Below are positions 1 to 39,072 of a stretch of 39,072 bases of DNA, piece by piece. The stretch covers positions 1 to 39,072 of the forward strand of contig JAFQHT010000017.1 of the NCBI GenBank assembly GCA_017397825.1. The letters are read 5' to 3'. This stretch comes from Bacillota bacterium (GTDB lineage: Bacteria; Bacillota; Clostridia; Peptostreptococcales; Anaerovoracaceae). Each line of letters opens with the position of its first letter. Positions within the stretch are counted from its first letter, which is position 1. Position numbers and translations under genes: made by a program. The notes below the pieces were generated by a model, which worked only from the letters and a program-made list of their open reading frames with translations, made no database searches and was not told the DNA's origin.

Positions 1-7
1 AAGCACT

Positions 8-33
8 GCAGGTACTATGTACCTGCTTTTTTT
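8..33 (+). terminator. Intrinsic terminator of the gene left of the window
   Basis: A perfect 8-bp stem (GCAGGTAC / GTACCTGC) with a TAT loop is followed by seven T. It would end a plus-strand transcript that begins outside the window. Confidence 0.85.
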
Positions 34-185
34 ATTGCATTTACCGTATCCGCACGACTGAAGGACGGCAGCACGCGAGCGAAGCGAAGCGGGCGGTCAA
101 GTCCTGTCTCCGCAATTCCAAAATGATGTGAAAAGAGCTTGAATCGAGCATATATTGCTTTTTTTAAAGTCAGAAACAAATTTAC
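34..185. other. Gene-free stretch with a GC-rich patch and a tRNA-3'-end-like fragment
   Basis: No convincing reading frame is seen. Bases 55-115 are much richer in G and C than the flanking AT-rich DNA. Around 100-125 the sequence resembles a degenerate tRNA T-arm followed by an acceptor strand ending TCCGCA. A GGCGG/CTGTC stem would need two G-T pairs and the loop lacks one T, and there is no matching 5' half. It is either a decayed tRNA end or chance. Confidence 0.25.
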
Positions 186-209
186 TCAATATTTTCGACA
201 AAATATTGA
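186..209. promoter_or_regulatory. Perfect palindrome with Spo0A-box-like core
   Basis: The arms TCAATATTTT and AAAATATTGA are exact inverted copies around CGAC. On the minus strand the centre reads TTTTGTCGAAAA, which contains the 0A-box core TGTCGAA with its usual flanking T and A. The site lies about 90 bp upstream of the promoter of the surface-protein gene, so it may be a regulator binding site. No T-run follows, so it is unlikely to be a terminator. Confidence 0.5.
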
Positions 210-296
210 TTTATTTACAACTTTATCTTTTAAAAAGCAATGTGAGCAGAAAGTAGCCGGTCAACTCATCTCTCCGCAGTATCGAGCACAAAGCAT

Positions 297-325
297 TTGA
301 CAAAAAAAGCCCTGGGGAGTACATT
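297..325 (+). promoter_or_regulatory. Sigma-A promoter of the 367-1626 gene
   Basis: A perfect -35 TTGACA (297-302) is separated by 17 bp from a -10 TACATT (320-325). The predicted start near 332 gives a 35-nt leader that holds the ribosome binding site AAAGGAG. Confidence 0.65.
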
Positions 326-366
326 GTAATTAGCAAAAAATATAGGCCCCCAAAAGGAGACAAAAA

Positions 367-1626
367 ATGAAAGGCATTAAGAAACTTGTTACTATCATGC
401 TGGCACTGGCTCTTGTACTTACAGCAGCAGTACCACACATTACAGACAGTGCATATGCAGCAAGCAAATCATCAACAATCAAAGGTGTTGAAGCATCAAC
501 AATCAAAGCCAAAACAACTCTGACTGACGAAGGTAAAATTAAAGTTTCCTGGACAAAATCCAAGGGATATAAAGTAGATTATTATCAGATTTACCGTGCA
601 ACCAGTAAAAACGGTACCTATAAAAAAATTTACACTACAAAATCAGGAAGCGCCAAGGCCTTTACAAACTCTTCCGTTACAGAAGGAAAGAGATATTATT
701 ATAAGGTTCGTGGTGTCCGCAAAATCAACGGAAAGAACTATTATACACAGTGGTCAAATAAGGTAAATCGTACGGCTAAAATAAATGTAACTATTAAATA
801 TAACTTTGAAGCGATTAAATTCGACTCCAGTGAAGACGCCTACAAGGACAGTAAAGGAAATGTGATGGTTTCCATTGAAGCTATTGCAGATTGCTTCGAT
901 GCAGAGCTTAAGTTGAAAGACGGCAATAAATATGCTGAGATTTCCAAGACCTGGACAGAATGGACTGCACCGTATTGGGAGGATGTAGCTGGCGATGTGG
1001 CTCCTGATAATTATCCGGTTTGCCGGGAAATGTGCTTCAGAGAAGGTTCTCTTGAAGGAAAGATGACATCTGCTGATATGCAGTATAGTGAATATACAGG
1101 TAAATCAGAAAAAGTTACAGCTGAAGATGAAGAATATAAGCTTACATCTAAACCTGTTCTTAAAAATGGCAAGTTATACGTAGCACTTGAAGACGTAGCT
1201 AAGTCTCTTTGCCTGGAAGTTTTCAGCAATGAAGAAAAGACCGAGTATACGATGGTGCCATATGAAGCTTACAATATAACTTGGTACTACGACAGGGAAG
1301 GAACAATAAGGGGCGATTGGACAACGCTAAATAATTTTGTTGCATTGCAGAATAATAAAGGGGTCTTAAAAGCAGAAATTGTCAGAATAGATGTGACTGA
1401 CATTGCAACTAAAGAGAAAACAAAAGATATTGAATTTCAGGAGTTTGATAAGCTAAGTACTATAAACAGTTTCCTGGATTGGGGACTTGATATTTCTACT
1501 GCGTTAACGATGGTAAAATTCCCGCTTGAAAAGGAAGATTCATCTTACGAGGTATCTGCACAAGTGAAGCTTACCAAGCTAAATATGGTGACCGAAACTA
1601 TATGGATTAAATTCGTATTGGAATAA
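367..1626 (+). CDS. Secreted FnIII-like/stalk-domain surface protein
   Basis: A 419-aa exported protein of unknown function. A signal peptide (lysines, then a hydrophobic core, cleavage near SAYA-A at about residue 31) is followed by a fibronectin-III-like module at roughly residues 50-135, with conserved YYQIYRA, RYYYKVRG and YTQWSNK segments. From about 140 to 300 comes a region resembling the N-terminal stalk domain of copper amine oxidases, a common wall-associated domain in Clostridia (GKLYVALEDVAKSL). The rest has no recognised family. No LPXTG or membrane anchor is present, so it is either released or held non-covalently. Its FnIII-like module matches the C-terminus of the protein at 13917-16901. 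It starts after a good AAAGGAG site. The next gene follows after 43 bp with no terminator, so some co-transcription is possible. Confidence 0.75.
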   Translation: MKGIKKLVTIMLALALVLTAAVPHITDSAYAASKSSTIKGVEASTIKAKTTLTDEGKIKVSWTKSKGYKVDYYQIYRATSKNGTYKKIYTTKSGSAKAFTNSSVTEGKRYYYKVRGVRKINGKNYYTQWSNKVNRTAKINVTIKYNFEAIKFDSSEDAYKDSKGNVMVSIEAIADCFDAELKLKDGNKYAEISKTWTEWTAPYWEDVAGDVAPDNYPVCREMCFREGSLEGKMTSADMQYSEYTGKSEKVTAEDEEYKLTSKPVLKNGKLYVALEDVAKSLCLEVFSNEEKTEYTMVPYEAYNITWYYDREGTIRGDWTTLNNFVALQNNKGVLKAEIVRIDVTDIATKEKTKDIEFQEFDKLSTINSFLDWGLDISTALTMVKFPLEKEDSSYEVSAQVKLTKLNMVTETIWIKFVLE

Positions 1627-1669
1627 TTTTCACACATGAACAGCCAAATAGATAAACACGGAGACAAAA

Positions 1670-2851
1670 ATGAACATCAGAGAACTGGCAGAAAAAAACA
1701 GAAACTACATAATCGAGCGCAGAAGATATTTTCATCAGCATCCTGAACTCAGCTTCCAGGAGTGGAAAACCACAGCAATTATCAAAAAAGACCTTGAAAG
1801 CATGGGCATAGAAGTGCAGACTTTCGGCGATCATCCGGGCTGCGTGGGCACTCTGGAAACAGGACGTCCCGGCAGAACCATCATGCTGAGAGCTGACATT
1901 GACGCTCTGCCGATACAGGAAAAAACAGGCCTTAAATTCGCATCTGAAAGACCGGGAATCATGCATGCCTGCGGTCACGACACCCATGCAGCAATGCTTC
2001 TTGGAGCTGCTAAAATCCTCAGCGAAATCAGGGACGAACTCAACGGTACAGTAAAATTCCTCTTTGAGTCAGGTGAAGAACTGGCTGAAGGGGCGGAATA
2101 TTACATAAGGGAACATGTGCTGGACGGTATAGATGCCATGTTCGGACTGCATATCTGGGGGACTTTTGATGCGCCGTATCTTTGCGTGGACAGCGGCAGA
2201 AGAATGGCCTCCTGTGATATTTTCAACATCAAGGTAAAGGGCGTACAGGCGCATGGCTCCGCACCTCACCTTGGCAAGGATGCCATCGTCGCATCAGCTG
2301 CGATTATCACAGCAATACAGACTTATGTGAGCAGAGTCAATGACCCTACCAACCCTCTCGTAGTGACCGTCGGCAAAATCAGCGGCGGCCAGCGTTACAA
2401 TATAATCTGCGGTGAAGTGGACATGGAAGGAACCATCAGAACCTATTCCACAGAACTCCGCGAAAAGATGGGCGCAACTCTGGGCCAGATTATCAAAGAT
2501 ACTGCCAGGGCTTACGGCTGCAGTGCTGAATTCAATCTGAACCTGAAGCATCCTGCAGTTGTAAACGAAGACCCTGAACTCAGTGAAATTGCAAGAAGAG
2601 CAGCCATTGAGCTTTACGGTGAAGAGGGAATCAGACCGATGACCAATGTTATGGCATCTGAAGATTTCTCCATGTTCATGCAGAAAGTTCCGGGCTTCTT
2701 CGGTTTTGTGGGTGCCCGCAATGTTAAAAAAGGAATCAACTATTCCAACCACAATGACAAGTTTACAGTGGACGAAGACTCCCTGGAAAGAGGCGCAGCG
2801 CTTGAAGCACAGTTTGCGCTGGATTACCTGAGAAATAAGGACAGTAAATGA
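1670..2851 (+). CDS. M20D family amidohydrolase (N-acyl-amino-acid/hippurate hydrolase type)
   Basis: A 393-aa zinc amidohydrolase of the M20D family (hippurate hydrolase, N-acetyl-diaminopimelate deacetylase, IAA-amino acid hydrolase group). Family hallmarks are visible: FHQHPELSFQE near residue 21, RADIDALP at 74-81, the metal-binding CGHDTH at 101-106, the catalytic glutamate pair in ESGEE at 133-137, and MASEDFSMF plus a late histidine near the C-terminus. No signal peptide is present, so it acts in the cytoplasm on N-acylated amino acids or short conjugates; the exact substrate cannot be read. Its stop overlaps the start of the MATE transporter gene (ATGA), which implies translational coupling and a shared role in processing and exporting a small molecule. 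Confidence 0.88.
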   Translation: MNIRELAEKNRNYIIERRRYFHQHPELSFQEWKTTAIIKKDLESMGIEVQTFGDHPGCVGTLETGRPGRTIMLRADIDALPIQEKTGLKFASERPGIMHACGHDTHAAMLLGAAKILSEIRDELNGTVKFLFESGEELAEGAEYYIREHVLDGIDAMFGLHIWGTFDAPYLCVDSGRRMASCDIFNIKVKGVQAHGSAPHLGKDAIVASAAIITAIQTYVSRVNDPTNPLVVTVGKISGGQRYNIICGEVDMEGTIRTYSTELREKMGATLGQIIKDTARAYGCSAEFNLNLKHPAVVNEDPELSEIARRAAIELYGEEGIRPMTNVMASEDFSMFMQKVPGFFGFVGARNVKKGINYSNHNDKFTVDEDSLERGAALEAQFALDYLRNKDSK

Positions 2852-4218
2852 GCAGTATACTGAAACAGGAAAATATAATAATGACTCAGGGCAGCATACT
2901 GAAGCATATAATAAGGTTTGCCCTGCCTCTTCTGATCGGCAATCTTCTCCAGCAGACATACCAGCTTGTGGACATGGTTATTGTGGGAAGATGCATTGAT
3001 GACGGCGGAAAGTCGATAGCTGCAGTAGGCCTTGGGACACCTCTGATTTTTATGATGATTGGTTTCTTTATAGGGTTTTCAACGGGGGCAGGAGTGTTTA
3101 TTTCCAATAGTTACGGTGCGCGGAATATGCTTCAGGTAAAAAAGGGAATAAAAATTTCCTTATGGCTGGCAGCATGCATTTCTGTTGTTGTGACCATAGG
3201 TTCCATTACCGCATGCGACTGGATGCTGAGGACAATAAACACTAATGATGAGATTTTCGAGTTTGCATCAGTCTATCTGAAAATCTATGCAGTGGGTTTT
3301 ATTCCTATGCTGATATATAATATGGGGACTTCCGTTCTTCAGGCATTAGGTAATTCAACATCACCATTCTGTTATCTGGCAATTACATGTGTGATGAATA
3401 TAATACTTGACATTGTTCTGATAGGCGTTTTTAATATGGGCGTGGCAGGTGCTGCGATTGCGACTGTTACTGCACAGGTTATAGCGTTTTTGCTGATTAT
3501 CAGCAAAATTAAGAAACTCAGTATTTTTAAAGAAAGATATGATGAAGGAAGCATTCAGACATTCAGCGGGGGCCGGATTGTAAGAAATATTCTTATGCTC
3601 AGTCTGCCTCTGGCTCTGCAGCAGATAACTGTTGATTTATCCAATCTTATTCTTCAGGGAACAATTAATCTGCTGGGCACAAGTGTGATTGCAGCTTACG
3701 GAATTTTTGGCAAAATCGATGGTTTTGTGCTGCTTCCAATTAACAGCTTCGGAGTGGCTATGACTACTTTTACAGGACAGAATTTTGGAGCAGGAGCATA
3801 TGAAAGAATTCTCCGGGGCAAAAAAATAGTTCTGACCATGTCTGTGGGAATTACATTATTGATAAGTACGGTTCTGCTGATAATAAATAAGTCAGTAGTA
3901 CTTATATTTGAAGATACACCGGATATTGTATATGCTACTGTGGAAATGGGCAGAATAATGCTGCCGTTCTATTTTCTTCTGGCCGCAGTTAAAGTGTTTA
4001 CAGGCATTTTTAATGGTGTCGGCAAACCGCTTCTTGGGTCAGCGGCGCTCATTTTTTCACTGTGTATTGCCAGAATAGGTTTCAATATGGTGGTGTTTCC
4101 TATGATGCAGTCATCTAAGGCAGTATGCTACTCATATATTTTTTCATGGATTGTCTGCCTGACCATTGTCTGTCTGGAATATGTGCTGCTGGTAAAAAAA
4201 GAAATTGTAAGAAAGTAA
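2848..4218 (+). CDS. MATE family multidrug/metabolite exporter
   Basis: A 456-aa polytopic membrane protein with about twelve hydrophobic segments and the two-fold repeat of MATE transporters (Na+- or H+-driven antiporters of cationic drugs or metabolites). The N-terminal signature is clear: MTQGSILKHIIRFALPLLIG, then QQTYQLVDMVIVGR, typical of the DinF/NorM-like MATE branch of Firmicutes. The start codon overlaps the stop of the amidohydrolase gene by four bases. A strong bidirectional terminator lies just after the stop. The substrate is unknown; coupling to an amidohydrolase favours a metabolite, but that is inference. Confidence 0.9.
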   Translation: MSSILKQENIIMTQGSILKHIIRFALPLLIGNLLQQTYQLVDMVIVGRCIDDGGKSIAAVGLGTPLIFMMIGFFIGFSTGAGVFISNSYGARNMLQVKKGIKISLWLAACISVVVTIGSITACDWMLRTINTNDEIFEFASVYLKIYAVGFIPMLIYNMGTSVLQALGNSTSPFCYLAITCVMNIILDIVLIGVFNMGVAGAAIATVTAQVIAFLLIISKIKKLSIFKERYDEGSIQTFSGGRIVRNILMLSLPLALQQITVDLSNLILQGTINLLGTSVIAAYGIFGKIDGFVLLPINSFGVAMTTFTGQNFGAGAYERILRGKKIVLTMSVGITLLISTVLLIINKSVVLIFEDTPDIVYATVEMGRIMLPFYFLLAAVKVFTGIFNGVGKPLLGSAALIFSLCIARIGFNMVVFPMMQSSKAVCYSYIFSWIVCLTIVCLEYVLLVKKEIVRK

Positions 4219-4226
4219 ATGAAAAG

Positions 4227-4272
4227 AAAAAACTGCCTTTTCAGCCGTTTCATGCTGATAAGGCAGTTTTTT
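4227..4272. terminator. Bidirectional terminator between MATE and marR
   Basis: A 19-bp stem with a single mismatch (outer part AAAAAACTGCC / GGCAGTTTTTT) surrounds an 8-nt loop. T-runs occur on both strands, so it serves both convergent units. Confidence 0.9.
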
Positions 4273-4279
4273 TATTGGT

Positions 4280-4705
4280 CTAATAATCGATACCGATGCC
4301 GGCCAGAGTTCTGAGTGCGGCCTTGAGAGCTTCCTGCTGTTCGGGAGCCATCTGGGCCAGAACATCTTCGTTGGTCTTATCAACGATAGCCAGAATTGGT
4401 TCTTTCAGCTCCGCACCTTTTTCAGTAAGAACGATTTCAACAAAACGTCTGTCGGCAGGGCTCACCTGTCTCTGGATAAGACCCTTTTTTTCCATTCTTT
4501 CAAGAATGCCGGAAATCGTTGAGTTTTCAAGCTGGAGCTTGCCGGCGATTTCTTTAGGGGTTTTGCACTCGTTCTGCCAGAGGCAGAGGAGTACGCCGTA
4601 CTGAACCGGTGTCACATCATAAGGTGCCAGACGTGTGCTTACCTCCTGAAAAACCTTATGCTGGGCACTGGTAAGTAAAAAGTTTATACACTGCGAAAAT
4701 TCCAT
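4280..4705 (-). CDS. MarR family transcriptional regulator
   Basis: A 141-aa winged-helix regulator of the MarR family. The recognition helix region (PKEIAGKLQLENSTISGIL, about 63-81) and the wing with the family DRR motif (SPADRRFVEIVLTEKG) are clear. It is the last gene of the acyl-CoA dehydrogenase-EtfBA operon, one base after the etfA stop, with its GGAG site inside etfA. MarR proteins usually bind dyads in their own operon promoter and release on binding a phenolic or acyl ligand. The strong dyad at 7745-7772 over the operon promoter is the obvious candidate operator, which would make this an autoregulated acyl-CoA or aromatic-acid sensor. Confidence 0.9.
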   Translation of the reverse strand: MEFSQCINFLLTSAQHKVFQEVSTRLAPYDVTPVQYGVLLCLWQNECKTPKEIAGKLQLENSTISGILERMEKKGLIQRQVSPADRRFVEIVLTEKGAELKEPILAIVDKTNEDVLAQMAPEQQEALKAALRTLAGIGIDY

Positions 4706-4706
4706 G

Positions 4707-5702
4707 TTACTGCTCCTTCAGTTCTTTTAAAGCTGCAGTAAGCTTAGGCAGAATTTTGTGAAGATCTCCTACAATTCCAAGGTCTGCAATCTGCAGCATA
4801 GGTGCTGCTTCGTCCTTGTTGATTGCCAGGATAAATTCGGAGTTTTCCATACCGGCCATGTGCTGGATAGCACCGGAAATGCCGCAGGCCACATAAAGAT
4901 CAGGGCGTACTGTTTTACCGGTCTGTCCGACCTGACGGTCATGAGGCATCCAGCCTGAATCGACTGCGGCTCTGGATGCGGAGACTTCGCCGCCCAGAAC
5001 TTCTGCCAGATCATGAAGCTTGGAAAAGTTTTCTGCGTTGCCTACACCACGGCCACCGGATACAAGAATCTTTGCTTCTGTAATATCCAGAGACTTGTGC
5101 TGAGCTTTTACTACTTCTCTTATTTTAACATTCATATCGGCAGATGTAAACTCAACTTTGAAGATTTCTACTTCACCTTTTCTCTCAGGGTCAGCTTCAA
5201 AAGCTTTCATTACGCCTGGACGTACTGTGGCCATCTGAGGACGGTGATTTTCACAGAGGATTGTAGCCATGATGTTGCCGCCGAAGGCAGGCCTTGTCAT
5301 GGCAAGGAGTTTAGTGTCTTCTGTGATGGAAAGGCCTGTGCAGTCTGCAGTAAGACCTGTATGGATACGGGAAGCGATTCTTGGAGCAAGGTCACGGCCG
5401 ATGGAAGTTGCGCCGTAAAGAACGATTTCAGGGTCTTTTTCCTTGATGATTGCAGTTACTGCTTTTGCGTAAGGTTCTGTCACATAGTCCTTGAGCATAG
5501 GGTCATCAACAACTACAACACCGTCAGCACCGTGGGCAATAAGTGCAGCCGCCTGGTCAGTAATGTTGTGGCCGATAAGCATGGCGTAAACTTTCTGATC
5601 AAGTACTTCTGCAAGTCTTTTGGCTTCACCGATTAATTCAATACCAACTTTCTGAAGTTCGCCGTCTCTCTGTTCGGCGTATACATAAATATTTTTACTC
5701 AT
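4707..5702 (-). CDS. etfA: Electron transfer flavoprotein alpha subunit
   Basis: A 331-aa EtfA, the FAD-binding subunit of the EtfAB heterodimer that passes electrons between acyl-CoA dehydrogenase and other carriers; in anaerobes it may bifurcate electrons between NADH, ferredoxin and enoyl-CoA. The C-terminal FAD domain has the family signature LYVACGISGAIQH, preceded by a GGRGVG segment and GWMPHDRQVGQTGK. The length is normal for a short clostridial EtfA without an N-terminal ferredoxin domain. It lies 17 bp downstream of etfB in the order acd-etfB-etfA-marR. The start is set by AGGAGG eleven bases upstream. Whether this pair bifurcates cannot be decided by eye. Confidence 0.94.
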   Translation of the reverse strand: MSKNIYVYAEQRDGELQKVGIELIGEAKRLAEVLDQKVYAMLIGHNITDQAAALIAHGADGVVVVDDPMLKDYVTEPYAKAVTAIIKEKDPEIVLYGATSIGRDLAPRIASRIHTGLTADCTGLSITEDTKLLAMTRPAFGGNIMATILCENHRPQMATVRPGVMKAFEADPERKGEVEIFKVEFTSADMNVKIREVVKAQHKSLDITEAKILVSGGRGVGNAENFSKLHDLAEVLGGEVSASRAAVDSGWMPHDRQVGQTGKTVRPDLYVACGISGAIQHMAGMENSEFILAINKDEAAPMLQIADLGIVGDLHKILPKLTAALKELKEQ

Positions 5703-5719
5703 CTTTCAAACCTCCTGCA

Positions 5720-6517
5720 TTAAATGATGTGCTTTTCCTGCAGCTTGGCAATAATTGCAGCAACAGCTTCATCGTCTGATAAATCCTTAAGGACTGTACC
5801 GGCGCCCTTTGCCTGCTTTGTGAAAGATTTCATAACGCGGGTAGGTGAACCTTTGAGACCCAGGTTTGCTTTATCAACTGTGTCTTCAATGTCTGCAAGA
5901 GTCCACAGCTTTACTTCTTTTTCGCGGTAAGCATCCATTACGCCGTGAACGGTCATATATCTAGGAGTTGCCAGCTGTGATAATGCAGTCAGCAGGCAAG
6001 GTGTCTTGATTTCGATGATATGATAGAATCCTTCGAATTGGCGCTGTACAACCAGAGTGTCTTCAGATTCAACCTGGATGTTTTCAACGTAGGAGATCTG
6101 AGGCAGACCCAGATGTTCTGCAATCTGAGGACCAACCTGTGCAGTATCGCCGTCTATAGCCTGACGTCCTGTGATGATGATATCGTAGCCGATTTTTTTG
6201 AGAGCAGCGGCAAGGGTTGAAGATGTAGCCCATGTGTCTGCACCGCCGAATGCACGGTCAGAAAGGAGAATTGCTTCGTCACAGCCCATTGCAAGAGCTT
6301 CACGGAGAGCAACGTCTGCCTGAGGAGGTCCCATGCAGAGAACTGTTACAGTGCTGCCTGGGCACTGTTCTTTTAACTGGAGAGCAGCTTCAATACCGGA
6401 TTTGTCATCGGGATTGATAATGCTCGGCACACCGTCTCTGATAAGTGTATTGGTTTTAGGATCAAGTCTGACTTCAGTTGTGTCAGGAACCTGTTTTATA
6501 CATACAACAATTTTCAT
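5720..6517 (-). CDS. etfB: Electron transfer flavoprotein beta subunit
   Basis: A 265-aa EtfB, the partner of EtfA. The N-terminus MKIVVCIKQVPDT and the nucleotide-binding segments (TVLCMGPP, DEAILLSDRAFGGADTWAT, GRQAIDGDTAQVGPQ) are typical; anaerobe-type EtfB binds AMP or a second FAD here. The operon pairs it with an acyl-CoA dehydrogenase 18 bp upstream and etfA downstream, the usual arrangement of clostridial butyryl-CoA dehydrogenase/Etf complexes, although crotonase, thiolase and hydroxyacyl-CoA dehydrogenase genes are absent from the window. Translation starts after GGGAGG. Confidence 0.94.
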   Translation of the reverse strand: MKIVVCIKQVPDTTEVRLDPKTNTLIRDGVPSIINPDDKSGIEAALQLKEQCPGSTVTVLCMGPPQADVALREALAMGCDEAILLSDRAFGGADTWATSSTLAAALKKIGYDIIITGRQAIDGDTAQVGPQIAEHLGLPQISYVENIQVESEDTLVVQRQFEGFYHIIEIKTPCLLTALSQLATPRYMTVHGVMDAYREKEVKLWTLADIEDTVDKANLGLKGSPTRVMKSFTKQAKGAGTVLKDLSDDEAVAAIIAKLQEKHII

Positions 6518-6535
6518 GATAATTTCCTCCCTGAA

Positions 6536-7681
6536 TTACTTAAGAATTTTGCCGGCAACGATCATTCTCATTGCTTCAGATGTACCTTCGTAGATTTCTG
6601 TAATCTTGGCATCACGGTACATTCTTTCAACCGGATATTCTCTGGAATAACCATAGCCGCCCATGAGCTGAACACAGTCACGTGTAATCTGAACAGCAAC
6701 ATCGGAAGCAAACAATTTACACATTGCAGCATAAGAAGCGTAATCTTCGTGATTGTCCTTGGCTTTGGCAGCTCTCCATACGAGGAAACGTGCTGCGTCA
6801 ATTTTGGTCTGCATTTCTGCAATCTTGAACTGTGTGTTCTGGAAGGAGGCAATTGTCTTGCCGAACTGTTTTCTTTCTTTAGTGTACTTGATAACTTCGT
6901 TGAGGGCGCCCTGTGCGATACCTACAGCCTGTGCACCGATACCGATACGGCCGCTGCCGAAAGCTTCCATAGCCAGCTTGTAGCCCTTGTTTTCAACGCC
7001 TACAAGGTTTTCGGCAGGAACCTTTACATCAATCATAGTTACTTCGCAGTTCTGTGCAGCTCTGATACCCATACGAGGGATATTCTTGCTGACTTCGAGG
7101 CCAGACATACCTTTTTCAAGTACGAAAAGTGACATGCCCTTAACACCGCCGGCAGCTCTGTCAGTAAGTGCGAAAATGAAGAAAATATCAGCAAAACCGG
7201 AGTTTGTGATGAATACTTTCTGACCGTTTAAGATGTAGTGATCGCCGTCTCTTACTGCTGTGGTTTTGATTGCACTTGCGTCGGTACCTGCACTTGGTTC
7301 AGTGAGTGCGATGCAGCTTACCTTGCGGCCATCGATTAACGGACGGAGAAAAGCTTCTTTCTGATACTCTGTGCCGTACTTTTCAAGGAGCATGCAGCCC
7401 AGAGATGCGTGAACTGAAATTGTAATGCCTGTGCTGGCATCAACTTTGGACACTTCTTCCATGCAGAGAGTATAAGTGAGTGTATCTGCACCTTCACCGC
7501 CCAGTTCCTTAGGATACTGGATGCCGAAGAAACCAAGCTTCTTCATTTTTTCGAGAAGCTCCATGTTATATTCTTCTGTTTCGTCCATTTCGCGGGCGAG
7601 AGGTCTGATTTCGTTTTCAGCGAAGTCGCGGAAAAGTTTCTGCGCAAGCTGTTGTTCTTTAGTCAGCGTGAATTCAACCAT
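6536..7681 (-). CDS. Acyl-CoA dehydrogenase (short-chain, butyryl-CoA dehydrogenase type)
   Basis: A 381-aa flavin acyl-CoA dehydrogenase that oxidises acyl-CoA to enoyl-CoA, or runs in reverse with Etf in fermenters. Visible marks include the FAD-binding CIALTEPSAGTDAS and VFITNSGFADIFF segments, the QLMGGYGYSREYPVERMYRDAK block, and the catalytic glutamate in the C-terminal IYEGTSEAMR. Its length matches the short-chain subfamily. It is first in the acd-etfB-etfA-marR operon, after a strong AGGAGG site. The promoter lies within the putative MarR operator. The exact chain-length or branched substrate is not resolved; the lack of other butyrate-pathway genes and the presence of a MarR sensor leave room for a branched or aromatic acyl-CoA. 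Confidence 0.93.
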   Translation of the reverse strand: MVEFTLTKEQQLAQKLFRDFAENEIRPLAREMDETEEYNMELLEKMKKLGFFGIQYPKELGGEGADTLTYTLCMEEVSKVDASTGITISVHASLGCMLLEKYGTEYQKEAFLRPLIDGRKVSCIALTEPSAGTDASAIKTTAVRDGDHYILNGQKVFITNSGFADIFFIFALTDRAAGGVKGMSLFVLEKGMSGLEVSKNIPRMGIRAAQNCEVTMIDVKVPAENLVGVENKGYKLAMEAFGSGRIGIGAQAVGIAQGALNEVIKYTKERKQFGKTIASFQNTQFKIAEMQTKIDAARFLVWRAAKAKDNHEDYASYAAMCKLFASDVAVQITRDCVQLMGGYGYSREYPVERMYRDAKITEIYEGTSEAMRMIVAGKILK

Positions 7682-7732
7682 GTGGTGATCCTCCTTTGAT
7701 AATATGATAAATTAAAAACTTAAACAAAATTA

Positions 7733-7772
7733 GCGGACTAATAGTTCGCAAGCTAATTATATAGCATGCGAA
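7733..7772. promoter_or_regulatory. Probable MarR operator with three GCGAA/GCGGA half-sites
   Basis: The main dyad has arms TTCGCAAGCTA (7745-7755) and TAGCATGCGAA (7762-7772), matching at ten of eleven positions around ATTATA. A second, weaker dyad (GCGGACT / AGTTCGC, 7733-7749) shares its half-site. The spacer of the main dyad is the reverse complement of TATAAT, the -10 of the operon promoter, so binding would block RNA polymerase directly. Confidence 0.7.
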
Positions 7773-7784
7773 TTATTTTGTAAA
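7756..7784 (-). promoter_or_regulatory. Sigma-A promoter of the acd-etfBA-marR operon
   Basis: On the minus strand TTTACA (7779-7784) is separated by 17 bp from TATAAT (7756-7761). The -10 forms the centre of the dyad described above. Confidence 0.75.
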
Positions 7785-7818
7785 TAGGAAAATTGAAATT
7801 TACATTATGTAACACCCA

Positions 7819-7847
7819 TGGACTTTTTGCGACAAAAAATGTATAAT
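7819..7847 (+). promoter_or_regulatory. Sigma-A promoter of the 7879 operon
   Basis: A consensus -10 TATAAT (7842-7847) lies 17 bp after a weaker -35 TGGACT (7819-7824). The predicted start near 7854 gives a short leader with the GGAGG site of the Fe-S protein gene. Confidence 0.55.
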
Positions 7848-7878
7848 AATATGTTATCAATTTTTTGGAGGCAAAAAT

Positions 7879-8334
7879 ATGCAGTTAACAGAAGCAGTTA
7901 AGAATTGTAACGGCTGCGGCGCCTGCGTAGTGGCGTGCAAGCTGGTTTGTGTAAAGATGGAAGGCCCGCTGGAAGGCCGCACTAAAAAAACACCACATAA
8001 GAATGAAGACGGATGTAATAAGTGTAACGCCTGCGTCCTTTATTGTCCTCTCTACAATCCGGTAACAATGCCGGAATTCAGGGACTTTTATGAGTTTAAA
8101 GAAGAATTCGAAAACAGAGATATGCCTGATCTTTACCGTCAGACAATGAGAAGTGTCAAAGCAGGTCAGTACACTGAATTTATCGGAACTCTCTGCGAAA
8201 TTGCGGCGCTTAAATCTCTCATGGGAGATAAGTTCCGTCCGAACCTGAAAGTATACCCTCTCTACTGTGACGAGGAAAAGAGGGCAAAAGACCCTGCATG
8301 TCAGGTGTGCATGTTTTATAAAGACGAAAAATAA
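7879..8334 (+). CDS. Two-cluster [4Fe-4S] protein
   Basis: A 151-aa soluble protein with two ferredoxin-type cluster motifs: CX2CX2CX3C at C10, C13, C16 and C20 and again at C46, C49, C52 and C56-P. The first is followed by an extra Cys24. The C-terminal half (about 57-151) has no recognised fold and carries another CXXC (ACQVC) near the end plus a lone Cys. The cysteine pattern resembles HdrC-like or respiratory Fe-S subunits, but the length and tail match no family I can name. It is first in a run of same-strand genes leading to the DUF5058 membrane pair 41 bp downstream. Its role there, perhaps redox sensing or electron supply, is inference. Confidence 0.75.
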   Translation: MQLTEAVKNCNGCGACVVACKLVCVKMEGPLEGRTKKTPHKNEDGCNKCNACVLYCPLYNPVTMPEFRDFYEFKEEFENRDMPDLYRQTMRSVKAGQYTEFIGTLCEIAALKSLMGDKFRPNLKVYPLYCDEEKRAKDPACQVCMFYKDEK

Positions 8335-8375
8335 AAGAGAAAGATAAAAAAGAAAGATAAAGAGGATTGTCATAA

Positions 8376-9104
8376 ATGTTTGATTCCAACAGTGGTTTTA
8401 TGTATGCTCTGACGGCAATTGTAATTGCTTTCGTAATTGCACAGTCAGTGTATTTCCTGTACAGAGCCCTGAAACGTGCAAAAGAGCTGGGCATGGATAT
8501 GGGAAAAATCAAGAAAGCAATGGTAAGTACTGCAGTGTTCACAATAGCACCGGCGGTTTCAATTCTGCTGGGCGTAATCGCACTGAGCAAATCCCTGGGT
8601 TTCCCTTTCCCTTGGCTCCGGCTCAGCGTGCTGGGAGCTCTTACATATGAAACTTCAGCTGCTGCATCTGCGGCTTCAGTAATGGGTGCAAGCCTTTCCA
8701 ACGCGATTACAGATCCTCAGGTTTTCGTGACTATTGCCTGGGTAATGACTCTGGGTATTATCGTCAGCCCGATTTTTGTGTGCCTGTTTGGTAAAAAGAT
8801 CGAAGGCGGAATTACTAAAATCAAGGACCGAGACAGCAAGTGGGGCGATATTTTTATGGATGGCCTTTTCCTGGGTATGATTTCTGCTTTTCTGGGAGTT
8901 GTGTTTGCTGATGTGAGCACAGGTCTGACAGGCTGGATCCCTGTATTTGTAATGATTGCGTCCGCTATTATCATGCTCATCTGCGGCGCGCTTAAGATCT
9001 TTCTCAAGGCAAAATGGATCGAAGACTATGCTCTGCCAATCAGCCTGCTGGGCGGTATGGCACTGAGCCTTCCGATTACCGATTTTGTCAATTCATTAGT
9101 TTAG
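8376..9104 (+). CDS. DUF5058 family membrane protein
   Basis: A 242-aa integral membrane protein with about six or seven hydrophobic segments, recognised as the DUF5058 family of Firmicutes. An N-terminal TM is followed by a positively charged loop (RALKRAKELGMDMGKIKKAM) and a second segment with FTIAPAVSILLGVIALSKSLG. The middle contains LGALTYETSAAASAASVMG, an Ala/Ser-rich half-buried stretch that could line a transport path. Fifteen bases separate it from the next membrane gene, with which it forms a constant pair, followed by an M20 peptidase. The arrangement suggests a two-component importer or exporter for peptides or amino-acid conjugates; no biochemistry is known to me. Confidence 0.75.
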   Translation: MFDSNSGFMYALTAIVIAFVIAQSVYFLYRALKRAKELGMDMGKIKKAMVSTAVFTIAPAVSILLGVIALSKSLGFPFPWLRLSVLGALTYETSAAASAASVMGASLSNAITDPQVFVTIAWVMTLGIIVSPIFVCLFGKKIEGGITKIKDRDSKWGDIFMDGLFLGMISAFLGVVFADVSTGLTGWIPVFVMIASAIIMLICGALKIFLKAKWIEDYALPISLLGGMALSLPITDFVNSLV

Positions 9105-9119
9105 CGGAGGTGGCCTGAG

Positions 9120-9797
9120 ATGAAAGAAAACAAAAATATGCAGACTCTCAATTACCGCGACCAGGTCCATCACTTCGGACGTATCTGGACAGTAATTGCT
9201 CTCTTTTTATTCATCATGGTCCCTGTGGCAATCTGCGTTTACACAGGCGTGTGGCCGAAAGCGGGCGACCTGCTCAAGGGACTCCTCAGCGTGGCACCGA
9301 TTTTCTGGACAGTGGGTGCCATCGAAGTTATCACATACGTTCCTATGCTTGGTACAGGCGGTTCTTATCTGGGATTCGTAACAGGTAATCTGACCAACCT
9401 GAAGGTACCTTCCGCCCTCAATGCAATGCAGAACATGGGCGTGGAAGCTGACAGCGAAGAAGGTGAAGTAGTATCAACCATTGCCATTGCAGTTTCTGCA
9501 ATCGTTACAACTGTTGTAATCGCTGGGGGCGTACTGCTGCTGGCACAGATCAGACCTTTCCTTGAATCTGAAATGATGCAGCCTGCATTCGACAACCTGC
9601 TTCCTGCACTCTTCGGCGGGCTGGCAGTAGTGTTCGTATCAAAGAACTGGAAAATCGCTCTGGCTCCTATGATTTTTATGATTGTGCTCTTTGTGTGCGT
9701 GCCAAGTCTGGCAGGCTCCGTAGGTGTGCTGGTGCCTGTAGGTGCACTCATTGCAATCGCTGTAGCGAGAGTTTTATACAAGAAAAACCTGCTGTAA
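9120..9797 (+). CDS. Membrane partner of the DUF5058 protein
   Basis: A 225-aa membrane protein with five to six hydrophobic segments after a polar N-terminus of about 20 residues. There is a glycine-rich loop (YVPMLGTGGSYLGFVTGNLTNLKVPSAL, cited here as roughly residues 75-102), then a TM-flanked acidic loop (DSEEGEVVST). The NLTNLKVP type of loop between half-helices resembles re-entrant loops of secondary transporters, but this is only an impression. It starts after GGAGG, 15 bp behind the DUF5058 gene and 12 bp before the M20 peptidase gene, so the three are one transcriptional unit. I cannot assign a named family. Confidence 0.65.
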   Translation: MKENKNMQTLNYRDQVHHFGRIWTVIALFLFIMVPVAICVYTGVWPKAGDLLKGLLSVAPIFWTVGAIEVITYVPMLGTGGSYLGFVTGNLTNLKVPSALNAMQNMGVEADSEEGEVVSTIAIAVSAIVTTVVIAGGVLLLAQIRPFLESEMMQPAFDNLLPALFGGLAVVFVSKNWKIALAPMIFMIVLFVCVPSLAGSVGVLVPVGALIAIAVARVLYKKNLL

Positions 9798-9809
9798 GGA
9801 GGAAAACAA

Positions 9810-11237
9810 ATGTGGATGATTATTGGATTTTTTGCAGGATTTCTTGCCGTAATTCTGGCGAGAACAGCAATGTTCAGACCAAAGGCTGAAACAAAGCCTG
9901 AAATAAATAACTGGGAATTTGACGGTGATGCGGCAGTTGACCATCTGGCACAGATGATCCGCTGCAAAACCGTTTCATACGACGATACAACTCTGGAAGA
10001 CAACGCTGAGTTCGATAAGTTCAAAGCGCTACTGAGAGAGTTTTATCCAAATGTTTTTGAAAAGTGTGAATATGAAGAAGTGGGCAGAAGAGGCATTTTC
10101 CTCAAGCTCAAAGGCAGGGGCGACGGCCAGCCTTCAGTATTCATGGCACACTACGACGTGGTTCCTGTCATGGAGGAACTGTGGGAAAGAGACGCTTTCT
10201 GCGGCGAAATCATAGACGGCGAACTCTGGGGCAGAGGCTCCCTTGATACTAAAGTAACACTGTGCGGAAGCCTGGAAGCAGCAGAAACACTCCTTGCTCA
10301 GGGATTTGTACCTGAGAACGATATCATCTTTGCTTACGGCGGAGACGAAGAAACAGCAGGTGCCAGCGCAGAGGCTGCTACTGCACTCCTTAAAGAAAGA
10401 GGAATTGTTCCTGCATTCGTCCTGGACGAAGGCGGTGCTGTGGTTGAAAACGTCTTTCCTGGGGTAAAAGAGCAGTGTGCGGTAATCGGTATCGCAGAAA
10501 AGGGTCTCATGAACATCGACATGACCATCAGAGGAAGCGGCGGGCACGCGTCCACACCGCCTCCTAAGTCAAACATCGGCCAGCTGGCTGATGCAGTTGT
10601 TGCCATCGAAAAGCATCCGTTCCCTCGTGAACTGACCAAGCCGATTGCAGAAATGTTCGATACTCTGGGCAGAAGATCAACTTTCCTGTACAGAATGATT
10701 TTTGCTAATCTCTGGTGCTTCATGCCTGTTCTGGACATGATCTGCAGAAAGTCCGGCGGCGAGCTCAACGCAATGATGAGAACCACAGTGGCTTTCACCA
10801 AGATGGAAGGCAGCGATGCATATAACGTAATGCCTCCTGAAGCCAGCATTGGCGCAAACCTGAGACTTATGGGTTCCATGACCACAGATAAGGCGGTTGA
10901 GTACCTTAACAAGGTCGTAAACAATCCGAACATTGAAATCACAGTTGCGCAGGGTATGGACCCATCACCTTGCTCAGTGACTGATACAGAGGGCTGGCAG
11001 CATCTTAAAGACGCTATTTCACAGACATGGCCGGAAGCGATAGTTTCCCCATATCTGATGCTTCAGTGCAGCGATGCCAGATACTATTCAAGAATCAGCC
11101 CTAACTGCTACAGATTCAGCGCAATGCACCTTTCTTCAAAGGAGCGCGGCCGCATCCACGGCAACAACGAGCGCGTGCCTGTGCAGACAGTTAAAGACAC
11201 AGTAAAATTCTACTTAAATATTATTTCCAAGAGGTAA
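9810..11237 (+). CDS. Membrane-anchored M20 family metallopeptidase
   Basis: A 475-aa di-zinc M20 peptidase with an N-terminal membrane segment (about 1-20), similar to the PM20D1/carboxypeptidase-S branch. Metal and catalytic sites are visible: the His of MAHYDVVPV, the Asp of GRGSLDTK, the glutamate pair in GGDEETAGA and a late His in SSKERGRIHGNNE. A dimerisation-domain insert (GSGGHASTPPPKSNIG) is also present. These enzymes release or condense N-acyl amino acids or cleave short peptides. It sits 12 bp behind the DUF5058 membrane pair, so it probably processes what those proteins transport. A dynamin-like GTPase gene follows after only six bases. Confidence 0.88.
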   Translation: MWMIIGFFAGFLAVILARTAMFRPKAETKPEINNWEFDGDAAVDHLAQMIRCKTVSYDDTTLEDNAEFDKFKALLREFYPNVFEKCEYEEVGRRGIFLKLKGRGDGQPSVFMAHYDVVPVMEELWERDAFCGEIIDGELWGRGSLDTKVTLCGSLEAAETLLAQGFVPENDIIFAYGGDEETAGASAEAATALLKERGIVPAFVLDEGGAVVENVFPGVKEQCAVIGIAEKGLMNIDMTIRGSGGHASTPPPKSNIGQLADAVVAIEKHPFPRELTKPIAEMFDTLGRRSTFLYRMIFANLWCFMPVLDMICRKSGGELNAMMRTTVAFTKMEGSDAYNVMPPEASIGANLRLMGSMTTDKAVEYLNKVVNNPNIEITVAQGMDPSPCSVTDTEGWQHLKDAISQTWPEAIVSPYLMLQCSDARYYSRISPNCYRFSAMHLSSKERGRIHGNNERVPVQTVKDTVKFYLNIISKR

Positions 11238-11243
11238 AAAGTT

Positions 11244-12527
11244 TTGAACAAACCAATTTTAGATACAATTAAAGAAACCTGCGAAATTTTCGAAAAATAT
11301 GAACTGACCAAAGGCGAGCTGGCCCGTGCAGAGGAACTTGCGTACAAGCTGGAAAACCAGAAAATCACTGTTTCCGTAATCGGACAGTTCAAGCGCGGCA
11401 AATCCACTCTGGTAAACGCAATCCTTCAGGACAAAATCCTGCCGGTAGGCATTGTGCCTGTAACTGCAGTAGTTACAACCATCGAATACGGCGAAAAGGC
11501 TGCAACCGTTCATTTCAGCAACGGTATCATCAAGGAAATTTCCTTCGATGAAATGTCATCCTTTATCAACGAGCAGGAAAACCAGGACAACCACCTTGGC
11601 GTTTCACAGGTTGCTCTTTACTGCCCGGCAGATTTCCTGGCAGGAGGCATGACTTTCGTGGACACACCGGGCGTAGGCTCCGTGCACCAGAAAAATACTG
11701 ACGAAGCATATTCCTATGTAAAGGAAAGTGATGCTGTAATTTTCATGCTTTCTGTGGACAGCCCGATTAATCAGATTGAAATCGACTTCCTGAAAAATGC
11801 CAAGGAATACGCGTCCAAGTTCTATTTCGCAATCAACAAAATCGACTCTATCGACGAAGACGATCTTGCTGACTACCTTGCATACTGCAGAAACCTTATC
11901 TGCAAGCTGATGGATGCGGATGATATCAACCTTTTCCCTGTCAGTGCCAAGAAAAACATCGGTATCGATGAACTGAAGACAGCAATCCTGGAAGACTGCC
12001 AGACTACAGTAAAGGACATTATCGCAGATTCCGCGAAGCTGAAGATGCGCGACATTGTTGCAAGCGCTCTTTCTCAGATCACTCTTTACAGAACAGCGCT
12101 CCAGCTTACCCATAAGGAATTTGACGAAAAATTCGCCGAAATTGAAGCAATGTTTGCTGAGGTTCAGGCGGAAGCCGCAGAGTTTGCAGAACATTTCAGA
12201 AGTAATCCGAGAATGCTGGAAGCTCACATGAACGACATAAAGAATCAGCTCAGTGCCAAGGTTTCAGAGCTTTTCGGCATCGAGTACCACTATAACATCA
12301 GTACTGTGGACTTTTTCCGCGGGGGAGTGGCCTGCGAAGACGGCAGCCGTGACCTGCGCGAAAGCTTCACTGCAGCAGTGGGCGAGCTCTGTGCGGATCT
12401 TAAAGAAACCCTCATGGCAATCTTCATGCACCGCGAAGAAAACGCCTACAAGGTGGCCCGCCGCATCAACGACCTTAACCGTCTGGTGCGTAAGCTTGTG
12501 CAGCTGAGGGGCGAACTGGCTGAGTAG
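11244..12527 (+). CDS. Dynamin-like GTPase (short form)
   Basis: A 427-aa large GTPase of the bacterial dynamin-like group. G1 is GQFKRGKST (about 47-55), G3 is DTPGVGSV (about 139), and G4 is NKID (about 198). The part after the G domain is rich in helices with heptad patterns (HKEFDEKFAEIEAMFAEVQ) and ends in a basic helix. Bacterial dynamins are usually 550-700 aa with a lipid-inserting paddle; here no hydrophobic paddle is visible, so membrane remodelling may need a partner. The start is TTG after AGAGG, six bases behind the M20 peptidase stop. Dynamin-like proteins act in membrane repair, vesicle release and, in some bacteria, phage resistance. The next locus is a candidate toxin-antitoxin system, but a large intergenic gap with its own promoters separates them. 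Confidence 0.82.
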   Translation: MNKPILDTIKETCEIFEKYELTKGELARAEELAYKLENQKITVSVIGQFKRGKSTLVNAILQDKILPVGIVPVTAVVTTIEYGEKAATVHFSNGIIKEISFDEMSSFINEQENQDNHLGVSQVALYCPADFLAGGMTFVDTPGVGSVHQKNTDEAYSYVKESDAVIFMLSVDSPINQIEIDFLKNAKEYASKFYFAINKIDSIDEDDLADYLAYCRNLICKLMDADDINLFPVSAKKNIGIDELKTAILEDCQTTVKDIIADSAKLKMRDIVASALSQITLYRTALQLTHKEFDEKFAEIEAMFAEVQAEAAEFAEHFRSNPRMLEAHMNDIKNQLSAKVSELFGIEYHYNISTVDFFRGGVACEDGSRDLRESFTAAVGELCADLKETLMAIFMHREENAYKVARRINDLNRLVRKLVQLRGELAE

Positions 12528-12544
12528 GTTTATATGCAGAAATG

Positions 12545-12576
12545 TGTCGAATTATGCTGTAACATGTCGGAATTAT
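12545..12576. promoter_or_regulatory. Direct repeat upstream of the small-RNA promoter
   Basis: TGTCGAATTAT (12545-12555) and TGTCGGAATTAT (12565-12576) begin 20 bp apart, two turns of the helix, just before the -35 at 12581. This spacing suits an activator binding as a tandem dimer. The first copy contains TGTCGAA, the Spo0A-box core. Confidence 0.4.
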
Positions 12577-12580
12577 AAAG

Positions 12581-12609
12581 TTGACATGCAACACACGTAA
12601 ATGTAAAAT
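12581..12609 (+). promoter_or_regulatory. Sigma-A promoter P1 of the repeat RNA
   Basis: Perfect -35 TTGACA (12581-12586), 17-bp spacer, -10 TAAAAT (12604-12609). The -10 lies inside a palindrome ATGTAAA-ATA-TTTACAT (12601-12617), which could be an operator. Confidence 0.7.
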
Positions 12610-12617
12610 ATTTACAT
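12601..12617. promoter_or_regulatory. Palindrome over the P1 -10 element
   Basis: Exact 7-bp arms (ATGTAAA / TTTACAT) with a 3-bp centre overlap the -10 of P1. A repressor bound here would block P1 but not P2. The XRE protein at 13461-13793 is the nearest candidate. Confidence 0.4.
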
Positions 12618-12646
12618 AAAATATTATAATAATTACGTGCAAAAAG

Positions 12647-12675
12647 TTGATTTTTCTATTCCGATTGAGTATAAT
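12647..12675 (+). promoter_or_regulatory. Sigma-A promoter P2 of the repeat RNA
   Basis: -35 TTGATT (12647-12652), 17-bp spacer, consensus -10 TATAAT (12670-12675). Transcription would start near 12682, giving an RNA of about 190 nt that ends at the terminator at 12840-12873. Confidence 0.75.
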
Positions 12676-12721
12676 AAGAGCAAGGGAAGGTGAACCCATT
12701 TCACCGGTGTGGTCGACACCT

Positions 12722-12833
12722 AAAATCCGAAATCGAAGCAGAACGAACGGGTCTGCAGTTGGCGGACAACAGAAAAATCCGAAATCGGAGCAGGATAAAC
12801 AGGCCTGCGGTTGGCGGACAACAGAAAAATCGG
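12722..12833 (+). repeat. 52-bp tandem repeat, two copies plus a partial third
   Basis: Copy 1 is 12722-12773 and copy 2 is 12774-12825; they match at 45 of 52 positions. A third copy starts (AAAATCGG, 12826-12833) and breaks off before the terminator. The AAAATCCGAAATCG start and GTTGGCGGACAACAGA end are invariant; changes cluster in the loop of the first stem. Confidence 0.9.
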
Positions 12834-12839
12834 TCGTAT

Positions 12840-12873
12840 GAGATCTTGCACTATGTGCAGGGTCTCTTTTTTT
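12840..12873 (+). terminator. Intrinsic terminator between repeat RNA and PBECR4-like gene
   Basis: A 12-bp stem (GAGATCTTGCAC / GTGCAGGGTCTC, with G-U pairs) and a TAT loop are followed by seven T. It lies directly before the toxin-like gene, so only read-through transcripts would reach it, as in type III toxin-antitoxin operons. Confidence 0.88.
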
Positions 12874-12885
12874 ATGGTGGGTATG

Positions 12886-13422
12886 ATGGAGAAAAAAGAT
12901 GCTGTAGAAGTGATTATAAAATGTGCCAGATTGTATAAAGATAATCTGGCCGGCAAGATATTGTTATTAGTGTGTAAAGACAAGAACGGAAATGAAGAGT
13001 CTGTCGAATTGCATTTTGATGGCAGTAATTTTTTACATCTGACAGGGTGCAGAGCAAAAGATGGCCTTACAGCCAAATCATTTTACAGGAAATGCTTATC
13101 AAAAAAATTGAGTATAAATGATTTTGAAATGGCTGAAGACGGGACTACTGTACTGAAGCTTAAGGTTCTTCCCGCTCTTATGGAAAAAGGTCTATCTGCT
13201 AAAATGATTGGTGATTATGATGGCCGTCAGCCAAGATTATATACTGACAAACTGGCGGGTAATATAAGGGGATGTATGGGGTTCAAAGAGGTAATTCCCG
13301 GAAAATATGTGCCGAATACCGTACTAAATGTTGATATCAGAAAACAAGCGATAAATGTAAAGAAAGTAACAGGAATTTATATCAGAAATAAAGGTGAAAC
13401 AGAATTTAAAAGAATCCTGTAA
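12886..13422 (+). CDS. PBECR4-like protein, candidate type III toxin (endoribonuclease)
   Basis: A 178-aa soluble protein recognised from memory as the PBECR4 family, one of the phage-associated Barnase-EndoU-ColicinE5/D-RelE-like nuclease groups. Conserved-looking blocks are NFLHLTG (48-54, His51), a DF..AEDGTTVLKLKVLP stretch (79-96), YTDKLAGN (119-126) and YVPNTVLNVDIR (141-152). No signal or membrane segment is present, so it would act in the cytoplasm, presumably cutting RNA. The start is taken as ATG 12886 after GGTGGG; ATG 12883 is also possible. It begins 12 bp after the T-run of the repeat-RNA terminator and is followed by its own terminator. It is more AT-rich than its neighbours, suggesting transfer. 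The nuclease activity and the antitoxin link are inference. Confidence 0.72.
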   Translation: MEKKDAVEVIIKCARLYKDNLAGKILLLVCKDKNGNEESVELHFDGSNFLHLTGCRAKDGLTAKSFYRKCLSKKLSINDFEMAEDGTTVLKLKVLPALMEKGLSAKMIGDYDGRQPRLYTDKLAGNIRGCMGFKEVIPGKYVPNTVLNVDIRKQAINVKKVTGIYIRNKGETEFKRIL

Positions 13423-13429
13423 ACTATAA

Positions 13430-13459
13430 AGAGACTCTTTTCGTAAGGGTCTCTTTTTT
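13430..13459. terminator. Terminator between the PBECR4-like gene and the XRE gene
   Basis: A 10-bp stem (AGAGACTCTT / AAGGGTCTCT, one G-U pair) is followed by five T on the plus strand, with A-rich sequence on the other side giving some two-way function. Its right arm GGGTCTCTTTTTT is nearly the same as that of the terminator before the toxin-like gene. Confidence 0.85.
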
Positions 13460-13460
13460 A

Positions 13461-13793
13461 CTACATATTCTTATCAAATGACATTTTAGCAGCCCTGACG
13501 ATGTCTTCGATTATTCTGATCTGCTGTGTGGTGCAGCGGATGAGAAGCTGGTTGATTTCGTCCAGGGAAGTGCTGCGTACGGCAGGGTTTTCGTCGTAGA
13601 GCAGATCGTCGGTACGGACTTCAAGTGCCTGCGCAATATCGACAAAAACCGACAGGCTCAGCTTGGTATTGCCGGTTTCAATGTGACTCATGTGAGTGTT
13701 GGAAATGCCCACTTTTTCGGCCAGCTGGTCCTGTGACATGCCGCGTGCTTTTCTGATTTTTCTTATTCTTTGACCAATTTCGTAATAATTCAT
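13461..13793 (-). CDS. XRE family transcriptional regulator
   Basis: A 110-aa regulator with a typical helix-turn-helix of the Cro/C1 type at about residues 7-62 (RIRKIRKARGMSQDQLAEKV, then SNTHMSHIETGNTKLSL). A short C-terminal helix (about 75-110) may serve for dimer formation. It is convergent with the PBECR4-like gene, sharing the terminator between them, and divergent from the large surface-protein gene, whose promoter region it could control. Tandem ACTTA-type motifs between the two starts (about 13809-13828) are possible binding sites. A role in the toxin-antitoxin-like locus is possible but not shown by the sequence. Confidence 0.9.
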   Translation of the reverse strand: MNYYEIGQRIRKIRKARGMSQDQLAEKVGISNTHMSHIETGNTKLSLSVFVDIAQALEVRTDDLLYDENPAVRSTSLDEINQLLIRCTTQQIRIIEDIVRAAKMSFDKNM

Positions 13794-13823
13794 GGTTTTA
13801 CCGCCTATTTACTTAAAACTTAC

Positions 13824-13852
13824 TTGAATTGTATAGGCTGAAGTGCTAGAAT
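13824..13852 (+). promoter_or_regulatory. Sigma-A promoter of the large surface-protein gene
   Basis: TTGAAT (13824-13829), 17-bp spacer and TAGAAT (13847-13852) preceded by an extended -10 TGC. The predicted start near 13859 leaves a 58-nt leader with a GGAAAGGGA site. Confidence 0.65.
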
Positions 13853-13916
13853 AAAATAAACTGTATAGACTTTTTTATGTGCATATAGTTAAAATCAGAA
13901 AGGAAAGGGAAGAAAA

Positions 13917-16901
13917 ATGAAGAAATTTTTAATCACCATGATGTGCGTGGTAATGGTGATCGCAATGATGCCAGCAATGGCGTTTGCTGAAGGTGAAGTG
14001 ACACAGGAACCAGCACCGGCGGAAGAAACAGCAGATTGGTACGGTGATGGAACTGCGACAGAGTTTGTTTTAAATGACAAGGCTGATTTATTATCATTTG
14101 CATCAAAAGTTAATGATGAAGGAATCAGTTTCAACGGAAAAACCGTTAAGTTAGGTGCAAATATTGACCTTGCAGGAACTGAATGGGTGCCGGTAGGACA
14201 GACAGGTGGATTTTATGCTGGAACATATTTCCAAGGAACTTTTGATGGGCAGAGCTATACAATCTCTAATTTAACTATCACAAACACAAATCCAGGTGGA
14301 AACTATGCGGCTGGTTTTTTTGGCTTTATTGATGCTGCTAGTGCTACAATTCAAAATGTGTTTTTTGATAAAGCAACAGTAAGTGGACATCATTGGACTG
14401 GTGTTGTTGCAGGATATATGACTGGCACAATTGATAATTGTTCGGTTACAAATTCAATTATTAATTGCACACACGTAAATGATGATGCTGACGGAGATAA
14501 AGTAGGCGGTATTATTGGGTATATGAACTCAGGAACAGCTACTATTACCGGAAATACTGTATCAAATTGTACAATTAATGGAAATAGAGATGTAGGAGGA
14601 ATAGTAGGTGGTGTAGTAACGACAGCTACAATGACCAATAATAGTGTAGAAAAAACAAGCATTTCTTATATAACAGAAAAGACATATGCTTCTGCAGGTT
14701 TAATTGTAAGTGGAAGAACTGGTTTTGTGCCAGATGAAACCAATACAGCAACAGATTGTATAATTACTGCAGGTGGTCCTGCTGTTGCTAAAGTTGGGGA
14801 AACTGGCTACAACACATTAGCAGATGCAATTGCAGTTGGCGGCACAGTTACATTATTAGATACTATCACACTTTCCGAAACTATCGATATTACCAAGAAT
14901 GTGGTAATTGAAGGTAACGGAAATACAATTACATCATCTGCAGATGTGGCTTTCGTTATTAAAGATGGAGCAACTGCTACAGTTAAGGATTGTACTATTA
15001 ATGCAGGTGTTGATGCATTCTATCTGGGTGTAAAGGGTGATAAAGACGACAGCACTACAACTGCAACATTAAATATCAATAGTGATGTTGCAGTTACTGC
15101 GGTTGATTGTTGTGCAGTAGTCTATGCAGGAACATTAAATACTGAAGGTGCTTTAGAAAGTACAGGTAACTTCTGTGCTATCCAGGGTTCTGGAGCTAAC
15201 GATAATGCGACTACAGTAATCAATATCAAAGGTGGTTCTGTAACGCATAAGACAGATGTAGCAATCTATCAGCCACAGGCAGGTACACTTAATATCAGCG
15301 GTGGTACAATTACTGGTACAACAGCAGTTTATGTAAAAGCTGGCTTATTAGATGTTACAGGTGGCACAATTGTTGCTACTGGTTCAAAGGCAGAATTTGA
15401 ACACAGCAATAATGGATGTAATGCAACTGGCGATGCAATTGTTATTGAAGCGTGCGCAGACGGATACAATCCACTTTTCACGCCAGAAATTAGCGGTGGT
15501 ACAATCAAGAGTACTACAAATGCTTCCCCTGTAGCTACATACGAATATACTGAAGCAGACAAAGCACCTGTAAACTTTATTTCAGGCGGTAAATACACAT
15601 CAGATGTAACTTCATACCTTGCATCCGGTTATTTCTGCAGCAAGGAATCTTCTGCAGCAGAGGCAATGTACATTGTACATACTCACGGTACTTGCAACTT
15701 AAGCCACGAATACTGTGCATACACTTGTGAAAATATTTGTCATGTTGCAAGTCACGAAATCTATGTTGGTGACATCACTGTTCCAACAACTCCATCTACT
15801 CCATCCGCTCCAAAGGATGACGTTGTAACTAACGAAACAACTAACACTGGCGCTGCTGGTGAAACTACAGTAGCTCCAACAACTAACGCTGACGTTTCTG
15901 CAAGCACAACTACTACTAAGACAGAAACTGGCGAAGCTAAGACTGAAACTAAGGTTGAACAGACAACAGCTGATAAGATTGTTGAAAATGCAGTAGCAAA
16001 CAAGTCTGAAGAAGTTGTTATCGACGCAACTACAGCTCCTGCTCCTACAACTGGAACTACAGGAACAACAACTCCTGCAGCTGAAACTACAGAAGCAGCA
16101 GTTGTAATCCCAACTCAGACTATCGAAACAATCGCGCAGCAGACTGACGCTGCAGTTACAATCAAGACTGACGTTGCAGAAATCAAGCTTGACAACGCAG
16201 CAGCTGCTGCAATTGCAGAACAGGCTGCTGACAACGGTACAATCAGCATCGTTGCAGTCAAGACTGATGAAGTTGTTGTTGAAGAAGAAACAGTAACAGG
16301 CGAAACTGAAAAGGTAACAGAAGTTCACTTTGAACTTAAGGTTGTTTGCTCTGAAAGAGGCGTAATCGGCGATTTCCAGGGCGGTACAGTAACAGTTACA
16401 GTTCCAGTTCCACAGGACATGCACACTGAAGAGCTCGTTGCAGTTTACATTGACGCACAGGGACACTACCACAGAGTAACTGGCGTTAAGAACGCAAACG
16501 GCACATTCACTTTCACAACTGACCACTTCTCCAGCTACGCAGTAATGACAGCAGAAGAAGCTGAAGCAGCAATCGCAGTTCAGAAGGCAGCAGTTGAAGA
16601 TATTAAGTTCAAGCTCAGCTCCAAGCTCGTAAAGAGAGCTAACGGCAAGAAGGCAGTTAAGCTCACTTGGTCCGATGCTGACGTAGAATTCGAAGGAATT
16701 GAAATCCAAAGATCACTCAAGAAGAACTCCGGATACGGCAAGAAGGCATACTTCACAACTAAGGAAGGCGCTGAAAGCTACACTAACACAGCAGTTAAGA
16801 AGGGCACTCGTTACTACTACAGAGCACGTGGATTTGTTACAATCGACGGCGAAGTAGTATACACTCAGTGGTCCACAAAGGCTTGGAGAAAGGTTAAGTA
16901 A
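13917..16901 (+). CDS. Large secreted beta-helix surface protein with Thr-rich linker and FnIII-like C-terminus
   Basis: A 994-aa exported protein. A signal peptide (cleavage near AMAFA-E, about 24) precedes a GLUG-like repeat region (about 80-245; GFFGFIDAA, GVVAGYMTG, GGIIGYMNS, GGIVGGVV). A right-handed beta-helix-like region follows (about 290-560; TLADAIAVGGTVTLL, NISGGTIT, DVTGGTIV). A Cys/His-rich segment at about 586-615 holds several C and H residues spaced like a metal site. Then come a Thr/Ala-rich linker (about 622-720), a mixed beta domain (about 720-885), and a terminal FnIII-like module (about 895-994) like that in the 367-1626 protein. No sortase motif or anchor is visible. 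The first half is AT-rich while the linker and C-terminus use few, C-ending and A-ending codons typical of high expression, so the gene may be a mosaic. It is probably an adhesin or glycan-binding protein. Confidence 0.8.
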   Translation: MKKFLITMMCVVMVIAMMPAMAFAEGEVTQEPAPAEETADWYGDGTATEFVLNDKADLLSFASKVNDEGISFNGKTVKLGANIDLAGTEWVPVGQTGGFYAGTYFQGTFDGQSYTISNLTITNTNPGGNYAAGFFGFIDAASATIQNVFFDKATVSGHHWTGVVAGYMTGTIDNCSVTNSIINCTHVNDDADGDKVGGIIGYMNSGTATITGNTVSNCTINGNRDVGGIVGGVVTTATMTNNSVEKTSISYITEKTYASAGLIVSGRTGFVPDETNTATDCIITAGGPAVAKVGETGYNTLADAIAVGGTVTLLDTITLSETIDITKNVVIEGNGNTITSSADVAFVIKDGATATVKDCTINAGVDAFYLGVKGDKDDSTTTATLNINSDVAVTAVDCCAVVYAGTLNTEGALESTGNFCAIQGSGANDNATTVINIKGGSVTHKTDVAIYQPQAGTLNISGGTITGTTAVYVKAGLLDVTGGTIVATGSKAEFEHSNNGCNATGDAIVIEACADGYNPLFTPEISGGTIKSTTNASPVATYEYTEADKAPVNFISGGKYTSDVTSYLASGYFCSKESSAAEAMYIVHTHGTCNLSHEYCAYTCENICHVASHEIYVGDITVPTTPSTPSAPKDDVVTNETTNTGAAGETTVAPTTNADVSASTTTTKTETGEAKTETKVEQTTADKIVENAVANKSEEVVIDATTAPAPTTGTTGTTTPAAETTEAAVVIPTQTIETIAQQTDAAVTIKTDVAEIKLDNAAAAAIAEQAADNGTISIVAVKTDEVVVEEETVTGETEKVTEVHFELKVVCSERGVIGDFQGGTVTVTVPVPQDMHTEELVAVYIDAQGHYHRVTGVKNANGTFTFTTDHFSSYAVMTAEEAEAAIAVQKAAVEDIKFKLSSKLVKRANGKKAVKLTWSDADVEFEGIEIQRSLKKNSGYGKKAYFTTKEGAESYTNTAVKKGTRYYYRARGFVTIDGEVVYTQWSTKAWRKVK

Positions 16902-16920
16902 TTAACCGATAAAAATTTTG

Positions 16921-16951
16921 ATAAATCAGAAACCCTGATTTATGGTTTTTT
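16921..16951 (+). terminator. Terminator of the large surface-protein gene
   Basis: A perfect 9-bp stem (ATAAATCAG / CTGATTTAT) with a 5-nt loop is followed by GG and six T. Confidence 0.85.
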
Positions 16952-16957
16952 CTTATT

Positions 16958-16991
16958 AAGAATGCCGGCAGCGCACACTGCCGGCATTCTT
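16958..16991. repeat. Perfect 14-bp inverted repeat
   Basis: Arms of 14 exact bases, with GCCGGC-rich cores, flank a CGCACA loop only 7 bp behind the previous terminator. No full T-run follows on either strand, so it may protect RNA 3' ends or act as a second weak terminator. Confidence 0.6.
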
Positions 16992-17067
16992 TGTGTGTAA
17001 ATGCAGAAACATTGGTTTTATGCAAAATTACATCAGAAATCCTGAAAAATGTTGAAATCAGGTGCAG

Positions 17068-17195
17068 TTTGATAGAAAAATAAAAGCCTCAGACCATAAA
17101 AACGCATGGTTTGAGGCTTTTTTGTGATTTTGGCGCTCAATTTTCTATCAAAATCAGTGAATAATGCTGTTTTTAGGGTGTTTTGATAGAAAAAT
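17068..17195. repeat. Three copies of TTTGATAGAAAA around a terminator
   Basis: The motif occurs at 17068-17080 (plus), 17140-17154 (minus) and 17181-17195 (plus). The last two form an inverted pair 26 bp apart in front of the acyltransferase gene's 3' end. It may be a mobile-element remnant or a binding site; no such family is recognised. Confidence 0.45.
17082..17124. terminator. Strong bidirectional terminator
   Basis: A 16-bp stem with one G-U pair (AAAAGCCTCAGACCAT and its partner) around an 8-nt A-rich loop, with T-runs on both strands. It separates the convergent surface-protein and acyltransferase genes. Confidence 0.88.
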
Positions 17196-17204
17196 GCATA
17201 AAAA

Positions 17205-18404
17205 TTATTTATCGGCAGTCCTGGAAGCGTCCATTTCTTTGGTCAGCTTGTCAAGCCACTGTACCCACTTGATGGCAGCGCGTTTGTCGGGCTGCGGGAT
17301 TATGTAGTATAACACTTTTTTGCTGTAAATGTCGAAGTGGTCGCCGACGGAAGCCGGGAAGGCTTTGATCACTGAGGTCGGTTCGGTGAATTCCAGTGGC
17401 TGGCCGTAGCACTGACCGGTAAATGTGATGGAGTCGCGGGTCATGACGATGTGGCCGGAACCGGCGGTTTTGTCCATGTTGCCGTCAGGGCCGACTACGC
17501 CCAGCAGGAAGTCGGAACGCATTGGTTTGTCCAGGTCGATCATTTCTTCCTGCCAGAAGAACCAGTCGTTGATGCGACTGAACGGGCCGCCGTGTAGCTC
17601 GTATTTGTTATCCAGGTGGGCTTCCAGGCCGCAGAATGAGCACCATATACGCTGCTCGTCGGAGTAAATGCGGAATTCCTGCAAACATTCAGGACATTTA
17701 TAAAGGATGCCGTCAAGACCTTTGGCAGGGGCTTTGCACTTGTATGTCACGTCGATGAAAATCTGGTCTTCATCGTGGAGGATAGCGCGGTCGAGGACAG
17801 CGTTGATTTCGTCAACAGAAGCGGCAGATGCAGCATCAGCAGAAAAAAGCTTTTCGCTGGTAACGTGGATTTTTCCGCGGCGGAAGCCGGCTTTGCCCCA
17901 CTTAGGCAAGGTTTTGTATGCGCCGTTTTCGGTGATGCAGTAAACATCAACGCCCAGTTTTTTTATAAGTTCGGCGGTGCCTTCAGTGACCTGCACAGAG
18001 TGGCCGGAACATGACAGGCGGCCTTCCGGGAAGATTACGATGATGTTGCCGGACTCCTTGGCACGCATGATGTTCATGATGGTCTTCACGTCAGGGCAGA
18101 ACATTTTTTTAGGAATTACCTGCATCTGCTCCAGAATCCAGCGGGTTTTAGGGTTGACCATGAAGTGCTGGCTGACTATGAAAGTCGGGCGGTAAGGCAG
18201 CAGAGCCTTGGCCACCAGCAGAAAGTCGATGTTGGAAACGTGAGGGCAGACCACGATGGAAGGTTCTTTGATGTCTTTCAGTGCGTCCAGCTCATAAGTT
18301 GTGCGCAGCCAGAATTTCAGGAACAGGCCCACCAGGAACATGCCCGGATAATATATAAAAGGATTCGGTTTCTTGATTATTTTTTTATTTGATTTATCTG
18401 CCAT
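17205..18404 (-). CDS. PlsC-like 1-acyl-sn-glycerol-3-phosphate acyltransferase with zinc ribbon
   Basis: A 399-aa membrane-associated acyltransferase of the LPLAT family that transfers an acyl chain to lysophosphatidic acid or a similar acceptor in phospholipid synthesis. The catalytic HX4D is H55-V-S-N-I-D60 and the acceptor-binding motif is FPEGR (125-129). After the catalytic domain, at C237/C240 and C255/C258, lies a CXXC-X14-CXXC zinc ribbon, followed by a beta-rich C-terminal domain. This extended architecture is longer than the usual 200-250-aa PlsC. The start is set at MADKSNKK because of a GAAAGGAA site and a promoter 34 bp upstream; a longer in-frame extension to 18488 would cover that promoter and is rejected. 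It stands alone, convergent with the surface-protein gene. Confidence 0.85.
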   Translation of the reverse strand: MADKSNKKIIKKPNPFIYYPGMFLVGLFLKFWLRTTYELDALKDIKEPSIVVCPHVSNIDFLLVAKALLPYRPTFIVSQHFMVNPKTRWILEQMQVIPKKMFCPDVKTIMNIMRAKESGNIIVIFPEGRLSCSGHSVQVTEGTAELIKKLGVDVYCITENGAYKTLPKWGKAGFRRGKIHVTSEKLFSADAASAASVDEINAVLDRAILHDEDQIFIDVTYKCKAPAKGLDGILYKCPECLQEFRIYSDEQRIWCSFCGLEAHLDNKYELHGGPFSRINDWFFWQEEMIDLDKPMRSDFLLGVVGPDGNMDKTAGSGHIVMTRDSITFTGQCYGQPLEFTEPTSVIKAFPASVGDHFDIYSKKVLYYIIPQPDKRAAIKWVQWLDKLTKEMDASRTADK

Positions 18405-18437
18405 AAGAAAAATTCCTTTCTTAAGTAATTTACCTAA

Positions 18438-18466
18438 AGTATACCAATTTGCGGCGCGTATATCAA
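18438..18466 (-). promoter_or_regulatory. Sigma-A promoter of the acyltransferase gene
   Basis: On the minus strand TTGATA (18461-18466), 17-bp spacer, TATACT (18438-18443). It fixes the start at 18404 rather than 18488. Confidence 0.75.
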
Positions 18467-18487
18467 GCAGATTACAGCTGAAAATCA

Positions 18488-18516
18488 TTGACGCAGACGC
18501 AGAAAAAATATAAATT
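18488..18516 (+). promoter_or_regulatory. Candidate promoter of the sigma-serpin operon
   Basis: TTGACG (18488-18493), 17-bp spacer, TAAATT (18511-18516). This is a housekeeping-type promoter; an additional ECF-type self-promoter could not be identified with confidence. Confidence 0.45.
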
Positions 18517-18527
18517 TAAGGTGAGGG

Positions 18528-18560
18528 TTTTCAGTAAGCCCGACGACCAATTACTGAAAA
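18528..18560 (+). promoter_or_regulatory. Leader hairpin before the ECF sigma factor gene
   Basis: Exact 10-bp arms TTTTCAGTAA and TTACTGAAAA surround a 13-nt loop in the predicted 5' leader, about 38 bp before the GTG start. It is not followed by a T-run. It may be an operator or an mRNA stabiliser. Confidence 0.5.
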
Positions 18561-18597
18561 GGGAAGAAAATTTTTCATACACAAAGGAGGGACGCGC

Positions 18598-19149
18598 GTG
18601 GATAACGGTGCAAGTAGCTACCGCCGTTTTATCGATGGCGACAAGAGTGCCTTTGAGGAAATCGTGGACCTGTACAGGGAACCGCTGATTTTCTTTATTT
18701 ACAGATATACAGGGGATCTGGAAACCGCGGAAGATCTGGCCGAGGATGTTTTTGTCGAGCTCATAATTCACCCGGACAGGTACCGTTTCAGGAGTTCCCT
18801 CAAGACATATATATTTACAATCGGGCGCAATAAGGCTGTGGACTATATAAGAAAGCACAGCAGGCTCACTCTGGTGGGCGAAGAAAGCCTGGAAGAGCTG
18901 GCAGACCTTGAGTCGCTGGAAGACCATGTGGTGCGCAGCGAAGAAATGCGCCAGCTGAGCCGGGCACTGGGTCAGGTAAGCGAGGATTACCGCATGGCGC
19001 TCCATCTGGTGTATCTTGCGGACTTATCCTATGATGAGGCAGGCGCTGTGATGAAAAAGTCCCGGAAACAGGTGGAAAACCTGGTTTACAGGGGAAAGAA
19101 CGCCGTAAGGGCAGTTCTTGAAAAGGAGGGGTTTAACATTGAAAAATAG
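18598..19149 (+). CDS. ECF (sigma-70 family) RNA polymerase sigma factor
   Basis: A 183-aa extracytoplasmic-function sigma factor. Region 2 (about 8-75) shows the core-binding YTGDLETAEDLAEDVFVELI and the -10 recognition segment FRSSLKTYIFTIGRNKAVDYIRK. Region 4 (about 110-170) carries the helix-turn-helix LSYDEAGAVMKKSRKQVENLVYRGKNAVR. The start is GTG 18598, seven bases after AAAGGAGGGA. The next gene, a membrane protein that should hold it inactive, begins inside its last codons, a layout typical of sigma/anti-sigma pairs. The targets should include its own operon, that is, the serpin genes; this is inferred from gene order. Confidence 0.93.
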   Translation: MDNGASSYRRFIDGDKSAFEEIVDLYREPLIFFIYRYTGDLETAEDLAEDVFVELIIHPDRYRFRSSLKTYIFTIGRNKAVDYIRKHSRLTLVGEESLEELADLESLEDHVVRSEEMRQLSRALGQVSEDYRMALHLVYLADLSYDEAGAVMKKSRKQVENLVYRGKNAVRAVLEKEGFNIEK

Positions 19150-19891
19150 AGACGAATTCATACAGAGTGTGTGGGAAAAAAGTGAAAAAGCTCTGGCAGA
19201 GGAACGGGCGCAGAAAGCCCGCCGCCGCAGCATTTACAAGCTTGGGGCTGCGGCCGCAGCATGTTTCATGCTGCTGGCCGGCGCAGCCGGCCTGGGCGGG
19301 CCGCAGGCGGTTTATGACAGCATCTTTGGTGTGGGCAGTGACAGTGCCGCGGCAGGCAGTGCAGTTATGGAAGGTGAATCCGCAGACGGCAGTGTTTATG
19401 ACATCGAAGTCCAGGATATGGAGAACACTGCCGCAGACGGCAGCGACGACATGTTTCATGGAGCAGATGTTTACGATGGGGCGACAAGTATGCCTTCAAT
19501 GGCACTGGACGGGGCGCTTAATCTGGGTGGGCTGAACGACAAGGAACTTTACGGCGAGCTGCAGAGACAGACTGAAGAAGCTTCCAAATCCAGGGATGAC
19601 AGCTGTAAAGACCTGATGGCCTATGTTTTCCTGCCGACAGGCATTGAAATTGAATGTTACGGAGACCCTGACGGGGTAGCAATGTACACAGCTGATGAAG
19701 ACGAAATCATGAAATATATGCAGTGGTTCGGCAGCCTGCCGGAAAATCAGGTGCTGACCACTGAAGAATTCAATAATCTGAAAGAAATTCCGACCGGATA
19801 TTATAAGTTTACCATGGACTGCAGTGTGGACGCGGAAACGGAAGGCAGTGACAGAGTTTTCTGGCTTATAGGTGAAATCAGCCTTCCGTAG
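19139..19891 (+). CDS. Probable anti-sigma factor, single-pass membrane protein
   Basis: A 250-aa protein with a charged cytoplasmic N-terminus (about 1-34), one transmembrane segment (about 35-55, Ala-rich KLGAAAAACFMLLAG) and a large acidic extracellular part. The latter holds a low-complexity Ala/Gly/Ser/Asp region and a folded C-terminal half. Its TTG start (19139) follows AAGGAGGGG and overlaps the end of the sigma gene by 11 bases, so the two are coupled in translation. Position, size and topology fit an anti-sigma factor that senses the envelope and releases the sigma factor on proteolysis, although no named anti-sigma domain (such as the zinc HXXXCXXC) is visible. Two protease inhibitors downstream fit a protease-sensing circuit. 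Confidence 0.7.
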   Translation: MKNRDEFIQSVWEKSEKALAEERAQKARRRSIYKLGAAAAACFMLLAGAAGLGGPQAVYDSIFGVGSDSAAAGSAVMEGESADGSVYDIEVQDMENTAADGSDDMFHGADVYDGATSMPSMALDGALNLGGLNDKELYGELQRQTEEASKSRDDSCKDLMAYVFLPTGIEIECYGDPDGVAMYTADEDEIMKYMQWFGSLPENQVLTTEEFNNLKEIPTGYYKFTMDCSVDAETEGSDRVFWLIGEISLP

Positions 19892-19920
19892 CGGGCCACT
19901 GCGGGGAAAGGAGTATTGAG

Positions 19921-21267
19921 ATGAAAGAGTTTATTAAAAAGTTTACGGCGATTTCAATGTGTCTGATATTGGCAGCCGGTCTTGCAGCCTGCGGTCACGG
20001 GTATGGTACAGACGGCCCGCTGGAGGAACAGATTAACATAGAAGAAGGGGATAATATGGACGGAAAAGACGGCAAAACACTTAAACTAATTGACGAAGCC
20101 TGGGCAGCAGAGGATAGCAGCGATGCTTACTCTACCCTTGAAAACCTGCAGAACGTAACGGAGCAGGTGCATGACCTTTCCATGGAATTATTAATGAAGG
20201 GCATGCAGGAAGGAACCAGCAGCATGATTTCACCGGTTTCTATCCTCATGGCCATGGCCATGGTCGAAAACGGCGCCTCCGGAGTAAGTCTTGAGCAGAT
20301 GGAGGAAGCTTTCGGCTGCGATGCAGAGTCTCTTTCTCTGTGGCTCAGAGCATGGAAAAGTTCCCTCAGAACCAGCGAAGACACCAATATGAATGTGGCC
20401 AATTCTTTCTGGTTCAGAGACTCTGAGTCTCTCCAGGTGAAGGAAGAATACCTGAAAACAATCAGCAGTATGCTGGATGCTCAGGCATACAAGTCTGCTT
20501 TCAATCAGGGGACTGCAGATGATATGAACCAGTGGTGCGACGACAACACCTACGGAATGATAAAGAAGATAATCAACACTCTTACTCCGCAGGATATGAC
20601 AGTTCTTCTGAATGCCACAGCCTTTGAGGGGGTCTGGGAAGAGCCTTATGAAGAGTACCAGATCCATGAGGATGAGGTGTTTACCAAGGAAGACGGCACT
20701 GAAGAAAATGCTGTCATGATGTACTCACGAGAGGGTGTTTACATGGAAAATGACCAGCTTACCGGCTTCAGAAAGCCTTACAAGGATGGATACAGTTTCG
20801 TAGCTCTTCTGCCGTGTGATGGCCTGAGTGTGGCAGACTGTGCCAGAGGTCTGGACGGAGAAGCCTGGCGCGGTCTCATAAGCAGCGCGCGCAGCGAAAA
20901 AGTAAATGCTGTTATTCCTGAATTCACATCTGCGTTCCGGATGGATAATCTGATTCAGGTGTTCAGCGATATGGGTATTACTGATATTTTCGCACCGGAT
21001 AAGGCAGACCTTTCTGCCATGGCAGAGCTTGATGGCGGCCAGCCGCTCTTTGTCAGCGGCATAATTCACAAGACTTTTATTGAAGTCAACAGAAAGGGCA
21101 CCAGGGCTGCAGCGGTAACAGGAATCAAGGTGGGGACTACTGCATTCATGCCCGAAAAAATTTACGATGTCCGTCTGGACAGACCTTTTATATACGCAAT
21201 CGTTGATGATGCTACCAATACCCCGATGTTTATCGGGACTACAATGAGCGTGGCAGCAGAACAGTAG
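19921..21267 (+). CDS. Serpin family lipoprotein (first of two)
   Basis: A 448-aa serpin, a suicide inhibitor of serine or cysteine proteases. A lipoprotein signal ends in LAAC (Cys24), so the inhibitor is anchored on the outer face of the membrane. Serpin core features include SPVSILMAMAMV, NSFWFRDS, LNATAFEGVWEEPY and the C-terminal DRPFIYAIVDD...MFIGT. The reactive-centre loop begins at the hinge KGTRAAAVTG with small residues at P12-P9, the hallmark of inhibitory serpins. Counting from the hinge places the scissile bond near GTT-AFM, only an estimate. The gene is third in the sigma/anti-sigma/serpin operon, starting after AAAGGAG. Confidence 0.93.
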   Translation: MKEFIKKFTAISMCLILAAGLAACGHGYGTDGPLEEQINIEEGDNMDGKDGKTLKLIDEAWAAEDSSDAYSTLENLQNVTEQVHDLSMELLMKGMQEGTSSMISPVSILMAMAMVENGASGVSLEQMEEAFGCDAESLSLWLRAWKSSLRTSEDTNMNVANSFWFRDSESLQVKEEYLKTISSMLDAQAYKSAFNQGTADDMNQWCDDNTYGMIKKIINTLTPQDMTVLLNATAFEGVWEEPYEEYQIHEDEVFTKEDGTEENAVMMYSREGVYMENDQLTGFRKPYKDGYSFVALLPCDGLSVADCARGLDGEAWRGLISSARSEKVNAVIPEFTSAFRMDNLIQVFSDMGITDIFAPDKADLSAMAELDGGQPLFVSGIIHKTFIEVNRKGTRAAAVTGIKVGTTAFMPEKIYDVRLDRPFIYAIVDDATNTPMFIGTTMSVAAEQ

Positions 21268-21284
21268 CAAAAGGAGGGGTAAAC

Positions 21285-22586
21285 ATGAGAATTTTAAAGA
21301 AAATTTTGTGCCTTGCAATGTCGGCACTGATGATTTTTTCCATGGCAGCCTGCGGCGGTGGCAGCGGAAGCAGTGTTCTGCCATCTATAGGCGGCCAGTC
21401 AGGGGAGACTGTGGAGCTGACGGCAGATGTGGGACTCAGTGCAACGCCTCTGGCTCCGGACAGGTACTGCCCGGTAGGCGAGTATGAAAGTATACGTGCC
21501 ATGGCAATGAAGCTTTTTAAAGAAACTGCCAAGCTCAGCGAAGAGGAAAACCTGCTGATTTCACCGGTTTCAATTATGACAGCTCTTGCAATGGCTGCAC
21601 AGGGGGCAGAGGCAGAGACCCTGCAGCAGTTTGAGGAAGCCTTCGGCAAAGATGCTGTATTCTTTGCGACTCTTATGTCCGATTATGCTGACACAATTAC
21701 CATGCATAACGAAACTGCAAAGGTGAATATTGCAAACTCTGTATGGATCCGTGATGATGAAGAGCGGCTGACGGTGAAAGAAAATTTTTTGGCCAAGTGC
21801 AATAATATGAGGGCAGTGGCTTTCAGATCAGCTTTCAACAAGGGCACAGTCCGCGACATAAACAAGTGGGTTGAAGAAAACACCGATGGTATGATTGATT
21901 CAATTATTGATGACATTCCGGATGCTGCGGTAATGTACCTTATCAATGCTCTGTCATTTGATAATGAGTGGGAACGCAAATATGAAGGATATCAGCTCCG
22001 CGACGGAACTTTTACTGCTGCGGATGGTGAGAAACAGAAGGCAGAATTCATGTATTCAGGCGAAAATGTTTTCCTGAAAGATGACAAGGCCACAGGCTTT
22101 ATCAAGCCTTATAAAGATGATTTCAGTTTTGTGGCAATCCTTCCTGACGAAGGGGTGAGTGTTGAAGAATATATAGCCGGAATGGACGAAAATACTCTGT
22201 CCGACCTTGTGGAAGGAGGAAAGGATGCTGAGTATGTAAGCACTGGTCTGCCTAAGTTTACAAATGCTGCGTCGGAAAATCTGGTGCCTGTGCTGGAAAC
22301 CATGGGTATGAGTGAAATGTTTGACGAAACTGATGCGGATTTCGGCGCCATGGCAACATCTGCCCGCGGCAATATTTTCATTATGAAAGTTGCCCACAAA
22401 GCCTTCATCGAAGTAGACAGCAATGGCACACGCGCAGCTGCGGCAACTATAATGGAAGCCGGTGACGGTGCGTCACCTGTAATGGAAGAGGTAATTCTCA
22501 ACCGTCCGTTCATCTACATGATTGTAGACGACTATGCCAACGAAAGTCTGCCGCTTTTCATCGGCACTGTGGAAACCATGGAGTAA
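21285..22586 (+). CDS. Serpin family lipoprotein (second of two)
   Basis: A 433-aa serpin, paralogous to the preceding gene with which it shares SPVSIMTALAMA, NSVWIRDDE, INALSFDNEWERKYEGYQ and NRPFIYMIVDD. A lipoprotein signal ends in MAAC (Cys23). The hinge NGTRAAAATI is again of the inhibitory type, but the reactive loop that follows (MEAGDGASPVMEEV) differs fully from that of the first serpin. The estimated scissile bond is near DG-AS. The two paralogues therefore probably block different proteases. It starts 17 bp after the first serpin, behind AAAGGAGGGG. Confidence 0.93.
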   Translation: MRILKKILCLAMSALMIFSMAACGGGSGSSVLPSIGGQSGETVELTADVGLSATPLAPDRYCPVGEYESIRAMAMKLFKETAKLSEEENLLISPVSIMTALAMAAQGAEAETLQQFEEAFGKDAVFFATLMSDYADTITMHNETAKVNIANSVWIRDDEERLTVKENFLAKCNNMRAVAFRSAFNKGTVRDINKWVEENTDGMIDSIIDDIPDAAVMYLINALSFDNEWERKYEGYQLRDGTFTAADGEKQKAEFMYSGENVFLKDDKATGFIKPYKDDFSFVAILPDEGVSVEEYIAGMDENTLSDLVEGGKDAEYVSTGLPKFTNAASENLVPVLETMGMSEMFDETDADFGAMATSARGNIFIMKVAHKAFIEVDSNGTRAAAATIMEAGDGASPVMEEVILNRPFIYMIVDDYANESLPLFIGTVETME

Positions 22587-22599
22587 GGCGGTGAGAACC

Positions 22600-23145
22600 A
22601 TGAAAAAATATATTGTAATGCTTCTGGTGATAACCTGCATGACCATTTTGCCGGCCTGTTCAGAAGATACAGGAAATACATGCACAACTGAAACGAACCC
22701 GGAAAACTATTCCGTACCGGCAGAGAAGCTTTCCGGTGAACCACCGGTTCTGACAGTGATTTGTGGCGATAAATCTGTTAATGCTCTTTCCGGGAACTAT
22801 GAATGGGAATTATATGATGGCGGAGAACTTGACAGTGCAGCAATCGCCTGCGGAGTCCATCCTTTGCAGTGCAAAGATATAACACCTGTGCTGAATGTAC
22901 CGGGAGGAAGCACGGTGAGTCTCACCTTTGGTGATGCACCTCTGCCCGGCAGGCTGAATGTTACCTGCTACGATGCAGCGGACTGGGACAACATGGACGC
23001 CCCGGGCCATATGTTGGACATTATGGAGTCAGCGCCGCCACAGATAAGGCTTGCAAAATCTGCAGCGATTTATGTAGTAAATGCAGAGTGGAACAGTGAA
23101 GCTGGTTATGGCGGTAGTGCAGAGTACTCATTCTGTACTGAATAA
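22600..23145 (+). CDS. Putative lipoprotein of the serpin operon
   Basis: A 181-aa lipoprotein with a signal ending in ILPAC (Cys20), a Thr/Asn-rich spacer, and a compact beta-rich domain (about 45-181). It has a Gly-rich end (WNSEAGYGGSAEYSFCTE) of the sort seen in extracellular immunoglobulin-like or BlaR-tail domains. It carries several Cys (VICGDKS, IACGVHPLQCKD, NVTCYDA, YSFCTE) that could form disulfides, rare for clostridial exported proteins. Function is unknown. It is last in the sigma-serpin operon, 13 bp behind the second serpin, with an AAGGCGGTGAG site; an upstream in-frame ATG (22534) lies inside the serpin gene and is rejected. Confidence 0.75.
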   Translation: MKKYIVMLLVITCMTILPACSEDTGNTCTTETNPENYSVPAEKLSGEPPVLTVICGDKSVNALSGNYEWELYDGGELDSAAIACGVHPLQCKDITPVLNVPGGSTVSLTFGDAPLPGRLNVTCYDAADWDNMDAPGHMLDIMESAPPQIRLAKSAAIYVVNAEWNSEAGYGGSAEYSFCTE

Positions 23146-23157
23146 TATGAATTTGCA

Positions 23158-23234
23158 GAAATGTTTTCTTTTTGACCTGTTTCGTTTTCCTTTTGGAAAA
23201 CAAATCAGTTGATTCAGAAAACATTTCGTTTTTT
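23158..23234 (+). terminator. Large terminator-like structure ending the serpin operon
   Basis: A perfect 12-bp outer stem (GAAATGTTTTCT / AGAAAACATTTC) encloses a 46-nt loop holding a second perfect 7-bp hairpin (23184-23201). A G and six T follow. The loop is unusually large for an intrinsic terminator. Confidence 0.65.
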
Positions 23235-23451
23235 GTGTGTCGAAGATTGCTGAAAACAGCCGGAATTGGCGTAGCGGTTCAGTGCCATAGGACCATTTCG
23301 ATAAGTTCTGACATATTTCGACAGAAATACAGCCTTAAAACACTCATCAGTTTTCCAAAACTGCCCAAATATTTTCTGAAAAGAAAACTTTTCCCCGCAA
23401 AAAGAAAACCTTTTCCGGAAAAACGGCTTGCAAACCAGGTACGACCACCTC
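23235..23451. other. Gene-free stretch with purine-rich near-repeats
   Basis: No gene is supported. Bases 23380-23425 hold two near-copies of AAGAAAACTTTTCC-like sequence, and 23353-23366 an imperfect inverted repeat around CAGTTTTCCAAAACTG. Two TGTCGAA cores (23239-23245 plus; 23312-23318 minus) are present. An open frame from 23172 to 23477 is low-complexity and lacks a ribosome binding site. Confidence 0.5.
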
Positions 23452-23480
23452 TTTACAAATTCTTTCTCCGGTGCTAAAAT
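23452..23480 (+). promoter_or_regulatory. Sigma-A promoter of the Mrp-type ATPase gene
   Basis: TTTACA (23452-23457), 17-bp spacer, TAAAAT (23475-23480) preceded by an extended -10 TGC. Predicted leader of about 63 nt with AAGGAGA. Confidence 0.7.
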
Positions 23481-23549
23481 GTTTCATGGACGCCCGGAAG
23501 GGTATATATAAAACATGTTAAAATACACAATTCAAGGAGATATATAGAA

Positions 23550-24389
23550 ATGAACGCACATTCAAATGTAAAAAAAGTTATCGGTGTAGTTTCCGGTAAG
23601 GGCGGTGTTGGTAAATCATCAGTTACTTCTATGCTGGCAGTTGCTACACAGAGATTAGGCTATAAGGTGGCAATTCTGGACGCAGATATTACTGGTCCGT
23701 CCATCCCACAGGCTTTCGGAATCAAGGACAAGGCAACAGGAACTGACGAAATGATCATCCCTGTAGAATCCAAGACTGGTATCAAGGTAATGTCCGTAAA
23801 CGCTATTTTAGAAGATACAACTGATCCTGTAGTATGGAGAGGTCCTGTGCTCAGCGGCGTTATCGAACAGTTCTGGAATAACGTAGTATGGGAAGATGTT
23901 GATGTGATGTATGTTGACATGCCTCCTGGAACAGGTGACGTGGCGCTGACAGTTTTCCAGTCACTTCCTCTTGATGGTATTGTAATCGTAACTTCACCTC
24001 AGGAACTGGTTTCCATGATTGTTGAAAAGGCTGTAAAGATGGCTCAGCTCATGAACGTACCTGTAATCGGTATCGTTGAAAATATGTCCTTCTTCACATG
24101 CCCTGACTGCGGCAAGAACCACAGAATTTTTGGTACAGGTCATGTTTCTGAAGTTGCTGCCAAGTACGAAATCGCTGAAATTGCAGAACTGCCTATTAAC
24201 ATGAAAATCGCTGCAGCATGCGATAAGGGTATGATTGAGCTTTTCGAAGGCGAATGGCTTGATGATATGGTAAAGGCCTGCCTTGCTGCTGATAATCCTG
24301 ACAAACACGACGGTATGCCTCAGCCACCTGAAGGATGCACAGGCGACTGCTCAAGCTGCGGAGTTGATGGCTGCAGTTCCTGCCACTAA
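23550..24389 (+). CDS. Mrp/NBP35 family Fe-S cluster carrier ATPase
   Basis: A 279-aa P-loop ATPase of the Mrp (ApbC/Nbp35) family, which carries and delivers [4Fe-4S] clusters to apoproteins. The deviant Walker A SGKGGVGKSS spans 15-24, followed by ILDADITGPSIP and DMPPGTGDVALT. The conserved cluster-binding CPDC lies near 184-187. A C-terminal tail adds five further Cys (CTGDCSSCGVDGCSSCH), common in clostridial members. The gene has its own promoter and terminator, so it is probably monocistronic. Codon choice is biased towards high expression. Confidence 0.92.
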   Translation: MNAHSNVKKVIGVVSGKGGVGKSSVTSMLAVATQRLGYKVAILDADITGPSIPQAFGIKDKATGTDEMIIPVESKTGIKVMSVNAILEDTTDPVVWRGPVLSGVIEQFWNNVVWEDVDVMYVDMPPGTGDVALTVFQSLPLDGIVIVTSPQELVSMIVEKAVKMAQLMNVPVIGIVENMSFFTCPDCGKNHRIFGTGHVSEVAAKYEIAEIAELPINMKIAAACDKGMIELFEGEWLDDMVKACLAADNPDKHDGMPQPPEGCTGDCSSCGVDGCSSCH

Positions 24390-24443
24390 TCATAACCGGA
24401 TGACATGTGTCAGCACACAAAATTTAGCACAAAATTCACCAAA

Positions 24444-24468
24444 AGCACACACATTGTGTGCTTTTTTT
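24444..24468 (+). terminator. Terminator of the Mrp-type gene
   Basis: A perfect 7-bp stem (AGCACAC / GTGTGCT) with a 5-nt loop, followed by a run of seven T. Confidence 0.88.
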
Positions 24469-24506
24469 GATTACAATATTCCTTGACAACAGGAGGAAAA
24501 AGGGTA

Positions 24507-25379
24507 ATGTTTGGATATGTTTTAGTAAATAAACCTGAACTTAAAATAAAAGAATTTGAAAAGTACCGCAGCTATTACTGCGGCCTTTGTCATGCGCTGG
24601 GAGACGGTTACGGCCAGCTCGCCAGACTGACTCTCAACTATGACATGACTTTCCTGATTATGCTTCTTGCAGACCTTTATGATGAAAAGGAAACTGTCAG
24701 TGAAAGCCGCTGCATTGTTCATCCTGTAAATAAACACACTTCAAGACGCAGTGCGGTGACTGACTACTGTGCCGATATGTGCGTGCTTCTGGCTTACTAC
24801 AAGTGTGTGGATGACTGGAATGATGAAAAGAAATTTAAGGCAGGAATAAGTAAAGGCGCTCTGAAACGCAAAGCGCAGAAAGTTGCGCAGAAGTATCCTG
24901 AAAAGGCGGACCTCATCGAAAAGAAGATGAATATGCTGACCATTGTGGAAAGCGCAAAGAACCTGCCTATGGACAAGGTTGCCAAGGTTTTCGGGGAAAT
25001 CATGGCGGAAGTTTTTGTGTATAAGGATGATGTGTGGAAGGAAGACTTGTACAGGCTGGGATTTTTCCTGGGCAAGTACATTTATCTGCTGGATGCCTAC
25101 GAAGACATTGAGCTGGATATAAAAACCGGCGACTATAATCCTTTCAAGGAAATATACAAGAACGAAAATTTTGAGGAGCAGGTACTCAACATGCTGCTTC
25201 TGATGATCGGTGAGTGCACAGATGCTTTTGAGCGTCTGCCATTGGTGGAAAATGTTGAAATTTTAAGAAATATATTGTATTCTGGAGTATGGGTACGCTT
25301 CGGCAAGTCCAAAGCTGATAAGCTGGGAAAAGGTAAGAAGACCCCGGCAGCAGATAATAAAGAAGGAAAGGACAATTAA
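24507..25379 (+). CDS. DUF5685 family protein
   Basis: A 290-aa protein recognised as DUF5685. The N-terminus [17 protein letters not shown], then [13 protein letters not shown] (about 20-32) with its CXXC, is diagnostic; a later [23 protein letters not shown] segment carries acidic residues that resemble a prenyl-synthase-like helical bundle, an inference. The C-terminal tail is Lys-rich. The start ATG 24507 follows AGGAGG; an upstream start at 24483 would precede it. Its stop overlaps the start of a J-domain gene by one base (TAATG), so the two are made together; a client-chaperone relation is plausible. Function unknown. Confidence 0.8.
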
Positions 25380-26062
25380 TGGATCCATATAAAGTTTTAG
25401 GAGTGAGTTACAACGCTTCTGACGACGAAATTAAAAAAGCATACAGGCAGCTGAGCCGTAAATATCATCCCGATGCAAATGTAGGAAATCCTAATCAGGC
25501 TGAATACGAAGAAAAATTCAAGGAAGTGCAGCAGGCATATAACATGATTATGGACCAGCGTCAGGGCAAGACTTCTGCTCAGCAGGGCTTCGGTGACGAT
25601 TTCTGGGGCTTCGGAGGTTTTGGCAGTGCTTACGGCGGACAGGCCGGAGGCTACAGCCAGCAGCAGGAGAGCCAGGATGAAAAGTATATTAAATCTGCCC
25701 TGAACTATATTCAGAACGGTTACTACCGCGAAGGCCTCAATGTTCTCGAGCAGGTTCAGGAAAGACGCGGTCCGTGGTTCTACTACAGTGCATTTGCCAA
25801 CTACAAAGTAGGCAACAATGCAATTGCTTTGGAACACGCAAAAGCAGCATGTGCTTTTGAACCTAATAATTATCACTATGCAAATCTTCTCCGCCAGATT
25901 CAGGGCGGTGAAACAAGATATCAGCAGAGAAGTGCTCAGTACGGCGGAAATCCGTCCATGTACGGAGGCCTTAACTGCGGCCCTATGTGTGGTGCCTGCC
26001 TGATGGCAAACCTTTGCTGCGGCGGAGGCTACATGGGACTGCCGCTGATCTGCTTCTGCTAA
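25379..26062 (+). CDS. J-domain (DnaJ-like) co-chaperone
   Basis: A 227-aa protein with an N-terminal J-domain (1-70; [20 protein letters not shown], and the HPD motif in KYHPDANV), which stimulates DnaK ATPase. A Gly/Gln-rich linker (about 72-100) leads to a helical TPR-like part (about 105-180). The C-terminus is a short Cys-rich hydrophobic tail with seven Cys ([16 protein letters not shown]...ICFC). There is no classical zinc finger, so it is a specialised J-protein, not DnaJ itself. It is translationally coupled to the DUF5685 gene. Confidence 0.88.
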
Positions 26063-26081
26063 AAAACTTAAGATTTAAGGA

Positions 26082-26107
26082 AGGCCGTAAAATGCGGTCT
26101 TTTCTTT
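26082..26107 (+). terminator. Terminator after the J-domain gene
   Basis: A 6-bp stem (AGGCCG / CGGTCT) with a TAAAATG loop is followed by TTTCTTTT. It is weaker than the others in the window. Confidence 0.6.
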
Positions 26108-26137
26108 TGTATACATACTATTAAGCTATTAAGCAGA

Positions 26138-26166
26138 TTGAATTTTTTGGAGCGTTGTGGTAAAAT
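26138..26166 (+). promoter_or_regulatory. Sigma-A promoter of the rph operon
   Basis: TTGAAT (26138-26143), 17-bp spacer, TAAAAT (26161-26166). The transcript would start near 26173. Confidence 0.65.
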
Positions 26167-26177
26167 TACCTATTAAA

Positions 26178-26208
26178 GTGGCTGATTGTGCGCTTTTTTA
26201 TCAGCCGC
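26178..26208 (+). promoter_or_regulatory. Leader hairpin before RNase PH
   Basis: A 9-bp stem (GTGGCTGAT / ATCAGCCGC, one G-U pair) starts almost at the predicted transcription start and is followed by an A-run. It may protect the 5' end or serve for autoregulation by the encoded 3'-exonuclease. Confidence 0.5.
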
Positions 26209-26234
26209 AAAAAAATATAGACGAGGATTAACTA

Positions 26235-26957
26235 ATGAACAGAAATGATGGAAGAATTCAGGATCAGATCAGACCTGTAAAAATCACGGATAATTACTTA
26301 ATGAGTCCCCAGGGATCCGTTCTAATTGAAATGGGTAATACTAAAGTAATATGCACTGCTACTGTGGAAAACTCCACAGCACGTCATCTTGTGGGAACCG
26401 GTCAAGGCTGGGTTACTGCAGAATATGGCATGCTTCCAGGTTCCACAGGCACACGTAAAAAGAGAGACAAAGGTGGTAAGCAGGACGGCAGAAGTGTTGA
26501 AATTCAGAGATTAATCGGACGTTCTCTCCGTTCTGTTGTAGACATGCAGAAACTGGGCGAAAGAACGATCTGGATTGACTGCGACGTAATTCAGGCTGAC
26601 GGCGGCACAAGAACTGCATCTATAACAGGTGCTTTTGTGGCGATGGTTCAGGCAATGCAGTGGATGCAGGCAGAAGGCATGATTGACGAGCTGCCGATTA
26701 CAGGATATGTTTCAGCAATCAGCGTGGGCATAATTGAAGAAGGCCCTGTACTTGATCTTTGCTACGAAGAAGATTCAAGAGCGATTGTTGACATGAATGT
26801 TGTAATGAACGATAAGGGTGAGTACATCGAAATTCAGGGAACCGGCGAAGAAAGACCTTTCAATCCGGCAGAACTTACTACTCTTCTTGAACTGGGCGCA
26901 AAGGGCTGCAGCCAGCTCCACCAGCTTCAGAAAGAAATTATCGAAAAGAATATGTAA
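26235..26957 (+). CDS. rph: Ribonuclease PH
   Basis: A 240-aa phosphate-dependent 3'-to-5' exoribonuclease that trims tRNA 3' ends. Family marks include GQGWVTAEYGMLPGSTGTRK near the phosphate site, the RSVEIQRLIGRSLRSVVD block with its arginines, the IDCDVIQADGGTRTASITGA segment, and LDLCYEEDSRAIVDMNVVM with acidic metal ligands. Length is normal. It is first in an operon with the XTP/dITP diphosphatase gene 41 bp downstream, a pairing conserved in many Firmicutes. Confidence 0.95.
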   Translation: MNRNDGRIQDQIRPVKITDNYLMSPQGSVLIEMGNTKVICTATVENSTARHLVGTGQGWVTAEYGMLPGSTGTRKKRDKGGKQDGRSVEIQRLIGRSLRSVVDMQKLGERTIWIDCDVIQADGGTRTASITGAFVAMVQAMQWMQAEGMIDELPITGYVSAISVGIIEEGPVLDLCYEEDSRAIVDMNVVMNDKGEYIEIQGTGEERPFNPAELTTLLELGAKGCSQLHQLQKEIIEKNM

Positions 26958-26998
26958 TATGTGACCACTGATACCACTGATAAAAGAGGCGAACTACT

Positions 26999-27604
26999 AT
27001 GGATACAGACAAAATTATCGTTGCGGCATCCCGCAACAAACACAAAATCGAAGAAATCGAAGCAATTACCAAAAAATTCGGCATGTCAATAATCTCAAGA
27101 GATGAAGCAGGCGTGCCCAAGATTGAAATAGAAGAAGACGGCGAAACTTTTGAAGAAAACTCTTTCAAAAAAGCCAATGAAATTATGAAACTCTGCGGTA
27201 AAATCACCCTGGCTGACGATTCCGGCCTCATGGTTGATTACCTTGGCGGAGCTCCTGGCGTGTACTCTGCACGCTTTGCAGGAGAAGACGGCAATGATGA
27301 AAAGAACAACGAAAAGCTTATCAAACTTCTGGAAGATGTACCTGCAAAGGAAAGAACTGCGCAGTTCGTATCTGTAATCACTATGGTTTTTCCTGACGGA
27401 GAAACACTGGTTGCAAGAGGCGAATGTCCGGGCAGAATCATACTTGTGCCTACAGGCGATAACGGTTTCGGCTACGATCCGCTGTTTGTGCCGGACGGTT
27501 ATGATAAGACTTTTGCACAGCTTACATCTGAAGAAAAAAATCAGATCAGCCACCGTGCAGTGGCATTAAAAGAACTGGAAAAATTATTACTTGCCAGAAA
27601 ATAA
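26999..27604 (+). CDS. XTP/dITP diphosphatase (RdgB/HAM1 family)
   Basis: A 201-aa house-cleaning pyrophosphatase that removes dITP, ITP and XTP from the nucleotide pool. Typical segments are AASRNKHKIEEIEAI at the start, the catalytic ADDSGLMVDYLGGAPGVYSA, and the C-terminal GDNGFGYDPLFVP with SHRAVA. It follows rph in the same operon and precedes a YihY-type membrane gene by 27 bp. No unusual feature. Confidence 0.94.
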   Translation: MDTDKIIVAASRNKHKIEEIEAITKKFGMSIISRDEAGVPKIEIEEDGETFEENSFKKANEIMKLCGKITLADDSGLMVDYLGGAPGVYSARFAGEDGNDEKNNEKLIKLLEDVPAKERTAQFVSVITMVFPDGETLVARGECPGRIILVPTGDNGFGYDPLFVPDGYDKTFAQLTSEEKNQISHRAVALKELEKLLLARK

Positions 27605-27631
27605 CTATAAAACAGTGATAAAGGTGCGGAC

Positions 27632-28510
27632 ATGAGCAGAGAAAGATTGAAAAAAATGATAATACTGGGATTTCAGCAGTTTGAGGATCCATATTATCAG
27701 GGGGTAGCTGCACAGCTTGCCTTCTTCCTCTTTCTGTCTGTTTTGCCTGCATTTATCCTTCTTTCTCAGGTGCTTGGGCTGTTTTCCCTGTCAATGGATC
27801 AGCTTCAGCAATGGGCCAGAGTTGATATTACCGGCGAAGGCATGGATGCGCTGACTGAGATGCTCAGCTACCAGCCATCAGGAGCCAACAGTATTTTTCT
27901 GGCGCTGATTGCTCTGTGGGCGGCATCAAGGGCTCAGTTTGCACTGATAAGGATCGCCAATTATACTCACACTGACGGCGAAAGCACAGGCGAAGGCTAT
28001 GTAAAAGACAGGCTTCACTCCATAAAAACTATTATAATCACTTTATCGACTATAGTTTTTTCACTGGTAGTACTGGTATATGGACCGATAATCCTGCAGA
28101 TTGTTATCGGGCCGGTTGTGGGCAGCGAGCTGGCAGATGCGGCCTGGGTCACTCTGAGATGGCCGCTGGCGGCAGCATTGTATTTCTTTATGATTTCGTA
28201 CAACTATTATGTTCTGCCGTCAAAAAAAGTTCCTTTCAAAGACATAGTGCCGGGAAGCGTACTGGCTTCACTGGGATTTCTGGCAGTAACATATTTTTAT
28301 AACCTGTACACCACGGTAAGCACCAACTATAACATACTGTATGGTTCATTTTCCAACATTGTTGTGCTGCTTTTCTGGTTCTGGTTCATGTCCTGGGTAA
28401 TGTGTCTGGGACTTATGTTCAACAGAGTGTGGTGGGCAACCCGCAAAGAAGACAGGAAACCCATACTCGCTGAAAATGGTGCCCGCAGGAAACCTCTGAA
28501 CAAATTTTAG
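27632..28510 (+). CDS. YihY/BrkB family inner membrane protein
   Basis: A 292-aa membrane protein of the YihY family (once called BrkB or RNase BN), with six hydrophobic segments. Signatures are the N-terminal YYQGVAAQLAFFLFLSVLPA, the NYTHTDGESTG loop, and PSKKVPFKDIVPGSVLAS before the last helices, which carry NILYGSFSNIVVLLFWFW. The basic C-terminus is cytoplasmic. Function remains poorly defined, probably in membrane or envelope homeostasis. It follows the XTP diphosphatase gene closely and likely shares its transcript. Confidence 0.88.
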   Translation: MSRERLKKMIILGFQQFEDPYYQGVAAQLAFFLFLSVLPAFILLSQVLGLFSLSMDQLQQWARVDITGEGMDALTEMLSYQPSGANSIFLALIALWAASRAQFALIRIANYTHTDGESTGEGYVKDRLHSIKTIIITLSTIVFSLVVLVYGPIILQIVIGPVVGSELADAAWVTLRWPLAAALYFFMISYNYYVLPSKKVPFKDIVPGSVLASLGFLAVTYFYNLYTTVSTNYNILYGSFSNIVVLLFWFWFMSWVMCLGLMFNRVWWATRKEDRKPILAENGARRKPLNKF

Positions 28511-28589
28511 TTTATATTAAGTTTACAATCAGATATTAGGCTTTGCTTTACAATTGGGTTATTAAGAGATATAACACGGGGGAAAAGAA

Positions 28590-29495
28590 ATGAATAAAAA
28601 AGCACTTATAATTATCAATCCCTGCTCGGGAACTAAAAGAGCAAATAAGTATCTTACTGATATTGTAAATATTTTTACCATGAAAGGTTATATATGTACT
28701 GTTCTTACCACTACCCAGAATGGTGACGGCACAGTATATGTAAGGGAATTCGGACAGGATGCGGACCTTATTGTTGCCATCGGCGGCGACGGAACCTTTA
28801 ATGAAGTGGTTGCAGGCGTTCTGGAAACAGGCAAAGACATTCCTATCGGTTATATTCCTGCAGGAAGTACCAACGATTTTGCCAACAGTCTGAAACTTTC
28901 AAAAAATATAGTTCATGCGGCGAAAGACATTGCTGACGGAGAACCGGCATCTTTCGATATTGGCAGCTTCAACGGCAGAAATTTCTCATATGTGGCATCT
29001 TTCGGAGCTTTTACAGAAGCATCTTACGGAACTCCGCAGAACGTAAAAAATGCTCTCGGACATCTTGCATACATTCTTCAGGGAATCAAAAGTATTACGG
29101 CAATACGCAAAGAACATATGGTAATTGAGGCTGATGGTAAAATTTACGAAGACGATTATATTTTCGGTGCAATCAGCAACTCAACATCTCTTGCAGGTAT
29201 TCTCACTCTGAATCCTGAGTATGTTGACATGAGTGACGGAAAGTTCGAACTGCTGCTGGTAAAGGCACCTAAAGACCTTATTGATCTGACAGAAATCGTG
29301 TACATGCTTTCATCACAGGACTACAACTCAAGTATTCTGACTTTCATCAACTGCAGTAATTTCAGAATACATGCGGATGCGGAAACTCCGTGGTCTCTGG
29401 ATGGTGAATATCAGGAAGGCTGCGAAGAAATTGAAATCAAAAATCTGCATCACGCAATAAAACTGATGATGCCGAAGAAAAAACAGATAACATAG
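28590..29495 (+). CDS. Diacylglycerol/lipid kinase family protein
   Basis: A 301-aa lipid kinase of the DagK/YegS type, which phosphorylates diacylglycerol or a related lipid using ATP. The start KKALIIINPCSGTKRA, the nucleotide-binding LIVAIGGDGTFNEVV and IPAGSTNDFANSL, and the late SLDGEYQEG are all canonical. An 80-bp gap with a possible TTTACA-17-TATAAC promoter (28547-28575) precedes it, although the implied leader would be too short to hold the whole ribosome binding site. The next gene, a CmpB-like membrane protein, follows after 36 bp. Confidence 0.92.
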   Translation: MNKKALIIINPCSGTKRANKYLTDIVNIFTMKGYICTVLTTTQNGDGTVYVREFGQDADLIVAIGGDGTFNEVVAGVLETGKDIPIGYIPAGSTNDFANSLKLSKNIVHAAKDIADGEPASFDIGSFNGRNFSYVASFGAFTEASYGTPQNVKNALGHLAYILQGIKSITAIRKEHMVIEADGKIYEDDYIFGAISNSTSLAGILTLNPEYVDMSDGKFELLLVKAPKDLIDLTEIVYMLSSQDYNSSILTFINCSNFRIHADAETPWSLDGEYQEGCEEIEIKNLHHAIKLMMPKKKQIT

Positions 29496-29531
29496 TGCGG
29501 ACCAAAATACAAGCAAAGGAAGTAAAGATTT

Positions 29532-30365
29532 ATGAACACATTTTTAATTCTGGCATTTCTGTTTTTTATAGGGTGCCTGCTTGGATGGGTACTGGAACTT
29601 TTTTACCGCAGATTCAACAAGTCTAATATAAGCAGGAATTGGGTGAACCCCGGATTTCTGGTAGGACCATACCTTCCTCTGTACGGCTTTGGTCTTTGTG
29701 CACTGTACCTGCTTGCCGGACTGGAAGGAACTCCTCTTATTGAAAATGTGACTGTGGGAAGCAAAATATTGTTATTCATAGTCATGGCTTTTGTCATGAC
29801 TTTGTTTGAATATATTGCAGGTGTAATCTTTATCAAAGGAATGAAGGTTCAGCTCTGGGATTATTCCAATGAAAAGTTTAATTTTCAGGGAATAATCTGC
29901 CTGAGATTCTCAGTTTACTGGGCGCTTCTGGGTGCAGTTTACTATTTCCTGATACATCCTCATATACTGGATGCGCTGCGGTGGTTTAATGCAAATCTGG
30001 CATTTTCCTTTGTAGTCGGAATGTTTTTCGGTGTGTTCATTGTGGATGTGGTGTATTCAATGGGTATAGTAACCAAAGTGCGTGCCTTTGCGGTGGAACA
30101 TCAGATACTGGTACGATACGAAGTGCTGCGCCAGCAGATAAAAGAAAATGCCGAAGAAAACAAAGAAAAAATCCATTGGTTTCTCAGATTTGCGTCGAAT
30201 ATGCAGCTTGGTGAACATCTGCATAGATACTGGGAACTTCAGAGAACTTTTGTGCCGGACCCTATCGGTGAACTGAAGGAAAAAGCAATGGAACACATTG
30301 AACAATACATAGAAGAAAACACGGAAAAATATGAAGAGTATATTGAAAAGCATAAAAATAACTGA
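29532..30365 (+). CDS. CmpB-type putative ABC transporter permease family membrane protein
   Basis: A 277-aa protein with four to five membrane segments and a long charged C-terminal helix. The N-terminal GCLLGWVLELFYRRF followed by NPGFLVGPYLPLYGFGL and the later VQLWDYSNEKFNFQGIICLRFS are the signature of a family annotated as putative ABC transporter permease, although no ABC ATPase is nearby and the transport role is unproven. The tail (about 235-277) is a Glu/Lys coiled-coil stretch. Its last 35 bases overlap the start of the P1 peptidase gene in another frame. Confidence 0.82.
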   Translation: MNTFLILAFLFFIGCLLGWVLELFYRRFNKSNISRNWVNPGFLVGPYLPLYGFGLCALYLLAGLEGTPLIENVTVGSKILLFIVMAFVMTLFEYIAGVIFIKGMKVQLWDYSNEKFNFQGIICLRFSVYWALLGAVYYFLIHPHILDALRWFNANLAFSFVVGMFFGVFIVDVVYSMGIVTKVRAFAVEHQILVRYEVLRQQIKENAEENKEKIHWFLRFASNMQLGEHLHRYWELQRTFVPDPIGELKEKAMEHIEQYIEENTEKYEEYIEKHKNN

Positions 30366-31350
30366 TATTGAAGGTGTGCGCATCGGAAATGCCCAGGACT
30401 ATGAGGCGATGACCGGGGCGACGGTAATCCTTCTGGGAAAGGATAACAGAGGCGGAATTGATATAAGCGGCGGAGGTCCTGCTTCAAGAGAAGCCCATCT
30501 TCTTGCACCACTTACAAACCCTCATGCAATCCATGCAATTGTGCTGTCAGGCGGATCGGCTTACGGGCTTGCTGCATCCACAGGTGTTATGGAATATCTC
30601 CGTGACAAGGGTATAGGCTACCCTGTAGCAGGTACTCTGATTCCGCTGGTGTGCCAGTCATGCATTTTTGATATGACATTCGGAACTCCGGGAAAATACC
30701 CTGATGCGGCTATGGGCTATGCTGCCTGTGTTGATGCAGAAAATGGCGGCGGTCCTGTATCCGGCATTGTTGGTGCAGGAACAGGCGCAGCAGTAGGTAA
30801 AGTCCGTGGCATATACCAGGGACAGAAATCAGGCATGGGCTACTGTGGTTTCCAGCTGGGAGAGCTTAAAGTTGCAGCGGTTGCAGTTGTCAATGCTCTT
30901 GGTGATGTGTATAATCCTGAAACCGGAGAAAAGCTGGCCGGAGTTTTAAATAAAGAACGTACAGAATTTCTCAGTGCTGAAGAAGAATTATACCGGCGCC
31001 AGATGGAAACGTGGGGAACTGCCGCTGCAGAAAAATCAGTTGAAGAGGTAGTGCAGCCCGGCTCCAATACTACTCTCTGTGCTGTAATTACCAATGCATC
31101 TTTCAGTCAGGCAGACATGAGCAAAGTTGCTTCCATGGCTCGTCCGGGACTTGGACGGTGTATCAGCCCTGTAGGGACTATGGCAGACGGTGATACAACA
31201 TATGCTTTCTCCATGGGTGATGTACAGGCTGACATCAATGTGGTCGGCACACTTGCTGCAAAAGCTGTTGCCGGAGCAATCTGTGATGCTGTCAGAAGCA
31301 GCCGGGGTCAGATGGATGATGAAGAATTTCTGAAAAAAATAAATATATGA
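30331..31350 (+). CDS. P1 family peptidase (DmpA/BapA-like N-terminal nucleophile aminopeptidase)
   Basis: A 339-aa member of the P1 (S58) family, self-cleaving aminopeptidases active on D- or beta-amino acid peptides. Family marks are ITDIEGVRIGNAQDYEAMTGATVIL, AIVLSGGSAYGLAASTGVMEYL, GIVGAGTGAAVGK and, before the C-terminal part, PGSNTTLCAVITNA. The Ser/Thr nucleophile created by self-cleavage should lie in GSNTT. The start codon is uncertain: ATG 30331 overlaps the preceding gene by 35 bases, while TTG 30343 would reduce the overlap; both have weak ribosome binding sites, so translation may depend on the upstream gene. Confidence 0.88.
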   Translation: MKSILKSIKITDIEGVRIGNAQDYEAMTGATVILLGKDNRGGIDISGGGPASREAHLLAPLTNPHAIHAIVLSGGSAYGLAASTGVMEYLRDKGIGYPVAGTLIPLVCQSCIFDMTFGTPGKYPDAAMGYAACVDAENGGGPVSGIVGAGTGAAVGKVRGIYQGQKSGMGYCGFQLGELKVAAVAVVNALGDVYNPETGEKLAGVLNKERTEFLSAEEELYRRQMETWGTAAAEKSVEEVVQPGSNTTLCAVITNASFSQADMSKVASMARPGLGRCISPVGTMADGDTTYAFSMGDVQADINVVGTLAAKAVAGAICDAVRSSRGQMDDEEFLKKINI

Positions 31351-31366
31351 GAACTTAAAAAAGAAA

Positions 31367-31402
31367 GAGGTCTGGGACGGTGTGTGTCTCAGACCTCTTT
31401 TG
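31367..31402. terminator. Bidirectional terminator between P1 peptidase and lipoprotein genes
   Basis: A 12-bp stem (GAGGTCTGGGAC / GTCTCAGACCTC, one G-U pair) with a 7-nt loop. Four T follow on the plus strand and a TTTCTTT tract on the minus strand. Confidence 0.85.
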
Positions 31403-31411
31403 TTATTTACA

Positions 31412-32329
31412 TTAGTGGCCTTGCTGAATCATGTAGCAAGTTATAGCGTCTTCATCAAAGGTGAAATAAATAATCTGGTTCTTTGCAGTGGCTTCCTGAT
31501 AGATACTGTAGTATGTACCGTTTACCACGCTGGAACCGGATACCAGAGCATCTTTACGGCTGTTGATAACTTTTGTATGTTCATTATCAGTGCCTGGATC
31601 AATGACAACGGTAAGTTCCAGTGCATTTTCTGCATTGATAAATGCGTCATAAGGCCGTTCATCAGTTGTGTAGACAGTATCATAGGAAATACTGATTTCC
31701 GAGCTTCCTGTTGAATTGCCTGCAGCATCAGTTTTTTCAACGTACACAGACTGCAGCAGGAGAGTATCTGCATTGAAAGACAGCTGATAATTGTGCTTAT
31801 GCTGTGAACCATTGCTGTTGTAGTCTTTGATGTAATTTACACAGTAAGAGCCTTCATTTTCCGCAACGGCACCATCAATAGTGCCGCCTCCGAGAAGTAC
31901 GGTACTGTACTGAATTACTGCCTCATCAGGATTTTTTTCAGCGGCGATGTCAAGATGATATTCTTTTCTGCCGTTGTCACCATAGAAAATGTAGTAAGAA
32001 GCGCCATTAACAGTGTCACATGCCAGTGCAGGGTTTTCGCCCACATAAACATCAGTACTGTAAAGAAGGCTGCCATCTTCTGCTTTGCTGAAGTATTCGT
32101 AAACAGTGTTCTGTGAATTACCTGCAGCATCAAAGGATTCGGTAGTAATCAGCATGGTGTCGTGTTGCTCAAAAACTTTTTCCAGAGCATTTGCAGCAAA
32201 GAGTTCATCTGCAGTCATTCCGCTTTCAGGAAGGTCTGTCTGTGCAGGGTCACCCTGTTCCTGGCTGCACCCTGTGAATACGGCCAGAACAAGAACAGAT
32301 ATTAATAATAATGTCAGAATTTTTTTCAA
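31412..32329 (-). CDS. Putative lipoprotein of unknown function
   Basis: A 305-aa secreted lipoprotein. The signal has a hydrophobic core and a lipobox VFTGC near Cys20. The mature part is acidic and appears beta-rich, with repeated strand-like pieces (TVYEYFSKAEDGSLLYS, VNGASYYIFYGDNG, KHNYQLSFNADTLLLQSVYVE), resembling outer-surface LolA/LppX-like folds by pattern only. No named family is recognised. The start is TTG 32329 after GGAGG. It lies 29 bp behind serA on the same strand, so it is probably read from the serA promoter; a functional link to serine synthesis is not evident. Confidence 0.75.
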   Translation of the reverse strand: MKKILTLLLISVLVLAVFTGCSQEQGDPAQTDLPESGMTADELFAANALEKVFEQHDTMLITTESFDAAGNSQNTVYEYFSKAEDGSLLYSTDVYVGENPALACDTVNGASYYIFYGDNGRKEYHLDIAAEKNPDEAVIQYSTVLLGGGTIDGAVAENEGSYCVNYIKDYNSNGSQHKHNYQLSFNADTLLLQSVYVEKTDAAGNSTGSSEISISYDTVYTTDERPYDAFINAENALELTVVIDPGTDNEHTKVINSRKDALVSGSSVVNGTYYSIYQEATAKNQIIYFTFDEDAITCYMIQQGH

Positions 32330-32358
32330 TGTAATTGCCTCCGTATGTACGTTTCAGA

Positions 32359-33507
32359 TTATTTTTCGATAATTCTTACAGAAATCACTTTTGCTCCGCT
32401 TTCGCCGCCGACAACAAGAGGCTGAATGTCGCTTACAGGTGTTTCAGCCAGTACATATGCGACACCATCTTCTCTGCGCACTGCAGCAACCTTTGTTACC
32501 TGAATTTCTGCAGAAGAAAGGAATTCAAGAACAGCAGTAGCAGGATCGTCAAAATCTTTTACGATAAATGCAATTCGGCTTCCCTGTTCCAGAGGTCCCA
32601 TATCAATTTTAGGGAAGTTCACAGAGTTGATGATATTTCCGTTTTCGAAGAAATTACGCATCTGCATAACAGCCATCACTGCACAGTTGTCTTCAGCTTC
32701 TTCTGTGGATGCTCCGAGGTGTGGAAGAAGGATAACTTTGTCACGGTCTACAAGGTTATCGTTAGGGAAGTCAGTCACATACTGAGCGATTTTGCCTGTT
32801 TCAAGAGCAACTGCAAGGTCCATATCGTTTACGAGCTTGTCTCTTGAGAAGTTGAGGAGAACAGCTCCGTCTTTCATTGCTTCGAACATTTCCTTGTTGA
32901 GCATACCCTTTGTGGAGTCAGTTGCAGGAAGATGAAGTGTTACGAAGTCACAGAGCTCCAGCATTTCCTTAAGATCTGTGTAAATACTGATTCCTTCACC
33001 GCCGGAAACATAGTATGGGTCATAACCTGCGATTTCCATGCCCAGAGCCCTTGCTGATGCAGCTACTTTACGGCCGATAGCACCAAGGCCGATGATGCCT
33101 AAAGTTTTGCCTGCGATTTCATGACCGGCGAATTGGGACTTGCCTTTTTCAACCTGCTTGCTTACGTTTTCTTTTAAACATTCAGCCCAGTCAAGTGCAG
33201 GGTGGATGTTTCTCGCTGCAAGGAAAAGTCCGCAGATTACAAGTTCTTTAACTGCGTTGGCATTGGCACCGGGAGTGTTGAAAACAACGATACCGCTCTG
33301 TGCACATCTGTCCAGCGGAATGTTATTTACACCTGCGCCGGCTCTTGCAACAGCCTTGAGCTTTTCAGAAAATTCCATCTCAAGCATGTCCTGGCTTCTT
33401 ACAAGAATTCCGTTTGCTTTTTCGATTTCTTCTGTGATTATATATTCCTCGTTGAGGCGTGCTAAACCTACAGGAGAGATTTTGTTTAAAGTTGCAATCT
33501 GATACAT
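32359..33507 (-). CDS. serA: D-3-phosphoglycerate dehydrogenase with ACT domain
   Basis: A 382-aa NAD-dependent dehydrogenase that oxidises 3-phosphoglycerate, the first step of serine synthesis. The NAD-binding GKTLGIIGLGAIGRKVAASARALGM and the catalytic histidine in LLPHLGASTEEAEDNC are clear. The last 75 residues look like an ACT domain (RIAFIVKDFDDPATAVLEFL), giving likely serine feedback. This is shorter than the 530-aa type with an extra domain. It is divergent from serC, and both starts are served by overlapping mirrored promoters. The start has a strong GGAGG site. Confidence 0.93.
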   Translation of the reverse strand: MYQIATLNKISPVGLARLNEEYIITEEIEKANGILVRSQDMLEMEFSEKLKAVARAGAGVNNIPLDRCAQSGIVVFNTPGANANAVKELVICGLFLAARNIHPALDWAECLKENVSKQVEKGKSQFAGHEIAGKTLGIIGLGAIGRKVAASARALGMEIAGYDPYYVSGGEGISIYTDLKEMLELCDFVTLHLPATDSTKGMLNKEMFEAMKDGAVLLNFSRDKLVNDMDLAVALETGKIAQYVTDFPNDNLVDRDKVILLPHLGASTEEAEDNCAVMAVMQMRNFFENGNIINSVNFPKIDMGPLEQGSRIAFIVKDFDDPATAVLEFLSSAEIQVTKVAAVRREDGVAYVLAETPVSDIQPLVVGGESGAKVISVRIIEK

Positions 33508-33583
33508 TATGTTATACCTCCGTTAATGGTTTTTGTTGTGAATTTTAAATGTTTTTTAAGAAAAAATTAATCCCATACAAGGT

Positions 33584-33612
33584 AGTATATCACTTTACGA
33601 AATTCCGGTAAA
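33584..33612 (-). promoter_or_regulatory. Sigma-A promoter of serA, overlapping that of serC
   Basis: On the minus strand TTTACC (33607-33612), 17-bp spacer, TATACT (33584-33589). It overlaps the serC promoter almost completely, so only one polymerase can bind at a time. Confidence 0.7.
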
Positions 33613-33620
33613 GTGGTATA
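33586..33620. promoter_or_regulatory. Dyad shared by the serA and serC promoters
   Basis: Arms TATATCACTTTAC (33586-33598) and GTAAAGTGGTATA (33608-33620) match at twelve of thirteen positions around a 9-bp centre. The symmetry arises from the two mirrored promoters and could also be read by a regulator. Confidence 0.65.
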
Positions 33621-33622
33621 CT
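33594..33622 (+). promoter_or_regulatory. Sigma-A promoter of serC
   Basis: TTTACG (33594-33599), 17-bp spacer, TATACT (33617-33622) with a TG at 33614-33615. Predicted leader about 27 nt. Confidence 0.7.
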
Positions 33623-33655
33623 AACATCAAATTAAATTTTTTACGGAGGAGAGAA

Positions 33656-34744
33656 ATGACTAAATATAATCGTGTGTATAATTTTTCTGCAGGCCCATCA
33701 ATGCTGCCGGTAGAAGTTCTTGAAAATGTTCAGAAGGAGTTATTAAACTATAACGGAAGCGGCCAGTCTGTAATGGAAATGAGCCACCGTTCCAAGGATT
33801 TCCAGAAGATTATCGACGATGCGGAAGCTAATCTGAGAGAACTTATGAATATCCCTGAAAACTACAAAGTATTATTCCTTCAGGGCGGCGGCACACTGCA
33901 GTTCTCAATGGTACCTTTAAATCTGCTGAGAAGCAGCAAGAAGGCTGATTATGTGGTAACAGGCACATGGGCAAAGAAAGCATATAAGGAAGCAGCTAAG
34001 TTCGGCGACATCAAAGTTATTGCGTCTTCTGAAGCTGATACTTTCACATGGGTTCCTAAAATCACAAAGGAAGACATCAGACCTGACGCTGACTATGTAT
34101 ATATCACAACAAACAACACAATTTACGGAACCAAGTATAATTATATCCCTGAAACAGGTGATATTCCTCTTGTTGCGGACATGTCATCCAATATTCTTTC
34201 TGAAGAACTGGATGTGAGCAAGTTCGGCATGATCTGGGCCGGTGCTCAGAAAAACGTAGCACCAGCAGGCGTTACTATCGTAATTATCCGCGAAGATCTC
34301 ATCGGTCACGCACCTGCTGAAATCCCTACATATCTTGATTACAAGATTCACGATGAAAACGGTTCCATGTACAACACACCACCTTGCTTCTCAATTTATG
34401 TTGCAGGGGAAGTTTTCAAGTATCTCAAGAGCATCGGCGGCATTAAGGAAATGGAACGCCGCAATGTTGAAAAGGCTCAGATGCTTTATGATTATATCGA
34501 CCAGAGCAAGATGTTCAGCTGTCCTGTTGCAAAGGAAGACCGCTCACTTATGAACGTAGTTTTCGTAACAGGAAATGCTGATCTTGATAAGAAGTTTGTG
34601 GCTGAAGCCAAGGAAGCAGGTCTTGTGAATCTGGCAGGACACCGCTCCATCGGAGGCATGAGAGCAAGTATTTACAACGCTATGCCAAAAGAAGGGGTAG
34701 AAGCTTTAATTGACTTCATGAAAAAATTTGAGGAGAATAATTAA
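33656..34744 (+). CDS. serC: Phosphoserine aminotransferase
   Basis: A 362-aa PLP enzyme that converts 3-phosphohydroxypyruvate to phosphoserine, the step after SerA. Family marks are YNFSAGPSMLPVEVL at the N-terminus, SHRSKDFQKIIDDAE, LFLQGGGTLQFSMVPLNLL, the catalytic lysine in WAGAQKNVAPAGVT, and HRSIGGMRASIYNAMP at the C-terminus. It is paired with serA by divergent overlapping promoters. The phosphoglycerate mutase start overlaps its stop (TAATG). No serB is seen in the window. Confidence 0.96.
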   Translation: MTKYNRVYNFSAGPSMLPVEVLENVQKELLNYNGSGQSVMEMSHRSKDFQKIIDDAEANLRELMNIPENYKVLFLQGGGTLQFSMVPLNLLRSSKKADYVVTGTWAKKAYKEAAKFGDIKVIASSEADTFTWVPKITKEDIRPDADYVYITTNNTIYGTKYNYIPETGDIPLVADMSSNILSEELDVSKFGMIWAGAQKNVAPAGVTIVIIREDLIGHAPAEIPTYLDYKIHDENGSMYNTPPCFSIYVAGEVFKYLKSIGGIKEMERRNVEKAQMLYDYIDQSKMFSCPVAKEDRSLMNVVFVTGNADLDKKFVAEAKEAGLVNLAGHRSIGGMRASIYNAMPKEGVEALIDFMKKFEENN

Positions 34745-35976
34745 TGAAATACCTGATAGTAGTGCCTGACGGGTCAGCAGATGACCCGATTGCCTCTTTA
34801 GGAGGAAAGACACCACTGGAAGCTGCCAATCTTTCTTTTATTGACAGTCTGGCTGCCAGAGGAGAAATCGGAAGCTGCAGAACAGTACCCCAGGGAATAA
34901 ACCCGGGCAGCGATTCTGCAAACCTTTCTGTTATGGGTTATGACCCGCGTAAATATCTGACCGGCCGTTCACCGCTGGAGGCAGGCTCCATAGGAATCAA
35001 TATGGCTGAGGATGATATTTCTTTCAGGGTAAACCTGATTACCATTGACCCGGCAGGGGCTTCGGAATACGAAGATTTCATCATACGCGATCATTCTTCC
35101 GGGGATATCTCCCAGGAAGAAGCGGACGAACTTGCCCGCACTATGGCTGATGTCTTCAACGAAAAGGATATGACAATTTATCCGGGGACAGGATATCGCC
35201 TCTGCATGATTGCAAACCGCAGACATCCTAACGGACATACTGATTACAAGTGTATTCCGCCACATGACATTCTTGACCGCAGAGCAGGTGATTATCTGCC
35301 GCAGGGAAAGGGTGCTGAAAAGTTTATTGATATGATGAAAAAGAGTTTTGATATTCTTGATAATCATCCTGTCAATCAGGCACGTGCTGCCAGAGGACTC
35401 AATAAAGCCAACAGCCTGTGGATCTGGGGTGAAGGTACACGCCCTATGCTGCCTCTTTTTAAAGAAAAGTACGGCGTGGAAGGAACTGTTATTTCTGCAG
35501 TGGACCTTATCAAAGGTATAGGAATTTTTGCGGGGATGGAAGTTCCTGCGGTAAAAGGTGCTACAGGCAACAAGCATACAGATTTTGAGGCAAAGGTTCA
35601 GGCGGCAATCAATGCTTACGAAAACGGTAGGGATTTTGTGTACATGCACATTGAAGGAACTGATGAGTGTTCACATATGGGCGACCTTGAGGGAAAAATC
35701 AAGTGTGCTGAGGACGTTGACAGAAGAGTTGTGAAACCTCTTTATGAATATCTTAAGAACACCGGAGAAGATTTTAAAATCCTGATAATTCCTGATCACA
35801 GGACACCTATGGCAATAAGAACTCACAGCAGCGATCCTGTGCCTTATGTAATTTACGACAGCCGCAGGGAAACGGAACCTGATATTTCAAAGCAGTTCAA
35901 CGAAAAAGCTGCTCTGGCATCAGGAAACCATTGCGAAGATGGGTATAAGCTTGCTGATTACTTCTTCGGAAAGTAA
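34744..35976 (+). CDS. Cofactor-independent phosphoglycerate mutase (ApgM-like)
   Basis: A 410-aa member of the alkaline-phosphatase-like cofactor-independent phosphoglycerate mutase family (archaeal-type ApgM branch), interconverting 2- and 3-phosphoglycerate. The first metal motif VVPDGSADDP, the nucleophile serine in GSDSANLSVMGYDP, HTDFEAKVQAA, and the metal-binding HIEGTDECSHMGD and IIPDHRTP are visible. Some members act as homoserine kinase-like enzymes, so another phosphotransfer role is not excluded. It is coupled to serC, and the product 3-phosphoglycerate feeds SerA, which makes the location meaningful. Confidence 0.88.
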   Translation: MKYLIVVPDGSADDPIASLGGKTPLEAANLSFIDSLAARGEIGSCRTVPQGINPGSDSANLSVMGYDPRKYLTGRSPLEAGSIGINMAEDDISFRVNLITIDPAGASEYEDFIIRDHSSGDISQEEADELARTMADVFNEKDMTIYPGTGYRLCMIANRRHPNGHTDYKCIPPHDILDRRAGDYLPQGKGAEKFIDMMKKSFDILDNHPVNQARAARGLNKANSLWIWGEGTRPMLPLFKEKYGVEGTVISAVDLIKGIGIFAGMEVPAVKGATGNKHTDFEAKVQAAINAYENGRDFVYMHIEGTDECSHMGDLEGKIKCAEDVDRRVVKPLYEYLKNTGEDFKILIIPDHRTPMAIRTHSSDPVPYVIYDSRRETEPDISKQFNEKAALASGNHCEDGYKLADYFFGK

Positions 35977-36009
35977 GAGGCATTGATATATTAAAAAAGT
36001 GGGTAAAGT

Positions 36010-37365
36010 ATGAAAAGATTTTTAAAACTATTTCTGACAATTTCAATGGTAGTTACCCTGATGGCCGGAACTGCCGGAACCGCTCTGGCTGCATCAGGTC
36101 CTGATGTTGAAGGAACCGGTGCCATTGTTTACTGTGCCACAACTGACGAGGTAATCTGGGAAAAGAATTCCAATAAGCAGTACAATCTGGCCAGTATCAC
36201 CAAACTGATGACCTGTCTGATTGCAGTTGAGGAACTTGGACTGGACACCGTAGTTACCGTTGATAAAGAAGCGACCAATGTAAAAAAATATGAGTCAGTA
36301 GTTTACGAAGGCGAAGAAATCACAGTTGAAAACCTGCTTTATGAAGCCCTTCTTGTTTCTGCCAACGATGCTGCCAAGGCTCTTGCCATTGCAGTTTCGG
36401 GAAGCGAAGAGGAATTTGCCAAGCTGATGAATGAACGTGCTGCACAGATTGGTTGTACCAAGACTAACTTTATCACGGCCAGCGGTGTGTGGATTCAGAG
36501 CGGGCATGGTTCTACAGCAAAGGATGTGGCACTTATTGCAGCGGAAGCTTTAAAAAACGATGATATCCGGAGAATTGCAGGAACTGTTGAGTATACAGTA
36601 CCTCCTACCAATAAAAATAAAGAAGAACGTGAACTGGAAAGTTCCAATCTTTTTCTTGCCGGCGGAGAAGCTGAATGGTGGGGACAGAAATTCCCTGTGG
36701 AACCTTTTGAAGGGGTTTTCGGCGGAAAAACTGGAACTACCAACAAGAATAAAGCCACTATGGTAGTGGGCTGCGATTTTGACGGACTTGAAGTATATGT
36801 TGTAACGCTTAATTCAATTCCTGAAAAACGTTACGCTGATATCAAAAAACTTCTTGATTATGCCAAAGAAAATGTCCAGAGATACGATGCCTTCAAAAAA
36901 GGCGACATTTTTGAAGAGGGCAGTCTGCTTTATGGCGCAACCAACAAAGTGGCCGGTATGGCTGCTGAAGATGGAATTATCAATCTGCCTGAAGGGGCTT
37001 CAGCTTCACTCGTAACTACAAAGGCAGTTTACGATGAGGAACTGAGAGCGCCGATTACCAAAGGTCAGGTGATTGGCCGTCTTGATATTTACATGGCTGA
37101 TGAAATCGTACGTACACTGGATATGGTTGCATCTGAAGATGTTGAAGAGGGATGGTTTTTATCCAAGTGGGGAATTACTAATCTCCAGACACTGGTTATT
37201 ATCGGTGCAGCAGTGCTGGTAATCGGCCTTATTGTAATGATTTTTGTGCTTCGTGCAATTAATAAGAAAAAAAGAGAAGAAGCAAGAAAAGCACGACTCA
37301 GAAGAATGGTGCTCAAACAGATGGAGCAGGATTTAGATCACAGACAAAGGAACTGGCCATACTGA
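36010..37365 (+). CDS. D-alanyl-D-alanine carboxypeptidase (DacF-like, class C PBP5 family)
   Basis: A 451-aa penicillin-binding D,D-carboxypeptidase trimming the pentapeptide of peptidoglycan. A signal peptide (1-28, cleavage after ALAA) precedes the catalytic motifs SXXK (S62-I-T-K65), SXN (S117-A-N119) and KTG (about 240). The beta-rich domain after about 275 is followed by one C-terminal transmembrane segment (about 395-418) instead of the usual amphipathic helix. A basic cytoplasmic tail of about 30 residues (KKKREEARKARLRRM) ends the protein. It follows the mutase gene by 33 bp and overlaps the uvrC start by one base. Confidence 0.9.
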   Translation: MKRFLKLFLTISMVVTLMAGTAGTALAASGPDVEGTGAIVYCATTDEVIWEKNSNKQYNLASITKLMTCLIAVEELGLDTVVTVDKEATNVKKYESVVYEGEEITVENLLYEALLVSANDAAKALAIAVSGSEEEFAKLMNERAAQIGCTKTNFITASGVWIQSGHGSTAKDVALIAAEALKNDDIRRIAGTVEYTVPPTNKNKEERELESSNLFLAGGEAEWWGQKFPVEPFEGVFGGKTGTTNKNKATMVVGCDFDGLEVYVVTLNSIPEKRYADIKKLLDYAKENVQRYDAFKKGDIFEEGSLLYGATNKVAGMAAEDGIINLPEGASASLVTTKAVYDEELRAPITKGQVIGRLDIYMADEIVRTLDMVASEDVEEGWFLSKWGITNLQTLVIIGAAVLVIGLIVMIFVLRAINKKKREEARKARLRRMVLKQMEQDLDHRQRNWPY

Positions 37366-39072
37366 TGTTTGATATTAAGGAAAATCTTAAAAAACTCCCG
37401 GACACTCCGGGAGTTTATATGCATAAGGACAAACTGGGACAGGTCATCTATGTAGGTAAGGCGATTTCTCTGCGCAACCGCGTCCGGCAGTATTTTCAGG
37501 CTTCGGCAAACCACAGCCCTAAAGTAAAGGCCATGGTTTCTCACATAGCCGAGTTTGAGTATATTACCTGCCAGACTGAGATGGAAGCCCTGATTTTGGA
37601 GTGCAATTTAATCAAAAAATATGCTCCTAAATATAACGTGCTTCTGCGGGATGACAAGACCTACCCGTATATAAAAGTAACTGTGCAGGATGAATATCCG
37701 AGGGTGCTTAAAACCCGTCTCATTGAAAAGGATGGCAGTAAATATTTCGGACCATACAGCGATGCAGGGGCAGTTAACCAGATTATTGATCTGCTGAACA
37801 AAATTTTTGTGCTCAAGCGCTGCTCGGCCAAAAGCTTTCCGGCTGATTTCAAGCCTTGCCTCAACTTCCACATAAAGGAATGTCGTGGTATCTGTGCAGG
37901 CTATATAAGTCAGCAGGATTATCGTAAATATGTGGACAGGGCACTGGAATTTCTCAATGGTAAGCAGAAACCGCTCCTTGATTACCTGACTGATAAGATG
38001 ACTCTGGCCGCAGAAGAAATGAACTATGAGGAAGCAGCAGTTTACCGTGACTACATTACATCAGTAAAGGCCCTTGGCGAGGTTCAGCGTGTAAGCCTGG
38101 TAAACGGCAAGGACCTTGATATGGTTCTTCCTGTAGGAAGCGGCGAAAATACTTCTGTGGTGCTTTTCACCGTCAGAGACGGCAAGCTGAGCGGAAGGGA
38201 AACTTTCAATATGAGCACTGAGGGCGAGGATGATTATGAAAGCCTGGTAGGCGAGTTCATCAAACAGTACTACAGCCAGTGGGCCGTGGTGCCCGGTGAA
38301 ATCATAGTGCCGAAACCGCTGAAAGAAGCTGAACTTATACAGCAGTACCTTGAAAGTCAGGGTGAAGGCCGTAAAGTCCGCATATTCACACCGCAGAAAG
38401 GCGACAAGCGTGCGCTTCTTGAACTTGCAAAGCGTGACGTGGTGGAAATGGCCAAAACCCTTGAAATCAAGGTACAGACCGCCCGTGAAAAAGAAGATGC
38501 TCTGCGGGAGACGCTTGCTGCAATCCTCGGAGTTAAAAAGGAAGCTTACAGAGTTGAATCCTACGATATTTCCAATACAAATGGTGTGGATACGGTAGGT
38601 GCCATGGTGGTTTTCCGCAATCTGAAACCGGTGCGTAAGGATTACCGTCGCTTTAAAATCAGAACTGTAGAGGGACCGGATGATTACGGCAGCCTGACGG
38701 AAATGCTCACAAGGCGCTTTAAAAGAGCTCTGGAAGGAGACCCGTCATTCAGCACTCTTCCTGACCTGATTCTTATGGACGGCGGCCAGGGGCAGGTCAC
38801 CGCAGCGGAAAAGGTTCTGAAAGAGCTGGGCGTTGACCTGCCGGTTCTGGGCATGGCAAAGGATGACAGCCACAGAACCCGGGCATTGGTTGATGGACAG
38901 GGAAAGGAGTTTGAACTGAAGGAAGACCCGCTTCTGTTTAAATACTGCGGTAGGATTCAGGAGGAAGTTCACCGCTTTGCCATTGAATATCACCACAGCC
39001 TGCATAAAAAAAATTCTATCGGCTCAGTGCTGGACAACATCAAAGGCATAGGTCCAGCAAAGCGTAACGCCC
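37365..39072 (+). CDS. uvrC: Excinuclease ABC subunit C (partial, cut at window end)
   Basis: The first 569 codons of UvrC, the dual-incision nuclease of nucleotide excision repair, running off the right edge. The GIY-YIG domain (LPDTPGVYMHK and QVIYVGKAISLRNRVRQYF, residues 11-42), the four Cys near 150-170 (KRCSAKSFPADFKPCLN, KECRGICAGY), the UVR domain (AAEEMNYEEAAVYRDYI) and the RNase H-like domain (YDISNTNGVDTVGAMVVF, LILMDGGQGQV) are present. The first helix-hairpin-helix (IKGIGPAKRN) is just reached. A full protein of about 600-620 residues is expected. The ATG overlaps the DacF-like stop (TGATG). Confidence 0.95.
   Translation, partial: MFDIKENLKKLPDTPGVYMHKDKLGQVIYVGKAISLRNRVRQYFQASANHSPKVKAMVSHIAEFEYITCQTEMEALILECNLIKKYAPKYNVLLRDDKTYPYIKVTVQDEYPRVLKTRLIEKDGSKYFGPYSDAGAVNQIIDLLNKIFVLKRCSAKSFPADFKPCLNFHIKECRGICAGYISQQDYRKYVDRALEFLNGKQKPLLDYLTDKMTLAAEEMNYEEAAVYRDYITSVKALGEVQRVSLVNGKDLDMVLPVGSGENTSVVLFTVRDGKLSGRETFNMSTEGEDDYESLVGEFIKQYYSQWAVVPGEIIVPKPLKEAELIQQYLESQGEGRKVRIFTPQKGDKRALLELAKRDVVEMAKTLEIKVQTAREKEDALRETLAAILGVKKEAYRVESYDISNTNGVDTVGAMVVFRNLKPVRKDYRRFKIRTVEGPDDYGSLTEMLTRRFKRALEGDPSFSTLPDLILMDGGQGQVTAAEKVLKELGVDLPVLGMAKDDSHRTRALVDGQGKEFELKEDPLLFKYCGRIQEEVHRFAIEYHHSLHKKNSIGSVLDNIKGIGPAKRNA

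What the first reader, a model, noticed from the sequence alone, without database searches (positions are those of the whole stretch)
12545..13460. Candidate type III toxin-antitoxin system with a PBECR4-like toxin
The order is: two sigma-A promoters, a 190-nt RNA of 52-nt tandem repeats, an intrinsic terminator, then within 12 bp a 178-aa gene of the PBECR4 (BECR-fold nuclease) family, with a second terminator after it. This is the architecture of ToxIN, CptIN and TenpIN systems, where the repeat RNA neutralises the endoribonuclease and the terminator sets the RNA-to-toxin ratio. Known type III toxins are ToxN/CptN/TenpN; I am not aware of PBECR4 being described as one. The repeats, terminators and stem covariation are seen; the family name is from memory; the system is inferred.
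Basis: partly seen in the sequence, partly recalled or inferred. Interest (0 to 1): 0.93.

Follow-up and report, generated by a model that had tools for sequence, protein, structure and literature searches.

The report
PBECR4 toxins with RNA antitoxins
A bacterial protein of a little-studied RNA-cutting family sits just behind a knotted RNA that probably keeps it in check; many relatives in bacteria, plasmids and phages have the same layout, and some phages carry the RNA alone, perhaps as an antidote.

Summary
In detail: at 12581-13460 there are two promoter-like sites, an RNA gene with two 52-nt units, a strong terminator, a PBECR4 gene (PF18813, 97 bits) and a second terminator. The RNA has no Rfam match and has three long-range pseudoknot helices: 95.2% of cells paired in 19 copies beside PBECR4 genes or remnants, 13 of 14 pairs with double changes. 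The covarying pairing is reciprocal between the two units, not inside each unit as in ToxI/CptI. The same RNA lies beside PBECR4 in Clostridia, Lactobacillales, Macrococcoides, Avibacterium and phages. A second PBECR4 clade is preceded by drum RNA (RF02958), for which I found no reported function. RNA class follows the protein tree. In one plasmid the RNA is convergent, and solitary copies that mostly keep the pseudoknots occur in chromosomes and in four phage contigs without a PBECR4 match, so it probably acts in trans. Best explanation: a type III-like toxin-antitoxin superfamily with a PBECR4 toxin in place of ToxN; not a member of ToxIN/CptIN/TenpIN. Toxicity, neutralisation and RNA processing are inferred, not shown.

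The parts
12581..12609 (+). upstream promoter-like site (TTGACA, 17 nt, TAAAAT)
   Evidence: consensus scan, 11 of 12; not evidence of function alone
12647..12675 (+). proximal promoter-like site (TTGATT, 17 nt, TATAAT); predicted start of the RNA near 12682
   Evidence: consensus scan, 10 of 12; the start is inferred
12689..12705 (+). 5' hairpin of the RNA
   Evidence: fold, z -4.0
12706..12836 (+). core of the structured RNA (class A): hairpin H0, two 52-nt units, 3' segment
   Evidence: R1 match 123.9 bits, but it is a training sequence of R1; TRF; covariation; no Rfam match (below gathering only)
12711..12716 (+). loop 0 (GGTCGA), pairs with 12830-12835
   Evidence: A7 helix 1: 93.1% of cells paired, 5 of 6 pairs with a change on both sides
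12726..12729 (+). segment 1 (TCCG), pairs with loop 2 at 12815-12818
   Evidence: A7 helix 2: 97.3% of cells paired, 4 of 4 pairs with a change on both sides
12758..12770 (+). hairpin H1 GTTG/CAAC; loop 1 (CGGA, 12763-12766) pairs with segment 2 (12778-12781)
   Evidence: A7 helix 3: 96.1% of cells paired, 4 of 4 pairs with a change on both sides
12771..12777 (+). A-rich linker between the units (AGAAAAA), predicted processing site
   Evidence: conserved A-run in A4; cleavage there is inferred from the A-rich sites cut by ToxN-type toxins (PMC5086642, section read)
12810..12822 (+). hairpin H2 GTTG/CAAC; loop 2 (CGGA, 12815-12818) pairs with segment 1
12830..12835 (+). segment 3 (TCGGTC), pairs with loop 0
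12840..12873 (+). intrinsic terminator between RNA and toxin gene
   Evidence: -18.1 kcal/mol, z -7.1; also found by the scan
12886..13422 (+). PBECR4 gene, proposed toxin, 178 aa (an ATG at 12883 would give 179 aa); His51 and Thr145 are the candidate catalytic residues
   Evidence: PF18813 97 bits; H51 invariant and S or T at the position of T145 in 21 of 21 rows of A3, the latter read by eye
13428..13459 (+). second intrinsic terminator after the toxin gene
   Evidence: -14.8 kcal/mol, z -5.1

Best explanation
The locus is a two-part RNA-protein toxin-antitoxin module that works like a type III system, with a PBECR4 (BECR-type) ribonuclease as toxin. The RNA is made in excess because a terminator stops most transcripts before the toxin gene (layout shown, effect inferred). 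It folds into two similar units held together by reciprocal pseudoknots: the loop of unit 1 pairs with the 5' segment of unit 2, the loop of unit 2 with the 5' segment of unit 1, and a leading hairpin loop with the 3' tail (supported by covariation). The folded RNA, perhaps cut by the toxin at its A-runs, binds PBECR4 and blocks it (inferred). When the RNA is lost, for example when a phage stops host transcription or a plasmid is lost, the freed ribonuclease halts growth (inferred from type III systems). A sister clade of PBECR4 proteins uses drum RNA as its antitoxin (association and co-inheritance shown, function inferred).
For: Family: PF18813, 97 bits. Linkage: of 30 loaded PBECR4 loci from 391 Clostridia-class genomes (31 rows; one with two stops not loaded), 8 have the class-A RNA upstream (one of them, L019, only weakly by R1, E 0.0012-0.0019), 11 have drum RNA above the Rfam cut-off, L031 scores exactly the cut-off but was not listed, 3 have drum matches below it (L034 41.6, L025 34.4, L026 34.2 bits), 2 look drum-like by eye, 4 have another RNA-like stretch by eye with a terminator, 1 (L017) has none. 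Beyond Clostridia, R1 matches at E<1e-4 lie beside PBECR4 in phi1605, Javan100 and an Enterococcus plasmid and in 7 of 9 further PBECR4 loci (L091-L096, L098). Structure: pseudoknot helices 95.2% paired, 13 of 14 pairs with double changes, covariation score 0.498 against 0.229 shuffled; reciprocal pairing 97.5% against 73.3% for pairing inside each unit. R1 was built without the pseudoknots. Co-inheritance: class A against drum and drum-like needs 1 change on the PBECR4 tree; all four RNA classes 4 against 17.4 shuffled. Trans action: convergent RNA in L093; 9 copies without PBECR4 beside them among 18 R1 hits in 391 genomes; four phage contigs with the RNA and no PBECR4 match in the record; such copies still pair in 93.3% of pseudoknot cells. 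Mobile setting: 55 of 77 plasmid records with PBECR4 matches are typed conjugative; phages; a 4.3-kb Avibacterium plasmid. Precedent: abiF RNA neutralises the toxin AbiF by direct binding (PMC12373285, abstract and passages).
Against: No toxicity, binding, processing or expression data exist here. The window protein ends about 25 residues before the other 12 rows of A2, so this copy may be weakened. The window protein and 8 relatives match no PADLOC defence family except one marginal hit (L030, E 0.009). No related PDB chain was found by sequence, so the BECR fold rests on the Pfam assignment. My terminator test is crude: it passed 28 of 37 PBECR4 loci, but also 20 of 97 other ORFs and 223 of 740 mononucleotide shuffles. 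L097 and L099 match R1 only weakly (E 0.014, 0.037). Some counts do not exceed shuffles: double-changed pairs (88 of 500 shuffles reach them) and pair types (44 of 500; 494 of 500; 111 of 500). Solitary RNAs could mean that the RNA has another role. The A-versus-drum split is a single evolutionary change.
Confidence: 0.8

Rival explanations
1. The RNA is a cis-acting leader (riboswitch, attenuator or autoregulatory site) that only controls read-through into PBECR4.
For: It lies upstream and is followed by a terminator in the window and in most loci tested.
Against: RNAs without PBECR4 beside them in chromosomes and phage contigs, most with the pseudoknots kept; a convergent copy on the other strand in L093. 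Alternative terminator/antiterminator folds were not tested.
Confidence: 0.07
2. The RNA is a partner that activates or guides the PBECR4 nuclease, rather than an inhibitor.
For: Tight linkage and co-inheritance fit any obligate ribonucleoprotein.
Against: Phage-borne copies without a PBECR4 match are easier to explain as inhibitors; the layout with a terminator matches type III modules (PMC5086642). No guide-like stretch was noticed by eye, but none was searched for.
Confidence: 0.08
3. The RNA is an antisense (type I-like) regulator of PBECR4 mRNA.
For: In L093 the RNA is convergent with the gene.
Against: There the RNA (1735-1856) lies beyond the gene end (1680), and in the other class-A and drum loci placed here it is upstream on the same strand. 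Complementarity to the mRNA was not tested.
Confidence: 0.02
4. The RNA is an independent small RNA and the neighbourhood reflects joint carriage on mobile elements.
For: Solitary copies, for example six in one Clostridia genus (g73: G068, G168, three in G249, G389).
Against: Adjacency in Clostridia, Bacilli, a Pasteurellaceae plasmid and phages, the terminator in between, and RNA class following the protein tree.
Confidence: 0.03

Closest known systems
Type III toxin-antitoxin systems ToxIN, CptIN, TenpIN (PMC5086642; four sections read)
   Same: Order promoter, tandem-unit RNA, terminator, ribonuclease gene; pseudoknotted RNA with A-rich linkers; found on plasmids, phages and chromosomes; about two units of about 50 nt as given for TenpI in PMC12373285.
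   Different: Toxin is PBECR4 (assigned BECR fold), not the MazF/Kid-like ToxN fold; pseudoknots pair between the two units instead of inside each; one clade has drum RNA.
AbiF with abiF RNA (PMC12373285; abstract and passages)
   Same: Structured RNA with two motif copies before a toxic protein; neutralises it by direct binding; carried by a prophage.
   Different: Toxin is of the Abi_2/AbiD/F family, not PBECR4; a different RNA motif.
drum RNA, RF02958 (its 2017 origin is recalled; gkx699 was not held)
   Same: It is the RNA upstream of the sister PBECR4 clade.
   Different: The window RNA is a different family: R1 has no match at E<=0.01 in the drum loci searched.
pseudo-ToxI of phage phiTE (PMC3475682; abstract)
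   Same: Antitoxin-like RNA in a phage without the toxin gene.
   Different: The phage RNAs here mostly have both units, and their activity is untested.
PBECR RNase domains of phage polyvalent proteins (PMC5512222; 12 of 13 passages)
   Same: Predicted ribonuclease domain with a helix His and a C-terminal Ser/Thr; solo versions in phages and mobile elements.
   Different: The passages propose mRNA or CRISPR RNA targets, name no RNA partner, and the text does not use the name PBECR4.

Membership tests
PBECR4 (PF18813) | Match to the Pfam model above its gathering score | tested here: met
   97 bits against 27
PBECR4 (PF18813) | Helix His and C-terminal Ser/Thr of the BECR active site | tested here: met
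   H51 invariant, S or T at the T145 position in 21 of 21 rows of A3, the latter by eye; feature described for PBECR in PMC5512222
PBECR4 (PF18813) | BECR fold | not testable with these tools
   Structure prediction switched off; no PDB relative by sequence
Type III toxin-antitoxin class, by architecture | Tandem-unit RNA, then terminator, then ribonuclease-family gene | tested here: met
Type III toxin-antitoxin class, by architecture | RNA forms pseudoknots | tested here: met
   Three pseudoknot helices with covariation; pairing is between units, unlike ToxI/CptI
Type III toxin-antitoxin class, by architecture | Toxin is an endoribonuclease neutralised by direct RNA binding | not testable with these tools
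   Needs experiment
Type III toxin-antitoxin class, by architecture | Toxin processes the RNA into units | not testable with these tools
   A-runs present, cleavage unknown
ToxIN/CptIN/TenpIN families | Toxin of the ToxN/CptN/TenpN sequence families | tested here: not met
   Only PBECR4 in Pfam at E<=1; no ToxN-type chain in PDB searches with profiles A2 and A3. Sequence level only; no direct comparison with ToxN sequences was made
ToxIN/CptIN/TenpIN families | Each RNA unit a self-contained H-type pseudoknot | tested here: not met
   Intra-unit pairing 73.3% against 75.1% in shuffles; reciprocal pairing 97.5%
drum RNA RF02958 (window RNA) | Match to the covariance model | tested here: not met
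   No drum match in the window at gathering or in 12500-13500 at E<=10

The most novel reading that the evidence does not exclude
PBECR4 ribonucleases form a toxin superfamily each clade of which is held by its own RNA: a new two-unit RNA closed into a ring by reciprocal pseudoknots, and drum, whose function is to neutralise PBECR4. Phages and bacterial chromosomes carry toxin-free copies of these RNAs as antidotes that disarm PBECR4 defence modules.
Probability: 0.45. Interest if true: 0.93.

Novelty: new variant of a known kind. Interest (0 to 1): 0.86.

Why it matters
It would add a toxin family outside the ToxN families to the RNA-neutralised systems, give drum RNA a partner that can be tested at once, show a new way of building an RNA antitoxin (pairing between units instead of within them), and point to phage-borne RNA antidotes. 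It also gives a concrete function to proteins now labelled only PBECR4 domain-containing on Enterococcus and Lactobacillales plasmids.

Tried and rejected
Rejected: intra-unit (ToxI-like) pseudoknots, tested directly and not supported. Rejected: window RNA as a known Rfam family. Rejected: PBECR4 as a ToxN relative at sequence level.

Led nowhere: relatives of the window, L006 and L013 proteins in viral contigs (none confirmed); patterns (no match); profile search with A2 (not conserved enough; single proteins were then tried). Literature listings: PBECR4 0 papers; drum RNA terms 2 papers, one on boron clusters, the other a structure-prediction paper with one mention; RF02958 4 papers, 3 listed and not opened apart from PMC7657543; PBECR terms 46 papers, 20 listed; PF18813 or PBECR with endoribonuclease toxin 0. 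The searches cover open-licence PubMed Central papers only; the 2017 catalogue (gkx699) was not held.

Rows dropped: L066 and L067 as chance matches of a short pattern (R1 E 1.7 and 2.8); L088 as a chance R1 hit in another tandem repeat (E 3.3e-4). A4 leaves out L005 and L021 (near-copies of L004 and L020), L001 (the window itself), and L019, L060, L061, L062, L070, L071 and L072 (more divergent; they are in A6 or A7). A4 holds one solitary copy (L063) and two beside broken PBECR4 frames (L033, L065). L064 is shifted by one base in A4 and counts against the structure there. L089 is the second match in L084. A7 holds three copies beside broken PBECR4 frames (L033, L065, L076). L091-L098 are in neither alignment. 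The protein tree leaves out L005, L017, L021, L023, L024, L025, L033, L034, L035, L065, L098 and L099. Near-copies L005, L021 and L023 are in the terminator count; without them it is 25 of 34.

Not done: structure prediction and fold search (switched off); RNA-seq; covariation for drum; alternative leader folds; complementarity of RNA to the mRNA; family searches on most genes beside solitary RNAs.

Full report
What is there. The window at 12581-13460 holds two promoter-like sites, a tandem repeat of period 52 with 2.1 copies, a strong terminator at 12840-12873, a 178-aa PBECR4 gene (PF18813, 97 bits against a cut-off of 27) and a second terminator at 13428-13459. The stretch 12682-12873 folds 3.5 sd below dinucleotide shuffles, none of 200 as stable. 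No Rfam family reaches its gathering score in the window, and the sub-threshold matches in 12500-13500 are not convincing. The window's genome, an 82% complete assembly, has no second PBECR4 match.

PBECR4 genes and their RNAs. In 391 Clostridia-class genomes PBECR4 occurs in 29 (31 rows). I read the DNA upstream of the 30 loaded loci. Eight have an RNA of the window's kind (class A: L001, L009, L014, L016, L019, L020, L021, L033). Of these, R1 recovers seven in the genome search and misses L019 (G371), which matches only weakly (28.4 bits) though its pseudoknot pairs are present. Eleven have drum RNA, RF02958, above its Rfam cut-off (L007, L008, L010-L013, L018; L022-L024, L035); L031 scores exactly 43.0 but was not listed. 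Three more have drum matches below the cut-off (L034, L025, L026). L027 and L028 look like L026 by eye; one search searched L028 and gave no drum match. L015, L029, L030 and L032 have other RNA-like stretches by eye, with a terminator-like hairpin. L017 has none. All five loci are class A (L004 and L005 are near-copies). From relatives, L037 is class A and L038 other; from the phylum sample (4 of 398 genomes with PBECR4, two of them new), L068 has drum at 52.3 bits and L069 is other. The terminator test passed 28 of 37 PBECR4 loci against 20 of 97 other ORFs in the same loci; 223 of 740 mononucleotide shuffles also passed, so it is crude.

Reach beyond Clostridia. A covariance model R1 built from 15 class-A RNAs, with hairpins only and no pseudoknots, finds the RNA beside PBECR4 in Erysipelothrix phage phi1605, Streptococcus phage Javan100 and an Enterococcus plasmid. 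In one search, 10 further loci were searched: 9 with PBECR4 matches, of which 7 have R1 matches at E<1e-4 (Avibacterium, Macrococcoides, Ligilactobacillus and Pediococcus plasmids, a Lactococcus, a Latilactobacillus and an Enterococcus phage) and two are weak (L097 E 0.014; L099 E 0.037, its PBECR4 gene split); the tenth, L100, is treated below. In the plasmid collection 79 records hold the Enterococcus-type RNA and 79 hold the protein at 80% identity or more, one of them only in part in the rows listed; the two sets were not compared record by record, and these are near-clonal. The Avibacterium plasmid is 4.3 kb; besides the RNA and PBECR4 the listed genes are replication, mobilisation and a sigma-70 region 4 protein, the kind of cargo expected of an addiction module (inference).

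The RNA structure. A class-A RNA has a leading hairpin (H0), then two units of 5' segment, variable hairpin and a GUUG/CAAC-type hairpin followed by an A-run, then a 3' segment. Reading the loci showed that loop 1 matches the 5' segment of unit 2, loop 2 the 5' segment of unit 1, and loop 0 the 3' segment. I then counted this. On A4 (15 rows: 12 beside intact PBECR4 frames, two beside broken ones, one solitary), all eight helices: 92.0% of cells paired, 21 of 36 pairs with double changes, no shuffle of 500 as good on cells paired, on pairs or cells with double changes, or on covariation score (44 of 500 reach the number of pair types), and no slid register above 49.8%. For the two inter-unit helices alone 97.5% of cells pair and no shuffle reaches that, the cells changed or the score, though 88 of 500 reach the 5 double-changed pairs; the ToxI-like alternative within each unit gives 73.3% against 75.1% in shuffles. 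On A7 (19 copies beside PBECR4 genes, three of them broken), aligned by a model that did not contain these helices, the three pseudoknot helices pair in 95.2% of 252 cells, with double changes in 13 of 14 pairs and a covariation score of 0.498 against 0.229 shuffled. Cells count sequences, not events, and related rows inflate them, but the slide control keeps relatedness and stays at or below 37.2%. R1 itself has two units, so it favours two-unit RNAs; I saw none with one or three.

Co-inheritance. On a tree of 42 PBECR4 proteins (quick method, 19 of 39 inner branches open) the class-A and drum or drum-like groups are separated by one change, and the four RNA classes need 4 changes against a shuffled mean of 17.4. 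Class A as one clade is not rejected (p-AU 0.2). RNA and protein travel together, as reported for ToxIN-type systems (PMC5086642, section read). It is one split, so the number of independent events is small.

Solitary RNAs. R1 in the same 391 genomes gives 18 matches in 16 genomes. Six precede an intact PBECR4 gene, two a broken one (G268, G361), nine have no PBECR4 beside them (G144, G235, G168, three in G249, G389, G068, G273; G168 and G249 have PBECR4 elsewhere), and one is a chance match (G004). Four IMG/VR contigs carry the RNA with no PBECR4 match in the record (6, 137, 123 and 42.5 kb; fragments may miss genes). They hold phage genes: terminase, portal, protease and head genes before the RNA in L060, an endolysin and a Doc-like gene beside L063, a DNA invertase-like gene near L062, a phage family of unknown function in L061. 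In 13 such copies the pseudoknots pair in 93.3% of 178 cells; six come from one genus, three of these from one genome, unit 1 of L087 is poorly kept, and 34 of 500 shuffles reach the number of double-changed pairs. Drum RNAs also occur without PBECR4: of 20 drum matches in 291 genomes, ten (L043, L046, L047, L048, L052, L054-L058) are not at any PBECR4 place, and I saw none in their flanks; some lie near phage genes (a CHAP protein below its cut-off in L052, Mu F-like in L055). In Ligilactobacillus plasmid locus L093 the RNA is convergent with PBECR4, beyond its end and on the other strand. These facts argue against a leader that acts only in cis.

The protein. His51 is invariant and a Ser or Thr stands at the position of Thr145 in 21 of 21 rows (the latter by eye), the pair described for PBECR domains (PMC5512222, passages). 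No related PDB chain is found by sequence. The window protein ends about 25 residues before the other 12 rows of A2; this copy may be shortened.

How it works. Shown: layout, covarying RNA structure, co-inheritance, arrangements that fit action in trans. Inferred: PBECR4 is a toxic ribonuclease; the RNA binds and blocks it; the terminator keeps RNA in excess; loss of RNA frees the toxin. Two reciprocally paired units suggest a closed RNA ring bridging two toxin molecules, akin in number to the CptIN heterotetramer (PMC5086642), but held by RNA-RNA pairs; this is speculation. The A-runs after the units are candidate processing sites, since ToxN-type toxins cut A-rich sequence.

Comparison. It works like type III systems and meets their architectural marks, but it is not a member of ToxIN, CptIN or TenpIN: the toxin family differs and the RNA pairs between units. 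The nearest precedent is abiF RNA with AbiF in C. difficile (PMC12373285, abstract and 12 of 17 passages; that abiF and drum motifs come from one 2017 catalogue is recalled). In the listings I saw no paper that links PBECR4 or drum to a toxin-antitoxin system; coverage is open-licence PMC only, several lists were cut, and I opened few papers, each in part.

On the returned draft I re-read the calls and mended: the number of broken frames in A7 (three, not two), L031's standing, the weak R1 match of L019, shuffle controls that do not favour me, the origin of the A6 rows, and the rows left out.

Verdict. Confirmed observation, supported interpretation, larger than reported. New variant of a known kind; interest 0.86.

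Noticed in passing
L060:3948-4086, L061:3194-3358, L062:809-952, L063:1122-1251: Class-A RNAs in phage contigs with no PBECR4 match in the record: candidate antidotes.
   Followed up: partly
L043, L046, L047, L048, L052, L054-L058: Drum RNAs (RF02958) away from PBECR4, five of them in one genome (G239), some near phage genes.
   Followed up: partly
L083-L086, L089, L090: One Clostridia genus (g73) carries solitary class-A RNAs, most with an enlarged loop 1; three in G249, of which two lie about 0.5 kb apart.
   Followed up: partly
L093:1735-1856 (-): RNA convergent with PBECR4 on a Ligilactobacillus plasmid; here both loops seem to pair downstream and a GTTACG/CGTAAC stem closes the RNA (by eye).
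   Followed up: partly
L029, upstream of the PBECR4 gene (minus strand): Upstream RNA looks like two tandem H-type pseudoknots (by eye), a possible third RNA class.
   Followed up: no
class-A loci, terminator apex (for example L014, L059, L064, L070): A CTGCGG-like motif recurs near the tip of the terminator hairpin in several class-A loci, but not in the window (by eye).
   Followed up: no
L095, L096, L097, L099: PBECR4 is the next or next but one annotated gene after an endolysin or amidase gene in Lactococcus and Latilactobacillus phages.
   Followed up: no
L098:726-813, 1803-1888, 2243-2328: Three RatA antitoxin RNA matches (RF01776) near the PBECR4 module on an Enterococcus phage record.
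   Followed up: no
L100:1547-1684: A Methanobacterium plasmid record holds the Enterococcus-type RNA at 97% identity, with no PBECR4 frame right after it; contamination or misassembly is possible.
   Followed up: partly
window:19921-22586: Two tandem proteins that look like secreted serpins (by eye, no family search run).
   Followed up: no
L003: A contig labelled Bacteroidales carries a class-A module whose protein groups with Clostridia ones; transfer or binning error.
   Followed up: no
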